Shown piece by piece: positions 1 to 64,000 of a stretch of 64,000 bases of DNA (position 1 is the first letter of the stretch; the number at the start of each line of letters is the position of its first letter). Under the pieces are notes generated by a model. That model worked only from the letters and a program-made list of their open reading frames with translations. It was not told the origin of the DNA and did not search any database. The stretch covers positions 1 to 64,000 of the forward strand of contig NZ_VHIB01000014.1 in assembly GCF_008087345.1 (NCBI RefSeq), written 5' to 3'. Made by a program: the position numbers and the translations under genes. The DNA is from Nocardioides caldifontis. Lineage in GTDB: Bacteria; Actinomycetota; Actinomycetes; Propionibacteriales; Nocardioidaceae.

Positions 1-2
1 GA

Positions 3-68
3 GATGCCCTTCGGGTTGAGAGCGTTGGAACCGTCGCAAGTCCCAATCTCCCAGCCCGCAAGGGCATC
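3..68. repeat. 9-bp inverted repeat at the left edge
   Basis: GATGCCCTT at 3-11 and its exact complement AAGGGCATC at 60-68 form an inverted repeat with a 48-nt spacer. It lies directly beyond the stop codon (75-77) of the minus-strand small gene, so it could close that transcript as a weak hairpin. The spacer is long and there is no T-run, so a terminator role is only a guess. Confidence 0.35.
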
Positions 69-74
69 CTTGCG

Positions 75-248
75 CTACGGCACGCCCACGACACCGTCAG
101 CAGAGCGATCGTCGGTGGATCCGGGCTTAGTAGTGACGTAGACGTCGTTGCCGTTGGAGAGCACCCGCCAGCCAGGGAGGCGGAGACCAAGGCTTCGATC
201 GTCACCATCGAGCTCGAAGGCGAATCGTAGGACGGTCTTCTTTCCCAT
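75..248 (-). CDS. 57-aa small protein downstream of the Gabija-like genes
   Basis: An intact 58-codon frame starts at ATG 248-246, with GAGGG four bases upstream, and ends at TAG 77-75. The protein begins MGKKTVLRFAFELDGDD and has a central stretch with GWRVLSNGNDVYVTT followed by a hydrophilic tail. There is no signal peptide or membrane segment. It lies on the same strand as the helicase gene, 128 bp after its stop, so it could be the last gene of the defence operon. I do not recognise the family. The compact charged N-half with alternating hydrophobics suggests a small beta-rich domain (inference). The main risk is that it is a chance frame. Confidence 0.5.
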   Translation of the reverse strand: MGKKTVLRFAFELDGDDRSLGLRLPGWRVLSNGNDVYVTTKPGSTDDRSADGVVGVP

Positions 249-376
249 CTAGCCCTCAGTTGTGTGGCGGTTTCGCTCAGATCTACGTTGCCAGCGCCAG
301 CGCCGGAATGACGCTTAGTGAAAGCGGCACAACGCACCCGATGTCGAGAGTCGCGATCCTTGGTCGAATCATGTGT

Positions 377-2092
377 TCAAGACCGCGGCTCGACTGGTGT
401 CAGTGGAGTCGCGCCCTCGGGGCGGATGAATACGACCCAATGCCGGGCCCGGGTGATCGCAACCCGAAGGAGCCGGCGGTCAGCATCGGCCTGCCGGGGA
501 TCTCCGCTGATCAGAGGGCCGTCATAGCGGCCCTCAACGATGACGACGGCGTCGAACTCCTTACCCTTCGATTTGTGCATCGTCATCACACTTACCGCCG
601 GCGGATCCTGTCGGGCGGCGTTGACTGCTTCCTCTGCGAGGGCAACTCGGACTGAACCGACGGCGTCCCGATACCCGACGTCACCGTCCCATGCGTCGAG
701 CAGTGCCCAGGCGAGCGCGTCGGTCGCGTGCAGTAACCGCAACAGCCTGACCTGCTTGAAGACCTCGTTGAGCTCGGTCGATCCGGCGAGCCGGGCGCGC
801 GCTGCCTGCCAGTCGCGGACTGGTTGACCTGTGAACTCAGTTGAGTCTCCGGCGCGCTCGATGAGGATCTTCGCCGTTTTTGAGGACGGCGCACGTCCGG
901 CGCGGACAGCCTCGATAGCGCGGTCCGTGGTCGCGATTGTGCGGCGTGCACCGTGCGTGCCGCGACCAACTTTCACTCGGTAGTACTCGGCGATCTGCGT
1001 CAGCGTGTGGATGACTGCCTCTGCGGTGCTCAGGTGGGGCCATTCGAGAACACTGGCGACGACGAGCCCAGCGGAGGCGGCAAGCTCGGGGTCCCAGTGG
1101 AGGACGTGCTCGACCGGGGGCAGGACCGAGCTGTTGGGCATCGTCTGCTCGTGCTCGAGTGCTTCCGAGACCCGGGCCGCGAGCGAGTTGGCTCTTGTCA
1201 GAACAGCGATCGTCGGCGTCGGGCCGAGTTGCTGGCTGGCGGCCTGCGCCACCACAGCGACCGCCCAGTGCGCCATCAACTCTGGCGGCAGGCGGCGATA
1301 CGAACGGAAGCGCACGTCCTCTGGCGGCGTAGCGGGCCGGTTCCGGAGGACGGCGTTTGCGTAGTCCAGGAGCCCGCCGCCGGGGCTTCGGTGGTTGTCG
1401 GCCGAGAGGTCGAAGGTCGTCGGGCGCAGGAACTGCTTGGCCTCGGACAACCTGTGCTCGTCGACTCCGTCGAGGTGCTCGAAGATCCGCTGGTCGGGAT
1501 CGGCGAGGCACAGCACGGTGCTCTCGCTGGCGAACGCTTGGACGACCCGCCATTGGTCACGGTTGGTGTCTTGGAACTCGTCGACGATCACGAGCGGGTA
1601 CATGGCGCTGTAGAGCGAACGGACGGTGTCCGAGCCCTCGAGCAGGCTCGCGGCCGTAGGCGCAAGGGTGTCGAAGACAAAGACCGACTCTTCTCGTGCC
1701 AATCGGATCGTTTCCGTCTGCCAGTCACCGACGTGGTCGGCGCGGAGTTGGGACTCGCGCTCGGGTGTGATGAACCTGGCGGGTTTCCCGGTCAGGAGCC
1801 GAGCATGCGACCTGACGACGTCGAGGAAGAACGCGTGGAAGGTGCGGACTTCGATCCGCTCGCGGTCGCCGCGACTCAGGACGCCGACCATCCGGTCGGT
1901 GACCTGACGTACGGCAGCACGAGAGAAGGACAGGAACAGAACTCGCTGATCCAGCTGCAGCTGGGGCAGGCTCTCACGTGCCTTCCACAGCGCAATGGTC
2001 GTCTTGCCGCATCCCGGGCCGCCCTCGATGAGCACGTGGCCGACGGCGTCGAGAATGGCCCGTCGCGTCTCGTCGAGCTGGAGCTGTCCCAC
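377..2092 (-). CDS. UvrD/Rep-family helicase, GajB-like (Gabija defence)
   Basis: The 571-aa protein has the full superfamily 1A helicase set: Walker A GGPGCGKTT (about residues 24-32), motif Ia around FLSFSRAAV, the DEXX motif VDEFQDT (about 170), the nucleotide-sensing ADPDQRIFE, motif V TMHKSKGKEFD (about 500) and motif VI RVAITRARH near the C-terminus. GTG at 2092 directly follows the TAG stop of the upstream OLD-nuclease gene with no gap, so the two are translated as a pair. In Gabija systems GajB is a UvrD-like helicase that partners GajA; this order and pairing match. It is somewhat longer than the usual GajB of about 500 aa. A housekeeping UvrD/PcrA is unlikely because of the short length and the fixed partner. 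Confidence 0.85.
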   Translation of the reverse strand: MGQLQLDETRRAILDAVGHVLIEGGPGCGKTTIALWKARESLPQLQLDQRVLFLSFSRAAVRQVTDRMVGVLSRGDRERIEVRTFHAFFLDVVRSHARLLTGKPARFITPERESQLRADHVGDWQTETIRLAREESVFVFDTLAPTAASLLEGSDTVRSLYSAMYPLVIVDEFQDTNRDQWRVVQAFASESTVLCLADPDQRIFEHLDGVDEHRLSEAKQFLRPTTFDLSADNHRSPGGGLLDYANAVLRNRPATPPEDVRFRSYRRLPPELMAHWAVAVVAQAASQQLGPTPTIAVLTRANSLAARVSEALEHEQTMPNSSVLPPVEHVLHWDPELAASAGLVVASVLEWPHLSTAEAVIHTLTQIAEYYRVKVGRGTHGARRTIATTDRAIEAVRAGRAPSSKTAKILIERAGDSTEFTGQPVRDWQAARARLAGSTELNEVFKQVRLLRLLHATDALAWALLDAWDGDVGYRDAVGSVRVALAEEAVNAARQDPPAVSVMTMHKSKGKEFDAVVIVEGRYDGPLISGDPRQADADRRLLRVAITRARHWVVFIRPEGATPLTPVEPRS

Positions 2093-4024
2093 CTAAGTTC
2101 CGCCGCCCGCGCTCGGGGCGACAGCGCCGGAGCTATCGGCATTTGAGTTGGCAGGCTCATCGGTCGGCTGCGACTCGCCGGGGGAGGCCGCGGCCGAAGG
2201 GTCGCCGGCCAGATCGGTGGATGCTGTCGGTACAGCTGCTGGCGCCAGGTCAGCATCGATGAGGGTTAGGAACGCAACCAGTGAGGCGGGCAGCTCGGTC
2301 ATGTCACGGGCCTCCCCGACGAGCAGAGGCGCGTAGCCGTCGTTGGCGCCCTTGCGTGCGATCAGGACCTTCCGCACGAGGTGGTCGACCGCATCGTCGT
2401 CACTGCCCGGGGCTAGGTAGCCGCAGTGGACCGGGTAGTCCTCCCTGGTGCTGACCGTGGCCAGGAATCGCCGCTTGACGGCAGCCGGAACTTCGGCGAC
2501 GAGCAGGTCTTCGACTCCGGCGTACGGGATCTCCTGGTAGTGGGTGAAGTCGTCGGTCTTTTGGACCCGGTCCTCGTCGAAGGGGGTGGTGGGTGTGTCA
2601 TGGATGCCGTAGACGGGCTTGCCGAGGCTCTTGAACAACGGCGCGTAGAGGGGAACCGAGCTGTCGTTGCCGGCGTCGAAGACTGATATGCCGGCTAGGT
2701 CGAGGTGGGTGTATCCGAGGGAAGAGTCGGCGTCGAGCACGTCGGAGACGACCGGAATCAGCGCCGCCTCGGTGGCGCCTTCGACCACTAGGACGGCCCG
2801 CGCCAGGACCGCCTCGGCGAACTGGCGCCGGTTCTCTCGGTACCGTTTGACCTTGAAGTCGGTCGGGAGCTCGATCGGCCGGCCGGACAGCTTCCCGGAA
2901 GGGTCGCGGGAGACCACCAGGAGGCTCTCCGGGGTGAAGCGCTCGATGACGTAGGGCGAGTGTGACGTCACGATTGCCTGTCCCATGCGGCGGGTGACGA
3001 AGTCGACCAACCTCCGCTGCGCGTGCGGGGGAATGGCGATCTCGGGCTCTTCCATCGCAAAGATGACGGAGTCGTCGCCCTTGAGTTCGGCGATGTAGGT
3101 GAGTAGTGCAAAGACGAGCAGGTTCAGAGATCCGGTGCTCAGCCGGTTGAAGGGAACCGGGGTCGATCCGGGGTTGCTGGCGATGAACACCCGCAGCGTC
3201 TCGCGGATGTTCTCGCGAGTCAGATCGGAGGGGTGGACCTGCACATCCTCGCCAGTGGCGCTCAGTGAGAGGAACCTCGCGATCCGGTCCTCCACACCGT
3301 CCAGAGTGCTCTCGAGGCTCGAGCCGGCCGCGAGGTCGACCTCAGCGAGGTCCTTGCGCACCTTCTCCCACAGCTCGAGGCCAGTGTCAGTCTCCAGCCG
3401 GATGATGGTGTCGAGCAGCGAGCCACGCTGGAAGCTGAGGGCTCGGGAGCCGGTGCGATTGGGCCGTAGATAGAGGTATCCGCAGTGCCGCTTGTCATCC
3501 CTGGTGAACACTCGACGGCCGCCGCCGAGCTCGTCGGTCTCGGTGGCGAGGTCGTCAACGACCGGCTCGGGGTGGGCGAAGAAGGTGCCCCCCTCAAAGT
3601 CATCCTCGGCCGGGTTGAACCGGCCACAGAAGAGCAGCGGCAGGCACCATGGGTGCGCGTCAGCCAGGTCGATCGTGTCCGGCTGGGTGTCCGCGAAGTC
3701 GTTGAGCTCGTGGTTCCACTTCCGGAGGTGGCCTCCGAACCGCCGCTCAGCACGGGCGGACAGGTCGACCAAGACGACCTCGATGAGGATGCTCGGGTCG
3801 TCGCCGGTGTCGTCATCCGTGAGGTAGCGCGAGTCGTGGAAGTCGTACTCGTCGACAACCGGCCGGCGGAGCATGCGCTCTGGGCCGAGGACCAGGTCGA
3901 GTGCCTCGCAGATCGTCGACTTGCCGATGCTGTTGGCGCCCACAAGCAAGGTGTGCCCGTCGAGGAGGAGCTCGCCCTCCTTGACGCCGCGAAAGTTCCT
4001 GATCCGGATGCGTCGAACCCGCAC
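2093..4024 (-). CDS. OLD-family ATPase/TOPRIM nuclease, GajA-like (Gabija defence)
   Basis: The protein of about 643 aa starts at GTG 4024 (VRVRRIRIRNFRG). An upstream in-frame ATG at 4396 would overlap the preceding gene by 200 bp and encodes no conserved sequence. The N-half is an SMC/OLD-type ATPase: Walker A GANSIGKST (29-37), an ABC-like signature around RLSTGSLN, Walker B with MEEPEIAIPP (about 320) and an H-loop TSHSPYV (about 350). The C-half is a TOPRIM nuclease domain with the acidic motif VVEGATEAAL (about 411) and later GIHDTP (about 471), which shows one Asp instead of the usual DxD. A tail rich in Ala, Ser and Pro ends the protein. GajA is a sequence-specific nicking nuclease of the Gabija anti-phage system, and GajB follows immediately. 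Confidence 0.83.
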   Translation of the reverse strand: MRVRRIRIRNFRGVKEGELLLDGHTLLVGANSIGKSTICEALDLVLGPERMLRRPVVDEYDFHDSRYLTDDDTGDDPSILIEVVLVDLSARAERRFGGHLRKWNHELNDFADTQPDTIDLADAHPWCLPLLFCGRFNPAEDDFEGGTFFAHPEPVVDDLATETDELGGGRRVFTRDDKRHCGYLYLRPNRTGSRALSFQRGSLLDTIIRLETDTGLELWEKVRKDLAEVDLAAGSSLESTLDGVEDRIARFLSLSATGEDVQVHPSDLTRENIRETLRVFIASNPGSTPVPFNRLSTGSLNLLVFALLTYIAELKGDDSVIFAMEEPEIAIPPHAQRRLVDFVTRRMGQAIVTSHSPYVIERFTPESLLVVSRDPSGKLSGRPIELPTDFKVKRYRENRRQFAEAVLARAVLVVEGATEAALIPVVSDVLDADSSLGYTHLDLAGISVFDAGNDSSVPLYAPLFKSLGKPVYGIHDTPTTPFDEDRVQKTDDFTHYQEIPYAGVEDLLVAEVPAAVKRRFLATVSTREDYPVHCGYLAPGSDDDAVDHLVRKVLIARKGANDGYAPLLVGEARDMTELPASLVAFLTLIDADLAPAAVPTASTDLAGDPSAAASPGESQPTDEPANSNADSSGAVAPSAGGGT

Positions 4025-4190
4025 GCCTTGCCCGTCCCTTGAGTGTGCGCCGTCCCCCGATCGGCCGGCTCGCGGCAGAACCATGCCACATCGGTGGCTC
4101 CCCTGCCGCCATTCGACACGGAACGAAGCGGGGCGGGCCCGGGGCCGCTCGATCCATGCGCGCGCCGCGGCATCCGGCAACGGCACAAAC

Positions 4191-5369
4191 TCAGTCCACG
4201 AGCCTGAGCACCGGCTTCTCGTCGCGCCACCCCACAAGGTTGCGGATCCTTTGAGGTGATAGGCGCAGTTCGTCTGCGAGATCGCCGAGAGTGACGCCGT
4301 GCTGGCCTGCGAGCGCGACGGCGGCGGTGAGCAGCTTCGGCACTTCCCCGGGGTAGTCAGCCACTGGTTGCGGATGGAACAAGCCGAGACCGGCAAGCTG
4401 GCTGTGTCTCTGGAAGGCGCGGCGATAGGCGGCCTCAGAGATGAGGCCCACCTCGCGGCAGCGGTAGATCATGGAACTGACGCTTACCCCCCATTCGGCC
4501 GACAGCTTGGCGAGTGCGTTGAGGTCCATCCGGCGTGGAAGAAGCGGGTGGACCTCCGCGCTTGGGGTTAGGAACTCCGCCGCGAACTGATCTGCCTGAC
4601 GTTCTTGCTCGGCGTCCCCGGGCTCTGCGTCCCCATGAAGGATGAGGTGCCCGAGCTCGTGTGCAGCAGTGAAGCGATGCCGGTAGACGTCGTCGGCGCG
4701 ATCGGGAGTGAGAACAATGATCGGACGTGGCAGGTGCGAGGTAGAGAACGCATCGACCGAGGCAGTGGCATCACCCGCGAACGGCGTCAGCGTGACGATG
4801 ATTCCGTGCTGCTCTAGGAGCCGCACCATCCGCGGAATACGTCCCGGGGGCAGGCCCCAGCGCTGTCGCAGTTCGCGGGCGGCCTTGACCGGATCACACG
4901 GCATGATGCTCTGGTCGATTTCGCCCGCAGAGAAGCCGGGCAGGTCGACAGGAGGGATCTGGACGAGTCGCTCGAGGGCATGGGTGAGCTCCCAGACTTG
5001 CTCGGTGAATGCGAGCGCTCGCTCGCGCTCGCGAGCTGGCGTTCGCCGGAGGCTGCGAAAGTGTGCCGCCGAACCTTCAAGACGTGCGTACGGACGCCCC
5101 GCGATGAAGAATTCGGGCGGAAGATCGAAGAGTTCCGCCAGGCGTCGCAGGTGGTCAGGCCGAGGAGGGTGGGAGCCCGATTCCCACTGGCCGACCGCAA
5201 CGGCCGACACCTTCAAGGCTTCGGCGGCACCCTTCTTCGTCATCGCAGCCAAGCGCCGCGCCTGGGTAAGCCTCGCCGGATCGAATACTCCAGGCGCGGC
5301 CCCACCGCTCGTCGAAACAGGCTCCTGAAAGAGCGTCAGATGGGAGGCAACGTCCTTGCGACGTGTCAC
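4191..5369 (-). CDS. XRE HTH - ImmA/IrrE metallopeptidase fusion
   Basis: The 392-aa protein has an N-terminal Cro/C1-type HTH (about residues 30-90, around AAEALKVSAVAVGQWESG) and a central ImmA/IrrE zinc-peptidase domain with AAHELGHLIL (HExxH, about 237-241). Such fusions often bind DNA and cleave a partner repressor after a stress signal (family knowledge). It sits between the unknown 272-aa gene, which it overlaps by 4 bp, and the GajA-like gene 167 bp downstream, all on one strand. That suggests it controls, or is a sensing part of, the defence operon. Which target it cleaves is not visible here. Confidence 0.85.
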   Translation of the reverse strand: MTRRKDVASHLTLFQEPVSTSGGAAPGVFDPARLTQARRLAAMTKKGAAEALKVSAVAVGQWESGSHPPRPDHLRRLAELFDLPPEFFIAGRPYARLEGSAAHFRSLRRTPARERERALAFTEQVWELTHALERLVQIPPVDLPGFSAGEIDQSIMPCDPVKAARELRQRWGLPPGRIPRMVRLLEQHGIIVTLTPFAGDATASVDAFSTSHLPRPIIVLTPDRADDVYRHRFTAAHELGHLILHGDAEPGDAEQERQADQFAAEFLTPSAEVHPLLPRRMDLNALAKLSAEWGVSVSSMIYRCREVGLISEAAYRRAFQRHSQLAGLGLFHPQPVADYPGEVPKLLTAAVALAGQHGVTLGDLADELRLSPQRIRNLVGWRDEKPVLRLVD

Positions 5370-6184
5370 TCGCCCTCAGCCTCACTCCCAGCCGCGAGCG
5401 GTTCGACCTCTTCCTCAGCGGAAGGAGACTCTTCGCGCTGCGGGCGCAGCCTCAGCCCAAGGTCGTCATCCACACCAATCGCGTCGAACCGCTCGACATT
5501 CGAAGCGCTGCGGACGGCATGCAACGGAGGCGCGATGGGCTCCTGCTGGTCCAAGTCGAGGATCCTCAGAGGCTGCCAGTGCGGCCAGGACACCTCGCCG
5601 ATGACGTGATCCTCGATCAGTAATTCTCCAAGGCCGAGCTCGAAGATGCCGTCGACGGTCGAACCGAAGCCGATGACGACGGCGCAGCCGGCCTTAGACA
5701 TCTCCTCGAACGCCTCCATCTCCTCGGCGTAGCGTTGGTCAGCAGCGTCGGGGTCTTCGATATCGTCGATACTGCGCTGGTCGTCGGGACGGCGTGGAGC
5801 AACCCCGAGGATCGCCACGCGCAGCTGCGACATGTCAATCCGACATTCCTGCCTGCGCTTGCGCGGGTCCGACGACACTCGAAGCGGCACGAGGACGACA
5901 TTGGTCTCGTCGATGACTGGGAATTCGAAGCGACTGCGGACCCCGGCCGGACGGCGCAGAACGACGCCCGGGATCTTGCGGAGCCTGTCATTGAGCATCT
6001 CGTGCTGCGCCACGAAGAGGGTGTGCCCGTAAGCGTCCTTGGACGTCGACGACTGCGCCAGTTGTGCTCGCACGGCGTCGGCCTGAGCATCGCGCATCGC
6101 GAGTGAGATCTCGTGCTGAATCCTTGCGCTCTGCATCCCAAGCCGCCTTCGAGCCCAGGGACTGCCCCCGTTGCCATCACTCAC
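5366..6184 (-). CDS. Hypothetical 272-aa companion of XRE-ImmA
   Basis: GTG at 6184 has a strong ribosome site (GGAGGGG, 7 bases upstream) and gives 272 aa; the frame runs further upstream but into non-coding sequence. The N-terminus is helical and charged (around QHEISLAMRDAQADAVRAQL), the middle is mixed alpha/beta with GVVLRRPAGVRSRFEFPVID, and a segment FGSTVDGIFELGLGELLIED precedes an acidic tail rich in Glu. There is no membrane segment. It overlaps the XRE-ImmA start by 4 bp, so the two are co-translated. I do not recognise the family. As first gene of the defence operon it may be the cleavage substrate or sensor partner of the ImmA protein (inference only). Confidence 0.7.
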   Translation of the reverse strand: MSDGNGGSPWARRRLGMQSARIQHEISLAMRDAQADAVRAQLAQSSTSKDAYGHTLFVAQHEMLNDRLRKIPGVVLRRPAGVRSRFEFPVIDETNVVLVPLRVSSDPRKRRQECRIDMSQLRVAILGVAPRRPDDQRSIDDIEDPDAADQRYAEEMEAFEEMSKAGCAVVIGFGSTVDGIFELGLGELLIEDHVIGEVSWPHWQPLRILDLDQQEPIAPPLHAVRSASNVERFDAIGVDDDLGLRLRPQREESPSAEEEVEPLAAGSEAEGE

Positions 6185-6227
6185 GCCGGTTCCCCTCCAG
6201 CTGCCAAGCCAGGTCGAACTTTCGATT

Positions 6228-6277
6228 CGATCACAAACTACATGCCTGTAACTTTGATCGCAACGCAGACGAGTATA
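6228..6277 (-). promoter_or_regulatory. Dyad operator and AT-rich promoter of the defence operon
   Basis: CGATCA at 6228-6233 and TGATCG at 6255-6260 form an inverted repeat between the GTG start at 6184 and an AT-rich patch at 6271-6280 that reads TATACT on the minus strand, a good -10 box. No clear -35 is visible. A repressor on the dyad would sit just downstream of the promoter. The HTH protein encoded in the operon is the natural candidate (inference). Confidence 0.4.
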
Positions 6278-6722
6278 TTTCGAGCACCCGTGGGGGATTG
6301 CCAGGCTCCGGCAGTCACGAACACGACGCTGCTGACTCGGCCGGCACGGCGGCCGCGCTGACGACCCCGGGCGAGCAAGCACAATGGCAGCCAGCAGGTT
6401 CGGACAGATCCGGAACCACCAACATCGGGCGCTCGGGCGAACGCCAGGGCCTGATCGACCTCCTGTCGAAGGGCGGAGAGCCCGCGTCATAGTGGGCTAC
6501 TAGCCGATTCCCGTAGGGCCGGTGTCTGGCCAGACTCGGCTTAGGTGCTCGGCGGGTTCGCTCTCTATTGGGCTGCCCACCTGTGCGCGGGTGTGGCTCG
6601 CAACCGGTCTGCAGTCCGCCGGGCACCGCTGACGAGGCGTGGCTCAAGAAGGGACTGCCCTGCTCGTAGTAGCAATGCCCACCTCGCCGTCCACGTCGGT
6701 ACGAGCACAGGCGGGAGCAGCC
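6278..6722. other. Gene-free stretch: defence promoter flank and IS110 left non-coding end
   Basis: I see no convincing gene between the defence promoter and the transposase start at 6723. The part next to the transposase (roughly 6491-6722) is the expected place of the long left non-coding end of IS110-group elements, which in studied members (for example IS621) encodes a structured bridge RNA guiding target and donor choice. Complementary short segments are present, but I could not fold the sequence or define the element's end. GGGAG lies just ahead of the ATG. Confidence 0.35.
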
Positions 6723-7971
6723 ATGGAGCAGGTCATCATCGGGGTCGATCCTCACAAGCTGTCAGCGACTATCGAGGTCGTCGACCACCACGAACCGTTG
6801 CTGGGTTCTGGTCGGTTCGCCACCGATCGGGCCGGCTACCGAGCTATGCGGACCTACGCGAAGTCATGGCCGAACCGGGTTTGGGCGGTCGAGGGCGCCA
6901 ACGGTGTCGGACGCCCGTTGGCCCAGCGGCTGCTCGAGGCTCGTGAGCAGGTCGTCGATGTTCCAGCCAAGCTCGCGGCCCGCATCCGGCGCCCGCCACG
7001 CGGGCCGCAGCGCCAGGCGCTCCTTGCTCTTCGACACCGGGCACAACCGCAAGACCGACGCCCGAGACGCCCACTCGATCGCGATCGTCGCTGTCCGCAC
7101 CAAGACTCTGCGGCTGCTGCAGGTCGACGGCGAGCTCGAGGCCCTGCGGATGCTCACCGACCGCCGCGAGGCGCTGACTCGGCGTCGGGTCCAGACCGTC
7201 GATCGGCTGCAGGCGCTCTTGGCCGAACTCCTGCCCGGACAAGCCAAACGCGACATCACCACCGGCCAGGCCAAGGCCATGCTCGCCTCTGTCCGTCCGC
7301 GGGACATCGCCGGGAGGACCCGTCGCCGCATCGCCGCCGACGAGCTGGCCGAACTGATCGCGGTCGAGGCGAAGATCAAGAAGGCCACCGCCGAGCTCAA
7401 GGCCATCGTGCTGGCCCGGGGCTCGAGGCTGATGGACATCCACGGCGTCGGTCCTGTGGTTGCCGCACGGATCCTGGCTGACGTCGGCGACGTCGCGCGC
7501 TTCGCCGACCGCAACCGGTTCGCTTCCTGGACCGGCACTGCACCGCTCGACGCATCCTCCGGCGAGCACGACCGTCACCGGCTGTCGCGAGCCGGGAACC
7601 GCCGGATGAACCACATGATCCACATCGCCGCGGTCACTCAGTTGCGCATCGACACCGACGGTCGGACCTACTACCGACACAAGCGAGCCGAGGGCAAGAA
7701 GCCCCTCGAGGCGCTTCGCTGCCTCAAGCGCAGGCTCTCCGACGTCATCTACCGGCAGCTCGTCGCTGACGCCGAACTCGCCGCCGGCACGAACTCCGAG
7801 GCGGGTCCGGGAGGGCACTGCGGGGCGTCTCAAGAATCCTGCGCGGCCGACCTGCCCCCGCACATCGACACTTCGGATCAGCCACTTCCCGGACCCGCAC
7901 AACCGACGCTACGCGCGGCATCGACCTCCCGGAAGTCCCGACGAAACAGAGTCCTCACCGCAGCCGGTTGA
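6723..7971 (+). pseudogene. IS110-family transposase, disrupted by a 37-bp insertion
   Basis: Two frames together encode a typical IS110 transposase. The first (6723 to about 6989) starts MEQVIIGVDPHK, with the first catalytic Asp, and contains AVEGANG with the Glu. The second (from 7027) carries FDTGHNRKTDARDAHS with the last two acidic residues of the DEDD set, then the C-terminal Tnp domain with IHGVGPVVAARILADVGD and a Ser-containing SSGEHDRH. Between them lie 37 bp (6990-7026); removing these restores one frame of about 403 aa, the usual family length. The DEDD site is thus split over two frames and the enzyme should be inactive. It sits between the defence operon and the conjugation genes. 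Confidence 0.85.
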
Positions 7972-8068
7972 CAACAGAAGGGAGCCGAATCGTGGCGCCT
8001 CGAAGGGCTTCCGCTAGATGCCTAGCACGTCCCTATACAAACAGATTTCGAACGGATGAGTGGCAGCG

Positions 8069-9406
8069 TTAAGCCGACAGACCATGATTACGCTTATCGG
8101 GGGAGTGGACGATCGCTGCATGCAGCTCGGCCCGGCTGCGCGCCGCACCAGTCGGCGGCGTCGGCGCCTCCGGGGCGGGGCGCAGCTTCGAGCGGACGAG
8201 TTCATCGAGGGCGGGATGCTGTGCATCGGCCAGTGGCATGAACCGCTCCTGGGTCGGAGCAACCATCTGTCCGCTGTTCTCGACGACCCGCGAAACCTTG
8301 ACGCGGAGGAAGTAGGCGTCCCGGCTGATGCCCTGCTCGATGACGTCGGCAATCCGAGTGTCGAGGCTGGTGAACAGGACGTCGAACCCATGAAGCACAC
8401 GGGGATCCACCGAGGTGTCCGCCGGTAGCGCATTGAGGCGACTGACGGCGTTGGCGCCTTCAAGAACGGCCGGTCCGCCAGTGCCTAGCCGCCCACCCAC
8501 GTCGCGGAGCTCTCGTTGCAATGTTGCGTACGTCGTCGCGCGCGTGAGCCACTTGTCTGCCAGCCTGCGGTCGACCGGGGCGGCGAGTCGCGCGAGGCCG
8601 GCTGAGAGCAACTTCTGTGAGTCCACGACCAGGCGAAGGTTGATAGCGGAAGGGAAGGACCGCATCCGGAGCACGAGGTTGTGCTCGGCCTGCAGGACGC
8701 CGACCAGTCCCGGCCTGGCGGGGCCCTTGATGAGTTTGGTTGGTGGTCTCCAACCGCGGAGGTCGACGGAGTAGTCAGGCGGCTCGAGGCTCGAGTCGAG
8801 CGCGCAGGCGAGGGCTGCCCATCCGAGGCGTGGCGCGTTGGCGAGGGATTCCCAACCGGGGATGCGGAGGTATCGGCGGTCGAGGGTGACCAGGGCCTGG
8901 GTGATGGCTGCGACGTCGGCGACAACGGTTTGGCACTGCTGCGCCGTGAGTGAATCGTTGAGCCCGGCCCCGAAGTCGTGTTCTCCGAGCGCGGCCGCGC
9001 GGGCGATTTGCCGCCAGCTCTCGACGATCGGGACGTCGTGTGGGGTCGTCAACTCCTCGAGATGTGGGAGACGGGCGGTGGATGCCGCGGCCGCCTCGTC
9101 CAGAGCCTGGTGGAGAGCGGCGAGTGGCCCCGGGTCAGGCTTGGGAGTGCGGAAGGGATTGGCCGGTGGCTTCGCGAGATTGCTGGTGGCGAACGGGCCT
9201 ACCGCGACGGCCGTTTGCCGGCACCAGACCAACGCGGAGAGTCGGAATCGGTTCATCTGGCGTCCGAACTCTGTGCGCTGGGCAGGCGAGGTCGTGACCG
9301 GCATGGTGTGGCTGCCCGCGCCTCCGAGCCGCTGTTGGATGCGGTGCTGGCGAAGGAGCTGGGCGAGCTCGGCGCGGAGTCGCCCTCCGTTCTCGCCGTA
9401 CATCAC
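8069..9406 (-). CDS. Hypothetical 445-aa element protein
   Basis: The last gene of the left arm of the conjugation region. GTG at 9406 overlaps the preceding stop by 4 bp (GTGA), and an ATG at 9403 is also possible. The protein is largely alpha-helical with no signal peptide or membrane segment; helices such as AALHQALDEAAAASTARLPH and LARLAAPVDRRLADKWLTRA suggest a helical bundle. I know no family for it. Its place beside SSB and the coupling protein suggests a DNA-processing or accessory transfer role (inference). Confidence 0.7.
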   Translation of the reverse strand: MMYGENGGRLRAELAQLLRQHRIQQRLGGAGSHTMPVTTSPAQRTEFGRQMNRFRLSALVWCRQTAVAVGPFATSNLAKPPANPFRTPKPDPGPLAALHQALDEAAAASTARLPHLEELTTPHDVPIVESWRQIARAAALGEHDFGAGLNDSLTAQQCQTVVADVAAITQALVTLDRRYLRIPGWESLANAPRLGWAALACALDSSLEPPDYSVDLRGWRPPTKLIKGPARPGLVGVLQAEHNLVLRMRSFPSAINLRLVVDSQKLLSAGLARLAAPVDRRLADKWLTRATTYATLQRELRDVGGRLGTGGPAVLEGANAVSRLNALPADTSVDPRVLHGFDVLFTSLDTRIADVIEQGISRDAYFLRVKVSRVVENSGQMVAPTQERFMPLADAQHPALDELVRSKLRPAPEAPTPPTGAARSRAELHAAIVHSPDKRNHGLSA

Positions 9407-9702
9407 AGCTCGTCGATCTGCTGGGCGTCGTCGAGCGTGGCGAGCACGAGCTCGATGTCGAGCGCGTCGACGCCGTGGCCGCTGAGCTGCTCGATCGCCG
9501 TGGTCGCGCCGGCGAGGAGAAGTTCACGGTCCTCGGGAAGCTCCTCGCTGTCGACCGCCGGTACGTCGTCGTCGTGGATCCGGTCGAGCTGAAGGATGAC
9601 CCGTTCGTAAGCTGACGAGGCATGGGCGTCCTTGGCCTGGTCAGATAGGGCCGCGACGCAGGACCGGGCGTCGGCGAGTGTCGGGGCGTGCGAGACAAGC
9701 AT
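9403..9702 (-). CDS. Hypothetical 99-aa acidic protein
   Basis: ATG at 9702 has AAAGGA eight bases upstream. The 99-aa product is acidic and helical (ending LVLATLDDAQQIDEL) with no membrane segment. It overlaps the 445-aa gene by 4 bp, so the two are translated together and may form a complex. No family is recognised. Confidence 0.6.
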   Translation of the reverse strand: MLVSHAPTLADARSCVAALSDQAKDAHASSAYERVILQLDRIHDDDVPAVDSEELPEDRELLLAGATTAIEQLSGHGVDALDIELVLATLDDAQQIDEL

Positions 9703-9795
9703 CGGCGGTGTCCTTTCACAGACCTGTGGTTGCGATGATCGGCCTCCGCGGGCGAGTCGGTGTCGGATGCAGCGGACGCTGTGGAGAGCCGCTCG

Positions 9796-10350
9796 TTACA
9801 ACGGGTCGCGCAGCGGCCGTGGCTGCCCCACGAGTTCGAGGGCTGCGGCTTCGACGTCCCGGCGGGCTGAGAGGTCCGCGTCGAGGAAGTCCTCGAAGTC
9901 CTCGTCGCGGTCCACGATGGGGATCTCGGGAGCCTGCGCCGGTGGTGTTTCGCCGGGCCAGGTGGTGATCCGGCTGGCCCGGTCTCGGTCGAGTCGCGTG
10001 CCGCAGGTCGACACCCAGTCCCGTAGGCGGTTGCGGGCGTCGGCGAAGTCGCGTAGCCACCCGATCGGGGCGGAGGGTGAGGCGTCCGGGTCGTAGCAGT
10101 TGAGGAAGTGGGTGTGGAGGGCGGAGAGCTCCCAGATCAGCTCGTCGTGGCGGTGCCAGAGCGGTGGCACGATCGCCGGCGGGAGGCCGAACGTGTTCTT
10201 CAGCCACTTCACCCATCGATCGAGGTCGCGCCACTCCACCTCGGCTTCGACGGCGGTCAGCAGGTTCCAGTTGACGGGCCGCGCCGGCTCCTGAGGTGTA
10301 CCACTGAAGTTGGCGTAGTCGTTTGGACCGAATTTCTCGACCTCGCTCAA
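9796..10350 (-). CDS. DUF4913-like element protein
   Basis: The frame is open further upstream, but that part overlaps ssb. TTG at 10350, with CGGAG ahead of it and 13 bp after the ssb stop, gives 184 aa starting LSEVEKFGPNDYANF. The core has Trp-rich pairs: WVKWLKNTFGLPP, then PPLWHRHDELIWELSALHTHF, then WLRDFADARNRLRDW and CGT. That layout resembles the DUF4913-type proteins common beside SSB and TraG in actinobacterial mobile elements (recalled pattern, not searched). Function is unknown. Confidence 0.6.
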   Translation of the reverse strand: MSEVEKFGPNDYANFSGTPQEPARPVNWNLLTAVEAEVEWRDLDRWVKWLKNTFGLPPAIVPPLWHRHDELIWELSALHTHFLNCYDPDASPSAPIGWLRDFADARNRLRDWVSTCGTRLDRDRASRITTWPGETPPAQAPEIPIVDRDEDFEDFLDADLSARRDVEAAALELVGQPRPLRDPL

Positions 10351-10363
10351 GGCGTCGCTCCGG

Positions 10364-10777
10364 TCACATGCCGACGGCAGGCTGCGGGGCAGGCGTCGGG
10401 ACCGAGTCAGGCGCCTCGACCTGCCGGCGGGCCACCTCATAGGCGCATCGCTGCATGTCGTGACCGATGCGGCGGGCGACGAACTCCTCCCGGATGATGG
10501 TCTCTCCGTTCCGGCTGCCGTCGTACTCGTGGATGTAGCCGCTGGCAACGAAGACGTCGCCCTTGCGGAGCCGGGCGTACGCCGTCTCGGCCGTCTTCTC
10601 GAAGATGACCATGTCGTGGAAGCTCGGGTCGAGCTTGGTGAAGCTGCCGTCGACCTCCTTGCGGAAGTGCTCGACGCCGATGCGGGCGTAGAACCGGGCC
10701 TTGCCGTCGCTCAGGAAGTGCAGCTCAGGTGTGGAGGCGATGAAGGCCACGAGGCTCAACTGGGTCGGAATCGTCAT
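10364..10777 (-). CDS. ssb: Single-stranded DNA-binding protein
   Basis: ATG at 10777 with GGGAG six bases upstream gives 137 aa. The N-terminal OB-fold runs from MTIPTQLSLVAFI through KARFYARIGVEHF, FHDMVIFEKTAETAYARL and KGDVFVASGYIHEY to IIREEFVARRIGHDM, the usual beta-strand order of an SSB. The tail is short and lacks the acidic DDDIPF-type tip of housekeeping SSB, as is common in element-borne copies. It probably coats the transferred single strand after conjugation. It follows the coupling-protein gene and precedes the DUF4913-like gene. Confidence 0.85.
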   Translation of the reverse strand: MTIPTQLSLVAFIASTPELHFLSDGKARFYARIGVEHFRKEVDGSFTKLDPSFHDMVIFEKTAETAYARLRKGDVFVASGYIHEYDGSRNGETIIREEFVARRIGHDMQRCAYEVARRQVEAPDSVPTPAPQPAVGM

Positions 10778-10867
10778 GCTGGCTCCCGATCGTTCGACGG
10801 CGCCACTGCCGGCGCTCGCTCTCGACAGTGAGGTGCGCCGTCGGTCCCGCACCGCCGTACCGATCGA

Positions 10868-12631
10868 TCACCGTCCCTGGAGCTCGCCCTCGACGGCGGC
10901 GCGATCATCACGGAGCCGTGCGTGGTCGCGGCGGCTGGTCCATGGGCGAAGGTCGACGACGAGGGGCGCGGTACTGCGGAGCAGAACGATGCCGGTGCCG
11001 AAGGGCAGGGTTCGGATGGCCTCGGGCGGCATGACGGGGACGCGTCGTGTTGAGCGCTGGAGGGACCGGGATCCGTAGTCGCCAACGGAGGTGGTGTCCG
11101 TGAGCTCGTCGCGTTCGCCGATGAGAGTGGAGAGGTCCTGCAGGTCGCGCGACGCGGAGGCGCCGCCGAGGACGATCTTGACGATGGAGGCGTCCCAGAT
11201 CGCGCCGGCGGCGTGGTCGCCCCACCTGTCCCGGGCCTGGGACAGCGACTGGAGCACGGGCATGGTGGTGATCCCGGTGCCACCTCCCTCCGCCATCAGG
11301 ACGGGTAGGGAGGGAAGAGGTGACAGGTTGCCGATCTCGTCGAGCGCGAAGAGGAGGGGCGGGTCGAGGCGGGCTCTCGGTGACCTCGCCGCGAGGTGCC
11401 GGGCAGTCTCCGCAAGGTCCTCGAGCAAGGCGGCGACCAACGGCCACGAGGCGCCGGCGCCCGCGCCCGTGGCGAGCAGGTAGAGGGTCCCGTTCGAGGA
11501 GAGGAAACGGTGAGGGTCGAAGTCCTCGCCCGGACGGGGACTGACGGCGTCGAGCACGCGTGGGTCGGCAAGAGCTGAGAGTGCCTGAGAGACGCCCATC
11601 CAGATCGAGTCGCGGGTCCGGGGGTCGCTGTTGATCATCGAGTCCAGCGAATCGGCCCAACTGGTGGCCGACTCGGGATGGCTGGAGAGGATCGCCACCG
11701 CGTCCCTGGAGGCGGCCGGCGAGAGGGACCAGTCGAACAGGTCGCGGGTCGCTCGGTCGCCAAGCGCCGCGGCGTGGAGAAGTGCCTGGAGAGCGGCCGC
11801 TGTCTTGCCCTCCCAGAATCCACCGGACTCGACGCCGCCGCGGGACAAGCCGGTGGCCGACGCCAGGCCCCGTGCCCTGATCATCGCGGTCAGCGGGTCG
11901 GTGCAGCCGCGGATCGGTGACCACCGCAACCCGGTCGGGAGTCCGGCGGCGAGGCGCTGCGGGTCGAAGACCGCCACCGGCCCACGGGATTGGCGGGCCC
12001 TCAGGGTCGCTGCGATGTTGTCCGGCCGTGTCGAGGTAGTGACCACGGCACCGGGCGCGTCGAGGATCGCGTTGATGACCAAGTGCAGCCCCTTGCCCGA
12101 GCGGGGCGGCCCGATCACCAGCATCGAGTCCTCGACGGAAGCCCAGACCTCCTGACCCCGAGACCGTCCCAACAGGTAGCCGACGTCTGTTGCGACTGCC
12201 TTCGCGAGAGCGGGCCGGAGGGTCCCGGCTCGCCTGAGCAGTGCTCGACTGGACGCGGTAGCCCGGACGTCGTGAGCGGTGGCGATTCCGGCAAGGCGCC
12301 GCGGATCGCGCCGGTGACGCTGGCGAGCGAGGGCGAACCTGCGCCAGCCGAACCACCCGATCACCGCGGTCGTCGTTGCGATGAGCAGGAAGACGAGCCA
12401 GAACGCCGCAGCGGAGACGGATGGGCTCCCCAACGCGGCGCCGGGCGACTGAGGAGTGGCGAGCACTCTGGCGCCTGTCTCGATGCCGCCGGTCGGCCGC
12501 GGAGCCCCGACCAGCAGTGCCGCCAGGAGGCCTGTTGCCCACAGGAGCCCGGCGAGCGCGCACACGGCCGCGACGAGGATCAACCCCAGGTTGACCAGCG
12601 CGTCGTCAACCGGACGCGCCTGCGGATTCAC
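10868..12631 (-). CDS. VirD4/TraG-type coupling protein
   Basis: The 587-aa protein has two N-terminal membrane segments (about 12-42 and 73-97) and a cytoplasmic ATPase domain with Walker A GPPRSGKG (about 173-180), then FALDEIGNLSPLPSLP as Walker B region and the motif TTMPVLQSLSQARDRWG. This is the type IV coupling protein, which brings the relaxase-DNA complex to the mating channel at the membrane. GTG at 12631 overlaps the preceding gene by 4 bp. In uninterrupted relatives it would follow virB4 closely; here the 14.2-25.7 kb cargo separates them. Confidence 0.9.
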   Translation of the reverse strand: MNPQARPVDDALVNLGLILVAAVCALAGLLWATGLLAALLVGAPRPTGGIETGARVLATPQSPGAALGSPSVSAAAFWLVFLLIATTTAVIGWFGWRRFALARQRHRRDPRRLAGIATAHDVRATASSRALLRRAGTLRPALAKAVATDVGYLLGRSRGQEVWASVEDSMLVIGPPRSGKGLHLVINAILDAPGAVVTTSTRPDNIAATLRARQSRGPVAVFDPQRLAAGLPTGLRWSPIRGCTDPLTAMIRARGLASATGLSRGGVESGGFWEGKTAAALQALLHAAALGDRATRDLFDWSLSPAASRDAVAILSSHPESATSWADSLDSMINSDPRTRDSIWMGVSQALSALADPRVLDAVSPRPGEDFDPHRFLSSNGTLYLLATGAGAGASWPLVAALLEDLAETARHLAARSPRARLDPPLLFALDEIGNLSPLPSLPVLMAEGGGTGITTMPVLQSLSQARDRWGDHAAGAIWDASIVKIVLGGASASRDLQDLSTLIGERDELTDTTSVGDYGSRSLQRSTRRVPVMPPEAIRTLPFGTGIVLLRSTAPLVVDLRPWTSRRDHARLRDDRAAVEGELQGR

Positions 12632-13128
12632 GGGTGGTCGATGCGGATCGAGGCGAGCCCGGAACTGCGGCCCAACAGCACGACGTCACCGATCCGCCCG
12701 GCCAACAGCGCCGGGGGCACCCTGAACGAAACGGATCCATTCACGTCGGCCGTCCGGTCGGCGACGACGACCGCCACTGCAACGGGTTCGCCCGGTGCAA
12801 AGCCGGCACCGCCGATCTCGCCGAGGACCGGCGCTGTGTTTGCCGGCAACAACATCTGCGCGTCCGGGACGTTGTCGGTCCTGGCGGTGAGGACGTCGAC
12901 GAACGTCGACCCATCCAGCTCATGCACCTCCACTCGGACGGGGGAGTCGAACACATCGGTGATCCGGTCGAGCACGGGTCCGAGGTCGGCGCGGGCGACG
13001 GCGCCGCCGTACTGGCCGCCGTTCACCTCGATGCGGAGTGTGCCGTCGGACTGCGCCGTCACTGTGACGAGCGGCAGTACGACGGGGACGCGGCAAGGAC
13101 GGGACGGCGCGTTGCCGAGGAGAGTCAC
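12628..13128 (-). CDS. Hypothetical 166-aa element protein
   Basis: GTG 13128 overlaps the ArdC-like stop by 4 bp, and its own stop overlaps the coupling-protein start by 4 bp, so it is fixed in the operon. The product is beta-rich with VTVTAQSDGTLRIEVNGGQ near the N-terminus and repeated Val-rich strands. There is no signal peptide or membrane helix. The family is unknown to me. Confidence 0.65.
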   Translation of the reverse strand: MTLLGNAPSRPCRVPVVLPLVTVTAQSDGTLRIEVNGGQYGGAVARADLGPVLDRITDVFDSPVRVEVHELDGSTFVDVLTARTDNVPDAQMLLPANTAPVLGEIGGAGFAPGEPVAVAVVVADRTADVNGSVSFRVPPALLAGRIGDVVLLGRSSGLASIRIDHP

Positions 13129-14165
13129 AGCCGCACCCCGACGTACTCACTGTTGGTCGCCACGGTGACGACAGCACGGCCCGCACCGGGAGGCTCGCGA
13201 TCGAACCCAGGTGGGTCGCCCACGCCGATCTGCTGCGTCGCGAGGTCGTCCAAGATGCTGAGCGCCGCGCCACGCACCCGCTCGGCCGTCTGCTGCACCA
13301 CCTCGACCGGTTCCTTACCCGGCACGCTGCTCGCCCACGTAGAGACGTAGGGGACGGTGTACGACGCGGTGTCGAGGCCGTGGGCAGCGCCAACCATCAG
13401 CGCCGTCGACTCCGCTTCGACCTCGGCGATGCCGCGATGGAGAACCGCGTCGACGTTGTCGGGGCCGTGGAGCATGACGTGGCCGAGCTCGTGGGCGAGA
13501 GTCTTGACCTGAGCGGCGTCGTCCATGTCCATGCGCACCGACACCTCGCGGGTGAGGTAATCGGTCAGCCCGTTCGCTCCGCCGAGCACGGTCGCGTTCG
13601 AAACCAGCCGCAGCTCGAAGCCACGTGCGCCGATCTGGTCGGCCAGGCCTTGCCACAGGCCCTCGGGCGCCTGCCCGCGAAAAAGAGCCGGCTTGGGCGT
13701 CTCGGGAATCGGGTCGCCAGCGGTCTGCGAGACGTCGAAGACGTACGCCGGTCGCAGCCCGATCATCCGGGACCGCACCGTCTCCCCGGGACTGGGCCGC
13801 TCACCGCGCGCGAGGCGATGCCACGAACCCTCGGTTCCTGGGGTGGCCGAGGCGAATCGCGCGGTCACCGGCGCGAGGATCTGGTACCCAGACTGGCCCT
13901 TCTTGACCGTCCGGCCGAGAGCCAGCCACTGCTTGAACCCCGCGACGTACGTCGGGGTCGGCTGGGGAACCTTGCCGGCCTCGTAGGCAGCGTGGTGCTG
14001 AACGTAGATCAGCAAGGTGTTGTTGAACGAGCGGGCGCGGAAACGTGCTGCGAACTCCATGGCACGCTTCCAGTCCTCGCCCGTGACGAGTCCGGCCACG
14101 GCCTCGGACAGGCGCTGGTGCAGCGCATCGAGCTTGGCTGCGCGTTGCGAGTGGTCGTTGGTCAT
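13125..14165 (-). CDS. ArdC-like ssDNA-binding antirestriction protein with zincin domain
   Basis: The 346-aa protein starts at ATG 14165 with GAGGAGG upstream. The N-terminal domain (about 10-130), with FRARSFNNTLLIYVQ and RTVKKGQSGYQILAPV, matches the ArdC N-terminal single-strand DNA-binding domain. The C-terminal half is a metallopeptidase-like domain with LAHELGHVMLH (HExxH, about 223-227). ArdC proteins protect incoming single-stranded DNA from restriction in the new host (family knowledge). It is the first gene after the cargo insertion and probably lost its original upstream promoter context. Confidence 0.82.
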   Translation of the reverse strand: MTNDHSQRAAKLDALHQRLSEAVAGLVTGEDWKRAMEFAARFRARSFNNTLLIYVQHHAAYEAGKVPQPTPTYVAGFKQWLALGRTVKKGQSGYQILAPVTARFASATPGTEGSWHRLARGERPSPGETVRSRMIGLRPAYVFDVSQTAGDPIPETPKPALFRGQAPEGLWQGLADQIGARGFELRLVSNATVLGGANGLTDYLTREVSVRMDMDDAAQVKTLAHELGHVMLHGPDNVDAVLHRGIAEVEAESTALMVGAAHGLDTASYTVPYVSTWASSVPGKEPVEVVQQTAERVRGAALSILDDLATQQIGVGDPPGFDREPPGAGRAVVTVATNSEYVGVRL

Positions 14166-14212
14166 TGGTCAACCTCCTCGCGGGCTAGGTGAACGTCAGC
14201 TAATCTCTAGGG

Positions 14213-14224
14213 GCTCAGGTTCGT
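14213..14224. repeat. Left copy of a 12-bp junction repeat
   Basis: GCTCAGGTTCGT here is identical to 20750-20761, and its first ten bases recur at 25665-25674. The copies mark the ArdC/recombinase junction, the mer/virB4-relic junction and the downstream end of virB4. They may be target or attachment cores left by insertion of the blocks between them (inference). Confidence 0.45.
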
Positions 14225-14286
14225 TCGTACGTCTATGCGCCCCGAATGGTGTTCGTGCAGGTGGCGCCGGTTTCACGCCGAGTAGG

Positions 14287-14338
14287 GTCAAGAGTGATGA
14301 TCCGTCACTGTGGCTGACCGTTTCGTTGTACTCTTGAC
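14287..14338. promoter_or_regulatory. 9-bp inverted repeat upstream of the recombinase
   Basis: GTCAAGAGT at 14287-14295 and its exact complement ACTCTTGAC at 14330-14338 lie just ahead of the recombinase gene. ATG at 14341 opens a nine-codon frame (MIASLELGG) whose TGA overlaps the recombinase ATG at 14370. The repeat may bind the HTH protein encoded in the module, or be a recombinase arm site; the sequence alone does not decide. Confidence 0.4.
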
Positions 14339-14369
14339 GCATGATCGCCTCGCTTGAACTCGGTGGCTG

Positions 14370-15453
14370 ATGGGCTTGGTGGCGTTGCCGGGTGGCAGCG
14401 CTGTTGATCCGGCACTTATAGGTGCGCAGGCGATCCAGGACTTTGAGCAGGAGCTGGTTGACCAGTACGCGCTGGCGATGTCGGCGGCAGGTTTGACTGA
14501 CCGCCATATCGGCGGGACGCGGGCGATCGTCATCGAGTTCGCCCGGTCTCTGTCGACTCCGCTGTGGGAGGCCACCTGTGCGGACGCTGACGTGTTCTTG
14601 GCACAGCAGCGCCGGATGGGGCTCAGCGTGTCGACCCGGGCGGGCAAGGCTGGCGCGCTGGCGGGCTTCTACGAGTTCGTGATTGCCCGCTATGAGGGCA
14701 CGATCCGTCGCGCGACTGGTGTCTTGGTCGAGCAGCCGATCGATGAGTTCAACCGCCAGTCCGGGGTATCGCTGGGCAAGGTCCGGGTGCCGCCATCCGA
14801 TGAGGAAATCGACTCCCTGTTCACCGCATGGCGCGGGTCGGTTGCGCAGGCACGCAAGTACCTCCCGGCGGCCCGCGACTACTTTGCTGCTTCGTTGTGG
14901 CGCCGACTCGGGCTGCGGATCAATGAGACCGTCATGCTCGACATTCGCGACTGGCGTCCCGATCTGGGTGAGTTCGGCAAGCTCCACGTCCGCCACGGCA
15001 AAGGCTCGCGCGGCCGCGGACCCAAGCCACGGCTGGTGCCAGCGATCAACGGCGCAAACCAGCTGATCGACTGGTGGCTGGCCGAGGTCCGCCCGCAGTA
15101 TGGCCACGACTGGGCCGACCCGGACGCGCCGCTGCTGCCCTCTGAGCGGTTCGACCGCGATCTGGATCGGTGCGGACGTGTCGGCGCGAACGCGCTGCGC
15201 CGCCCTGGGAATCCAGGTCGACGAGTGGTTGCCGGCGTGGTCGGGTCGGATGACGCCACACGTGCTGCGGCACTACTGCGCCTCGTCGCTGTACGCGGCC
15301 GGTATGGACATCAAGGCGCTCCAAGAGCTCCTTGGCCACCAGTGGCTGGCGACGACGTCGGGCTACCTCCACGTCCGCAGTGACCACATCGAACGCGCGT
15401 GGAACAGCGCGAGCGACCGCATCGAAGCCCGCCTGGGCATGCGCAACAACTGA
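14370..15453 (+). pseudogene. Tyrosine recombinase/integrase, frameshifted
   Basis: Frame one (14370 to about 15200) holds the N-terminal core-binding domain and the start of the catalytic domain, with RRLGLRINETVMLDIRDW carrying the first Arg. Frame two (about 15200-15453) continues with ALGIQVDEW, HVLRHYCASSL (HxxR), LLGHQWLATTSGYLHV with the late His and the Tyr nucleophile. All catalytic residues are present, but the frame changes near 15190-15205, inside a GC-rich run. Restored length would be about 360 aa, normal for a phage-type integrase. It could be a recent mutation, a sequencing error or, less likely, programmed frameshifting. It leads a three-gene module. Confidence 0.82.
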
Positions 15454-15484
15454 CCCGACCGAAGAACCGAAGGAGAGGATCCAG

Positions 15485-15844
15485 ATGCAGTGGAGCCTGC
15501 GGCTCCGTGCCGCCGAACGAGGGATCTGGAAGTCCGCGCAACTGCGGCGGATGCTCGCAGATGCCGGGCTCGAGATCTCCGCGGGGAAGATGTCGTCGTG
15601 GTGGGCCGGGACTCCGCCGACGATGCGCCTCGAAGAGCTCGACGTGCTGTGCGCTGTGCTCGAGTGCACGCCGAACGACCTGATGACACCCGAGCCGGAC
15701 AAGGTCGCTGCGCGTCGTCCCCGCAACACCGACGCCGCCAACGGCAACGGCGGAAACGGGAATGGCGATCCGAACGGCAGCGGTGGCACGCCGCCGGCGG
15801 TCACACCGCGGCTCGGCAAGCCGCGCTCGACCCCACCGCTGTAG
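15485..15844 (+). CDS. XRE-family HTH regulator of the recombinase module
   Basis: ATG 15485 follows AGGAGAGG and gives 119 aa. The N-terminal 70 residues form a Cro/C1-type HTH (QLRRMLADAGLEISAGKMSS then LEELDVLCAVLECTPNDLM). The C-terminal third is a low-complexity Gly/Asn/Pro linker. It starts 32 bp after the recombinase stop and its end reads into the next gene, so the three are one transcription unit. It may be a repressor or directionality factor for the module. Confidence 0.8.
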   Translation: MQWSLRLRAAERGIWKSAQLRRMLADAGLEISAGKMSSWWAGTPPTMRLEELDVLCAVLECTPNDLMTPEPDKVAARRPRNTDAANGNGGNGNGDPNGSGGTPPAVTPRLGKPRSTPPL

Positions 15845-15882
15845 TCCGCACCGACATCGACGACGGAATCGACGAGCACTGC

Positions 15883-17676
15883 ATGCCCGCGCCCGGCCCC
15901 CACGCGGCGTTGCGGCTGCCGCCCAAGTGCAACGCCTGCCAGGCCAAGCGAGTCGCGTGGACCAGCCCCAGGGTCGATTTCTGCTATCAGTGCCTGCCCG
16001 GCGGCCCGTTCGCGGCGCCTCCGTGCAACCGCTGCCGCTCCCGCACCGACTACTTCAGTCAGGGGCTGTGCAGCCGGTGCCATCCCCGCAGCCCCGAGCA
16101 CATCGGCGCCTGCAAGGGGTGTCTGGCCTGGGGTGTCTACCCACGCCACAACTGGACCTGCTGGTCGTGCCGCTGGTGGCAGACGCACTACCCGAAGGGC
16201 ACCTGCGCCTACTGCGGCCGAGACAGTCACGTCAGCGACCGCCACGCCTGTCGTCTCTGCCTTGAGAATGCCCGCCTTGAGCAAGGGCCCGCCCGTGCCC
16301 CCGACCTGGCCAGCGCCAACAACGACAGCCAACAGTTGTTCTTCGCCAACATGGTCTTCAAGCGGCGCGTGACACCGGTGCCCGACTACGTCCGCTGGGA
16401 CGGCCGCTGGTCGAAGAAGAACAAGAACCAGCTGCCCTACCAAACGGGCACCAGGTTCGACGACCACGCGCTCGAACAGCTGACCCTGTTCGACATGGAC
16501 CCCGACCCTGAGGTGCTGCGCCAACGCCTCCTGGTCGAGGACAGCGAGCTGACCCGGTACTGCGCGGCCATCGTCGCCGATCACGCCCGCCGCTATGGCT
16601 GGAGCGTCAAGCAGCGCAATGCTGTGATCCAGTCCCTGAGGCTGCTCCAGATCCTGCGGCCTACTCCCACCGCGAAGGTCCGCGCCCGTGACGTCGTGGC
16701 GTTGCGCCGCTACGACGGCACCATCACCTCCACCCTCGACGTCCTCGCGGAAGCCGGACTTCTGATCGACGATGTCCCGACCCGGGTTGAGCGGTACTTC
16801 AACGCCAAGTTCATCGAGTCCGGAGCCCTCCCGGACGCCATTCGCGAGCACCTCCAGTTGTGGCTTCAGATCATGCTCGGCGGATCCCGACAAGCACCTC
16901 GCCAGTTGCCCCGCGAACCCGAGACCGTCGAGATCCACATCCAAGGACTCGCACCCGTCGTGCAGACGTGGGTCGAAGCCGGGCGCCAGTCGTTCGCCGA
17001 GATCAGCCAGGACGACATCCTGACCGCCCTCGCGGCCCTGCCCGCCGACACCAGCCGACGCCACTTCGCGGAGAACGGCCTGAAGTCGCTGTTCAAGATC
17101 CTCAAGGGCCGCCGACTCGTCTTCACCAACCCCATGCGCGGCATCGACCTGACCCGCGTGCCGACGAATCTTCCGATGCCGCTGGACCCCGCGCTGATCC
17201 GGGCCGAGCTGGACTCGCTGAACCCGGCCGTCGCGCTCGCCGTGGCCCTGGTGGCCTTCCACGGCCTGACCGGCAAGCAGGTTCGCGAACTCCAGCTGAC
17301 CGACATCGTCGACGGCCGTCTCCACCTCGACGGTCGCGACATCCCCCTCGCAGTCCCCGTGCGGACGCGGCTCAGTGCCTGGCTCGACCACCGCAACCGG
17401 ACCTGGCCGGCCACGGCGAACCCGTACCTGCTCATCAACCGGCGCACCGCGCCGCGGCTCGTCCCCAGCGGCCCGTCCTTTCCCTGGAAGGACAGCGCCG
17501 TACGCCCGCGGGCGCTGCGCGAGGACCGCATCCTTCACGAGATCCACGCCACCGGCGGCGACGTCCGCCGCATATACGATCTCTTCGGACTCAGCGTCGA
17601 AGGCGCCACCCGTTACCTCAAGACCGTCGCGCATCCGGACCTGAGAGACGTGGACCAGCAGGACACCCCGCGATGA
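15883..17676 (+). CDS. Zinc-ribbon protein with degenerate tyrosine-recombinase fold
   Basis: ATG 15883 gives 597 aa; the frame is open earlier but no better start is seen. The first 140 residues hold many CxxC/CxxxC pairs (PPKCNACQAKR, FCYQCLPGG, PCNRCRSRTD, LCSRCHPRS, CKGCLAWG, CWSCRWW, CAYCGRDS, CRLC), which suggests several zinc ribbons. The middle resembles a core-binding helical domain, and the C-terminus resembles a recombinase catalytic fold: FHGLTGKQVRELQLTDI matches the first Arg region but with Gln, and YDLFGLSVEGATRYLKTV matches the His...Tyr region with Phe for His. No HxxR is visible. It is probably a catalytically dead partner that helps the recombinase bind DNA (inference). 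Confidence 0.72.
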   Translation: MPAPGPHAALRLPPKCNACQAKRVAWTSPRVDFCYQCLPGGPFAAPPCNRCRSRTDYFSQGLCSRCHPRSPEHIGACKGCLAWGVYPRHNWTCWSCRWWQTHYPKGTCAYCGRDSHVSDRHACRLCLENARLEQGPARAPDLASANNDSQQLFFANMVFKRRVTPVPDYVRWDGRWSKKNKNQLPYQTGTRFDDHALEQLTLFDMDPDPEVLRQRLLVEDSELTRYCAAIVADHARRYGWSVKQRNAVIQSLRLLQILRPTPTAKVRARDVVALRRYDGTITSTLDVLAEAGLLIDDVPTRVERYFNAKFIESGALPDAIREHLQLWLQIMLGGSRQAPRQLPREPETVEIHIQGLAPVVQTWVEAGRQSFAEISQDDILTALAALPADTSRRHFAENGLKSLFKILKGRRLVFTNPMRGIDLTRVPTNLPMPLDPALIRAELDSLNPAVALAVALVAFHGLTGKQVRELQLTDIVDGRLHLDGRDIPLAVPVRTRLSAWLDHRNRTWPATANPYLLINRRTAPRLVPSGPSFPWKDSAVRPRALREDRILHEIHATGGDVRRIYDLFGLSVEGATRYLKTVAHPDLRDVDQQDTPR

Positions 17677-18086
17677 CCACGTCCTCGGAAGCCACGCGGC
17701 ACCAGTCGAGAGTCCTCGCAACATCCGCACACCACGGATAAGCAACCATGACGCGCACGATTCGGACACTGCACAGCGGCTGGCTTCAGTCACGGGCCGA
17801 AGCGTGGCGCCTCAGCGTCCCCGCATCCGTCCCCCCAACGCCCCAGGTCGCGGGGGGACGCCACACATCGCCCAGCGTTTGCGCAGGTCAACCAGCGTCC
17901 CCCCAAAAAATCAACGAGATTGAGGGGCTTGCGGCTCGGGCGATGGAATCCGCAAGCCGATTCGCCTACGGACAGGGGCTACAGCACTTGCCCGTCGTCA
18001 CCCGGAACGCGACTACTTGAGCCGGATCGTCGCCCGGAGCGTGGCACTACAAGGCCTACGTTGGTGCCTGGGCCGGAGCGATGCTC
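17677..18086. other. Gene-free stretch with a GC hairpin between recombinase module and mer-like genes
   Basis: No supported gene is seen in these 410 bp. GTCCCCCC at 17829-17836 and GGGGGGAC at 17852-17859 form a perfect 8-bp inverted repeat with a 15-nt loop, and a third direct copy GTCCCCCC at 17897-17904 runs into six A. The stretch may hold the right end of the recombinase module and a transcription stop for the converging mer-like operon. A 90-codon frame at 17748 has no family features and is not called. Confidence 0.4.
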
Positions 18087-19439
18087 TCAGAGCATGGACC
18101 CCAGGTCGGACCCCACGGTCGGGTACGCGGCCGTCGTCGACTTGAGTTGACGGGTCGTGAGCCCGAGCGTGATGGCTAGGCCGAAGGTGTTGATGAGATC
18201 GCCGTACTCGGGTCCCAGCAGATGGGCGCCCACGACCCGGTCAGTGGACCGGTCGATGAGGACCTTCGCGGCCGCGGTGGTCTCGCCGACGCGGTAGTTG
18301 GAGTACCAGCCGCTGGTGTCGCTACGACGGACGGTCAGGTCGATGCCTTGCTCGCGAGCCTCCGCTTCCAGCATGCCGACACCGGCGAGCTCGGGAATCG
18401 TGAACACCGCCGTAGGGATGCCGCTGTAGTTGGGGGCCGTCGTGGTGCCCTTGAGCAGGTTGGAGGCGGCGACCTTGGCCTCGATGACCGCCACCGGCGT
18501 CAGCGGCATCCCCTCGGTGTCCGCGGAGTCACCGGCAGCCCACACGGCCGGGTTCGTGGTGCTCTGGAGGTGATCGGAGACGCTCAGGCCACGCTCGCCC
18601 CATTCCACCCCGGCGGCGTCGAGGGCAAGGCCGCTCAGGTCCGCAACACGACCCGCGCCGTGGACGACGAGGTCGGTCTCGATGCTCTCGCGGACTCCGG
18701 CCCGGTCCAGGGTGACGATGTAGCCACGGCCGTTCGGCTCGACAGCCACGACTTCGGCCAAGCGTCGCAGCTCGACGCCGATCTCGGCGCCACGGGCGAC
18801 CAGCATCTCGACGAGGTCGGGGTCGAATCCCTTCAAGGGTCGTTCGCCGCGGTCCACGATGACCGGTGACGCGCCGGCGCGGGCGGCGATGTGGGCGAAC
18901 TCGAAGGAGATGAAGCCGCCTCCCACGAACAGGATCCGTGACGGAAGGTCGTCCAGGTCGAGGAAGCCGGTGCTGTCGATCAGGTGCTCGTGTCCCGGGA
19001 AATCCAAAGGGCGGGGCCTGGCGCCGGTGGCGATCAGGAAGCGGTCGGAGTCGTAGCGGGTGCCGCCGACGTCGACCTGTCGCTCAGAGGTGAAACGCGC
19101 CGGGCCGTGGAGCGTCTCGACGCCGTTGCGGTTCAGACCGGCCTCCATGTTCTCCGGCACCGGGTCGGTGAATCCGTGCTTGTGCTTCATCAGGTCGCCC
19201 CAATTGATCGACAGGCCGCCCGCGTCGATGCCCTTGCCCTCCATCAGGCGGGCGCTGTCGATGATCTCCGCGCCGCGGCGAAGGATCTTCTTCGGGTCGC
19301 ACCCCCGCAGCGCGCACGTGCCGCCGTAGGGCAGCGGGTCGACGATCGCGACGCGCCAGCCCTGGCTGGCGCACTTGTTCGCAGACGCCACACCGGCCAT
19401 CCCGGCGCCAAGGACGATCAAGTCATAGCTTTCGCTCAT
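18087..19439 (-). CDS. FAD-dependent pyridine nucleotide-disulfide oxidoreductase, MerA-like
   Basis: ATG 19439 with AAGGAG upstream gives 450 aa. The N-terminus has the FAD dinucleotide motif VLGAGMAGV, then GGTCALRGCDPKK with the redox pair C(x4)C, a second NAD(P) motif FVGGGFISFE, and AAGDSADTEG for FAD binding. The dimer domain ends YPTVGSDLG, where glutathione reductase and MerA have a His-Pro-Thr...Glu; the catalytic His is replaced by Tyr. The C-terminal Cys pair of true mercuric reductase is also absent. Context (MerR regulator, small Cys membrane protein) supports a metal-related reductase, but the substrate cannot be named from sequence. It overlaps the preceding gene by 4 bp. Confidence 0.8.
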   Translation of the reverse strand: MSESYDLIVLGAGMAGVASANKCASQGWRVAIVDPLPYGGTCALRGCDPKKILRRGAEIIDSARLMEGKGIDAGGLSINWGDLMKHKHGFTDPVPENMEAGLNRNGVETLHGPARFTSERQVDVGGTRYDSDRFLIATGARPRPLDFPGHEHLIDSTGFLDLDDLPSRILFVGGGFISFEFAHIAARAGASPVIVDRGERPLKGFDPDLVEMLVARGAEIGVELRRLAEVVAVEPNGRGYIVTLDRAGVRESIETDLVVHGAGRVADLSGLALDAAGVEWGERGLSVSDHLQSTTNPAVWAAGDSADTEGMPLTPVAVIEAKVAASNLLKGTTTAPNYSGIPTAVFTIPELAGVGMLEAEAREQGIDLTVRRSDTSGWYSNYRVGETTAAAKVLIDRSTDRVVGAHLLGPEYGDLINTFGLAITLGLTTRQLKSTTAAYPTVGSDLGSML

Positions 19440-19693
19440 CGGCGGTTCTCCTTCAACGTGTTGTTGGCGGTCTCGTTGACGTCTGACTCGGGACATCTCC
19501 GGCGTGGCACCCGCGTCACCCACCCGAGGACGACGAGCACGAGGCCGCCCCCGATCAGGGCCCAGCTCTGGAGGGACATGCCGGCCACCGCACCGAGCAC
19601 CCCCAGCGACAGCAGCACCGGCAGTCCGCAACAGATGCCGACTGCGCCGACGACGGCGGCCACTGGTCCGACAGCGCCCACCCCGTCACGCAT
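19436..19693 (-). CDS. Small MerT/MerF-like membrane protein
   Basis: ATG 19693, inside the end of the upstream gene (8-bp overlap), gives 85 aa. There are two hydrophobic helices (about 7-30 and 36-56). The first carries an adjacent Cys pair in VGICCGLPVLLSLGVLGA, the layout of mercury-uptake proteins MerT/MerF. The tail is basic and polar. It probably passes Hg(II) or a related metal ion over the membrane to the reductase encoded next. Identification rests on the Cys pair, topology and context. Confidence 0.68.
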   Translation of the reverse strand: MRDGVGAVGPVAAVVGAVGICCGLPVLLSLGVLGAVAGMSLQSWALIGGGLVLVVLGWVTRVPRRRCPESDVNETANNTLKENRR

Positions 19694-19985
19694 CGGCGAG
19701 CGCCCCGCGGAGCTGGTCGAGTGTCGGTGCGCCTTCGTGGCCACCGGGGACCGCGTATCTCCGACAGGCCAGCCCGACGTGTGCGCCGGGCTCGGCGAAC
19801 ATGTCGACGCCGTCGATTTGGATGCTGGGTGAGCCCAGGAACCCGAGGCGCTCGGCGTCCTCTGGGGTCTCAACCAGTCGGCGAGTCACCGTCACGTCGC
19901 CGCGCTCGGCTGCGATCACGGCCAGGCGCTCGTCCGCGACCTTCCAGTTCGGGCAGTCCTCGAAGTAGAGCAGCGTGATGTCCAT
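19686..19985 (-). CDS. Thioredoxin-fold small protein of the mer-like operon
   Basis: ATG 19985 gives 99 aa starting MDITLLYFEDCPNWKVADER, followed by GFLGSPSIQIDGVDMF; this is a thioredoxin/glutaredoxin-like fold with a single N-terminal Cys in a CPNW motif and the cis-Pro loop GSPSIQ. A further Cys lies near residue 75. Such proteins often accompany MerR and MerA-like genes in actinobacteria. It is the first gene of the operon and would be made from an almost leaderless transcript. A thiol-transfer or metal-sequestering role is inferred. Confidence 0.7.
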   Translation of the reverse strand: MDITLLYFEDCPNWKVADERLAVIAAERGDVTVTRRLVETPEDAERLGFLGSPSIQIDGVDMFAEPGAHVGLACRRYAVPGGHEGAPTLDQLRGALADA

Positions 19986-19992
19986 GCCCAGA

Positions 19993-20023
19993 CGCTAAAC
20001 CTTGAACCGCGGTGCAAGGTCAA
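19993..20023 (-). promoter_or_regulatory. MerR-type operator/promoter between the divergent genes
   Basis: ACCTTG and CAAGGT at 19999-20020 form a perfect 6-bp inverted repeat around a GC centre. On the minus strand a TTGACC -35 box (20023-20018) is separated by about 19 bp from TTAGCG as -10 (19998-19993), the overlong spacing typical of promoters that MerR proteins untwist to activate. It would drive the mer-like operon, with merR reading the other way from GTG 20040. Confidence 0.6.
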
Positions 20024-20039
20024 GCGGTAAAGTGAGATC

Positions 20040-20492
20040 GTGCGCATCGGAGAAGTCGCCGAGGCGGTCGGGGTCCCGACCGCCACCATCCGCTTTTACG
20101 AGCGCAGGGGACTGCTGCCGCAACCGCATCGAGGCCCCAACGGCTACCGCGAGTACGACGACTCGACACTCACCACGCTCGCTTTCATCCGCAACGCCCA
20201 AGCCGCCGGCCTCACCCTGGTCGAGATCGGCACGATCCTCGACCTGCGCCGCGAAGGCGCCGCTCCGTGCGGACACGTGGACGAGCTGCTCGCCGCCAAG
20301 TTGCTCGACGTGCAGCAGCGGCAACGCGAGCTGGCCACCCTCGAAGCGGAGCTCGGCCAGTTGATCAGCCTCAGCGGTCGGCTCGACCCGGCCGACTGCT
20401 CCCACGAGGCGATCTGCCACATCATCGCCCAGCCGCCTGCCTCACGACCACGCAAGGATGCCGTGGGCCCAGAGGTAGGTTCACCGGCATGA
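20040..20492 (+). CDS. MerR-family metal-responsive regulator
   Basis: The 150-aa protein starts at GTG 20040 with MRIGEVAEAVGVPTATIRFY, a classic MerR winged-HTH, followed by RRGLLPQPHRGPNGYREYD. The sensor part keeps three Cys in mercury-type positions: APCGHV (about residue 78), then DCSHEAIC with two Cys (about 120-127). It is divergent from the mer-like operon and shares the dyad at 19999-20020. It probably represses without metal and activates with Hg(II) or a similar soft ion. Confidence 0.85.
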   Translation: MRIGEVAEAVGVPTATIRFYERRGLLPQPHRGPNGYREYDDSTLTTLAFIRNAQAAGLTLVEIGTILDLRREGAAPCGHVDELLAAKLLDVQQRQRELATLEAELGQLISLSGRLDPADCSHEAICHIIAQPPASRPRKDAVGPEVGSPA

Positions 20493-20656
20493 GGCGCCGC
20501 ATCATCATGCCGGTCACGCTCTACCTTGCTGCGGCGCTGGGGAGTCGGGCCGCCGAAGCGGCGGGCTTTCAACGGTGCCATTGCTCGGCGGCGTGCTGGT
20601 GCCGCCAGCCCTTGCTGAGCGCCTTCCGTTGGGTGCTGCCGATCGGCCACCGCTAG
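20489..20656 (+). CDS. Possible 55-aa Cys-rich small protein after merR
   Basis: ATG 20489 overlaps the merR stop (ATGA) and opens 55 codons. The product starts MRRRIIMPVTLYLAAALG, a possible short signal or membrane segment, and carries a cluster CHCSAACWC that could bind metal. No family is recognised and it may be a chance frame; the coupling and Cys cluster are the only support. Confidence 0.35.
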   Translation: MRRRIIMPVTLYLAAALGSRAAEAAGFQRCHCSAACWCRQPLLSAFRWVLPIGHR

Positions 20657-20749
20657 TCCGGGCCACGGGACCAGAAAGCACGCAACACCCATCGCGCCCA
20701 CTGCTCACTGAACCTGAGGGTCCGCGCCCGATCAAGGACTGGCTTGGAC

Positions 20750-20945
20750 GCTCAGGTTCGTCGCTAAACCGTCAATATTCGCGCGAACTTCTAAAGAGCG
20801 CCGGTCATCCGCCCGGTGGTGTCGAAGAGGGCGAGCTCGGCGGGGTGCAGCTGGTGCTGGACGACGAACGAGCGGTTCTAGATCCGCCACAGCCCTTGGC
20901 CGGTGCCGAGCGTCGGAAGCAGTTGCTGCTCGGTACGCATCAGGC
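20750..20945 (-). pseudogene. Decayed copy of the virB4 3' end (repeat R1)
   Basis: Positions 20797-20937 match 25712-25852 (the 3' end of virB4) with 6 differences in 141 bp by eye, on the same strand. The 47 bp before the match (20750-20796) align without gaps to 25665-25711 at lower similarity, both starting GCTCAGGTTC. An in-frame stop (CTAGAT region on the plus strand, near 20877-20882) breaks the relic. The gene-free region continues to 21180 with no other recognised content. An inverted GAACCTGAG lies at 20710-20718. The relic marks a past duplication or site-specific insertion at the end of virB4. Confidence 0.8.
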
Positions 20946-21180
20946 CGTCAGGCCCATGGCCCCCGTTGAAGTCGATGGGTTCGGCTCGCGGAGCACGCTA
21001 GTGCAGGATCCGCTCTCGGGATCGGCGACGCCGACGCGGAGCCCCGTGGCACTCGTGTCGCTAATGGTTCCTCGTGCGGTGTTCCGCGCTTCAGCCCGGG
21101 GCAGGATGCGCAGGCACGCTGCGCTGCTCACGCGCTGGTCCCGCCGCTGACGTCTGTCTCACTCAGGGGGAGGGTGGTCG

Positions 21181-22695
21181 TCAGCGCCGCTCGTGCCAGA
21201 GAGCCAGTGCGGTGCGCGAGGTCAGGCCGAGCTTTGACAGGATCCTGCTGATGTGGTTCTCGACGGTGCGCTCCGACAAGGTGAACTGCCGAGCGATCGC
21301 GGCATTGCTCATGCCCTGCGCGACCAGCGCCGTCACCTCGGCCTCGCGAGGGGTGAGCACCGGGTCTCCCTCGCCTGACCCGAGCAGCGCGTCGAGCTGG
21401 TCGACCAGCGGCGCCATGCCGAGTCGCCGCGCCAGCTCGAGGGCGCCGTGGGCGTGCTCGCGGCGGGCGCGCGAGCGGGTCGGCTCGACGGCGGCGAGCT
21501 CGGCGAGCACGTACGCCTTTGACGGGAGGGCGTGGACTTGCTCGGTACTCGCCAACGTGGACCGCAGATGGCCCTCCGCCCCCGTGAGGTTGCCGAGCAC
21601 TCGAGCCAGGCGGCCGAGAGCCAGGCCGACGGGGCCTTGGTAAGGCGCATGGGCGTGAGCGATGACGTGCTGGTGCTCGTAAGGCAGGAGGGTGGCGTAC
21701 AGCTTCGCCGCGGTGGCCTCGTCACCCAGCCAGGCGCAGACATCTGCGCCGTCTGCGATCGCCATCAAGAACTCCGGCGCCTCCACTGGCACAGCCGCGA
21801 CATGACCCGCGAGCGCTCGCCACTCGTCGGCAGCGTCCGCGCGGAGGCCCGCACTCTTAAGCGCCACACACAGCCAGGTGCGTGCGACGAAGGGGAGGTG
21901 CTCGACCTCCTCGCGCACCGCCTCGAGCAGAGGCTTCGCAGTGCCCTGGTGACGCGCGGCCTCGAACGCGAACGGGAGCCGCAGGAACGCCGCGTCGCTG
22001 TGCTCTCCGCCGATTCCGGCAGCGTCCTCGGCAAGGGGTACGACGTCGTCGAACCGGCCATCTAAGAGTGCCTGTGAGGCGCGCACCAGGAGCACCCGCG
22101 ACTGCCATGCCGGACCCAACTGCTCGGCGAGCACAGTCAGCGCTGCTAGCTCACCCAAGAGCTCCACGCGTCGACCGTTGGCGGCGTGAACGTCCATCGA
22201 CCACAGCCGGCCCCAAGCCTGCATCTCCCGGTCGCCGACGGTAAGGCCCAGCGCAACCGCGCGGCGTGCGAACGCTAGCCGGTCGTGCGCGAGCAGTGGG
22301 TCTTGCAGGGCGGCGACGCGCGCCTGGATCTCGGCGAACTCGATCTCCGCATCGGTCTCGCCGTCGACGTCGGCTAGGTCGCTTCCGCGGAACACGTCGC
22401 GGGTCGCCTCGACCTGGGCCAGCACCGGTGCTGCCGCCTCCCGGCCTGCGGGCCCCGAGCGGTTCAATAGTGCGAGCGCGTCGCTGGCCAACGCGTGCAT
22501 TCGCGCGCGTAGGAGGGGATCGACTGGCCGGCGGACCAACGTGGCCGCAGCCGCAATCAGCGCCGGGTCGGTGTTCTCGGTGCAGCCCTCGACAACGGCA
22601 ACGCAGCTGCGCACGGCGTCTGCCACGGCGCCCGCGGCGTATTGCTCACGAGCCCGGCCGAGCTGGTCGGAAAGATCGTCGTCCACGCGCACCAC
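21181..22695 (-). CDS. LuxR-family transcriptional regulator with helical-repeat sensor
   Basis: The C-terminal 65 residues form a LuxR/GerE HTH ([20 protein letters not shown], then [19 protein letters not shown]). The rest (about 440 aa) is all-helical, Ala/Leu-rich and TPR-like, without a P-loop or receiver domain. The frame opens at 22857 but this overlaps the divergent gene; GTG codons at 22695, 22692 or 22686 are more likely and no ribosome site decides. It probably controls the divergent membrane-protein gene. Confidence 0.75.
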
Positions 22696-22825
22696 GGTAG
22701 GGCGCGCGATGCTGGACTGTCGCCGTCTCGAGGGTCGCACTCTTGAGTGGTTCCCCTCATGTGCACCCGGGGCGGGTCTTCCTAACGTCGACAGCACCCA
22801 ACAGTGCCGTCCCAGGAGGACCACC

Positions 22826-23497
22826 ATGACGACCCACTCCGTGCAGCCGACCTCCACGACTCAATCGTTCAGCCCCGACCTGCGCCCCAACCTGCGCGCC
22901 GCCCTGGCACCAGGCTTGCTCACCATCATCGCCGGCGCCGTGCAGGGCGACGGCGCCCTCATCACCGCGGCCCACCGCAACGCCTCGCCGATCTCCGACG
23001 AGCAGTTGTCCTACCCGTGGGCGGGCGCCACCGCGATCACCACGTCACTGATTTGGGGGATCACCCAGGTGCTGATCGTGGTCGGCCTCATCGCGTTCGC
23101 GCGCAGCGGCGCCGCGCCCACAGCGGCCGGCCGCGTCGGAGGGCGGCTCGCCGTTGCAGGCGCCTCGCTGTACGTCGTCGCCCACGCGCTGTCGCTGCTC
23201 GCGTACGACAGGGCTCTCGAAGACCCAGTCTCCGTCGCCGCGCTGTCGTGTTTCGGCGTCGGCACGCTGGTCACCGCGGTGGGTCTGATCATGGCTGGCA
23301 CAGCCGCACTGCGGTCGGGAGTCTGGTCGGGCTGGCGCCGCTATTCGGCGCTTGTCTTAGGAGTCTGGATGGTCGCGATGGTGCCGCTGCAGTTCACGCC
23401 GGCGCTCCCGGTCGCCGTTGGGATGTATGCGCTCGCCGTCATGGCCCTCGGGCTAGCGATGATCCAGGAGGGCCTGGGACGGGAGCCACTGCAGTGA
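22826..23497 (+). CDS. Multi-pass membrane protein, unknown function
   Basis: ATG 22826 follows AGGAGG and gives 223 aa. About six hydrophobic helices are visible, among them [47 protein letters not shown] and [14 protein letters not shown]. No catalytic motif or family is recognised. It is divergent from the LuxR gene over a 130-bp spacer and probably is its target. Confidence 0.7.
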
Positions 23498-23615
23498 CGA
23501 GTAACTCGGTGCGCCCCTCGGCGGCCGTACCGCGCTCACGGCAACCGATATGCGAGGCTTCGGCGCCCCAGGCGTCTACGCGCGCAGATGAGCAGCGATC
23601 GAGGGAAGAACCTCG

Positions 23616-24055
23616 ATGAACCGACCACGGACGGCAGCGTTGGTGACCTGGGCATATGCCGCCATGTTCGGCGCGCCGGCCGTGCTTGTCGCGATCTTCC
23701 TCGCCGAGAAGCGCAGGCTCCCTTCGCTGTGGGCCTGTTCGACATGTACGCCGGTCCCTGGTCCGCGCGGTTCTTGAACGACCGTGTGATCGCGCTGCTT
23801 CTGGCGTACGCCAGTGTTGTGCTGGCCGCGGTCTTGTCGGGTTGGCTGCTGTGGAGGATGCCTAAGCCCGGCGCGGTGCTCAACCTGGGACTGCTCCCGG
23901 TGGAGGCAGTCTTCTGGATCGGTTTCGCCCTCCCCGTTCCCTGGCTGTTCGGGATCGCGAGAGTCGCGCTGGTGGCTCTGGCGTGGCCGGAGCACTCCGG
24001 TTCGCGCCGTCGGACGACTGCCGCGACGCCAGGAAGGAATCGGCGGTCAAGGTGA
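23616..24055 (+). pseudogene. Small membrane protein gene with a frameshift
   Basis: From ATG 23616 (GAGGGAAG upstream) the frame reads MNRPRTAALVTWAYAAMFGA then a membrane helix; near 23720-23735 the natural continuation GLFDMYAGPWSARF, VLSGWLLWRMP, FWIGFALPVPWLFG lies in a different frame. Joined, the parts make a membrane protein of about 140 aa with four helices. A one-base change near 23725 breaks it. No function is known. Confidence 0.55.
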
Positions 24056-24215
24056 GCCGCGCCGCGCATCGCAACTCGGATCGGCCGCAGACCATGAGGG
24101 TGAGCCCATGACTTCCAGACCTGGCCGGTCGAGGCGAAGTGTCGGACGCGAACACGCCGTGAGTCCCCAACCCCACGCCCGAAAGCAGCGCCGACGCCCC
24201 CCGCGAGCCGGATCG

Positions 24216-24656
24216 TCAGGCTGGTCCCGCTTGGACGCGGCGCTCCAAGGCGCTCTTGATCAAGTCCATGTTGCGCTTCTCCTGTCGCCGCATGACCCTC
24301 AAGAACGCGGGAAACACCAGTCGGAACCAGCCGTGGGGGGTCGGCGCGAAGTCACTCGTGAGCCGAGTGCCCTCCGCCACTGGTTCGAGGGTGCACGTGA
24401 ACCTCACCTCGATCGGGCCACCGTTGTGCATGGTCCAGGTGCGCGGCCGGTCATAGGCCACCGTCTCCAGCTCCACATACGGGCTGTTACTCCACTTGGC
24501 GCGGTACTTCGTACCAATGCCGACCGGACCCTCGGTGAGCTTCTCCATCTCCCGGCAGGCAGGGTTCCACTCCAACTCGGAGCGGTGGTCGGACAGATAG
24601 TCGAAGGCATCCTCGGCCGTGCACCCGATCACAACCGAGTTCTTGAGGACTGCCAC
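24216..24656 (-). CDS. SRPBCC-superfamily protein
   Basis: GTG 24656 gives 146 aa; the frame continues to 24722 but would run over the divergent tetR start. The sequence has the START/SRPBCC helix-grip pattern: VVIGCTAEDAFDYLSDHRSE, then WNPACREME, VGIGTKYRAKW, and FTCTLEPVAEGTRLTSDF before a long C-terminal helix. Such proteins bind hydrophobic ligands. It is divergent from a TetR regulator, which probably controls it. The ligand is unknown. Confidence 0.78.
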   Translation of the reverse strand: MAVLKNSVVIGCTAEDAFDYLSDHRSELEWNPACREMEKLTEGPVGIGTKYRAKWSNSPYVELETVAYDRPRTWTMHNGGPIEVRFTCTLEPVAEGTRLTSDFAPTPHGWFRLVFPAFLRVMRRQEKRNMDLIKSALERRVQAGPA

Positions 24657-24666
24657 GGGACGCCTG

Positions 24667-24696
24667 ACTAGAGATTCAACTAGTGCTGCCTCTAGT
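24667..24696. promoter_or_regulatory. Palindromic operator between SRPBCC and tetR genes
   Basis: ACTAGAG at 24667-24673 and CTCTAGT at 24690-24696 are perfect inverted repeats, with a small palindrome ACTAGT at 24679-24684 inside. It covers the whole space between the two divergent starts, as expected for a TetR operator repressing both genes. Confidence 0.55.
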
Positions 24697-24708
24697 AGAA
24701 TCCGCGGC

Positions 24709-25404
24709 ATGGCCGGCGTCAAGACCCCGTCCCGCGCCGAGCGAGCACGGGGAACCAGGAAACGGATGCGCGACAGCGCCCGGGAGCTGTTCGTGAGGCA
24801 GGGCTACGCCGCCACGACGATGGACGAGATCGCTTCGGAAGCCGGAGTCGCGGTGCAGACGGTCTACTACACCTTCCGCACCAAGGGGGCACTGCTCTGC
24901 GAGGTGATGGAGGTGACCGCCGCCGGCGCCGAGTCGGCCCCTCCGGTGGCTCAGCGCGCGTGGATACGCGAGGCGATGACCAGTCCGTCACCGCAGCGAG
25001 CCCTCGCCTTGGCGATCGAACACGGAACGGCCATCTTCGAGCGCGCAGCCCCGCTCTGGCCGGCTATGAACGCGGCAGCCGCAGCCGACCCCACTATCGG
25101 TGAGTACTGGACTCGGGTCACCGCCGGCCGACGTGCCGGCCAGCACGCCCTGGTCACGCGACTGGCCGAACTCGGCGGGCTCCGTCCCGGGCTCGATGTG
25201 GAGCGCGGCACAGACTTGGTGGTCGTGCTCTTCGGCCACGACACTTACACCGGTCTCGTCGAGGGAACCGGCTGGACGGTCTCGGCGTACAAGGCCTGGT
25301 TGTTCGCCACGCTGACGCACCAGTTGCTCGGGGCCCGTCGCATCCAGGTAAAGTCCCTCGAGGGCGTGTCGTTCGGCGATCACGTATCGGAGTGGACGCG
25401 ATAG
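24709..25404 (+). CDS. TetR-family regulator
   Basis: ATG 24709 gives 231 aa. Residues about 15-62 form the TetR HTH (ARELFVRQGYAATTMDEIAS, then AGVAVQTVYYTFRTKGALL). The C-terminal ligand and dimer domain is helical. It is divergent from the SRPBCC gene with a palindromic operator between. It probably represses both until a hydrophobic ligand binds. Confidence 0.87.
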   Translation: MAGVKTPSRAERARGTRKRMRDSARELFVRQGYAATTMDEIASEAGVAVQTVYYTFRTKGALLCEVMEVTAAGAESAPPVAQRAWIREAMTSPSPQRALALAIEHGTAIFERAAPLWPAMNAAAAADPTIGEYWTRVTAGRRAGQHALVTRLAELGGLRPGLDVERGTDLVVVLFGHDTYTGLVEGTGWTVSAYKAWLFATLTHQLLGARRIQVKSLEGVSFGDHVSEWTR

Positions 25405-25711
25405 CGCCCAGGACCGCAAATGGACCCCCTCTCGCGCGGACCCTATGTACGCGGCCTCGACCGGGACCTCCGCCCAATCGCGCCCGCCCCAAGTGAGCAG
25501 CGAGAGCGAACAAGTGCAGGTCTGGAAACCGGGCTATCCGCTCGGCGTCTCGCAAGACCCGCCCGGACGTCGTAACCGGGACGCGGGCCTTCGCCGAAGC
25601 ACGTCCGCGAGTCCGAGAGTTCGTGTCACCCTAAGCGACTATGCGCTAGGCCGATCGCGAACGTGCTCAGGTTCCGGGCCAGACCGTCAAAATGTGTTGG
25701 AGCTTCTAGCC
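25405..25711. other. Gene-free stretch after tetR including the junction repeat
   Basis: About 300 bp separate the tetR stop from the virB4 stop at 25706. No gene is supported. The third copy of GCTCAGGTTC lies at 25665-25674, and from there the sequence aligns base for base with the relic region starting at 20750. Confidence 0.5.
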
Positions 25712-27196
25712 AGCGCCGGTCATGCGCCCGGTGGTGTCGAAGAGGTCGAGCTCGGCGGGGTGAAGCTGGTGCTGGACGACGAACGAGCGGTTCTTGAGCC
25801 GCCACAGCCCCTGGCCGGTGCCGAGCGTCGGAAGCAGTTGCTGCTCGGTACGGGTCAGTCCCAGCGCTGAGGCAGTCGAGCCGAGCTGGTCGGACTCCTG
25901 GCGGTAGACGATGCGGGTCTCGGCGTTCGCGAGCAGCGACGAGGCGAGGGCGCGCATGGCCGAACCCTGGTCCCCGACGTTCTCGAGGTCGGAGAGCTTG
26001 TGGAAGATCAGCATGTTGGCGATGCCGTAGTGCCGTGCGAGGCGCCAGTGGGCATCCATGCGCCGCAGCAGTGCCGGGTGTGACATCAGCCGCCACGCCT
26101 CGTCGTAGACCACCCACCGCTGGCCGCCGGAGGGGTCGAGGAGGGCTGACTCCATCCACGCTGATGCGCAGGTCATCAGGACCGAGATCAGGGTGGCGTT
26201 CTCCGTCACGCGGGAGAGGTCGAGGGAGATCATCGGCAATGCTGGATCGAAGCGCACGGTGCTGGGGCCGTCGAAGAGTCCGGCTAGGTCACCGGCTACC
26301 AAGCGCCGAAGTGCGTGACCGACGAGGCGGCCGTCGTCGGTGAGTCGGCCGTCCGGGTCGTCGATGAGGTCGGGGGAGAGGAGGCGGTCGACCACCAACG
26401 GCAGCACCGGGGTCTCGCTGGTCCGAAGGGTATGGGCGACGGCGACGTCGACCGCGGTGTGCTCGAGCGGGGTGAGCCCTCGGTCGAGGACGGTCTCGGT
26501 GAGTGCGCCGACAAGGTCACGGCGGCGGGCGGTCACCTGTGCTTCCCACTGGGTGTCGTCGACGCCTCCTGGCCGCAGGCCCCCGTCCAGCGGGTTGAGC
26601 CGGGCCGCCATGCCGTGTCCCAGCGCGATTGCCTTCCCGCCCACGGCTTCGGCGACGGCGGTGTGCTCGCCTTTGGGGTCGCCAGGGACGTAGACGCGTC
26701 GGCCGAACGGGATCGAGCGCGTGTAGAGGCTCTTCGCCAGCGCAGACTTGCCGGAGCCGACGATGCCGGCGAGCACCACGTTCGGGGCGGTGATCAGACC
26801 GCGTGTGTACAGGACCCACGGGTCGTAGACGAACGAGCTCCCGCTGTAGAGGTCCTGACCGACGAAGACCCCGTCGGCGCCGAGTCCGCCCTCCGCCAGG
26901 AAGGGGTAGGCGCCGGCGAGAGTCGCGGAGGTGTCCTGATGGCGGGGGAGTCGCAGCCGTCCGGGCGTTCGCAGGGCAGCCAGTCCCGTCTCGCCGGACT
27001 TCGGCAGGACAACGGTCGCCCGTCGTTCCGCGGCAAGCTCTGCTGCCTTCGCTCGTGCAGCCGCCCGGCGGGCGGTTCGATCATCGGCGAGCAGCGCGGC
27101 GGCAGCGGCCTTGCGCGCCTTGCGGTCACGTCGCCTCTCGCGGCCCGGCGTGACCAGGACGGAGCTGTGGAGTCGAGTCACGTCTCTTTCGCTCAC
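25706..27196 (-). CDS. VirB4-type conjugation ATPase
   Basis: GTG 27196 overlaps the upstream stop by 4 bp and gives 496 aa; the longer open frame to 27346 lies over that gene. After a basic helical N-terminus, the C-terminal HerA/FtsK-like ATPase domain has Walker A AGIVGSGKSALAK (about 143), Walker B region WVVYDEAWRLM (about 359), and the arginine-containing NAETRIVYRQESDQ. VirB4 powers assembly of the mating pore. The N-terminal VirB4 portion seems to reside in the SCO6880-type protein encoded upstream. The 3' end is duplicated at 20797-20937. Confidence 0.88.
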   Translation of the reverse strand: MSERDVTRLHSSVLVTPGRERRRDRKARKAAAAALLADDRTARRAAARAKAAELAAERRATVVLPKSGETGLAALRTPGRLRLPRHQDTSATLAGAYPFLAEGGLGADGVFVGQDLYSGSSFVYDPWVLYTRGLITAPNVVLAGIVGSGKSALAKSLYTRSIPFGRRVYVPGDPKGEHTAVAEAVGGKAIALGHGMAARLNPLDGGLRPGGVDDTQWEAQVTARRRDLVGALTETVLDRGLTPLEHTAVDVAVAHTLRTSETPVLPLVVDRLLSPDLIDDPDGRLTDDGRLVGHALRRLVAGDLAGLFDGPSTVRFDPALPMISLDLSRVTENATLISVLMTCASAWMESALLDPSGGQRWVVYDEAWRLMSHPALLRRMDAHWRLARHYGIANMLIFHKLSDLENVGDQGSAMRALASSLLANAETRIVYRQESDQLGSTASALGLTRTEQQLLPTLGTGQGLWRLKNRSFVVQHQLHPAELDLFDTTGRMTGAG

Positions 27197-27609
27197 AGGT
27201 CGATTCCGTTCACGGCCGCGCGGCCCGTCACTGGGCCTGGGTCGGGCAGCTCCCGGTGGTAGACGAGGGTGGCCTCCGCCTCCTGGGCGTGGCTGATCGC
27301 CTCGGAAACGTACCGAAGGATCTCGCCCGCGCGATGCAGTTCCCATGAGACCCGGTAGGACGCTGCGCGGGCACCGGCCGAGTCGCCGGCTGAATCGCCG
27401 GGCGCCCAGCCGGTCCGCCGCGCCGGGCCGTCGTGAAAGGACGCCAACTGGTGGAGCGACTGGCTCATCGAGGCTGCCGCCGCGGCCACTGACCCGAGTG
27501 TTGGGTAGAGCTGCTGCGGGTCCTTGATCGACCGGGTCGCATGCGCGAGTCCTCGTAACGCCTGCTGTGCCTCATCTGCATCGACCGACGGTTTCTCGAA
27601 GGTGGGCAT
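27193..27609 (-). CDS. Hypothetical 138-aa transfer-operon protein
   Basis: ATG 27609 follows GAGGAGG. The 138-aa product is helical with LYPTLGSVAAAAASMSQSLH and a later helix around WELHRAGEILRYVSEA; no membrane segment. It sits invariably between SCO6880-type and VirB4-type genes in this kind of element (recalled arrangement), and overlaps virB4 by 4 bp. Function unknown. Confidence 0.65.
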   Translation of the reverse strand: MPTFEKPSVDADEAQQALRGLAHATRSIKDPQQLYPTLGSVAAAAASMSQSLHQLASFHDGPARRTGWAPGDSAGDSAGARAASYRVSWELHRAGEILRYVSEAISHAQEAEATLVYHRELPDPGPVTGRAAVNGIDL

Positions 27610-27672
27610 CGGATCCTCCTCGCGCTGACTTCTGAGTCAGGTGCGCGCGAGGCGACGAGAAGCCGGTTCGGG

Positions 27673-29136
27673 TCAGAGTGGTCGGCAGAGCGGGAGGGCG
27701 GCCGCGCAGAACGCCTGGGCCTGCTGGCCCCACAGCCGCCGCGTCTCGCAGGAGGCCTGGATCGCCGCCTGCTCGAGGGAGGAGACCGCCCGTTCGAGCT
27801 CGGCGGGATCCCGGGCGCTGATCGCGATAAGGCCAGTGGCGCGGAGGATGCCGTGGCCGGCGGTGAGGTCGGCCTCTTGCTGGAGTACGTCGTTGAACTC
27901 GGCCGACTGCCGGGCGTCCTCGATCTGCCCGATCCGCTGTCGCTGCGCGGCGTCGGAGACGTACTCGGTCTTCTTCCTGCGGATGTCGCGGGCAGCTTGG
28001 TCGGCGCGAACTGGCGTGTAAAGGAGTGAGAACGTTCGGTGTACGCCCGAAGAGAGCAGTACGGGGCCGAGGAATCCGGGAAAGACGAGCGACCGTGGCC
28101 ACTCGCTGACCCAGAGCACGCAGTGGTAGGCGGAGTCGCTGCGCACGCGACTCCAGCTCTCGCTGACTGCGACGGGTCCGGCGGTCGCCAGGTCGCGGCC
28201 GAGGTCGCCGTGGCGTTCGAGTGCGCCGGCAACGGCGGGGTCGTACGCGGTGCGCAGGATCAGCGCGAGATCGCCCGGTTCGAGCCACCCGCTCGGCGAG
28301 AGGTCTGCGGATCGGAGCGCGGCGATGAGGGTCGACATCTCCTGACGGAGGACGGCGGCCGCGCCACGGATGCCGCCTCCCGCTGCCCGGATCGCGCGGG
28401 AGGCGCAGCGCATGTCGAGGGACAGCGAGACGGTGCTGGCGTGCCGTTCGCCGGCGGGGCCGGCGCGCTTGATGAGCTCGCCGTACGTCGAGGACGCCCA
28501 CGTGCCGTCATCTCGCCCGTGGTGGGACCACCACTCCGCCAAGCCCCGGCCCGACTCGGGAAGGGTCCGCTCCATGACCTGCAGGGAGGCGATCCGGCCG
28601 GAGCGACATGCGGTGGCCAGGACCCGGCTCCAGCCGACCACCCGGCGTTCCTGCTCGCCGGGGTCGAGCAGGACGAACGCGGGGTGGGCGACGCCCACGA
28701 CCGCCGTCAGTGTCGCTTGGTGAGGGTCGTGGATCATGACCGCGCCCGTCTCCGGGTCGAGCCACTGCCGTAACCGCGCGGCATCGCCGGGGAGCGCGAG
28801 GGTGCCCGCGGGCCTCGGCTTCGCGATCCGCCGCCGAAACACCAGCTGTCCGCCGGTCGAGCGCCAGCACCAACGGAGGGCGATCGGAAGCCACTCGATC
28901 AGCTTCCGGGCGCCGACACGCACCCAGCCGAGCGCTACGCACGCCAGCATTGACGGAACGGCAACCAGCAGCATGGAGCCGCCGGCGTACAGGGCGAGCA
29001 CCAACGCTCCGGCTCCGATCCCCGCGACCACCAGCTGGGATGCGGAGAGGCCGAGGATCACCCCACGACGGGCGAGGCGCGAGAACTTGACGGGCGTCGG
29101 TCCGAGATCCGCGACCGGGGATGTCGGCTGGGTCAT
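27673..29136 (-). CDS. SCO6880-family transfer protein (VirB3/VirB4 N-terminal-like)
   Basis: The 487-aa protein starts with a soluble lead, then two close membrane helices (about 28-75, VILGLSASQLVVAGIGAGAL and SMLLVAVPSMLACVALGW), the PrgI/VirB3-like layout. A large cytoplasmic part follows with mixed alpha/beta and the ending WGQQAQAFCAAALPLCRPL. No P-loop is visible, so the ATPase is supplied by the separate virB4 gene. The start overlaps the upstream channel-protein stop by 4 bp. Confidence 0.8.
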   Translation of the reverse strand: MTQPTSPVADLGPTPVKFSRLARRGVILGLSASQLVVAGIGAGALVLALYAGGSMLLVAVPSMLACVALGWVRVGARKLIEWLPIALRWCWRSTGGQLVFRRRIAKPRPAGTLALPGDAARLRQWLDPETGAVMIHDPHQATLTAVVGVAHPAFVLLDPGEQERRVVGWSRVLATACRSGRIASLQVMERTLPESGRGLAEWWSHHGRDDGTWASSTYGELIKRAGPAGERHASTVSLSLDMRCASRAIRAAGGGIRGAAAVLRQEMSTLIAALRSADLSPSGWLEPGDLALILRTAYDPAVAGALERHGDLGRDLATAGPVAVSESWSRVRSDSAYHCVLWVSEWPRSLVFPGFLGPVLLSSGVHRTFSLLYTPVRADQAARDIRRKKTEYVSDAAQRQRIGQIEDARQSAEFNDVLQQEADLTAGHGILRATGLIAISARDPAELERAVSSLEQAAIQASCETRRLWGQQAQAFCAAALPLCRPL

Positions 29137-30431
29137 CGCGTGAATTCCGTCCCGTTGGCGCTGCCGCCCGGGGCTGCGGGTGTCGGGTCAGCGACCCCTG
29201 GAAGCGGTGTGGGTGCAGGCTGAACCTCGCCGGCGGTGTCACTGTGACCGGTCGCTGCTGAGCCGACGAACGTTCCCACCCGGGGCCCCGCGGATGCAGC
29301 CTCCCTCGCGACGACCGCCCCTGCAGCGATACCGCCTGCCGCGGCAGCGCCGCCGGCCGACGCACCCGCTGTACCGGCGCCACCGCCCCCGCCCGCTGAC
29401 ATCGGCGGAGAGGAGACAGGTCCCTGGCCGGTACTGGCCGTTCCACCTGGTGTGCCGCCCCCGAGCACCTTGGGCGGCTCGCTGCCACCGAGCCGCGTGA
29501 TGGGGATCGGCATCGGCCGATTCACCGCGGCCTTCGCCTCCTGCTCGGCCGACATCGCGTGGTACATGTCGAAGCCCATAAAGTTGATCGCCTTGTAGGC
29601 GATGTAGGGGGCGAACCCTGCGATGAGCATCAGCACCACGCCCGCGATCGGCTCGCTGACTGATTTCAGGTCGGCGTCGATCGGCGCTGAGACCTGGGCG
29701 GTTGCCAGCAGGAAGATCACGACGATGACGACCTTCGACAGGATCAGCGCCAGGACGAAGCTGGCCCATTTGCTCACCCAGCCTCGAGTGTGATCCCAGC
29801 TGGCGCCGGCAAGAGCGATCGGAGCGAACACGATCGCGATGAGGAGCAGCGCCTTGCGGATGAGCAGGCTGATCCACACCAGTGTTGCCGCTCCGATCGC
29901 GAGGCCGGCGACGAAGATGGTGATGACCGCGCCGGCCCCTGGCGCAGCGACGTTGAGTGAGCTCAACCCGGCGGCGAGCAGAGCGATGCGACCGCCCATC
30001 TCGTTCATGTTGGTTCCGGCTGCGTGGACGATCCCGATGCACAGTCGGTCGGTCACCTCCAGCGCGGCCGCGAGAAGCGTCAGCGCGACACAGGAACCCA
30101 ACACTGACTTCGCGAGACCCAGGGCCGCTCGGGTCAACGCGGCCGGTTCCCGGCGAACCATCCCCCCGATGACCTGGAGCATGAAGAACCCGAGCATCAC
30201 GCAGACCGCGACGCCGAACAGGATGCTGTAGACCTCCCTGAACTCGCCACTGGTGACGTCAACGGCGGTGGTGGAGTCAAAGACGGCCCACACCGACTCG
30301 AACATCCACTGCGCCGCCCCTCCCATGGCCTGCGCCAGCCAGTCGAACGGCGCCGTGACCAGACTGCCGGCCGCCTCGCCGGCCGTGTCGCAGACGCCGG
30401 AGATGACCGGCACGTCGCACACATCCACCAT
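29133..30431 (-). CDS. VirB6/TrbL-like polytopic channel protein
   Basis: ATG 30431, preceded by GGAGGGAGGG, gives 432 aa. About six membrane helices occupy residues 50-290 (for example LFGVAVCVMLGFFMLQVIGG, TIFVAGLAIGAATLVWISLL, LLLIAIVFAPIALAGA). The C-terminal 130 residues are a Gly/Ala/Pro-rich low-complexity tail. VirB6/TrbL proteins form part of the inner-membrane DNA channel of type IV secretion systems. Confidence 0.8.
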   Translation of the reverse strand: MVDVCDVPVISGVCDTAGEAAGSLVTAPFDWLAQAMGGAAQWMFESVWAVFDSTTAVDVTSGEFREVYSILFGVAVCVMLGFFMLQVIGGMVRREPAALTRAALGLAKSVLGSCVALTLLAAALEVTDRLCIGIVHAAGTNMNEMGGRIALLAAGLSSLNVAAPGAGAVITIFVAGLAIGAATLVWISLLIRKALLLIAIVFAPIALAGASWDHTRGWVSKWASFVLALILSKVVIVVIFLLATAQVSAPIDADLKSVSEPIAGVVLMLIAGFAPYIAYKAINFMGFDMYHAMSAEQEAKAAVNRPMPIPITRLGGSEPPKVLGGGTPGGTASTGQGPVSSPPMSAGGGGGAGTAGASAGGAAAAGGIAAGAVVAREAASAGPRVGTFVGSAATGHSDTAGEVQPAPTPLPGVADPTPAAPGGSANGTEFTR

Positions 30432-30460
30432 CGCTGGTGCCCTCCCTCCAATGCGGTCTG

Positions 30461-30778
30461 TCAGACGGACTGGCCGACGTTCCAGAAGAAGTTCACGAGG
30501 GTGACCGACGCACCGCAGATGATGGCGGCACCCAGCGCGACGAGGACGCCGAACTTGCCGCGCCCCGCCAGGTGTGGGTTCGACGAGTTGGCCCCCATCG
30601 CCCACACGATGGCGGAGACGATCAGGGCCAGGACGGCGAGGATGAGCCCGATGGTCATGGAAGCTCCGACGACGGACTTGAGCTGCCCGATGCCGGGGAG
30701 GCCGTCAGAGTTCGGGTTGATGTTGATGTCGAGAGGCAGGAGCCCTGCCGAGACGATCGAGCCGAGCATCGTGGGCAT
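30461..30778 (-). CDS. DUF6112-like small membrane protein 1
   Basis: ATG 30778 with AGGAGG gives 105 aa with two helices (about 35-62 and 73-98: GLILAVLALIVSAIVWAMGA and GVLVALGAAIICGASVTLVN). This is the layout of DUF6112 proteins, found in tandem in actinobacterial conjugation operons and comparable with VirB2-type pilins by size and topology. A second copy follows directly downstream. Confidence 0.75.
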   Translation of the reverse strand: MPTMLGSIVSAGLLPLDININPNSDGLPGIGQLKSVVGASMTIGLILAVLALIVSAIVWAMGANSSNPHLAGRGKFGVLVALGAAIICGASVTLVNFFWNVGQSV

Positions 30779-30820
30779 GCAGCCTCCTAGTGACTTCTGA
30801 GTGACGGTCTTGGTGATCCG

Positions 30821-31102
30821 CTACAGGGAGGCACCGACGCCGAGCAGCCAGTCGGCCCACGCGAGCGCGCCGCCCGTCATGACCGCACCACCGAGCGCGA
30901 CGAACACACCCGTCTTGGCCTTGGTGGCGGTGTGCCAACTGCCGCCGGCAGAGGCAAGGGCCCAGGCGACGACGCAGGTGATGAGCATCAGTGCCGCCAC
31001 GATCAGTCCGTAGGTCAGCAAGGCGCCAACGACCCGGCGCAGCTGACCGGAACCCGCAACAGCACCGAAGTCCGGGCCGATGAGAGGGACGAGACTCGGC
31101 AT
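30821..31102 (-). CDS. DUF6112-like small membrane protein 2
   Basis: ATG 31102 (or GTG 31111) gives 93 aa starting MPSLVPLIGPDFGAV, with two helices (LTYGLIVAALMLITCVVAWA and GVFVALGGAVMTGGALAWAD). It is clearly related to the next gene at 30461-30778 by pattern: both have a short lead, a helix ending in W-A, a Gly-rich charged loop and a second helix. A tandem duplication of a pilin-like or pore subunit is likely. Confidence 0.72.
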   Translation of the reverse strand: MPSLVPLIGPDFGAVAGSGQLRRVVGALLTYGLIVAALMLITCVVAWALASAGGSWHTATKAKTGVFVALGGAVMTGGALAWADWLLGVGASL

Positions 31103-31161
31103 GGTGGTCACGTGCAGCAGGTGCTCGCCGCGTCCCGCCCCGCCACAGACGAAGGTTGCCT

Positions 31162-32256
31162 TCAGGCGATGACCGTGAAGTGGACGTGGTCGTAGTGCCC
31201 CCCGGTGACGCTCCTGGCGTCGTGCATCCCTCCGCCGTCGTACGGACGCCAGCCCTCGGCGTTGCGGGCGACGGACCAGATCCGTCCCTGCCAGATGAGG
31301 TACTCGACGCCCAGCGCTCTGGCGCTGGCCTTCAGCCAGTTCGTCACCTGCCAGCCGAGGGTCAGGACGCCGCCGGTGGCCGGGGTGCCGATGGAGTTGC
31401 CGAACGTTCCGTCGCATGCACGGCCCAGTGGGTGTTCTGAGCTGGTGCCGGGGCGGGGGGACCAGCAAGCCCAACCGGAGCCGGGGAAGCGCTCCTGGAT
31501 GGCCGCGAGCACATGCGCGGTCCGCTTGGTGATCCGGCCGTCGGAGGTGGGGTCGTCGACGAGCCCGTTCGCAGCCGCGCCGTCGTACGGCGTTGCCGAG
31601 GCACCGGTCTGACCAGCGCATCCGGGCGGTGAGATCTCGCCGCCTTCGAGTTGGGAAGCGCCGCGGGACGCGAGCCACGGCTCTGGGTTGACCGGGGCCC
31701 CGTCGGGGCCGCCGGGGCGAACCTCGAAATGGAGGTGAGGTCCGGTCGAGTAGCCGGACGAGCCGACGTCACCAATGTGCTGCCCGGCTGTGACGGTGTC
31801 GCCACGGGTCACGTGGAGTCCAGCCGATTCCATGTGGGCGTACCCCGAGGTGAGCTGCTGTTCCTTCACGGTGTGCTCGATCAGGATGAGGTTGCCGTAG
31901 CCACTGGACGGGCCCGAGTACGCCACCCGGCCGTCAGCGACGGCGAGGATGGGTGTCCCTGCTGGTGCGGCATAGTCCGCACCGGTGTGGAGCGTTGCGA
32001 CGCCGGTGATCGGGTGCACGCGCATGCCGAAGCCGCTCGTGGGCACCCAGGTTCCGGTTGGAAGGGGGAAGACCACGGGGGTCGGTGAACCGGCCCCCGG
32101 CGGGCTGCCCACCTCGCTCGGCACAAACTCGGTGGTGTCGGTCGCCGGGAGGCATGACGCCTCGGCTGCTGGGTTGAGGAGCGCCGCGACGCCCAACAGC
32201 GCTGCCGAGGGCAAGACGAGGAGAGCGACGAAAGCAGCGACGACGGTCTTGCCCAT
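31162..32256 (-). CDS. M23 peptidoglycan hydrolase with C-terminal ARB_07466-like domain
   Basis: The 364-aa protein has a signal peptide (about 1-33) and an M23/LytM domain with zinc ligands H89, D94 (LHTGADY) and H174-x-H176 (GPHLHFEV). After a linker, the C-terminal domain (about 230-364) ends with VEYLIWQGRIWSV and GGHYDHVHFTVIA; a like domain occurs in the gene at 53680-54597. As a VirB1-like factor it probably opens the cell wall for the mating channel. It follows the TcpC-like gene by 12 bp. Confidence 0.85.
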   Translation of the reverse strand: MGKTVVAAFVALLVLPSAALLGVAALLNPAAEASCLPATDTTEFVPSEVGSPPGAGSPTPVVFPLPTGTWVPTSGFGMRVHPITGVATLHTGADYAAPAGTPILAVADGRVAYSGPSSGYGNLILIEHTVKEQQLTSGYAHMESAGLHVTRGDTVTAGQHIGDVGSSGYSTGPHLHFEVRPGGPDGAPVNPEPWLASRGASQLEGGEISPPGCAGQTGASATPYDGAAANGLVDDPTSDGRITKRTAHVLAAIQERFPGSGWACWSPRPGTSSEHPLGRACDGTFGNSIGTPATGGVLTLGWQVTNWLKASARALGVEYLIWQGRIWSVARNAEGWRPYDGGGMHDARSVTGGHYDHVHFTVIA

Positions 32257-32268
32257 GGCGTGGTTTGG

Positions 32269-32952
32269 CTACTCGAGCGGCTGGTCGGGGAGCGACAGCC
32301 GGAGCAGGTGACACGTGCGGTAGGACGGCCCGCACACGACGAACACGGTGAACGCCACGTCGTGCTCACTGCTGACCGGCTCGCCCCCCCACACGCCGGC
32401 TCGGTGACGGAGCCCTTCGATGGTGTGAGCCGCTGTGCCCGGCAACAGACCGTCGCGGCCAGCCTCCGCGAGCGCCTGCGGCCACAGATCTGGCACCTCG
32501 GAGGAGGTCACGTCGATCCACTGGCGAGTGCGGTACTGGCGTAGTTCGCCCCAGGCAGCCGGGCTGGGCAGGTAGTTGGCGATGTCGTTGACCAGGCCTG
32601 GCGATGCCTCGCCGGTGGGATCCGCAACGGCCAGCACGCGATCGATGTAGTCGGTCTGGGCGAGTGGCTCCGCGGTGTCCCACTCGAACAGCGCCTCAGC
32701 GACCGCGATCGCGAAGGCCTCGGGATCGCTGCTTGGTCGGATCGGGCTGAGCTCTCGGATCACGGGTCCCGTCGAGGCAGGCTCGCGAGGCCCGACGACG
32801 GTGTGGCGCCCGGTGGGTGGTGCCTCGACGTGGCGGCTGGTCGTAGCCGACGCCAGATAGGTCCCCATCGCGACGAGCGCCAGGACCAGAGTCGCCACAA
32901 TCAGGAGGATCCTTGGCCGTCGTAATCGCGGGGTGTCGACGCGATTGAGCAT
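32269..32952 (-). CDS. TcpC/VirB8-like transfer protein
   Basis: ATG 32952 (GGAAGG upstream) gives 227 aa with one N-terminal membrane helix (about 13-33, ILLIVATLVLALVAMGTYLA) and an extracytoplasmic part containing AFAIAVAEALFEWDTAEP and the ending HLLRLSLPDQPLE. One helix plus an NTF2-like domain is the plan of TcpC/VirB8 assembly proteins. The assignment rests on topology and operon place rather than motifs. Confidence 0.6.
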   Translation of the reverse strand: MLNRVDTPRLRRPRILLIVATLVLALVAMGTYLASATTSRHVEAPPTGRHTVVGPREPASTGPVIRELSPIRPSSDPEAFAIAVAEALFEWDTAEPLAQTDYIDRVLAVADPTGEASPGLVNDIANYLPSPAAWGELRQYRTRQWIDVTSSEVPDLWPQALAEAGRDGLLPGTAAHTIEGLRHRAGVWGGEPVSSEHDVAFTVFVVCGPSYRTCHLLRLSLPDQPLE

Positions 32953-33004
32953 GGAGGGCACCTTCCGGAGTCGGATGCGGGACAGGTGTCCCACTCGATC
33001 CGGG

Positions 33005-33991
33005 TCAGGCGGTCTCGGAGTGTCCGGAGCCGAGGGCCGCGGCGAGGCGCTCTCGGAAGTCGACGGTCTCGTCGACCACCCGCTCGAAGCGGGTCCACTC
33101 TTCCTCACTCAGCGAGCGTGCGATCTCGTCGACGTCGTACAGCGCGGACCAGCCTTCGAGCTCGGTCCAGGTCAGGATGAAGGACCGCACCGTCCGGTAG
33201 GTCGGCGTGCTCTTCCGCTTGAGTGCACGGAGACCCTTCCGCGACTCCGACTGCCGCACCCGGGCGAGGGCGTCTGCGGCAAGCGTCTCGAGCTCGTCGT
33301 TGGACAGCGGCCTGTCGCCGGCGTTGTCGAGCTCGATGGCGGCCATGACCCGTCCGTGCGCTGGCTTCACCGGTGCGCCGGCCTCGATCGCGGCGAGCTC
33401 GGTACGGGCAAGCTGGCGGATCGCCTGCGGCCTCGAAAGGTCCCCGGCGATCCGCTCAAGCTCGGTGATCTGCTCCAACCTGTTGTAGGACGCGGTGCCA
33501 GTCACGAGTTCGGAGGCGATTCGACGCGTCTTGCCGCGCTTGCCCGGCGGTGGTGCCGCGTCGGCACCACCGCTCACTCCGTCCGGAGGCTCGGCAGCGC
33601 CGAAGCGCGACGCTGCCTGGCGCCGGGCAGCGTCCTCGGCGAGCAGCCGCTGAAGCTCCCGGTACAGCGACGCCGCTTCCATGGGCGACAGCGGCTTGTG
33701 CAGCATGTTCTCGTCCTGCTGCGCGAGGAGTCGCGACAGCTCGTCGGAGATCCCCGACCTGACCCATACCTTCAAGGTGCGCCATCCCAGCCGTCGTACG
33801 GCTTCTAGGCGCCGGGCGCCGCAGACGAGCAGCCCGTCCGGGGTGATGGTGATCGGTTGGAGCAGCCCGAGCTTCTCGATTGAGCGCATCAGTGGCTCGA
33901 GGTCGTCCTGAACGCTTCGGCGGTGGCGCGCTCCGACGGTGATCGACTCGATTCGGCGGTCGAGCTCGATGTGGCCGCGGTCGTCAGGCAT
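33005..33991 (-). CDS. ParB-like nuclease-domain protein
   Basis: ATG 33991 overlaps the upstream stop by 8 bp and gives 328 aa. The N-terminal ParB/Srx domain shows RIESITVGARHRRSVQDDL, then KLGLLQPITITPDGLLVCGA with RRLEAVRRLGW, the usual ParB box order. A middle HTH-like helical part follows (SPMEAASLYRELQRLL). No ParA gene is beside it. It may serve element maintenance or act as a transcriptional regulator like KorB. Confidence 0.82.
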   Translation of the reverse strand: MPDDRGHIELDRRIESITVGARHRRSVQDDLEPLMRSIEKLGLLQPITITPDGLLVCGARRLEAVRRLGWRTLKVWVRSGISDELSRLLAQQDENMLHKPLSPMEAASLYRELQRLLAEDAARRQAASRFGAAEPPDGVSGGADAAPPPGKRGKTRRIASELVTGTASYNRLEQITELERIAGDLSRPQAIRQLARTELAAIEAGAPVKPAHGRVMAAIELDNAGDRPLSNDELETLAADALARVRQSESRKGLRALKRKSTPTYRTVRSFILTWTELEGWSALYDVDEIARSLSEEEWTRFERVVDETVDFRERLAAALGSGHSETA

Positions 33992-34808
33992 GGCGCGCAC
34001 CCACGTTCCTCGGTGCCACGCAGCTGATCTCGTCGACCAGGTGGTCATCCTCCAGCAGCTCGGCCACGGACTGCCCGACCAGCAGCCGGAGCAGGATCCC
34101 GTGACCGGCGGAAGTGAACCTCACGTCCTGGTGCGGATTGCCGAGGACGACACGAAGCGTCGTTGACCAGGTAGCACGGTCCAGGTCCAGGAGCGCTCGG
34201 GCATGGTGATCGCGCCGGAGCGACTCGTGCGCCGTGGAGCGTGAGCCGCACTCGATCAGTCGGGCGGCGACGTACTCCATCGTGGCCCGTGCCGTGTCTT
34301 CCGGCCAACCCAGGGCGGCAAACATCCCTACGATCGCGTCGACGGCGACGTACGCGCCGGTCGGCTCTGGCTCGATGTGCGTCGGACCGTCGACATGGTC
34401 TTGTTCGGCCGCGACGCGGAATGCTGGGTGATAGTCGAGGAGGGCCGCGTCGCGGTCGCTGAAACGCTGGGCGTCGTGGTGGGCCGAGATGTGTGCTCGT
34501 CGAGCCTGGGAGGGGGAGCAGAGCAATCCATTGGCTCGGTCCTCGGCGATGAGGGTGACCTGGACCGCGCGAGTGACCACACCCCACGGATCCCGCGCGG
34601 TCCGGGCCGCTCGGGTCCGCATCACCTCGAAGGCTGCGGCCGCGGCATCTTCCGGCTCGAGGCGGTGCTTCCGGGCGAGGGCGCCGTACTTGTGCATCGC
34701 GAAGCGCATCAGCTGTTCGGCCTCCGGGTCGTTGACCCATCCACCGGTGCGGTGAAGACGGTCGAGCGCGGCGCGGAGTCCGTCGGACGTGGTGAACGAG
34801 TGAGTCAT
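33984..34808 (-). CDS. Hypothetical 274-aa element protein
   Basis: ATG 34808; the stop overlaps parB. The protein is helical, with AMHKYGALARKHRLEPEDAA and an Arg-rich middle; ending LLEDDHLVDEISCVAP. There is no membrane helix. The helices AAAFEVMRTRAARTARDP and TRAVQVTLIAEDRANGLL resemble a sigma-factor-like or HTH layout only loosely. I do not name a family. Confidence 0.65.
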   Translation of the reverse strand: MTHSFTTSDGLRAALDRLHRTGGWVNDPEAEQLMRFAMHKYGALARKHRLEPEDAAAAAFEVMRTRAARTARDPWGVVTRAVQVTLIAEDRANGLLCSPSQARRAHISAHHDAQRFSDRDAALLDYHPAFRVAAEQDHVDGPTHIEPEPTGAYVAVDAIVGMFAALGWPEDTARATMEYVAARLIECGSRSTAHESLRRDHHARALLDLDRATWSTTLRVVLGNPHQDVRFTSAGHGILLRLLVGQSVAELLEDDHLVDEISCVAPRNVGARHA

Positions 34809-35158
34809 ATCGAGATGCCTTCGGGCTCGGTGGTCGTAGTTGCTGACGGCGGCCGAGCGATGGAGGTACGGCTTATGCGCCTGCGTGCGCTGGAAGTGAG
34901 GGGCGCACGGCGTGTGCGGCGGAGGAGCTCGGCCTGGAGGTCGATGCCTCGGCCCACGAGGGGGCCGGCCACGACGGTCGGCAGGTCGCTGGGCCTGACC
35001 CAGGCGATCGACCGAGTCGGGAGCGGAGGTCTGCTCGGCACGGACCTCGACGGATCGCCGTGCAGAGCCAGTTGCGAAACTCCTTCGCTAACGGCCTCCG
35101 TGAGCGGCCGCTGAGGAACGGCAGCTTCCTGACGCCGGTAGAGGGGTTCGGTGTTCAC
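34805..35158 (-). CDS. Hypothetical 117-aa basic protein
   Basis: GTG 35158 and the stop both overlap neighbours by 4 bp, which supports reality. The product is basic and Ser/Arg/Pro-rich with RSIAWVRPSDLPTVVAGPLV as its most ordered part, and ends TTTTEPEGISI. No family is recognised. It might be a short DNA-binding or adaptor protein. Confidence 0.5.
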   Translation of the reverse strand: MNTEPLYRRQEAAVPQRPLTEAVSEGVSQLALHGDPSRSVPSRPPLPTRSIAWVRPSDLPTVVAGPLVGRGIDLQAELLRRTRRAPLTSSARRRISRTSIARPPSATTTTEPEGISI

Positions 35159-36057
35159 ATCCCCACCGCCTCAACCGCCGGGGTAGGGCGGGAGATGGTT
35201 TCCGGGCCGAGGTGAGAGGCGGAGCGGTACGCGGACCGGATCGTCGTCAACGCCTCCTGCTCGGACAACCCGGCGACCTGAGCCGCGTCGCCGAGCAGGG
35301 ACCAAGCCTCCGCGAAGCTGTGCCCGCTCTCGACCATCCGGCACGCCGCCCAGAAGAGGCCGCGGTTGCGCGCGCCTTCGGGTCGGTTGGCGACCCAAGC
35401 CGCCAGATTGTCCGGACGGCTGCTGAGTGCTGGGAGCGAGACTGATGGTGGGGCCGGCCGAGGCGGTTCGAGGAAGGCTCGGAGTGCGTTGGCGTCGAGG
35501 GGTCGCGGTCGATGCTGTGCGACCGCGATGACCTGGTAGGCGCGGCTCTGACTATCAGCGCCAGCGATCCTGGAGGGCGGAGCCACGATGTAGCCGCCAT
35601 CGCCCCGGAAGTCGACATGATGTGAGGGCGCCTGCCAGGACCGCTGCTCGAGGCTCGCCGGTCGGAAGTACGCGTGCATGCCGCCCGATGGCGTTCGCAC
35701 CAGCCAGCCCCACGCGCTGATGAGGCCTGCCGCGCGGGCGCGCTCGAAGGCCGCATAGCCGGTGCCGGACTCGTGTACGTCGACATCAACGACGACCACC
35801 CCCGAGAGCTCGCCGGTCGGGATCCCGATGTTCGCGTCAGGGGAGCGGCGCCACCATGTGTGGACCTTGTCGACGTCCCCTGTCGCGTCGTGGAATCCGC
35901 GCTTCGTCAACGGCTGCTTGCCGCCGGGGACGCAGGGGAAGATGGGAATGCCGTTCGTGGCGAGATGCTCGGCGGCGGTGGGAAGGTCGCCGGCCCCGGA
36001 CGCTCGGAGCATCGTCGTCAGTGACCAGCGCGGCTTGGTCGTTGTCGACTGGTTCAT
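35155..36057 (-). CDS. Bifunctional DNA primase/polymerase (Prim-Pol)
   Basis: ATG 36057 gives 300 aa; a further in-frame ATG at 36102 adds 15 residues and neither has a clear ribosome site. The archaeo-eukaryotic primase fold is shown by GIPIFPCVPGGKQPLTKRGF, the catalytic acidic pair in GVVVVDVDVHESGTG, and VRTPSGGMHAYF with the metal-site His. It may prime replication of the element or of the transferred strand. It is the first gene of the long minus-strand transfer operon; the 290 bp upstream, to 36350, hold its likely promoter. Confidence 0.85.
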   Translation of the reverse strand: MNQSTTTKPRWSLTTMLRASGAGDLPTAAEHLATNGIPIFPCVPGGKQPLTKRGFHDATGDVDKVHTWWRRSPDANIGIPTGELSGVVVVDVDVHESGTGYAAFERARAAGLISAWGWLVRTPSGGMHAYFRPASLEQRSWQAPSHHVDFRGDGGYIVAPPSRIAGADSQSRAYQVIAVAQHRPRPLDANALRAFLEPPRPAPPSVSLPALSSRPDNLAAWVANRPEGARNRGLFWAACRMVESGHSFAEAWSLLGDAAQVAGLSEQEALTTIRSAYRSASHLGPETISRPTPAVEAVGM

Positions 36058-36349
36058 GCCGGCAACGCTGGCGGTGATACCTCCCCGACTTTCTACCTCC
36101 ACCGATCACGAAGCGAGGGGGAAGGTCGCGTTCGCCGAGGTCAGACCGCTTCCTCAGACAACGGGATGCTTGGAATCGCTCACTCATGCTGCGGTCCTAC
36201 CGAGCCGTGAAGAGCTTCTCGACCGACCACGCGGATACCGGCGAGCGCCCCAGCCGGTTCGATGAGTTGGCGCCTGCGAATGGCTGGAACCCCACGAATG
36301 AGGCGTCCGCGTTAAGGAGCTCGTCGAGCTGCGGGGCATTGCTGGAGAG

Positions 36350-36733
36350 TCACGTCACCGTTCGGAGGATGAACCACACTGACTTGCCCTGTCTGTCCGG
36401 GCGTGATTGCACCCCCCAAGCACTAGCTAACGTTTCCACAATCAGCATGCCCCGGCCCTTGAGCTCGGCGGCACCTGCCGCCTGGGAAACGGGCTTCTCG
36501 CTGGACTCGTCAAAGACGTCGATGCGCAGTTCACCAGGAGAGCGGGTCACCGATAACTCGATCGTGCCAGCGCCGTGCTCCAGCGCATTGGTGACGAGTT
36601 CCGATGTCAGCAGCTGCGCGATCATCGCCACGTCACGGTGCAAGTCTCGGCAAGAGGCCGCGACGTGACGCCGAGCGCGTTCGGCCTCAGCCGGGTGTCG
36701 CGCGAGGCGAAGATGTTCGTCGGTCTCCAACAT
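36350..36733 (-). CDS. Anti-sigma/RsbW-like ATP-binding protein
   Basis: ATG 36733 gives 127 aa, a HATPase_c_2 domain: LLTSELVTNALEHGAG is the N-box with Asn and His, LRIDVFDESS the D-box area, and GRGMLIVETLASAWG the G-box. Such proteins phosphorylate or bind anti-anti-sigma or sigma partners. No partner gene is adjacent. It lies between the Tad cluster and the primase operon and may tune one of them. A second protein of equal length lies at 59976-60359. Confidence 0.8.
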   Translation of the reverse strand: MLETDEHLRLARHPAEAERARRHVAASCRDLHRDVAMIAQLLTSELVTNALEHGAGTIELSVTRSPGELRIDVFDESSEKPVSQAAGAAELKGRGMLIVETLASAWGVQSRPDRQGKSVWFILRTVT

Positions 36734-37015
36734 CGGCCCCCGTCCTTGAAGGATGCCTCGAACTCCTACACCCAGTAGGTTGCCCGATGCAACCATGTCC
36801 GGAGCAACGCGCCGCGCCAGTCGACGAGGCGCTCGCCACTTGATGCCTAGGTACTCACCGAGCGGGTAGTAGGAAGCGAAGCCGCCTCGTCCGTACAGAA
36901 GCACCGGGGCGGTTTCCTCACGTCGAAACTCGTGCCGACGCTTTGCGTGGGCAAGGGTGACTTGTCGTGGGGGGCGGCCCCTGCACCGTCTTGCTGCGCG
37001 CGGAGGCGTCGGCGA

Positions 37016-40000
37016 TCATGACGACGCGGCTCGACGTCGCCTCTCCCAACCCCGCTGACGGACGATTTCGGCAGTCCGTTCGGGTAGCTCGATCGGTCCT
37101 CGGTCGTCGTCGCTCCGGTTGAGCACTCCCTCGATGAGGTGTCGCTCGGCGACTTCTGGGTGCCCTGAGGTCGCGGCGACTTGGATCAGATCGAGGCGCG
37201 CGATGTCGTCGTACGGTGCGGCGAGGTGACCGATCGTCGCGGAGCGCTCCGCGAGCTCGAGGTCCTCTGTCGCAAGCGCATGGGTTGTGACGACGTGGGC
37301 GACGTCGACTATGGCGCAGGTGATGACGTGGTCGGAGCGCTCGCCGTCGAGAAGCCAAGTCCAGCCGGTCACGCGTAGCTGAGTGAATGGCTCCCCGGTC
37401 ACCAGTCCCAGAGCGGCGACGAGGTCGGGGATGCCGTCGACTCCGTGGGCCTGTGCCCTCGCGCGTAGGCGTCGGAACAGGTCGTAGTCGCTGAGGATGC
37501 CGCGCAGTCGGTAGCGAGAGTGCTCCGCGTCTGAGCTGCCGCGGCCGCGTCGAAGCTTGGGCAGGTATTCCTCCCCGGTCGTCGGGTCCGGTCCCATCCA
37601 GGTCCGCAGAGTCGCTAGGTCGGTGTAGACCCGCTCCTTGCGGAGCCCGAAGGCCGTAGCGATCTGGTCGGCGGTGACGCCGGCAGGGTGGAGGTGGAGG
37701 AAGGCGAGCAGTTCGACATAGAAGGCCCGGCGCGCGGCGATGGCTAAGGGGTTCCCGTACGCCCGGGCGGATACCGGTCCAAGCAGGTGTAGGCGCGGCC
37801 GCCGCAGCGCTTCGTCGTGCCAGGCCGCAAGGTCTGCATCGAGTGTCGGATCGGCGTCCTCCACCCGCCTCCGGGTTGGCAGCGGAGCGACCGGCGCCAG
37901 CTGGTTGAGATCCGCATCGGACGCAGCGGTGTCGGCTTCGTAGGCGGCGGGGGCCATCGGAAGGTGGGACTGCTGGCCGGCGGGGCCCTGAGGGCGCGGC
38001 TCGACGAGGTCCGGGCGGATGGCGCCGCTGGCGTCGATCAATGTTTCCAGCTCGCTGTCGACGGCTTCCTGGCACGGCATCGGGACGTTGTCGGCATGTC
38101 GGGTGACGCAGATGATGGCCGCGCACGCCGTGGCTTCGTCGGGTGTGAGTCCGGCCGCGTGGACCTCGACGTCGAGCTCGGGCAGGCGGATGCGCGTGTG
38201 CGGGTCGATGTGCAGCTCGGTGGTCGCGGGGGAGTCGATGGTGATGAGTGCGGCGCCGACTCGCGCGGGTCCGGACAGGATGATCTCGGCGACCCGCTCA
38301 AGCGTGTCGTCCATCCGGTCGGCGACGATGGCTCGGAACCGCTCTGGGTCGAAACCGGGGAGGCGTCGCCCAGGGTCCAGTTCGACCTCGAGCCGATCGA
38401 GCAGTGACGCGTCGCTTCGCTCATGGTTGTGGAAGCGCAGGGTGTCGATCTCGGCGAGCTCTGCGCCCACGCCGAGCGCATCGACATCGACGAGCGCGGA
38501 CCACGGGCTGGTCGCGAGCTCGGCGAGGAGGTGGCGGGCGAGCGCTTCTGCGCTCTCGTGGTCACCGTTGAGCCCGACCGTCCGGAGCTGCTCGAAGTTG
38601 AGCAACCAGATGTGGCCGTCTTCGCTCTGGCCGATTGAGGCGAGGAGGGGGTACGGCGCGAGCTCGTCCGGCGCGTTGTCGGCCTCCGTCAGGTCCGCGG
38701 ACCAACGCTTCTCGGTTCCGTTCCAGGGCCTCGGCAGGTCGGCCGCTTCCGCTAGGTGCAGCGTCGCGCGATGAGCGTCCAACTCGACCGCGAGGAGTAG
38801 TGGCAAGTCAGTGGTGGCGGCTGCGAGGGAGCGGAGCAGACGGTCGAGTCGTTCGATGGCGTCGGCGGCCGGTTGCCCGGTGGCTTGGAGCGACTTCTCG
38901 ACTTGCCGCAGTTCAGGTGGCGGGGGAGCGATGATGTGGCCGGGCGTGCGGTAGCGAAGCTGGGTGCGCCGGTGTCGGCGTACGACGAGGAAGAGCGTGC
39001 CGGCGAGCAGTGATCCGGAAGCTGCGAGTCCTGGCAGCAGCCATGGCCATCCCTGGAAGCCAGCTTCGTCGTTAGCTGCGGCTCGATCGGTTCGGACGGG
39101 CTCCTGCGGGCCGAGGCTGGGCGAGGGAATCGCATCGTCCTCGGGGACGGGCCGGCGCGGAACCTCGAGATTGGGGCGCGCCACCTCCTCGGGGCGATGC
39201 CGCTTCGTGTCTGGTGGCTGCTCGGCGTCCGGGATCGTCAGCGACCATCCTGGCCGGATGAGGTCAGGGTCCGTGAGCCGGCCGCCGTCTGGCTGCAGTG
39301 CCCCGCGTGATGCCTCGAAGATGCTGGGGTAGAGCGTCGCCTGGCCGAGCTCGTCCTCGGCGATCTCGGAGAGCGTGTCGCCGGCCTCGACGATGTAATC
39401 CTCGGCCGGCGTCCTCTGCTCCGAATCGCGGTGGTCCACGGGGATCCGCAGGACGAGTCCGGGGGTGATGAAGTCTGCGCGGCCGTCGAGGATGGCCGTA
39501 TTCAGCTCGACGAGTTCGACGTACCGCCTGCCGTCCCCGAGCCGCTCCTGGGCGATCTTCCACAGGCTGTCGCCGCGTTTCACGGTGTACCGCGTCGTGG
39601 TGGCGCGGTTGGGCTTGTTAGGTGCGTCGGCCTGTTGACGGACGGCCGGCATGGTGTCCACGCCGGTCGCAGGTTCGGTAACCGGAGCGTCCGCCACACG
39701 TGTCGGGGCGGCGACGGCTGGCGGCGAGACAACCCTGGGCATGGGGATGGTCTGCGCAGCGATCGAAGCGCCGATGAGAAGGAGGGAGGCGGTGGCGACG
39801 AGCCGGCCCGCGGCCAGCTGTGGCACCGCGAGCCCCTTGAGGCGTGGGGGTCGGACGCCTCGGAGTCGTGCCGCGACGTCGATGACGACGGAGACGGTGA
39901 AGATCAGCCACGCCACCCAGGCCACGAGGCTGATGACGGCGAGGGCAAGCGTGCCGTCGTCGCGGCTACTGAGCCGGTTCCAGTTGAAGGCCTCGAGTGA

Positions 40001-40117
40001 GGGAACGGCGTCGATGAGTATCAGAAGGAGGGGCGTTCCGAGCACGGAGACGATCAGCGTGATAGTCGCGGCGAGCCCGAGCAGGCGAGCTCCGAGTCGG
40101 TTCCTGAGTGCGGTCAT
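37016..40117 (-). CDS. LysM-BTAD membrane protein of the Tad cluster
   Basis: The 1033-aa protein has three N-terminal membrane helices (about 10-37, 57-82 and 103-125), two LysM repeats outside (YTVKRGDSLWKIAQERLG near 177 and YIVEAGDTLSEIAEDELG near 242), a fourth helix (about 365-385), then a long cytoplasmic part ending in a bacterial transcriptional activator (BTAD) region with LHLLGPVSARAYGNPL, a winged-helix-like YVELLAFLHLHPAGVTADQI and helical repeats. It thus links cell-wall binding to a regulator-like domain through the membrane. It overlaps the TadG-like gene by 4 bp and is last in the Tad cluster. Confidence 0.82.
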   Translation of the reverse strand: MTALRNRLGARLLGLAATITLIVSVLGTPLLLILIDAVPSLEAFNWNRLSSRDDGTLALAVISLVAWVAWLIFTVSVVIDVAARLRGVRPPRLKGLAVPQLAAGRLVATASLLLIGASIAAQTIPMPRVVSPPAVAAPTRVADAPVTEPATGVDTMPAVRQQADAPNKPNRATTTRYTVKRGDSLWKIAQERLGDGRRYVELVELNTAILDGRADFITPGLVLRIPVDHRDSEQRTPAEDYIVEAGDTLSEIAEDELGQATLYPSIFEASRGALQPDGGRLTDPDLIRPGWSLTIPDAEQPPDTKRHRPEEVARPNLEVPRRPVPEDDAIPSPSLGPQEPVRTDRAAANDEAGFQGWPWLLPGLAASGSLLAGTLFLVVRRHRRTQLRYRTPGHIIAPPPPELRQVEKSLQATGQPAADAIERLDRLLRSLAAATTDLPLLLAVELDAHRATLHLAEAADLPRPWNGTEKRWSADLTEADNAPDELAPYPLLASIGQSEDGHIWLLNFEQLRTVGLNGDHESAEALARHLLAELATSPWSALVDVDALGVGAELAEIDTLRFHNHERSDASLLDRLEVELDPGRRLPGFDPERFRAIVADRMDDTLERVAEIILSGPARVGAALITIDSPATTELHIDPHTRIRLPELDVEVHAAGLTPDEATACAAIICVTRHADNVPMPCQEAVDSELETLIDASGAIRPDLVEPRPQGPAGQQSHLPMAPAAYEADTAASDADLNQLAPVAPLPTRRRVEDADPTLDADLAAWHDEALRRPRLHLLGPVSARAYGNPLAIAARRAFYVELLAFLHLHPAGVTADQIATAFGLRKERVYTDLATLRTWMGPDPTTGEEYLPKLRRGRGSSDAEHSRYRLRGILSDYDLFRRLRARAQAHGVDGIPDLVAALGLVTGEPFTQLRVTGWTWLLDGERSDHVITCAIVDVAHVVTTHALATEDLELAERSATIGHLAAPYDDIARLDLIQVAATSGHPEVAERHLIEGVLNRSDDDRGPIELPERTAEIVRQRGWERRRRAASS

Positions 40118-40533
40118 CGTTCAGTTCCTCCGACGCTGCGGATGAGGCGGGCCGTCGCTGTGCCGGTGACCTCGAGCCGGTTGATGCCCAGGAGCGACAG
40201 GAACCGCGGCCGGTACGTGTCAGCGACCGTCACTGTCATCGTGTCGGCCGAGACGTCAACCGTCCCGGAGACGCCGGTCGCAATCAGGTACTGCTGTGCG
40301 GCCCCGCGGGCAGCGGCGTGGTCGACGCGGAGGTAGTGCCCCTGAATCGCTGGTGCGGGTTGCACGCGCTGGCCGCCGGTGCGGGCGGCTTGGGTGGCAA
40401 GGTCGTGAGCGCGCTGCTGTGCGCGGACCTGCCCGCCGAGGTCGACGGCCAGTCCGACGAGCATCATCATGACGAAGCTGGTGAGGGCCAACCAGATCGT
40501 CACCGATCCACGCTCGTCTCTTCGGCGGGTCAT
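40114..40533 (-). CDS. TadG-like pseudopilin
   Basis: ATG 40533 overlaps the upstream stop (ATGA) and gives 139 aa: a basic N-terminus with RDERGSVTIWLALTSFVMMM, a Tad-type N-terminal segment with one membrane helix, then a soluble domain. TadE/F/G-type proteins help secretion and assembly of Flp pili. The start of the LysM-BTAD gene overlaps its end. Confidence 0.75.
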   Translation of the reverse strand: MTRRRDERGSVTIWLALTSFVMMMLVGLAVDLGGQVRAQQRAHDLATQAARTGGQRVQPAPAIQGHYLRVDHAAARGAAQQYLIATGVSGTVDVSADTMTVTVADTYRPRFLSLLGINRLEVTGTATARLIRSVGGTER

Positions 40534-40961
40534 GACCGCTCCCGCCAGGTGTCGAGCGGGCTCGTGATCGTGGCCTGGATGAGGCGGCTCCCCGGCACCC
40601 CTGGGACCGAGAGGTCGGAGAGATTGAGCCGACAGCTGACCGTGACGGCCACGGTGGCTGGCTGCCCCACCGATGTGCCGAAGCCGCCTGTATCGACGTG
40701 AACTGCCACGTTCAGACAGTGGATCTCCTGAGCGGCGAGGCTCAAGGTCGCCGCCTGCCGGGCGTCCTCCTCGGCGAGGCCAGCGGTTCGGGCGATGGAG
40801 GCCGATCGCGCTGCATCGGCGGCGGCCGCCTCCACCGACTGGTGGGTGATGGCCGTCCGGCCACCGAAGATGATGAGACCCACGAAGAGCGCGAAGGCTG
40901 TCACGCCGATCGCTGCCTCGATCGACGCCGAGCCCGCCTCGTCGCGTGCACACCAGCTCAC
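40530..40961 (-). CDS. TadE-like pseudopilin 2
   Basis: The 143-aa protein starts MSWCARDEAGSASIEAAIGV, with Gly before SASIE and a conserved Glu, followed by a hydrophobic helix: the prepilin-peptidase-type lead of TadE proteins. A soluble domain with two Cys follows. It overlaps both neighbours by 4 bp. Confidence 0.78.
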   Translation of the reverse strand: MSWCARDEAGSASIEAAIGVTAFALFVGLIIFGGRTAITHQSVEAAAADAARSASIARTAGLAEEDARQAATLSLAAQEIHCLNVAVHVDTGGFGTSVGQPATVAVTVSCRLNLSDLSVPGVPGSRLIQATITSPLDTWRERS

Positions 40962-41356
40962 GGTGCCGTCAGCCTCTCGACTGGGACAGACGCACTCTGA
41001 CGGATTGCCGGCTCCCAGCCGGGTATGACGCTCAGGCTGACTCCTTGCACGGTCACCGTCGCGGTGGTCGTGGTTAGGTCAACGCTGGTCCGGCTGCGTT
41101 GGAGGACGCTGTCGCCGCCGGCGGTAGCGACGAACTTCCTCGCGGCGCGGTGTCCGTCGGATGCCTGGCCCTGCTCGTTGCCGGCGGCACGCGCTCCCTC
41201 CTGCGCGGCCGCGATCGCGACTGTGCGGGCGTGGTAGTAGAGCGCAGCCTGCATGCCGAGGAACATGACCGCGAAGAGCGCGGGTAGCAGGATCACGAGC
41301 TGGACGGAGGCCGAGCCGCGCTCGCTACTTGATCTGCCCGGCCTGGCTCGTGACAT
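40958..41356 (-). CDS. TadE-like pseudopilin 1
   Basis: ATG 41356 (GTGAGGG upstream) gives 132 aa with SSSERGSASVQLVILLPALF, the TadE lead with a helix up to about residue 45, then a soluble part. The start lies inside the end of the Flp pilin gene, a 32-bp overlap in another frame on the same strand; no later start fits. Confidence 0.78.
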   Translation of the reverse strand: MSRARPGRSSSERGSASVQLVILLPALFAVMFLGMQAALYYHARTVAIAAAQEGARAAGNEQGQASDGHRAARKFVATAGGDSVLQRSRTSVDLTTTTATVTVQGVSLSVIPGWEPAIRQSASVPVERLTAP

Positions 41357-41513
41357 AGGCCCTCACCGCCGCGACCACAATGCCCACGATCGCGATGACA
41401 GCGACCGCCCAGAGCACGTGCTCGGTTGTGACCGAGCCTCGCTGATCGCGGGAGCGGGAGCGCGCTTCGAGACCGACCCTCCAGGCCTCCAGTAGTGCGA
41501 AGAGTGCGACCAT
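41325..41513 (-). CDS. Flp-type pilin
   Basis: ATG 41513 with GGAAGGA upstream gives 62 aa. A charged lead ends in SRDQRGSVTTEHVLWAVAVI, with Gly-Ser cleavage position and Glu five residues on, then a single hydrophobic helix and the short end TSQAGQIK. This is the plan of a Flp/Fap major pilin. No prepilin peptidase gene (tadV) is in the window. Confidence 0.78.
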   Translation of the reverse strand: MVALFALLEAWRVGLEARSRSRDQRGSVTTEHVLWAVAVIAIVGIVVAAVRAYVTSQAGQIK

Positions 41514-41542
41514 GATGTGTCCTTCCTTCGGAACTTCTATCG

Positions 41543-42445
41543 TCAGACGGCGCCGAACATGCGGAGCAGGGAGGGCGTGACCAGCAAGGCCATGAAGATC
41601 ACGCCAAGGAGCGAGCCGGGGATCGTCATCCGCTCGCCGATCGCGTTGGCCTCGCTGATCTCGTCGTTGAGCAAGGCGGTTCGCATCGCTGCTGACCGAG
41701 CGCGGAGCGTGGTGTAGACGCTGGTTCCCTCCTCGCCGGAGAGGCGCATGATGTCGGCGAAGTCGTCGAGCTCGGGCAGTCCGAGCTCGTCGGACAGCGT
41801 GTGGAGCGTGTCCCATGGCGGCTGGCCCGACCATCGGGAGCGGGTGAGCTCCTCGCTGAGCCGGGTGAAGACCCACGAGTCGCCGACCGCAGCGGCGGAT
41901 TCCATGGCCTGACGCACGCCAGAGCCGCTGTTGCGCTCCAACGCCACCAGGTCGATGTAGGCCGCCAGCGCACGGCTGAACTCGAGCCGAGCCCGCTTCG
42001 CATCGTCGACGGCGTTGTAGTTGGGCAGGAAGAACATCACGGCGGCGAGCCCCAGGGAGGCGACCGCCGGAAGAGCAACCGGGAAGCCCAGACCGATGAC
42101 GTCGAAGAAGTATGCAAGCAACGGCGGGATCAGCAGTCCCAGCCCGGCGAACGTGAGCTTGTCCCCGTAGAACCGGGCAACTGGAATCCGCAGCAGCGCG
42201 AGTTCGCGGGTCGGGGTTCGGATCCATAGGCCGGGCGGTAGGGCGCGCATGGCCCAGAGCCCGACGCGTTCCTTGCCCGTGGTCGCCGAAGTGGTGACGC
42301 TACGGGTAGCGGTGCGTCCGGGGGTCAGTCGCTCGAGGGCGTCAGCCAGGTCGGGTTGAGCGGGCAGCAGCCGAAGGGCTAGAAGCGCAACGCCAAGCCC
42401 GACGAGCCCGCCGGCCACGATCATCAGCTGGAGCCCGGTAGTCAT
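41543..42445 (-). CDS. tadC: TadC, pilus platform protein
   Basis: ATG 42445 overlaps the tadB stop and gives 300 aa. It has membrane helices near the N-terminus, around residues 105-145 and at the C-terminus (IPGSLLGVIFMALLVTPSLL), with a T2SSF-type cytoplasmic domain between (LEFSRALAAYIDLVALERNS and LRLSGEEGTSVYTTLRARSA). With TadB it makes the inner-membrane platform for pilus assembly. Confidence 0.85.
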   Translation of the reverse strand: MTTGLQLMIVAGGLVGLGVALLALRLLPAQPDLADALERLTPGRTATRSVTTSATTGKERVGLWAMRALPPGLWIRTPTRELALLRIPVARFYGDKLTFAGLGLLIPPLLAYFFDVIGLGFPVALPAVASLGLAAVMFFLPNYNAVDDAKRARLEFSRALAAYIDLVALERNSGSGVRQAMESAAAVGDSWVFTRLSEELTRSRWSGQPPWDTLHTLSDELGLPELDDFADIMRLSGEEGTSVYTTLRARSAAMRTALLNDEISEANAIGERMTIPGSLLGVIFMALLVTPSLLRMFGAV

Positions 42446-43302
42446 GCGCGACCGGCCGCATGCGCGCCGAGGAATCGTGGCTGGGGGCGACCGATGGCCA
42501 TCTGACGCATCCAGATCAACGTGGCGATGTATGCAGCGAGCAGCATCACGAGGATGACCTGGCCAAGAGGGCTTCGGTACGGCTCGACGTAGGTGCCCGA
42601 GAGGGTCAAGACGACCAGCGCGGCCACGCTGATAATCGTGACCCAGCGGGCCGTGGCGCGGGGCTTGGCGCGATCGGCCTCGATCTGTCGGCGGGCGCGG
42701 ACGTCGGCGGCGACGGACTCGGCGAGTCCGTCGAGCACGCTGGCGAGGCCGGCGCCGCGGCGGCGTGCGCCGAGAACGAGGTTGGCAGCCACCAGGTCGC
42801 CCGTGGAGTCGTCGAGCTCGTCGGCGAACGCGCGAAGTGCCGCCTCGGTCTGCCAGCGCGCACGGAGGCGGGCGACGAGTCGGTTCACTTCGGATGCGAT
42901 CGGTGCTGGTGTCGACCGCAGTGTTGCGACCAATGCCTGCTCGAGCCCTAGTCCGACGGTCAGGACGCCCGACAGCGATCGGGTCCACTCCTCCATGGCC
43001 TCGAGCCGCTCGATGCGTGCAGCTGCCGGGGGAGGGGCGAGCAGAACGGGTAGCCCGATCACGGCGACCGGCGCGATGATCAGCGCAAGTGCCCAGCCCG
43101 TGACGACCCAGGCAATGACCCCGAGCCCGATGCCGGCCAGGAGCAACAGCCGGGTGCGACGCGACGTGGCACCCAGGCGAGCGAATGTGGCCGAGCGGGG
43201 CGAGCCCGGTTCGGGAACTGGTGAAGGGAGGGCGCCGACGACGATTCCGATGATGCCCGCGACGACGAGTGCGCCGGCGAGTGCTGGGACGAGTGCAGTC
43301 AT
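42442..43302 (-). CDS. tadB: TadB, pilus platform protein
   Basis: The 286-aa protein has two N-terminal helices, a helix pair around residues 53-90, a T2SSF domain (EEWTRSLSGVLTVGLGLEQA and ARRRGAGLASVLDGLAESVA) and two C-terminal helices (SVAALVVLTLSGTYVEPY and VILVMLLAAYIATLIW). It overlaps tadA and tadC by 4 bp each. Confidence 0.85.
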   Translation of the reverse strand: MTALVPALAGALVVAGIIGIVVGALPSPVPEPGSPRSATFARLGATSRRTRLLLLAGIGLGVIAWVVTGWALALIIAPVAVIGLPVLLAPPPAAARIERLEAMEEWTRSLSGVLTVGLGLEQALVATLRSTPAPIASEVNRLVARLRARWQTEAALRAFADELDDSTGDLVAANLVLGARRRGAGLASVLDGLAESVAADVRARRQIEADRAKPRATARWVTIISVAALVVLTLSGTYVEPYRSPLGQVILVMLLAAYIATLIWMRQMAIGRPQPRFLGAHAAGRA

Positions 43303-44774
43303 CGCCTCTGCCCCCGTTCCGCTTGACCGGCGAGGTAGCCGGGCAGGTCGAACCCGTGGGCGGTCAGCGAGCGGTACTCGTCGGGGAGCACGGCCGGCAT
43401 CGCGATGCCGTTGCGATCTGGGGCGAAGACGTGGGTGGTGGCGTAGCCGGTCTCGCGCTCACCCGGTGCGATAGCGATGACCTCGGCGACTCGCCGTCGG
43501 CGCTGCATCGTGCCGGAGCGGTGGAAGGTCTCCATGCTGAGATGGACGATGAGGTCCACCGTGGCGGCGAGCTTGCTGGTGGCTAGCGTCTGTGTGACGT
43601 GCGGGCCAGCCTCCATGGCGCAGGTGACCAGCTTCCGGACGGCGGCGACGGCGTCGGAGGCATGAGTGGTCGAGATGGAGCCGGTGCCCGACTCCATCGC
43701 CTTGATCATCGCCCAGATCTCCTTGCCTCGGACTTCGCCCACAATCTGGCGGGAGAGGTTAAAGCGAAACGAGTCGACGAGGGCGTCGTCGAGGGTGAAC
43801 TCGCCTGCGAGCCGACCGTCGTGCGCGCGCTCTCCCGACCCCGGACGTGCCTCCCAGGGGTGCACGATCTTGTGGCGCTTGAGCTCGTGCAGGTGCAGCT
43901 CGTACTCGGTCTCGAAGGTGCCGATGGCCTCCAGCCGGTCGATTTCGGCGCACAGGGCGCGCACCAGCGTGGTCTTGCCTGCACCCTGGCTGCCCGAGAC
44001 GACGATCGACTTGCGGGCGCGGACGGCGGCAGCCAGGAATGTCGCGGCAACAGGAGTGAGCATCTCGCGAACGACGAGGTCCTCCAGAGTGACCTCCATC
44101 AGCCGGTGCCGCCGGATCACGACCGAAGGGCGTGGCGTCACCCACGCGGCTGCCGCCAACCGGGAGCCGCCGTCGAGCCGCAGATGCAGACGCGGCTGGG
44201 CCTCGGAGAACCCACGGGCGCTTACCTCGCTGCGCGAAGCAAGGAAGACCAGGAAGTCTATGAGCTCCTCATCTGAGTCCGCGACCGGCGGGCCATCGAT
44301 CAGCGAGCCGTCGACGAGCTCGAGCATCACGTTGTCATGGCCGGCGATGATGATGTTCTCGACTCGGTCGTCGTCGACCAGTGGCTGCAGCCTTCCGAGC
44401 CGGAAGAGCGAGTCGAAGACTGCACGCGCGAGGGTCTCTTGCGCCGCAAGCGTCCACGTGCTCTCGCCGGCGTTGATCCTGTCGGCCATCGTCGACTCGA
44501 TCAGGTCGAGGACGATCGACCGACCGAGCTCTTCCTGCGCTTGTCGATCGAGCCGTCCCCGGTCAGCGGCAACAGCTCGGCTGAGTTGCTCTGAGGCTTG
44601 CGCGCGAAGTGCGGCGACCAGTGTCCAGTCCACGGCCGCTACTGCTGTGGTCTGTGGCTGAGTAGGCCGAGCAGTCGCCGGAACGAGCGGGTGCAAGTTC
44701 GCGGATGGCGGAGCAAAGATCGGAAGGCCGGCCGGGTCGTTGACCTCCAGATGGTCAGCGGGCGCCTCGGTCAT
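43299..44774 (-). CDS. tadA: TadA/CpaF pilus ATPase
   Basis: The 491-aa secretion ATPase has an N-terminal helical part and a RecA-like domain with Walker A VSGSQGAGKTTLVRAL, the Asp-box FETEYELHLHELKRHK, Walker B region IVGEVRGKEIWAMIKAMESG and the His-box GSISTTHASDAVAAV. It drives Flp pilin assembly. It overlaps both neighbours by 4 bp. Confidence 0.9.
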   Translation of the reverse strand: MTEAPADHLEVNDPAGLPIFAPPSANLHPLVPATARPTQPQTTAVAAVDWTLVAALRAQASEQLSRAVAADRGRLDRQAQEELGRSIVLDLIESTMADRINAGESTWTLAAQETLARAVFDSLFRLGRLQPLVDDDRVENIIIAGHDNVMLELVDGSLIDGPPVADSDEELIDFLVFLASRSEVSARGFSEAQPRLHLRLDGGSRLAAAAWVTPRPSVVIRRHRLMEVTLEDLVVREMLTPVAATFLAAAVRARKSIVVSGSQGAGKTTLVRALCAEIDRLEAIGTFETEYELHLHELKRHKIVHPWEARPGSGERAHDGRLAGEFTLDDALVDSFRFNLSRQIVGEVRGKEIWAMIKAMESGTGSISTTHASDAVAAVRKLVTCAMEAGPHVTQTLATSKLAATVDLIVHLSMETFHRSGTMQRRRRVAEVIAIAPGERETGYATTHVFAPDRNGIAMPAVLPDEYRSLTAHGFDLPGYLAGQAERGQRR

Positions 44775-45541
44775 CGGCTCACCTCCTCCAGGAGTTCGGT
44801 ACGGCCCCGCGCGACCTGTGCCTGGATCGCCTCGGCTGCCGCTGTCAGGGAACGGATGTAGGGGCCGCTAGCGAAGCGAGGGGGAGGCGTGGCGCCGCGG
44901 TGGTAGACGGCCGCCGCGTCGGGATCGTCCGCAAGGCTCGCGGTCACCAAAAGGCCGATTACCTTCCCGACCTCGGACGCGCGGTACGGCTGGCCCTCGC
45001 CCAGGAGCAGGAGTCCTGCCTGCCGCCAGGCCACCCGGCGGTGGCTTACTGACTCTGCCCACGATCGCGCGGCGGCCAGGGCTGGAAGCGTCGTGCGGGT
45101 CAGCAGCAGGGTCAGGTCCGCAGCCGCCAGGAGTGGCTCCGGTGACCCCAGCAACCCGAGTCGACCAGCATCCACGAGAACGTCTTGGCCGGTTGCCTCC
45201 AGGTCGTGGCAGGCCTCAGCGAGTGGCTCCCACAGCTCCCGGAGCCCGACTGCCTGCGTGTGCGAGCGGGTGCCGGCGACGTACGACGCCTTCGATCCCT
45301 CGATCGGTGTGGCGACGTCCGGTAGCGCCTCGGCGACGTCGAGCGGTGACAGGGCCAGCTCGATCAGCCCGGCCCGGTACTCGGTGGCTCCACGGTAGAA
45401 ACCAGCCAGGATCCCGGATCCCCCGGTCGGATCCGCTTCGATCAGGAGCACCGGGCGCGGCCACAGCAGTGCCAGCCCGAGAGCCGTTGTGGTGACACCG
45501 GGGGAGCCCGACGCGGAGCAGAACGCCACGACGGCCATCAC
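44771..45541 (-). CDS. TadZ/CpaE-like ParA-family protein with altered P-loop
   Basis: GTG 45541 or ATG 45538 gives about 256 aa. The ParA/MinD fold is seen in CSASGSPGVTTTALGLALLW, LLIEADPTGGSG and DVLVDAGRLGL. The P-loop has Val-Thr-Thr-Thr where Gly-Lys-Thr-Thr is expected, so the key Lys is missing; ATP hydrolysis is doubtful. TadZ proteins place the pilus machine at the pole. It lies directly ahead of tadA. Confidence 0.78.
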   Translation of the reverse strand: MMAVVAFCSASGSPGVTTTALGLALLWPRPVLLIEADPTGGSGILAGFYRGATEYRAGLIELALSPLDVAEALPDVATPIEGSKASYVAGTRSHTQAVGLRELWEPLAEACHDLEATGQDVLVDAGRLGLLGSPEPLLAAADLTLLLTRTTLPALAAARSWAESVSHRRVAWRQAGLLLLGEGQPYRASEVGKVIGLLVTASLADDPDAAAVYHRGATPPPRFASGPYIRSLTAAAEAIQAQVARGRTELLEEVSR

Positions 45542-46221
45542 TGGTCTCCTGATGCCGCAGCGTCGAGCACGAGTGCGACCCTGCCGGTCGCGGCACGCGC
45601 GGCGAGCACGGTGGCGTCCGAGTACGGGACCAGGACATCGACCACTGTTGTTCCGGTGGCCTCGTCCGGTCTGGTTCCCACGACCTCGGCCGATGTGAAC
45701 GCCGGATTGCCCGACGGCGCCTCGCCGTCGAGGCCCGGGGTGACGATCACCCGCACGATGTCGCCGCTCTGGAGCGGCAGACCAGGCAGTTGGGCGGGCG
45801 TGAGAGCGATTCCGACGATCGATTGTCCCTCGGGCGGCAGCACAACCAATGTCGTCGCCTCGGCTGTGAGCAGCCCTCCAGCCGCGATGTCCAGGGCTGC
45901 TCGCCGGCCGACCACGGCGTCGTACTCCGATGCAGCAAGGGGCTCGAGCGCAGGGTCGGCGTTGATGCGGACCCGTTCGATGTCATCGGCGGTGATCACC
46001 GAACCGCGCGGGATCGTGTTGCGTGCTGCGAGCACCTCCTGGGTGTTCGTGGTCGAGGTCCATGCCCAGGCGGCGAGCAGCGCGCCGAGGCAGATCGCTG
46101 CGATAGCGGCCGCCATCAAAGCGGGTCGGCGTCGTAGCTTCGGTGGCGGCACGAGCGGAGGGGCAGGCGGCGGCGAGTCCGTGACGGCCAGGCGGTCGTC
46201 TCGTGCGGCTGTACTGGTCAT
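45538..46221 (-). CDS. SAF-domain protein, CpaB/RcpC-like
   Basis: ATG 46221 (GAGGGG upstream) gives 227 aa; GTG 46236 is the alternative. A cytoplasmic Pro-rich lead, one helix (about 38-58, LMAAAIAAICLGALLAAWAW) and a SAF domain (VLAARNTIPRGSVITADDIE, then GRRAALDIAAGGLL). CpaB/RcpC proteins act in the outer part of Tad machines and may bind the cell wall. Confidence 0.8.
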   Translation of the reverse strand: MTSTAARDDRLAVTDSPPPAPPLVPPPKLRRRPALMAAAIAAICLGALLAAWAWTSTTNTQEVLAARNTIPRGSVITADDIERVRINADPALEPLAASEYDAVVGRRAALDIAAGGLLTAEATTLVVLPPEGQSIVGIALTPAQLPGLPLQSGDIVRVIVTPGLDGEAPSGNPAFTSAEVVGTRPDEATGTTVVDVLVPYSDATVLAARAATGRVALVLDAAASGDQ

Positions 46222-46249
46222 CTCGCTGCCCCTCACACGCGTCGGCTCG

Positions 46250-47203
46250 CTACTGCACGAGCACCTGGCCTTCCCCCACCGTGATCTGCACCGAACTCGC
46301 CAAGCCGTCCAGCTGGATCGTTCCCGTCTGTCCTGCTCCCTGCCAGGTGACGACCCAGTCCGAGGTCGCCGTCACCGTGTATCTCCCGCCGGGCTGATCT
46401 GCGCTGGACTCGGTGTACAGATGGCCGCAGTCCGGTGACGTCCGGTCGCCGTACGACGGCTGGTACGGCGTCCCGGCTGTCTGACACACGACCTGGGTGC
46501 CATCGCCCATGTCCCAAGTGATCTGTTGAACCCTCGCCGTGGCAGTGACGGTGATGCCGCCCGCGGTCGCGCTTGCCGTGGCAGGCCCATATGTCTGAGC
46601 ATCCGGCGCCTCTGCCCAGAGCCAGACCGGCATCCCGACGATGCCCACGCTGTTAGGCCCAGGCTCTGGGGTGATCCCGATGTTGATGGCCGTCAGGTTC
46701 ATTTGGTCGACAGCGAGCTGAGCGACTTCACCCGGTGTCGGGCCGGCGTCGGATCCGGGAGGGGTGTCAGCCGCCCAGACGGGCACGAGGATGCCGGTCT
46801 GCGGCTGGAAGCACTGGTAGACCGCGCCTTCCCCTGGCGGATGCCCCTGCCAGGCCGGATCGTCTGCCGGAGGCGGCGGCCTCAGCGGGGAGATGTAACA
46901 GTTGTATTGGTTCGACCAGTAGCCGTACTCCGAGGAGCACGCCACCGGTCCCGCCGGCGGACCGGACAGCCCCTGCTTGGCTGGGTCCCAGTAGCAGGCA
47001 GCGCCAGACCCACTGTCTGCGGGCTCGTCGGTCCCACCGGGCGTTGGTTGAGCGCTTGGGGCCTCGACCCACACCGTGCACTGACCAGTCAACGGATCCG
47101 TGACTTGGCATACCGGTGCTGCGCCCGCCGGACTTTGAGTGAGCGAGCTCAAGTAGGCGACCATCAACACGCCCCCGAGGAAGCGGGTCAAGCGGCCGAG
47201 CAC
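46250..47203 (-). CDS. Secreted PKD-like protein of the Tad cluster
   Basis: GTG 47203 gives 317 aa. A signal peptide (FLGGVLMVAYLSSLTQSPAG) leads to a Pro/Gly-rich Cys-containing region (CYWDPAKQG, NCYISPLRPP), then a PKD-like beta domain with ITWDMGDGTQVVCQTAGTPY and DCGHLYTES. It ends LDGLASSVQITVGEGQVLVQ. It overlaps the lipoprotein gene by 16 bp. It may be a tip or surface part of the pilus (inference). Confidence 0.65.
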   Translation of the reverse strand: MLGRLTRFLGGVLMVAYLSSLTQSPAGAAPVCQVTDPLTGQCTVWVEAPSAQPTPGGTDEPADSGSGAACYWDPAKQGLSGPPAGPVACSSEYGYWSNQYNCYISPLRPPPPADDPAWQGHPPGEGAVYQCFQPQTGILVPVWAADTPPGSDAGPTPGEVAQLAVDQMNLTAINIGITPEPGPNSVGIVGMPVWLWAEAPDAQTYGPATASATAGGITVTATARVQQITWDMGDGTQVVCQTAGTPYQPSYGDRTSPDCGHLYTESSADQPGGRYTVTATSDWVVTWQGAGQTGTIQLDGLASSVQITVGEGQVLVQ

Positions 47204-47805
47204 GGCGTCTGCCTGAGATCTTGGCTCGTGGCAATGCGCCAGTCGCCCTCGGAATCCTTCGACCGCTGATAGTTGGCCACGGTGTACCGAGTCCAACCCG
47301 TCGTCTCTCTGTCGGGACTCACCACGGACTTGCCGCTTTTATTGACCAGGTCAGCCCCGCTGACGTCCCAGCAGACGTCCACCGTCACTATCGGCACCTC
47401 GCCAACCGCTCGGTTCGAGCCCTTCAGATTGACCGACTGCACCGTCAGCTGAGCGACCGCGGTCGTACCGACCTGGCGAAGCCCCTCGCCCCGCTCCCTC
47501 TGCAAGAGCCGCTTCTGTGCCGCGAGTTGCGTGCTTGTCGCGACGGAGGACAGCGGCCTCAAGGGCTCGGTCGGGTTCTGTCGGAGGTTGTCGAGGACGG
47601 TGAAGTAGCGGCGAACGACGTCCTCGGCAGCTGCCGATGCGAGCTCGGACTCAGAGGGGGTAGGAGTTGAAGACCCCGTCGATGGCAACGAGGAACTCTC
47701 GCCGGACGAGGGCGGTGGATCGGCATCGGATCCTGAGCACGCCGTCATCGCGACCAGCACCGCGGCGCTGGTCGCCCATGCCCTAACCCCGAGTGTCCTG
47801 GTCAT
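47188..47805 (-). CDS. Putative lipoprotein at the head of the Tad cluster
   Basis: ATG 47805 (AGGA upstream) gives 205 aa with a signal peptide and lipobox VAMTACSGS (Cys about 23). A Ser/Pro linker precedes a domain with EDVVRRYFTVLDNLRQNP and TVDVCWDVSGADLVNKSG, an NTF2-like pattern. It is the first gene of the minus-strand Tad cluster, so its promoter lies in 47806-48115. Confidence 0.7.
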   Translation of the reverse strand: MTRTLGVRAWATSAAVLVAMTACSGSDADPPPSSGESSSLPSTGSSTPTPSESELASAAAEDVVRRYFTVLDNLRQNPTEPLRPLSSVATSTQLAAQKRLLQRERGEGLRQVGTTAVAQLTVQSVNLKGSNRAVGEVPIVTVDVCWDVSGADLVNKSGKSVVSPDRETTGWTRYTVANYQRSKDSEGDWRIATSQDLRQTPCSAA

Positions 47806-47841
47806 GCGCGCGTCCTGCTGTCCTCGCGAGCCGACGGGCAC

Positions 47842-48115
47842 TCGAGGAGGTAGATGGCGCCGCGGACGGTCCGGAACGCCGTCTGTTTCGGCATGCTAAC
47901 CCCGATCTCGTCGCTTGGACATCGCCGCTTTCCAGTCCTTCGCCCGCCACCTATCGCTTCCCTCTCCAGGTGCACCGCGCTACCCGCCCGCTCACGACCG
48001 GCTCTCCGCGCGCCGCCTCAGCTCACCCATACCTCCCCACCGGGGGCCACACGACTGGCAGATCGAGGGCTGTGGAGAAGTAGGCGCACCTTGGCCCTGT
48101 GGATGAGGTACTGCC
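47842..48115. other. Divergent spacer ahead of the relaxase; possible oriT
   Basis: About 270 bp separate the Tad cluster and the relaxase. Near the relaxase, CTGTGGA occurs twice (about 48070 and 48098) and GGGCCA/TGGCCC make a short inverted pair about 45 bp apart (near 48046 and 48092). MobF relaxases usually nick close to their own gene, so this is the first place to look for oriT. No known nick sequence is recognised. Confidence 0.25.
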
Positions 48116-51100
48116 GTGACGGTGTCGCTCCGGAAGATGTCGCCTGGCGACGGTTACAAGTACCTTCTGCGCACCGTCGCTGCCGGCGACGGCAACCGCT
48201 CGCTCTCCACGCCGCTGACCCGCTACTACGCCGAGGTCGGCACGCCGCCCGGGCGCTGGCTCGGCTCGGGCCTTTGCGCGCTCGGCCGGGGCGAACTCCG
48301 ACCGAGAGACCGGGTTCACGAGGCACAGCTCGCGCTGCTGATCGGGCTGGGGCGCGATCCGCTCACTGGCGACCAGCTCGGTCGTGCCTTCCCCGAGTAC
48401 CAGGGCGTAGAAGCGAGGATCGCTGTCCGCACGGCCGCGATTCCCGCCGACGTTTGCGGCGAGGACCGCGACGACATGATCGCCCGCATTGAGGCGGAGG
48501 AGAGCGTCGCGAGCAACCGCAGAGCGGTCGCAGGCTTCGACTTCACGTTTAGCGTGCCCAAGTCGGTCTCGGTCCTGTGGGGTGTGGCTGACGCCGACCT
48601 CCAAGCGATGATCGTCGAGGCTCACCACGCTGCCGTCGCCGAAGTCATTGACTACCTCGAGCGGGAGGTGGCGGCCACCCGCACGGGCATCTCCAATCAC
48701 GATGGTGCCGTCGCCCAGGTCGGCGTCTCCGGCGTCATCGCCGCCGCGTTCGACCACTACGACTCGCGCGCCGGCGACCCGCAGCTCCACACCCACGTCG
48801 TCATCGCGAACAAGGTGAAGACGCTCCTCGACGGCCGCTGGCGCAGCCTCGACAGCCGCGCCATACACGCGGCCGTCACTGCGATCTCCGCCCACTACAA
48901 CGCGGTGCTCGCCGATCGCCTCTCAGGCACCTTCGGCCTTCGCTGGGAGGCACGGGAGCGTGGGCCGGACCGGAACCCCCAGTGGGAGATCGCCGGCGTC
49001 AGCGAGGAGCTCATCCGCGAGTTCTCCGGCCGGACGCGCGAGATCGAGGCGGAGAAGGACCGGCTGGTCGAGGCGTACGTGGCGCGGCACGGCCGCCGGC
49101 CGTCGAGGGCCACGATCGTTCAGCTGCGTGCGCAGGCGACGTTGGCGACCAGGCCGGAGAAGCAGGTCCGGTCGTTGGCGGACCTGACCGGGGAGTGGCG
49201 CCGGCGCGCAGGTCGCATCACCGGAGGTGACGCGGGTCGGTGGGCGCGTGCGGTCTTGTCGGTCGGCGTCCCCGAGGCGGCCGACGCTGCATCTGTATCG
49301 CTCGACCTGATCCAGGTGGTGGCCAGGCAAGTGGTGGATGAGGTGAGCACCAAGCGGTCGACGTGGCGCTCCTGGAACCTCTGGGCGTCCGCGTCGAAGC
49401 AGACGATGGGGTGGCGTTTTCGTACCGTTGCAGACCGGGAGGCGGTCGTTGGTCTGATCGTCGACGCCGCTCAGGGGCTCTCGGTGGCTCTCACTCCACC
49501 TGAGTTCGCGGTCAGCCCTGGCGCGTTCTGCCGCGAAGACGGCACGTCCGTCTTCCGACCCCGTCACGCCACGGTCTACTCCTCGACCGACGTCCTGGCT
49601 GCGGAGGACCGGCTGCTCGCTCATGCGGAGGTTCGCGCCGCGCCGGCCATCGAGCAGGCAGCTGTCACGTTGGCCCTGGCGGGCGATGTCGCCAGCGGCT
49701 GCCTGAGCGCCGAACAGGCGGATGCCATCGGGAGGGTCGCGAGTTCGGGACGAGGCCTCGACCTGCTGGTGGGTCCGGCTGGGGCCGGCAAGACCACCGC
49801 GATGCGTGGCCTGCGCAGAGCATGGGTCAGTGAGTGTGGGCCGAGAAGCGTGGTTGGTCTTGCGCCGTCAGCGGCCGCGGCTAGAGCGTTGGCGGAAGAC
49901 CTCGGCATCGCGTGCGACAACACAGCCAAGTGGCTGCATGAGCACGCCCGCGGCAACGTCACGTTCGGCTCGGGCCAGCTGGTCATCATCGACGAAGCGA
50001 CCCTTGCCGATACTCGCACGCTCGATCGGCTGACTGAGGTAGCCGCGGCTGCCGGTGCGAAGGTCCTACTGGTGGGCGACGACGCGCAGCTGCAGTCCGT
50101 CGACGCAGGTGGCGCGTTCTCGATGCTCGCCGAAGCGCGCGGCAGCGACCTTCCCGAGCTCACCGAGATCCTCCGCTTCAACCAGGAATGGGAGAGGCAG
50201 GCGACGGCCGGTCTGCGTGGAGGAGAGGCCGCGGTTATCGACTCCTACGCCCGGCACGACCGGCTACGCGAGGGCACGACGGATCAGATGCTCGACGCCG
50301 CGTATGCCGCCTGGCGCGAAGATACGCGACGCGGCCTCGACAGCGTCCTGGTCACCGAAGCCGCGCATTCGGTCCATGCCCTCAACGCACGCGCGCGGGC
50401 CGAGCGAATCCTGGCTCATGACGACGACACCGGACCCGAAGTCGAGCTAGTCGACGGGGCACGCGCCTCGGCTGGTGACATCGTCATCACGCGCCGCAAC
50501 GCTCGGCGCCTACGGGCCCTCAACGGGGGGTGGGTTCGCAACGGCGACCGCTGGCTCGTGCTCGACGTACGCCGCGACGGCGCGATGACGGTCCGTAGGG
50601 CGGGAGGCCGCCTAGCGGCGACGCTTATGCTGCCGCCTGAGTACGTCGCCCACCACGTCGACCTTGGTTACGCCGTCACCGCACACCGAGCTCAAGGCAT
50701 CACCGTCGACACATCGCATGTCGTCGCATCCGCCTCGACGACGCGCGAGAACTTCTACGTCTCGATGACCCGCGGCCGTGACTCAAACATCGCCTACGTC
50801 GCGCTCGACCAGCCCGACGACAGCCACGCGACTCCGCGAGTCGGGGACGAGACCGCGCGGACGGTGCTCCACGGAGTCCTCCAACACTCGGGAGCCGAGC
50901 CCTCCGCCCACCAGGCGATCACGACCGAGCATGAGACATGGTCATCGATCGCCCAGCTCGCCGCCGAGTACGAGACCATCGCAGCCGCGGCACAACGCGA
51001 CCGGTTCGCCGACCTCCTGCAGCGCTCGGGACTCACCGACGAGCAGGTCCACGAGGCGGTTTCCTCGGCCGCATTTGGGCCGCTCACGGCTGCACTTCGC

Positions 51101-51655
51101 CTGGCAGAGGCGAACCGGCACGACCTGGAACGTCTTCTTCCGCGAATCGTCGCCGCTCACCCACTCAAAGATGCCGCCGACGTCGCCGCTGTGCTCCGCT
51201 ACAGGATCGAGGCCTTCTCTGGTGCTACTCCTGGCGCCGGACTGTCCCGTTCGCCGATGTTGATTGCCGGCCTGATCCCTGAGGCGGTCGGATCGATGGA
51301 CTGTGAGAACCGGCAAGCACTCGACCAACGGAAGGACCTCATCGTCAGCAGGGCGCGAGCCTTGGCGGTAGGTGCCGTCGCGTCGCGAGCATCGTGGCTC
51401 AACCGCCTCGGAACGGAACCCCCGAATGCGTCCGCGAAGAGTCAGTGGATGACAGAGGTCGCGACCGTCGCCGCCTACCGAGATCGCTACAACATCACCT
51501 CAGAGCAGCCACTTGGAGGCCCAAGCCGGAGTGACATCCAAAGGAACGAGCGGCGGCGTGCCAACACGGCAGCCCGGCGAGCTCAGCGGCTCGCCGGCGG
51601 GCACTCCGGCTGCGAGCCCCAGTCGCTCGCCGCCTACCAAGTGGCCATCGGCTAG
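48116..51655 (+). CDS. MobF relaxase-helicase (TrwC/TraA type)
   Basis: The 1179-aa protein starts at GTG 48116 (GAGG upstream). The relaxase domain (about 1-330) has Tyr residues in TRYYAEVGTPPGRW (about 35-48), FTFSVPKSVSVLWG, and the three-His metal site DPQLHTHVV (about 222-228). The helicase domain has Walker A VGPAGAGKTTAMRGL (about 553), Walker B VIIDEATLADTRTL (about 622), and late motifs AHRAQGITVDTSHVV and YVSMTRGRDSN. It nicks oriT, stays bound to the 5' end and unwinds the strand for transfer through the coupling protein. It reads away from the Tad cluster. Confidence 0.93.
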   Translation: MTVSLRKMSPGDGYKYLLRTVAAGDGNRSLSTPLTRYYAEVGTPPGRWLGSGLCALGRGELRPRDRVHEAQLALLIGLGRDPLTGDQLGRAFPEYQGVEARIAVRTAAIPADVCGEDRDDMIARIEAEESVASNRRAVAGFDFTFSVPKSVSVLWGVADADLQAMIVEAHHAAVAEVIDYLEREVAATRTGISNHDGAVAQVGVSGVIAAAFDHYDSRAGDPQLHTHVVIANKVKTLLDGRWRSLDSRAIHAAVTAISAHYNAVLADRLSGTFGLRWEARERGPDRNPQWEIAGVSEELIREFSGRTREIEAEKDRLVEAYVARHGRRPSRATIVQLRAQATLATRPEKQVRSLADLTGEWRRRAGRITGGDAGRWARAVLSVGVPEAADAASVSLDLIQVVARQVVDEVSTKRSTWRSWNLWASASKQTMGWRFRTVADREAVVGLIVDAAQGLSVALTPPEFAVSPGAFCREDGTSVFRPRHATVYSSTDVLAAEDRLLAHAEVRAAPAIEQAAVTLALAGDVASGCLSAEQADAIGRVASSGRGLDLLVGPAGAGKTTAMRGLRRAWVSECGPRSVVGLAPSAAAARALAEDLGIACDNTAKWLHEHARGNVTFGSGQLVIIDEATLADTRTLDRLTEVAAAAGAKVLLVGDDAQLQSVDAGGAFSMLAEARGSDLPELTEILRFNQEWERQATAGLRGGEAAVIDSYARHDRLREGTTDQMLDAAYAAWREDTRRGLDSVLVTEAAHSVHALNARARAERILAHDDDTGPEVELVDGARASAGDIVITRRNARRLRALNGGWVRNGDRWLVLDVRRDGAMTVRRAGGRLAATLMLPPEYVAHHVDLGYAVTAHRAQGITVDTSHVVASASTTRENFYVSMTRGRDSNIAYVALDQPDDSHATPRVGDETARTVLHGVLQHSGAEPSAHQAITTEHETWSSIAQLAAEYETIAAAAQRDRFADLLQRSGLTDEQVHEAVSSAAFGPLTAALRLAEANRHDLERLLPRIVAAHPLKDAADVAAVLRYRIEAFSGATPGAGLSRSPMLIAGLIPEAVGSMDCENRQALDQRKDLIVSRARALAVGAVASRASWLNRLGTEPPNASAKSQWMTEVATVAAYRDRYNITSEQPLGGPSRSDIQRNERRRANTAARRAQRLAGGHSGCEPQSLAAYQVAIG

Positions 51656-51762
51656 TCCACAGCCACCCTCCTGAACCCGCATCCACAGGCGCGATTATCC
51701 CAGGAGCGACCCAGTGTCGATCGGACGTAAGGCTCAAGGACCTCGACCCGACGGAGACCGTG

Positions 51763-52140
51763 ATGTTGCTCTTCCTCCTCGCCGTGAGCGGCGCTGCGCT
51801 GGCTCACCGCTACCTGCAGGTATATGCCCCCTCGAACGTCGTCGTCGCTCACGCGCGGCGCGCGCGCCCGCGCCTGCGCGTCGCCGCGGGGCTCTTCGCC
51901 CTCTCGACGGCTCTCGCGGCCAGCGCGTTCGCACTCACCGAGTGGGTCGTCAACGGCGGTCCGGGCTCGATGAATCTGGTCATCATCATCGCGACCTGGG
52001 ACGCGTTCAAGTTCACCTTCACGGCTATCACCGTTGCCCTTTGTCGCGCGCCTTCCACGCGCCGTAAGCGGTCGCTTTCCCGTCCTGACGACGACGCTTC
52101 CCGGGTGAATGCGCACATTGACCTCGCCGGCCGGTTGTGA
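51763..52140 (+). CDS. Small membrane protein after the relaxase
   Basis: ATG 51763 (GTG 51760 possible; GGAG upstream) gives 125 aa with helices at the N-terminus (LFLLAVSGAALAHRYLQV), middle (LFALSTALAASAFALTEWVV) and near 75-95 (NLVIIIATWDAFKFTFTAIT). The tail is basic. No family is recognised. It follows the relaxase by about 108 bp. Confidence 0.6.
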   Translation: MLLFLLAVSGAALAHRYLQVYAPSNVVVAHARRARPRLRVAAGLFALSTALAASAFALTEWVVNGGPGSMNLVIIIATWDAFKFTFTAITVALCRAPSTRRKRSLSRPDDDASRVNAHIDLAGRL

Positions 52141-52289
52141 GCCGCTGTCGGGAAGTAGCGTTCGCAAGGACATCAATGGCGCCACACCGACGCACCTAGA
52201 AGCTCGAAATGCCGCCGGCCGTTGGCCATGTCAGTTAATGTCCGGGCGGTCGAGTCGAGTTCAGCGCCTGAGAACACGAGGGCCGCTCC

Positions 52290-53549
52290 ATGATACGTCC
52301 GCACTATGCCATCGAACGCTCGCACGCGCGTCGGTCCGGTGTGGCTGCGTTGACGGCGGCAATTTTGGCTCTTACAAGCCTTCCCGCAGCGTTCGCCGAC
52401 GACCTCGACGACAAGAAGGACCGCGTCGAGAAGAGAATCGGTATGGCCGACGAGCGCCTCGACGAGTCCAGCGCCGACTTGCGAGCCGCCACCGACGCGC
52501 TGATCCTGGCTCAGGACGACCTGCGGCAAGCGCGGGAGCACCTAGCCACCACACAGAGTGAGCTCGCAGCTGCCACCGCGCTGGACGCCCGGATGCAGAC
52601 CAAGCTGGAAACCGCGATCCTGCGGCTACGTAAGGCTCGGACAGGGTTGGCCACGGGCCGCGCTCAGGTGGCCGAGCAGGAGCAGCAGTTGCGGTCACTC
52701 GTCGTGTCGACGTACGAGCAGGGTGATCCAGCTCTCATGGGTCTCTCGATGGTGTTCACGACCCAGGATCCCGCCGCGCTGGCAGGAAACCTGAACACTC
52801 AGAGCACCGTCCTCGACGTCCAGTCCACGATCCTCCACCAGCTCGAAGCGACCGAGGTCATGCTCCGGGTCAAGGAGGACGAGCTCGAGTCAGCCAGGCA
52901 GTACGTCGCCGCGAGTCGCCGCGCGGCCGCGGAGAACCTGCGGATCAAGAAGGCCCTCGAGCTGCGGGCCGGGCAAGCCGAGGCGAACGTGGAGGAGCTC
53001 GTGATGCTTCGCCAGCGGGCTCGTTCGGTCGCACTGAAAGCGAAGAGCGCCGACCTGGCAGCACTGAAGCGGCTACAAGCCGAGCGTGACCGCATCCAAC
53101 AGCTGATCCTCGATCAGGCGTCAAGCACCACCTACACCGGCGCCGTCGATGGCGACGGTGTCCTGGGTATGCCAGTCGATGGGAGCATCACCTCCCCGTT
53201 CGGATGGCGGACGCATCCCATCTGGGGCTATCGCTCACTCCACGACGGGATCGATGTAGGCGCGGGTTGCGGCACGCCGATCCGGGCGGCCGCCAGCGGA
53301 GTGGTGCTCTCGGCGTACTACAGCTCCGTATGGGGCAACCGGATCATTGTGGATCACGGAACGCGTCGGGGTGTTGGGGTCTCTACGATCGCAAACCACA
53401 TGAGCGGGTACGCAGTCGACGTAGGAGAGCGCGTCGAGCGAGGCGAGATCATCGGGTACGTGGGCACGACCGGCTGGTCCACGGGGTGCCACTTGCACTG
53501 GACTGTGTTGCAGAACGGCTTGGCGGTCGATCCCAAGGGTTGGCTGTAG
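52290..53549 (+). CDS. Coiled-coil M23 peptidase (EnvC/NlpD-like)
   Basis: The 419-aa protein has a signal peptide ending near SLPAAFADD, two long coiled-coil stretches (about 40-155 and 180-285), and a C-terminal M23 domain: SPFGWRTHPIWGYRSLHDGI with His and Asp zinc ligands, and TGCHLHWTV with HxH. This is the plan of EnvC-like or phage-tail-type peptidoglycan hydrolases. It may remodel the wall for transfer or pilus passage. Confidence 0.85.
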   Translation: MIRPHYAIERSHARRSGVAALTAAILALTSLPAAFADDLDDKKDRVEKRIGMADERLDESSADLRAATDALILAQDDLRQAREHLATTQSELAAATALDARMQTKLETAILRLRKARTGLATGRAQVAEQEQQLRSLVVSTYEQGDPALMGLSMVFTTQDPAALAGNLNTQSTVLDVQSTILHQLEATEVMLRVKEDELESARQYVAASRRAAAENLRIKKALELRAGQAEANVEELVMLRQRARSVALKAKSADLAALKRLQAERDRIQQLILDQASSTTYTGAVDGDGVLGMPVDGSITSPFGWRTHPIWGYRSLHDGIDVGAGCGTPIRAAASGVVLSAYYSSVWGNRIIVDHGTRRGVGVSTIANHMSGYAVDVGERVERGEIIGYVGTTGWSTGCHLHWTVLQNGLAVDPKGWL

Positions 53550-53679
53550 CGCTCCGCCGGGGCCGATTCAACAAGTTTATGGTCGATCCGGAGCCTGAAG
53601 CCGACACGATGTGACGTCAGGCACCGCCTGTGTTTGACTCGCTGACTGTTGTCCTGGCGTCGACCTCGAATGGATCCGT

Positions 53680-54597
53680 ATGACCACCATGCGACACCGA
53701 GCCGCCGCGTGCCTCGCCCGGCGGTTCGGCAAGCTCTTCGTCCTCGCACTGGTTGCCCTGTTAGTCACCTCTGCGGTTGTTGCCGTCGGTGTCACCGCCG
53801 ACACGTCAGGCTCCGATGCCGGTATGGAGCAGACCCTTTCGGCCGGTTCCTCGGCTGTGTCCCTGGACGCGAGGACCTTTGCGAGTCGGCGTGAGGAGCG
53901 GGTCAGCCGCGCGGCGCCCCGGATGCAGCCGCGCATCGCGCTCAAGCCGAGGGCCACCGACCACAAGTTTGCGACCGCCCCGCTGAACATCTGGAAAGCT
54001 CCGCGAGAGGAGGGCAAGCGGCTAGGTCTTATCGAATGGGGCACTAGGATCGCCGTCACCGGTCAGGTCGTCGGGCATTGGGCCGAGGTTCTGCTGCCGC
54101 GCGGCAAGCAACAAGCCACCCGGTGGGTGAATGCCGATTACCTCGCCAACCGCAAGCCCAAGCCCGACCCCCTGCCGGATGAGAGCACCGACAGCCCGAC
54201 TGAGTCGACGGACGCGCAGTCAGGGGCAGCCCCGGGCGTCGGAGCGCCGTGCAGCAACGGCACCACGGTCCCGTCGGGCGTGAGCTCGAACATCGCGGCG
54301 ATTCACCAGGCGGTCTGCGCGAACTGGCCCCAGATCACCAGCTACGGGACGTTCCGGGAGGGTGATGATGGCGACCACGGTTCGGGCCGCGCCGTGGACA
54401 TCATGGTCAGCGGATCCGTTGCATGGCAGGTCGCGGAGTTCCTCCGCGCGAACTACAACGAGTTCGGGCTCAACTACGTCATCCATGCCCAGAAGATCTG
54501 GTCGGTCGACCGATCGGGAGAGGGATGGCGCTACATGGAAGACCGCGGGTCGGCGACCGCGAATCATTACGACCACGTGCACGCCTCCGTGTACTAG
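53680..54597 (+). CDS. Secreted SH3b / ARB_07466-like cell-wall protein
   Basis: The 305-aa protein has an N-terminal helix (about 18-40), an SH3b-like domain (about 100-150, APLNIWKAPREEGKRLGLIE to RWVNADYL), a Pro/Ser linker and a C-terminal domain with GDHGSGRAVDIMVSG, NYVIHAQKIWSV and ANHYDHVHASVY. The last motifs equal those at the end of the M23 protein at 31162-32256, which suggests a shared wall-binding or hydrolase domain with His and Asp ligands. It is likely the last element gene before cydA. Confidence 0.78.
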   Translation: MTTMRHRAAACLARRFGKLFVLALVALLVTSAVVAVGVTADTSGSDAGMEQTLSAGSSAVSLDARTFASRREERVSRAAPRMQPRIALKPRATDHKFATAPLNIWKAPREEGKRLGLIEWGTRIAVTGQVVGHWAEVLLPRGKQQATRWVNADYLANRKPKPDPLPDESTDSPTESTDAQSGAAPGVGAPCSNGTTVPSGVSSNIAAIHQAVCANWPQITSYGTFREGDDGDHGSGRAVDIMVSGSVAWQVAEFLRANYNEFGLNYVIHAQKIWSVDRSGEGWRYMEDRGSATANHYDHVHASVY

Positions 54598-54730
54598 ATA
54601 GGACGTCCGCCTACGGGCGACGTCGGCGGTCCGCCTCCGGGTTCCTGCAGGGTCGCTCTTCGACGCAGCCATCTAGTTCGCTTACACCGCTCGTGAAAAG
54701 TTTCACAAAGTCTCCAAAACCTCGTCCCGA

Positions 54731-56203
54731 GTGCTTAGCGTCAATGCCGTGCTCGAGTCTGCTCTCTCCCTGACCGCCCACGCTGGCGAGATGCCACACG
54801 CGGTGCAGGTGCTCGCGGAGGTCGAACCAGCGGGTCTGCTTCCTGCTCGGATGCAGATGGCACTGTCGCTGGGCTGGCACATCGTCCTGGCCTGCTTCGG
54901 CGTCGCGTTTCCCGCGATGATCTTTGTGATGCACCTGATCGGCATACGGCGCAACGACGAGGATGCGCTGCTCCTGGCACGCAAGTGGGCGAAGGTCTCG
55001 GCGGTCCTGTTCGCGATCGGCGCCGTCTCCGGCACAGTGCTCAGCTTCGAGATGGGGGTGCTGTGGCCGGGGCTGATGGCGACCTACGGCGACGTCCTGG
55101 GCCTGCCGTTCGCGTTCGAGGGGCTGGCGTTCTTCGTTGAGGCGATCTTCCTCGGGATCTACCTCTACGGCTGGGACCGGATGCCTTCCCGCCAGCACCT
55201 GATGATGGTGCTGCCAATGGCACTCACCGGCATTGTCGGCACCTTCTGCGTGATCGCGGTCAATGCTTGGATGAACGCTCCGGTGGGTTTTGACCTCGTC
55301 GACGGCCAGGTGACGAACATCGACCCGTGGGCGGTGCTGCTGAACCCGGACGCCTTCTGGCAGTTCCTGCACATGTGGGTGGCGGCCTACATGGTGGCGG
55401 GGTTCACGCTCGCATCGGTGTATGCGGTCGGGTTCCTGCGTGGGCGCGGTGATCGTCCGCACAGCCTTGGCTTCCGGGTCGCGTTCGCGTTCGCGAGCGT
55501 CTCGGCAGTGCTCCAGCCATTCGTGGGACATCTGCTCGGTGGTCGTCTCGCCGAGACGCAGCCGGCCAAGCTCGCCGCGTTCGAGCTGGCGACCGACACA
55601 GAGAGTCCGTCGCCGTTGCGACTGGGCGGCGTCCTGGTCGACGGCGTGGTGAGGTGGTCGGTCGACATCCCCTACCTCGGTTCGCTGATCGCCCGGAACT
55701 CGTTCACCGCGCCGGTCGAGGGGCTGGACAGCTTTCCGGTCGAGGACCGTCCACCGGTCAACATCACTCACTGGGCGTTCCAGGGCATGGTCGGCATTGG
55801 GTTCCTGCTGATGCTCGCTGCGGTCGGCTTCTGGGCCGCACGCTGGCGCGGCCGTGACCTGTTGCGACACCGGTGGTTCCTCCGGCTCGCCGCTGCTTCC
55901 GGGGTGCTGGCGGTACTCGCCATGGAGGCCGGGTGGATCGCCACGGAGGTCGGGCGGCAGCCGTGGATCGTGTACGAAGTGATGCGGACCCCCGAGGCGG
56001 CCGGCGAGAACTCGGGACTATGGTGGCTGCTGGGTGCGACCACCGTTGTTTACGCCGCGATGACTATCGGCGCTGTGATCGTCCTCAGTTCCATGGCGCG
56101 GCGGTGGCGGGCCGGCGAGGTCGATCTACCGAGTCCGTATGGACCTGAAGCGCAAAGCCGGAACCGCTCGTCATCTCCTGCGGCGGACGGATCCGGTCGG
56201 TGA
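54731..56203 (+). CDS. cydA: Cytochrome bd ubiquinol oxidase subunit I
   Basis: GTG 54731 gives 490 aa, but conserved sequence begins only at ARMQMALSLGWHIVLACFGV, so a later start (ATG 54791, GTG 54809) is possible. The protein has about nine helices; FEGLAFFVEAIFLGIYLYGW, MWVAAYMVAGFTLASVYAVG and the quinol-site GRQPWIVYEVMRT are typical. The periplasmic Q-loop is short, as in the CIO-type group. Subunit I binds hemes b558, b595 and d and oxidises quinol, reducing O2 to water. It overlaps cydB by 4 bp. Confidence 0.9.
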   Translation: MLSVNAVLESALSLTAHAGEMPHAVQVLAEVEPAGLLPARMQMALSLGWHIVLACFGVAFPAMIFVMHLIGIRRNDEDALLLARKWAKVSAVLFAIGAVSGTVLSFEMGVLWPGLMATYGDVLGLPFAFEGLAFFVEAIFLGIYLYGWDRMPSRQHLMMVLPMALTGIVGTFCVIAVNAWMNAPVGFDLVDGQVTNIDPWAVLLNPDAFWQFLHMWVAAYMVAGFTLASVYAVGFLRGRGDRPHSLGFRVAFAFASVSAVLQPFVGHLLGGRLAETQPAKLAAFELATDTESPSPLRLGGVLVDGVVRWSVDIPYLGSLIARNSFTAPVEGLDSFPVEDRPPVNITHWAFQGMVGIGFLLMLAAVGFWAARWRGRDLLRHRWFLRLAAASGVLAVLAMEAGWIATEVGRQPWIVYEVMRTPEAAGENSGLWWLLGATTVVYAAMTIGAVIVLSSMARRWRAGEVDLPSPYGPEAQSRNRSSSPAADGSGR

Positions 56204-57315
56204 GCCTGGCGGTGGCCGTGGCCGTGGCAATGTTCGTCGGGGTGATCGCCTACGCGCTGTTCGGCGGCGCCGACTTCGGTTCCGGCTTCTACGACCTCAC
56301 CGCCGGCGGCAGCAGACAGGGCGCCGAGCTGCGCACGCTCATCGATCACAGCATCGGGCCGGTCTGGGAGGCCAATCACGTCTGGCTGATCTACGTGCTC
56401 GTCACCTGGTGGACCGCGTTTCCGGAGTCGTTCGCGTCGGCGATGTCGACCCTCATCTTGCCAATGCTTCTTGCGCTGCTCGGAATCGTTCTACGCGGGG
56501 CGAGCTTCGCGTTCCGCAAGTACGCCGCGACGATGAACCAGGCGCGGGTGTTCGGGGCCGTGTTCGCCATCTCCTCCGTCATCACGCCCTTCTTCTTCGG
56601 CACGGTGGCCGGTGGCATCGCCTCGGGACGGGTGCCCGCAACCGGCCGCGGTGACCTGTGGAGCTCCTGGCTCAACCCGACCTCGGTGTTCGGTGGAGCG
56701 ATCGCGGCCGCGACCTGCGCCTTCCTGGCGGGTGTCTTCCTTTGCGCCGACGCCTGCAGGTCCCGTCAAGGCACCCTCGCCGAGCAGTTGCGTAGGCGGA
56801 CGCTCGTGGTTGGAGCGGTCACCGGCGTGGTCGTGTTCGCGGCCCTGCCCTCGCTGCAGAGCGACGCCCCCACGCTGACCGAAGGACTGCAGACGCGGGC
56901 GGCGCCCTTGATCGCAGCGTCCGGCCTCACCGGCGCCGCGACGATGGTGCTGCTCGCGACCAGGCGCTTCGGCCGCGCGCGGTTCACGGCAGTGACAGCG
57001 GTCGCCGCCGTGGTTACCGGGTGGGGAATCGCTCAGTACCCCTGGCTACTCGTCGACCGCGCCACCATCGTCGAGGCTGCCGGCGCGCCGGCCACCCTCC
57101 GGGCGCTGCTCGTCGCCGTCGGGCTGGCGGCGGTCATCGTGCTGCCCGCGCTGGGTTACCTCTATCGGCTCACCCAAACCGAGACGTGGTCCGGGCACCC
57201 GACAGCACCCGCCGTCGGCCGTGCCGGTCTCGGTCAACGGCCCGAAAGCGCTTTGCGGGTCAAGACCACGACGCCGGAGCCGAAGAAGCCCACCAATCCC
57301 CACCCCAGCGCCTGA
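56200..57315 (+). CDS. cydB: Cytochrome bd oxidase subunit II
   Basis: GTG 56200 overlaps the cydA stop (GTGA). The 371-aa protein has about eight helices, with DFGSGFYDLTAGG, PVWEANHVWLIYVLVTWWTA and FPESFASAMSTL typical of CydB. The last 40 residues are polar and atypical, and an open minus-strand gene overlaps them. The assembly transporter genes cydCD are not in the window. Confidence 0.9.
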   Translation: MSLAVAVAVAMFVGVIAYALFGGADFGSGFYDLTAGGSRQGAELRTLIDHSIGPVWEANHVWLIYVLVTWWTAFPESFASAMSTLILPMLLALLGIVLRGASFAFRKYAATMNQARVFGAVFAISSVITPFFFGTVAGGIASGRVPATGRGDLWSSWLNPTSVFGGAIAAATCAFLAGVFLCADACRSRQGTLAEQLRRRTLVVGAVTGVVVFAALPSLQSDAPTLTEGLQTRAAPLIAASGLTGAATMVLLATRRFGRARFTAVTAVAAVVTGWGIAQYPWLLVDRATIVEAAGAPATLRALLVAVGLAAVIVLPALGYLYRLTQTETWSGHPTAPAVGRAGLGQRPESALRVKTTTPEPKKPTNPHPSA

Positions 57316-57419
57316 CTGCCCTCCGAATCCGACAACACCAAGGCGACGCCGCCGGCGACTAGGACCAGACAGAGCAGGACGAGCGTTAGCAGGGACCAAC
57401 TGATGCGACGCGTGCTCAC
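57234..57419 (-). CDS. Possible 61-aa membrane protein antisense to cydB end
   Basis: GTG 57419 opens 61 codons: MSTRRISWSLLTLVLLCLVL begins a first helix, and ALGWGLVGFFGSGVVVL makes a second, with a basic end. The two-helix hairpin pattern is better than chance would give, but it overlaps cydB by 82 bp in the opposite direction and no clear ribosome site is seen. Confidence 0.42.
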   Translation of the reverse strand: MSTRRISWSLLTLVLLCLVLVAGGVALVLSDSEGSQALGWGLVGFFGSGVVVLTRKALSGR

Positions 57420-57707
57420 GGCTCGAGGATCTCATGGCTTGCGCGTTGCGAGCGCCTGGCTCCTCAATCAAGGCGCTGAACGGAAGGGAGCTTCCCGCGA
57501 TCGGCTCGCCGTAGGGAGCCCTGACAAATAGTTCCCCCGGGCACGGTCGAGGTCGAGGACCGGACTACCGAGCGCCGTGGCTGCGCACTTTGTGGGGCCG
57601 CCTCGACAGCAGCGTTGTAGGTATGGGCCCGCACGCTAACGAACGCCGCCCAAGACACCCACAAGGGCGGCGTCAAGCCCTCATCCTCGCCCCTCTACCC
57701 TGGAGCA

Positions 57708-58067
57708 GTGTCGTTTCGGACCTTGGTACAGCTATTCCGCTTCATAGCCGTCGCCGAAGCCCTCTCCTGGGTGGGGTTGGTGTCTGGAATGTACTTCAAG
57801 TACATGACCGACGCTGGCGATCTCGGCGTGAAGGTCTTCGGACCCGTCCACGGTGCCATATTCATCGCCTACCTCGCACTGACGGTGGTGGTGGCGAGGT
57901 CGCTCAGTTGGTCTTGGCGCACGACGCTGGGTGGCCTGATCTGCTCGGTGCCACCGTTCGCCACCCTTGCCTTCGAGCTATGGGCTCAACGAACCGGCCG
58001 CCTCGCGGCGTCTACGCATCGCTCGGGGAAGCCGTCGAGCCCGTCGAAGGTGGACGCCGCGAAGTAG
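57708..58067 (+). CDS. DUF3817 membrane protein
   Basis: GTG 57708 gives 119 aa with three helices; FRFIAVAEALSWVGLVSGMY and FGPVHGAIFIAYLALTVVVA are the DUF3817 signature, common in actinobacteria. The function is unknown. The 288 bp before it hold no recognised gene. Confidence 0.85.
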   Translation: MSFRTLVQLFRFIAVAEALSWVGLVSGMYFKYMTDAGDLGVKVFGPVHGAIFIAYLALTVVVARSLSWSWRTTLGGLICSVPPFATLAFELWAQRTGRLAASTHRSGKPSSPSKVDAAK

Positions 58068-58314
58068 CGACTGGGTCCCCGGGCGCCGTCACGCGTCTTC
58101 TGCCGAGTGTCGCCGAAATCGGGACTGCCCGAAGCAGCCACGACCTACGCCTGGATCCGCGGGGTTCTTGTGCCGCAGCCGAGGCCCGACCTCTGACGGC
58201 AATGTCCCTGCGGTCCGTGGGCTACAAGGGACTTGGCGCCGACCTCAAAAGTTCTGCCGCTGGGGCTGTGCGACGTCGCTGCCGAGGGCTGCATGCGGTG
58301 ACCCCCGGTCATCG

Positions 58315-59628
58315 CTAGACGGTGAGCAGCAAGTAGAGGCCCCCAACCGTGTAGCCCACCATGACGAGCAGCAGCGGGATCTGGCCAACGAGTTGATGCC
58401 GTACGGGCAGCAGCTTCAATGAGCGGTCATGAGCGGCAACGACCCCGAGGACATGCCCGCCAACAATAGCGACCACCTTGCTCGCCGCCAGGAATGTGGG
58501 GTGCAACGTGAGCCAGTAGTTTACTTGTACGTCGGCGGTGCCGAGGTAGTCAGCGCCCTTGACGAGGGGGTCGCTGAGGTAGATCAGCGTCTGCTGGCCG
58601 ACCTCGACGAAGTAACTGAGGTAGTGAGCGACGACGTACCCGACTACGATGGGCACCAGGGAGTGAGCGAAAAGGCCCGGGAGAGCCAAACGGTCAGCCT
58701 CATCGGAGGGCGCCGACATCGTCGCGATCGCGAAGAAGGCGCCGACGAGCAGGCAGAACAACATGAGGGCGACCGTGTCTAGGGCCACTGCGGCGACGTC
58801 AGCGTCGGTGCTGAACCGGATCCAGACCAGCGAGTCCTGGAAGCTGTCGAAGGCGGTGCTGCCGAGCAGCACGGAGACGGCGGCTAACAGCCCTCGGGTG
58901 GGGCGCAATCCATCGAGGTTGCGCATCGGGGCGCGGACCACCAACGCTCCGTCGCCGCGTCGGCCGAAGGGGGACAAATGACCTACGAGCGTGGAGTAAG
59001 CCTCGAAGGGATCTGCGGCGGCGATCCAACGTTCCCCGAACACGGCGGCGCCAACGATGACGACGACGAAGTACACGGCGAACCAGAGCCGCACTGCGTA
59101 CAGGTAGTTCGCTTCGGGGTAGACCAGCTCGAGCCACACAAACGCCAACAGTCCGAGGGCGGCAGGCCATAACCCGATCCATGCCGGCAACTGGAACATG
59201 CCCGTGGTCGCCGAGCCTCCCGTGACCTTTGACAGCAACCAGTGCAGTGTCCGCAGTGGGTTGACAGCCCGGTAGAAGGGGCCGAACAGCAGGGACGCGG
59301 GCACGAGTCCCACCCACAGCAGGACGTAAACCACCCCGAACGTCGGGTTGGCCAAGCTGTCCGGTCCAGCGAGCGCCGCCCAGCCGACGTACACGGCCAC
59401 AGATAACCCCAGCAGGCGCAGAGCGGCGCTGAACCACGCGCTCTCAACGACGGCGGTCACGTGTCGGGGGAGGGGATGCCCCTGAGTTGTGGCGTCGAAG
59501 CGCGGCGAGCGCCAGGCCAAGACCAGGACGAGAAACGACACCGCGAGGGTTGCGGCGGCGCCAGAGAGCGCATAGGGGAGCGGGATCGGCAGGTCCGCCG
59601 TTCCTCCGATGCCGTGCGCGAAGACCAT
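58315..59628 (-). CDS. Large polytopic membrane protein, unknown
   Basis: The 437-aa protein has about ten helices (for example LLGLSVAVYVGWAALAG, VVYVLLWVGLVPASLLFGPF, LMLFCLLVGAFFAIATM, QIPLLLVMVGYTVGGLYLLL). It starts MVFAHGIGGTADLPIPLPYA. Several conserved-looking His and Tyr lie in helices (AHSLVPIVVGYVVAHYLSYF), which could bind heme or metal. It lies beside copper and oxidase-assembly genes. No family is named with confidence. Confidence 0.72.
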   Translation of the reverse strand: MVFAHGIGGTADLPIPLPYALSGAAATLAVSFLVLVLAWRSPRFDATTQGHPLPRHVTAVVESAWFSAALRLLGLSVAVYVGWAALAGPDSLANPTFGVVYVLLWVGLVPASLLFGPFYRAVNPLRTLHWLLSKVTGGSATTGMFQLPAWIGLWPAALGLLAFVWLELVYPEANYLYAVRLWFAVYFVVVIVGAAVFGERWIAAADPFEAYSTLVGHLSPFGRRGDGALVVRAPMRNLDGLRPTRGLLAAVSVLLGSTAFDSFQDSLVWIRFSTDADVAAVALDTVALMLFCLLVGAFFAIATMSAPSDEADRLALPGLFAHSLVPIVVGYVVAHYLSYFVEVGQQTLIYLSDPLVKGADYLGTADVQVNYWLTLHPTFLAASKVVAIVGGHVLGVVAAHDRSLKLLPVRHQLVGQIPLLLVMVGYTVGGLYLLLTV

Positions 59629-59975
59629 CCTCTACGTTCCTTGCGTTCGGGTGGGAGGGTTGGGTGGAGGAACAACGCGTTTCACCCGGATCACGCCTGC
59701 GACAATTTGCCACCCCGCACTCCGCCCAGAGCCGAATGGCGGTCGACGTGGTCGCGGGTTCAGTTGACCTCTCCTCTCCGCACTGGTGGCCTCGCCAGGC
59801 CTCAGGACGTCAGACGACGCGTGCGGGCTCGCGCGTCGTGCCCTCCTCGAGCGCCTGACGATAATGGCACGCACTTCCCGAGGGGACAGCGACGCTGCAC
59901 AACGATGGAAAAGATGCAGGTTGATCTCGAGGAGCGAGGGTGCTCTGTGCGCGGATGTCGCTGCGATGCGCCGTT
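59629..59975. other. Gene-free stretch
   Basis: About 350 bp between the large membrane protein gene and the anti-sigma-like gene. It should hold the promoter of the membrane protein gene (start 59628). Short frames in both strands show only shadow-like Arg/Ser-rich sequence. No repeat or RNA is recognised. Confidence 0.5.
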
Positions 59976-60359
59976 TCAGCGGCGCGTGCGAAGCTCGAAC
60001 CACACGGTTCGTGCACCGTCCGCGTGGTGGAGCTCTACTCCCCACCGCCGCGCCAAGGCCTCAACGACGATCAGTCGGCGTCCGGGTTCTCCGGTGCCTC
60101 CCGCGGAGGAAGTCGACGGGGTCGGAGCCGATGTGTGGGTTGTCTCGACACGTAGTGACTCCTCCGTGGTCGTCACGGCGAGGAGGATGTCGGCCGAGCC
60201 AGCGTCGAAGGCAGCGTTCACCAGCTCTGCAGTAAGCAGTTGGGCGATCGCGGAGATGTCGGGAGGCATGCCGCTGCAAGACAGAAGCACGTGGTGTCGT
60301 GCGCGGTCCACAGCGTCGGGGTGATTGTGCAGCGAGAGCCTGAAGAGGTCATTGCTCAT
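59976..60359 (-). CDS. Anti-sigma-like ATPase-fold protein with lost N-box Asn
   Basis: ATG 60359 gives 127 aa, the same length as the protein at 36350-36733, and aligns with it end to end by eye: LLTAELVNAAFDAGSADI against LLTSELVTNALEHGAGTI, and GRRLIVVEALARRWGVEL against GRGMLIVETLASAWGVQS. Here the N-box Asn and His are replaced by Ala, and the first part of the G-box is altered, so ATP binding may be lost. It may act as a binding-only partner-switch protein. Confidence 0.68.
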   Translation of the reverse strand: MSNDLFRLSLHNHPDAVDRARHHVLLSCSGMPPDISAIAQLLTAELVNAAFDAGSADILLAVTTTEESLRVETTHTSAPTPSTSSAGGTGEPGRRLIVVEALARRWGVELHHADGARTVWFELRTRR

Positions 60360-60453
60360 GGCGCCCGCCGGCACGACAGGCATCCGCCGTGGGCTGGCCC
60401 GGCGCGACGGCCTCCCTCGGCTACTCGACGTGAAGGTTGAGCGCGTCGGCTGA

Positions 60454-60660
60454 TCACGAGTCGATCTCGATGGCCGCCCGCGCCTGCCGCGGGCTGGACG
60501 TTAGCGAGTGACTTCGCGAATCGCTCTGGTACAGCTTGCCGACGCGGGACACAAGCAGATGGCCGTTGCGCCCTCCGAGTGTCCAAGCGAGCCGGTCACG
60601 CTGTCGGAGCCGGTCCAGGCGACGCCGGCCAGTTGTCCGTGGGGTGCGTGCGGGGCTCAT
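60454..60660 (-). CDS. Possible 68-aa protein after the CopD-CtaG gene
   Basis: ATG 60660 overlaps the upstream stop by 4 bp (ATGA) and opens 68 codons with TLGGRNGHLLVSRVGKLYQS. The start overlap is the main support; the sequence shows no family, membrane segment or clear compositional signal. The rest of 60384-60656 has no other recognised content. Confidence 0.3.
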   Translation of the reverse strand: MSPARTPRTTGRRRLDRLRQRDRLAWTLGGRNGHLLVSRVGKLYQSDSRSHSLTSSPRQARAAIEIDS

Positions 60661-62648
60661 CGGCGTTCGTGGAGCCGTAGTAGTTCCTCGTTGTAGCGCC
60701 GGAGTTCCTCGTCATTGTCACGCGCGGCGCGCCTGTCGTACCGCCTCGCCTCGCGCATGTCCGAGCGTACCCACGCCCAGATCAATCCGAATCCCAGGAT
60801 CGCGATCGGATAGTCGCCCAGCACCCAACCCAGGGTGGCGCCAATGTACTGATCCCGCTCTGGTGAGTTGCCCCACTCACGTCCTAGAGCGGTGAACCAG
60901 TCCTCGGCGAGTACCTGGGTCTTGCTCATCAACGACACCGAGAACAGCGCGTGGAACCCGAACGTCACGAGAAGAGTGACGAGCCGCAGCGGATGCGGCT
61001 GTCGGGCTGGACCGGGGTCGATACCGCAAATGGCCGAGGCCAGCAGGTAGCCGGTCGCCAGGAAGTGGAAAACCATCAACAGGTGGACGGTGTGGCTGCG
61101 TAGCGAGAGCTCGAACAGCGACGAGGAGTAGAACACGACCAGGCTGATCACGAAGAGCCCCGCCGCGACCACCGGGTTCCCTAGAACCCGGAGGTACCAG
61201 GAGTGAATCGCCAGCAACAGCCACTCGCGAGGACCCCGAGAGCCATCCCTGCGAGCTCGCAGCGTTCGAAGCGCCAACGTCACCGGCGCCCCCAGCACCA
61301 GAAACGTGGGCGCTGCCGTCGCGATGGTCATGTGCTGCACCATGTGCATGCTGAACAGCACGTCGCCGTACACCCCCGGCGAGCCACTGGTGGCCCAGAT
61401 CAGCATGGCGGCACCGATGAGCCAAGCCGCACTTCGCCCCACCGGCCATGCATCGCCGCGTCGGTGAAGTTTGAGTACCCCCGCGAAGTAGACACCGACT
61501 GCGAGCACGGAAAGGGGTGTCCAGAACGTGTCAACGCGCCACTGCGTCAAGAAGGTACCCATGTCGAGCGAAGGCGGCATGGAGAAACCCAACAGGGCCT
61601 CGGCCGGGGTCGCAGCCTCCCGTCCCGGTGGCGTTGGGGTGCGGCTCAACGCGACGCCCACAGCCATGGCCGCGGCCATGACGCCGAGCTCCGCTCCGGA
61701 GAGGCGGAGGAACCACGACGTTGAGGCTCCACCCTTGCTTGAGCCGCTGAGCGCAGGAATCGTTTGACGGCGATGCCAAGCGCCAGCGCCCAGCAAAGTC
61801 ACCAAGGCACCACCCTTGATAACGAGCAGGACCCCGTAAGACGTGGACAGGTTCGCCCAGCTGCCGAGCCGAAGCCAAGCGGCTGTCACTCCCGAGACCG
61901 CAACCAGCGCCGCCGCCCAGCCAGCGAGGGTCGAGTAGCGGTTCACCACCCGCGGGAGTTGCTCATCACTCAGATGCCGGCGCACCAGCAGCAGAGCCGC
62001 GAGCCCGCCGCCCCACACGCTGATGCCGAGCAGGTGCGCCATCTGAGCGTTCACCGCGACGTCGTGATTGAGGTCCCCGGCGGCATGTCCGGTGGTCGCC
62101 AGCGGCCACAGCGCCACCACGGACACGACGGCCAGCACAGCGGTGGTCGTCAGGTTCCGCGTGAACATGGTGCCGATAGCGGTGACCGCGGCGAGGGTGG
62201 AGCTGAGCAGCATCACGCGCCCTAGCTCGACGTCGGTGAGGAAACTGCCTAGATACTGCATGCCGCCCGGAGCAAGCGGATCGACACCGGCGACGTCGCC
62301 GTAGGTGAACACCACGTTGGCGAGTCCACTCCACACCCACAACGATCCGGCAACCGAAGCGACGGCGAGGCCGCGTGCCCGCGTGCCTGTAACCAGGCGC
62401 CGAGTGTCGTGACTGCTGGGCGGCAGCACCGTGGCGGTAAGGGTCAGGGCTCCAACAGTCAGTGCGGCGCTAAGGTCGCGGATCGCTCGCGAAATCGGCA
62501 ACCCGTACCGCACCGCGTTCCCGGGATCGCTGAGTCCTGTCTCGGCCGGGGGAGCGAGGGCACCGTTCCACCGCAGCAGCAGGACCGCAAGCAGAGGCAC
62601 GCCGAGTATCAGCGCGACCGCGTAGAGTCGCGGGAGCACCGTCTTCAC
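60657..62648 (-). CDS. CopD - CtaG (caa3-type assembly) fusion membrane protein
   Basis: GTG 62648 overlaps the copC stop by 4 bp and gives 663 aa. The N-half (about 1-330) is CopD-like with about eight helices, including ATTGHAAGDLNHDVAVNAQM and HLLGISVWGGGLAALLLVRR with His residues for copper. The C-half (about 380-640) is the caa3_CtaG domain with FWTPLSVLAVGVYFAG, FSMHMVQHMTIATAAPTFLV and LMVFHFLATGYLLASAICGI. It probably imports copper and helps build the CuA/CuB sites of cytochrome oxidase. The fusion is common in actinobacteria. Confidence 0.87.
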   Translation of the reverse strand: MKTVLPRLYAVALILGVPLLAVLLLRWNGALAPPAETGLSDPGNAVRYGLPISRAIRDLSAALTVGALTLTATVLPPSSHDTRRLVTGTRARGLAVASVAGSLWVWSGLANVVFTYGDVAGVDPLAPGGMQYLGSFLTDVELGRVMLLSSTLAAVTAIGTMFTRNLTTTAVLAVVSVVALWPLATTGHAAGDLNHDVAVNAQMAHLLGISVWGGGLAALLLVRRHLSDEQLPRVVNRYSTLAGWAAALVAVSGVTAAWLRLGSWANLSTSYGVLLVIKGGALVTLLGAGAWHRRQTIPALSGSSKGGASTSWFLRLSGAELGVMAAAMAVGVALSRTPTPPGREAATPAEALLGFSMPPSLDMGTFLTQWRVDTFWTPLSVLAVGVYFAGVLKLHRRGDAWPVGRSAAWLIGAAMLIWATSGSPGVYGDVLFSMHMVQHMTIATAAPTFLVLGAPVTLALRTLRARRDGSRGPREWLLLAIHSWYLRVLGNPVVAAGLFVISLVVFYSSSLFELSLRSHTVHLLMVFHFLATGYLLASAICGIDPGPARQPHPLRLVTLLVTFGFHALFSVSLMSKTQVLAEDWFTALGREWGNSPERDQYIGATLGWVLGDYPIAILGFGLIWAWVRSDMREARRYDRRAARDNDEELRRYNEELLRLHERR

Positions 62649-63280
62649 GGCTCGCGCCGCGCCGACCGGTTCCGCTGCGCCGCGAGGAAGAGGACCACGA
62701 CCGCGGCGGGTATCAAGATCAGAGCGCCCACCAAACCCCACAACGAGTCGCTGTTCTCTCCGCTGGCGGACTCACCTGGGGCTGAAGATGGCTGGTCGGC
62801 CGACCTGGTCGCCGCATCCGGTGACGGCGTCGAACTTGGTGTCGGTGACGGGGAGGAAGGGCTACGGGTTCCGGCGGTGAACTCGACCGTCCCGGTGACG
62901 GGGTGCCCGTCGGCCGACACCACGCGGTATCCGACCACCCAGGCCGTCCGTTCTTCCTCCGCGGCGCCGTCCGGGACTGTCCCAACGACTTGTTGGCCAG
63001 TGACCGCGGTGTCCAACCTCACCGGTTCGTCCTCGCCAATCGTGAGGGAGACCTGAGCGAACTCGGGAGAGATGTTCTCCGTGAAGGTGAGCTGGATCGT
63101 CGTGGGAACCCCCTTCACGCGGGCACCGTCGGCCGGCGCCGAGCTCTCCAAGCCCGTGTGCGCCGACGCTGGCGCCACGCAGAGGGCGACCAACGCGAAA
63201 CCAGTGGCTGCGATAGTCACGAGCGTTGACGTGAGCCGAGCGAAGCGGCGGCGGCCCCAAGGCCGCAGGGCTACCCTCAT
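62645..63280 (-). CDS. CopC copper-binding protein with C-terminal membrane anchor
   Basis: ATG 63280 overlaps the upstream stop (ATGA) and gives 211 aa. A signal peptide ends before AHTGLESSAPADGA, which leaves the N-terminal His as copper ligand. The CopC beta-barrel goes on with TIQLTFTENISPEF and ends SADGHPVTGTVEFTA with the second His ligand. A Ser/Pro linker and a C-terminal helix (WGLVGALILIPAAVVVLFLA) anchor it. It delivers copper to the CopD half encoded next. Confidence 0.88.
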   Translation of the reverse strand: MRVALRPWGRRRFARLTSTLVTIAATGFALVALCVAPASAHTGLESSAPADGARVKGVPTTIQLTFTENISPEFAQVSLTIGEDEPVRLDTAVTGQQVVGTVPDGAAEEERTAWVVGYRVVSADGHPVTGTVEFTAGTRSPSSPSPTPSSTPSPDAATRSADQPSSAPGESASGENSDSLWGLVGALILIPAAVVVLFLAAQRNRSARREP

Positions 63281-63624
63281 GACCGGATCTCGCCGATCAG
63301 CCATGTCCCTGCGATGAGGAGACTGATGAGAAGTGCGACCACCGCGCCGAAGACGAGGGGCAACCAAGAGCCGCTCTCCGTGTGCTCGCCCTCGTCCGTG
63401 ACGCCGTTCTCGACGTCGGTCTGGGCAGCGACTCTATCGATGTCCCGAGCCACCTCGCCGTCCGCATCCCCCACCGTATCCGCGGCGGCGTACCTGGAAG
63501 CGTCAACCTGCTGCTCGCCGTGCGCTCTTGTGACTTTGTCAGGGGCAACGTGCGGCGGCTCTTCGACGGGCACCGCCGTCTCCGGGAGCGGGTGGCTGCG
63601 TGCGGACGCAGGGTTCTCCGCCAT
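63277..63624 (-). CDS. Tail-anchored small protein heading the copC operon
   Basis: ATG 63624 follows AAGGAGG and gives 115 aa. The first 80 residues are polar and acidic; the last part is one helix (LPLVFGAVVALLISLLIAGT). No family is recognised. It heads the copC - copD/ctaG operon and is divergent from the BlaI-type regulator gene. Confidence 0.7.
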   Translation of the reverse strand: MAENPASARSHPLPETAVPVEEPPHVAPDKVTRAHGEQQVDASRYAAADTVGDADGEVARDIDRVAAQTDVENGVTDEGEHTESGSWLPLVFGAVVALLISLLIAGTWLIGEIRS

Positions 63625-63738
63625 GGCGTTCCTCCTTGGACGACCTGCCGCTGGCCCCTGCGAGAAGTTCCTTGGCGCGAGCTCAGCTTCAATGTGAATG
63701 AGACGATGGCGCTCCGATCGACGGCGCGCCGGGAGCAA

Positions 63739-63757
63739 TCTACTATGTGGGATAGAA
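63739..63757. promoter_or_regulatory. Possible BlaI/CopY-type operator
   Basis: The imperfect dyad TCTACTATGTGGGATAGAA, with CTAT and ATAG arms around a short centre, lies between the divergent starts at 63624 and 63794. BlaI-family repressors bind such short dyads in the promoter of the genes they control. It is the only AT-rich palindrome in the spacer. Confidence 0.4.
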
Positions 63758-63793
63758 CAATCACACGCGGAGTCCGGCGCCGAGGAGGAGCTG

Positions 63794-64000
63794 TTGCGGA
63801 GTCTGGGAGCGCTAGAGGGTGAGATCATGCGGTGCCTGTGGTCCGCGCCGACTTCACGATCCGTTCGTGAGGTCCTCGAGGAGCTGGATCGAGACAAGCC
63901 CCTGGCCTACACCACGGTCATGACCGTGCTGGAGAACCTTCACCGCAAGGGTTTCGTCAGGCGTGAGAAGGCTGGCCGCGCTTTCCGCTATACCTCGACG
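63794..64000 (+). CDS. BlaI/MecI/CopY-family repressor, cut by the right edge
   Basis: TTG 63794 follows GGAGGAG and stays open to the window end (69 codons). The sequence LRSLGALEGEIMRCLWSAP, then VREVLEELDRDKPLAYTTVM and VLENLHRKGFVRREKAGRAF is the winged-helix of the BlaI/CopY family. In actinobacteria such repressors often control copper and oxidase-assembly genes and are followed by an M56 peptidase sensor; what follows here is beyond the window. Confidence 0.85.
   Translation, partial: MRSLGALEGEIMRCLWSAPTSRSVREVLEELDRDKPLAYTTVMTVLENLHRKGFVRREKAGRAFRYTST

Follow-up and report, generated by a model that had tools for sequence, protein, structure and literature searches.

Gabija and a RosmerTA-like gene pair of Nocardioides caldifontis: probably two separate defence modules on a conjugative element

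Introduction

Near one end of a 64,000-nucleotide stretch of Nocardioides caldifontis DNA (the window, whose first base is base 1 of contig C9 in the 4.8-Mb genome), the two genes of a Gabija system are preceded on the same strand by genes for a fused XRE-ImmA protein and for a 272-aa protein. Do these four genes make up one extended Gabija system, or do two systems lie side by side? The answer that we consider probable is the second: two separate defence modules, Gabija and a RosmerTA-like pair, brought together on a conjugative element.

A complex of GajA and GajB that carries both nuclease and helicase sites has been described (PMC10781630). A preprint proposes that the target of Gabija is linear DNA devoid of RecBCD and describes the system as non-abortive in Pseudomonas (PMC12407980); another paper classes it as abortive (PMC12322248). 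RmrA has been described as the ImmA-protease antitoxin of RosmerTA, paired with varied toxins, and the same account gives the toxin gene as first in 58% of the ImmA/Rosmer cluster and reports phage defence for one RosmerTA pair (PMC10440598). An earlier study had placed Xre-COG2856 fusions in toxin-antitoxin-like operons (PMC2701414).

Results

Layout of the locus

The four long genes lie at the positions and on the strand originally predicted, and their reading frames and domains agree with that description. They are transcribed from the minus strand in the order 272-aa gene, XRE-ImmA gene, GajA, GajB. The 272-aa gene (6184-5366) has a GTG start with GGAGGGG directly upstream, and overlaps the XRE-ImmA gene (5369-4191) by 4 bp (GTGA). 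A gap of 166 bp (4025..4190, minus strand) separates this pair from GajA (4024-2093, 643 aa; the start is probably the GTG at 4024, and the stop codon occupies 2095-2093), and GajB (2092-377, 571 aa) starts at the base right after the GajA stop, with zero gap. The mobile context of the locus includes an IS110-family transposase ORF that adjoins the pair (6904..7971, plus strand), and conjugation genes are present in the 64-kb window. The predicted linkage by a 4-bp overlap thus holds for the 272-aa and XRE-ImmA genes but does not extend to GajA, which is 166 bp away; since the overlap joins the upstream genes only, what ties the pair to Gabija here is strand and proximity only.

A shared strand with the pair in first position is the arrangement that an inducible Gabija might have, in which the XRE-ImmA protein would repress the whole locus until stress, sensed with the 272-aa protein, inactivated it and allowed GajAB to be made. 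CapH/CapP and ImmR/ImmA exert such inducible control elsewhere; CapH/CapP, an HTH protein and an ImmA-like peptidase beside a defence system, control CBASS. The same gene order recurs in Rhodococcus sp. 14-2483-1-2 (L077), and a native 250-bp sequence upstream of a Pseudomonas Gabija is reported in a preprint to lower Gabija activity (PMC12407980), which indicates that Gabija can be regulated. We nevertheless regard inducible control as very unlikely, in part because the upstream regions of the pair and of GajA have no operator-like motif in common, with no k-mer above the level in shuffled sequence, and in part because of the comparisons of loci given below. The gap upstream of GajA contains no palindrome of arm 6, and a common operator was rejected on these two grounds. 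Promoter and terminator scans returned 0 and 1 sites, respectively, and were uninformative.

Our view of the locus ends just past a 57-aa ORF (248-75, minus strand) that had been listed as a downstream gene. It has no match in Pfam, PADLOC or NCBIfam. Among 196 genomes of the host's order, two besides its own match weakly (E 1e-4 and 0.005), and the better of these matches runs antisense to a gene that reads, from its translation, as phosphofructokinase; tblastn at E up to 1 finds a copy in no fetched Gabija locus except the window itself. With no credible relative, the ORF was rejected as a component; neither its status as a gene nor its membership of the system is supported.

GajA, GajB and the XRE-ImmA protein

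Nearly full-length PADLOC matches identify GajA (PDLC00086, 2e-213) and GajB (PDLC00104, 6.2e-178). GajA carries the expected AAA ATPase and OLD-type TOPRIM (Pfam AAA_15, 1.5e-22; OLD-like TOPRIM, 6.9e-10), with the Walker A motif GANSIGKST and an EEPE motif; the adjoining GajB is the expected UvrD/Rep-type SF1 helicase (Pfam UvrD-helicase, 6.5e-25), with the motifs GGPGCGKTT and DEFQD. The known Gabija arrangement is an OLD ATPase-TOPRIM gene with a UvrD-type helicase gene immediately after it, so the stop-to-start core seen in the original prediction is confirmed, and by sequence GajA and GajB are clearly predicted to be a standard Gabija system. One feature of GajA departs from the Bacillus protein. 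The TOPRIM active site of GajA is described as an invariant Glu plus DxD (PMC10781630); the Glu (VVEG) and the first Asp align in the window, and the second Asp is absent at the aligned place (HDTP), in a loop whose alignment is uncertain. The altered site is common to all nine GajA sequences of the subfamily, the window's and its eight nearest, with the same uncertainty in the loop.

The best PADLOC match of the XRE-ImmA protein is RmrA (PDLC03955, 1.4e-93), and of the 19 PADLOC families that match it the best 14 are all RmrA. Pfam finds both parts of the HTH-ImmA/IrrE peptidase fusion that had been predicted (HTH_3, 3.7e-11; Peptidase_M78, 8.4e-20), and the HExxH motif expected of an RmrA peptidase is present as HELGH, from residue 237. 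Residues 32-322 also match the spr1629-type repressor/antitoxin family (NCBIfam NF052239, E 4.8e-29), but the protein scores 101.6 bits, below the cut-off of 335, and is not a member. Its PADLOC match to capP is weak (2e-17). The locus resembles CapH/CapP in that an HTH and an ImmA-like peptidase adjoin a defence system; it differs in that the two are fused, a second protein is coupled to them and the neighbour is Gabija instead of CBASS. The closest RmrA to that of the window is in genome G201 (69%), and no GajA- or GajB-like gene was found in locus L011. Among phage records there is just one distant match to RmrA at E up to 1e-30.

The 272-aa family is the regular partner of RmrA

The 272-aa protein has no family in Pfam, PADLOC, NCBIfam or PHROGs, and sequence searches of the PDB give nothing significant. 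Of the viral contig stretches that fit its peptide patterns (45), none encodes a relative. The original description of a protein of no known family is thus correct for these libraries, but the protein is not an orphan, since it proves to be a regular companion of RmrA. Relatives occur in 5 of 391 genomes of the host's order and, by profile, in 5 of 396 genomes of the phylum (its own included in both counts), and in seven plasmid records. An XRE-ImmA gene follows the 272-aa-type gene directly in four genomes of the order and in all six that were inspected of the seven plasmid records.

The converse survey began from RmrA. At least 593 stretches matched in the genome collection, and the loci considered are the best 80 of at least 547 relatives, 55 of the 80 with full 9-kb flanks. 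With an uniterated profile built on 10 seeds, 46 of these best 80 of at least 547 loci have a member of the 272-aa family immediately upstream of RmrA, namely all 45 nearest (L033-L077) and L088. After iteration the count rises to 68 of the same 80, 58 at E up to 1e-15 and 10 weakly, at 2e-7 to 7e-4; the safer count is 46, the 22 added by iteration being less certain. Partners from eight of the 12 remaining loci were scanned against PADLOC. Three match RmrT (PDLC03941: L092, 1.3e-33; L093, 5.6e-28; L105, 4.8e-50), two match the same family weakly (L107, 4e-4; L110, 0.025) and those of L082, L098 and L106 have no RmrT match. The 272-aa family is therefore a regular partner of the RmrA-type XRE-ImmA protein, and this recurrent pairing, with the 4-bp overlap, gives the two-gene operon of partner and RmrA that is expected of RosmerTA. 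In one Rhodococcus plasmid RmrA is shortened, lies next to an IS3 element and has no annotated partner.

Two genomes, probably Streptomyces, have a 272-aa-type gene without RmrA in the fetched flanks, which is odd for a toxin. This would be easier to understand if the pair were a non-toxic regulator of a mobile element, akin to ImmA/ImmR-like control of transfer, and had no part in defence or toxin-antitoxin action; the conjugation genes of the window and the occurrence of RmrA relatives in 31 plasmid records point the same way. We judge such a regulator unlikely, given the similarity to RmrA, the overlap of the two genes, the presence of pairs on genome contigs beside defence genes, and a predicted fold in common with a PADLOC-recognised RmrT (below).

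Kinship of the 272-aa protein to RmrT

In having an XRE plus M78 antitoxin that matches RmrA and a two-gene operon with the partner first, the pair resembles RosmerTA; it differs in that the partner matches no RmrT model. The PADLOC RmrT models do not match the 272-aa protein at E up to 0.01, nor do they match it or nine of its relatives at E up to 1. RmrTs have been described as diverse (PMC10440598), and as the 272-aa partner stands outside the described RmrT families, we call the pair RosmerTA-like rather than RosmerTA.

More sensitive comparisons are suggestive of kinship only. The iterated 272-aa profile reaches PADLOC-recognised RmrT proteins (L120-L123) at 2.6e-6 to 4e-4, after having taken up an intermediate group of less certain kinship. 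A core-only profile finds RmrT at E 0.05-0.6 and the intermediates at 0.013-0.045, and with the best reversed decoy at 0.067 it separates neither group well from decoys. Direct alignment of the 272-aa family with RmrT by hhalign gives a probability of 7% with five RmrT rows and of 70% (E 4e-5) with nine; by way of the intermediate group the values are 88% and 90%. Sequence alone was rejected as proof of homology to RmrT, on account of the intermediates absorbed by the iterated profile and the nearness of the core-only profile to decoys.

An AlphaFold2 model of the 272-aa protein (48 rows; pLDDT 81.8, pTM 0.70) runs through two long helices, three strands, two helices, three strands and a low-confidence acidic tail. 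For comparison a model was made of the partner from L105, of the PADLOC RmrT group (25 rows, five from that group); in it the elements come in the same succession as in the 272-aa model, except that the first long helix is split into two. The nearest solved folds common to both are NaeI, EcoRV, HincII and the unrelated Rep15. The 272-aa model aligns with NaeI at Z 7.2 (rmsd 4.0, 142 aligned), EcoRV at Z 6.3 (rmsd 4.5, 138 aligned) and Rep15 at Z 6.4 (rmsd 3.9, 136 aligned), and the L105 model with NaeI at Z 6.8 (rmsd 6.4, 145 aligned) and Rep15 also at 6.8, so that the fold class is hypothetical, these values being within the range reached by unrelated models and not above noise. Foldseek found nothing at or below E 0.001 in the PDB or among viral models (best E 0.15).

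The catalytic residues of the PD-(D/E)XK nucleases were looked for and not found: the 48-row alignment of the family has no such conserved set of PD and (D/E)XK residues, and the third strand, at the place of (D/E)XK, mostly reads L-x-P-x-R/K. We do not claim a nuclease mechanism, since no catalytic motif is conserved. The RmrT of phage Kita is reported to act on the membrane (PMC10440598); the 272-aa sequence, unlike it, has no membrane segment apparent by eye. The likeness of its predicted fold to that of a PADLOC-recognised RmrT suggests a probable role for the 272-aa protein as a divergent, RmrT-like toxin.

Gabija and the pair are separable

If the pair belonged to Gabija, the two should occur as a unit, and they do not. 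GajA searches found relatives in 5 of 391 genomes of the host's order and 2 of 396 of the phylum, the host's own included in both; with 3 of the 15 plasmid records that have GajA, these genomes gave nine GajA-anchored loci. An RmrA-type pair lies within about 3 kb of GajA in three of the nine (the window, G115 and an Arthrobacter plasmid); in a fourth, G053, the distance from the pair to GajB is about 12 kb. No pair is present in the fetched stretch of the other five (G066, G221, G464, Novosphingobium and Pseudomonas). The closest GajAB relatives of the window are those of G066, one of these five, and of the Arthrobacter plasmid. In G066, GajA and GajB are 68.7% and 66.6% identical to the window's, and the 31 kb that were fetched, about 8 kb of them on one side, contain no gene of RmrA type. 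The Arthrobacter plasmid, with a GajA 67.9% identical to the window's, has an unrelated RosmerTA in the position of the pair (RmrT PDLC03935, 6.1e-42; RmrA PDLC03949, 3e-129).

Seen from RmrA, genes like GajA and GajB flank 2 of the best 80 of at least 547 loci (Kribbella pittospori, L033, and Rhodococcus sp. 14-2483-1-2), and no GajA-GajB was detected at the other 78; at three more (L045, L058 and L112) OLD-like genes are close by, with no UvrD helicase detected. These are lower bounds, since only 55 of the 80 loci have full 9-kb flanks. Gabija thus occurs without the pair and the pair without detected Gabija, the very finding that the original prediction had named as contrary to it, and the proposed extended, protease-gated variant is left unsupported. 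Inducible control is disfavoured by both observations, G066 and the 78 loci.

The adjacency is nonetheless repeated. Five pairs adjoin Gabija, in the window, G115, Kribbella pittospori, Rhodococcus sp. 14-2483-1-2 and a Hoyosella plasmid. GajA is close to the window's in the window and G115 only; the other three are of distant or split types. On an RmrA tree of 75 rows the five pairs require five changes, the maximum possible (shuffled mean 4.9). Three arrangements are seen: the pair is upstream of GajAB in the window and Rhodococcus, downstream in G115 and Kribbella, and divergent in Hoyosella, and the latter two arrangements also count against repression of GajAB by the pair. RmrA occurs in 45 of 196 genomes of the host's order (47 matches in total), which puts adjacency to Gabija above random placement. 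The upstream genes are therefore not a unit with GajAB, as had been thought, but they have come to lie beside Gabija independently several times.

Clustering in defence islands accounts for this recurrence, and no special bond is needed. Among 145 proteins that neighbour 39 pair loci (up to two per side, after length and coding filters), defence genes include GajA-like, AbiD (2) and MAD2 (3), with single matches to Thoeris, Hachiman, a type IIG RM, DrmMI and other defence. A functional link between the pair and Gabija is possible. The five independent adjacencies, and the unrelated RosmerTA in the same position, would suit a guard or back-up, in which a phage that disables Gabija would set off the toxin-antitoxin pair and the cell would be killed as a second layer; layered defence of this type is described for PrrC/RloC, which guard RM (PMC12322248), and serves as a precedent. 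The pair also adjoins many other defence genes, mostly without detected Gabija, however, and we think a guard quite unlikely. A search of titles and abstract openings found no report of a Gabija-ImmA/XRE or RosmerTA-Gabija adjacency.

Discussion

Two separate modules that meet on a conjugative element probably explain this locus, and their combination is most likely an island rather than one machine. Module 1 (6184-4191) would be a toxin-first, two-gene RosmerTA-like operon, in which the toxin is probably the 272-aa protein, and the XRE-ImmA protein probably acts as antitoxin and autorepressor. The latter may keep the toxin inactive through binding or proteolysis, while its HTH would repress the pair's own operon; the stress of infection would then free the 272-aa toxin, and the cell would stop. 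Module 2 (4024-377), a class 2 OLD nuclease and a UvrD helicase (Gabija), would attack phage DNA, and the two modules would presumably act independently. A more speculative idea, and a long shot in our view, is that RosmerTA-type pairs have been recruited to Gabija repeatedly and independently as guards against phages that disable or saturate GajAB. If this were true, a system of direct attack on DNA would gain a suicidal second layer.

A would-be extended Gabija can be struck from the list of new systems; adjacency misleads here, since the pair moves independently. What the locus brings to light instead is a family of presumed toxins, widespread in actinobacteria and paired with RmrA, that PADLOC, Pfam, NCBIfam and PHROGs do not name. 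If its role is borne out, the RosmerTA group would be enlarged, and a structural hypothesis for its toxins would be at hand: a nuclease-like fold that lacks the usual catalytic residues.

The RosmerTA-like pair (the 272-aa presumed toxin gene and the gene for the RmrA-type XRE-ImmA protein) is adjoined in the window by an IS110-family transposase gene (6639-7971, + strand), whose reading frame looks interrupted, with two stops in a single frame of its translation. Genes for conjugation and replication lie at 10364-51655 and encode SSB, TraG/T4CP, an ArdC-type anti-restriction protein, Prim-Pol, a T2SSE ATPase and a TrwC-type relaxase; their presence indicates that the locus formed by Gabija and the pair is carried by a conjugative plasmid or ICE.

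Relatives of the presumed toxin are also encoded at L029 9087-9737 and L032 9335-10042, loci of two genomes that are probably Streptomyces, and no RmrA gene was found in the nearby DNA of either. In Kribbella pittospori (L012 10233-13908) the GajA-like part next to the pair seems to be divided between two genes, one ATPase-like, in which Walker A is degenerate, and the other TOPRIM-like. OLD-like proteins are encoded near the pair in three of the best 80 RmrA loci of 547 stretches encoding a relative (L058 11555-14626, L112 2294-4078 and L045 1-500), and no UvrD helicase was detected beside these OLD-like genes.

Aligned with Bacillus GajA, the TOPRIM domain of the window GajA (2093-4024, - strand) keeps the Glu and the first Asp and lacks the DxD motif's second Asp (it reads HDTP), in a loop where the alignment is uncertain. 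That Asp is also absent from the eight nearest GajA sequences; DND or DGD occurs in two distant GajA sequences.

Two genes, which we take to be BREX pglZ and brxL, precede GajAB in genomes G221, G115 and G053 (L021, L022 and L023). Dynamin-like genes come after GajAB in G221, and the one nearest to GajAB matches PADLOC LeoBC (3e-43); the presumed BREX genes, GajAB and the dynamin-like genes may form a BREX-Gabija-Leo composite.
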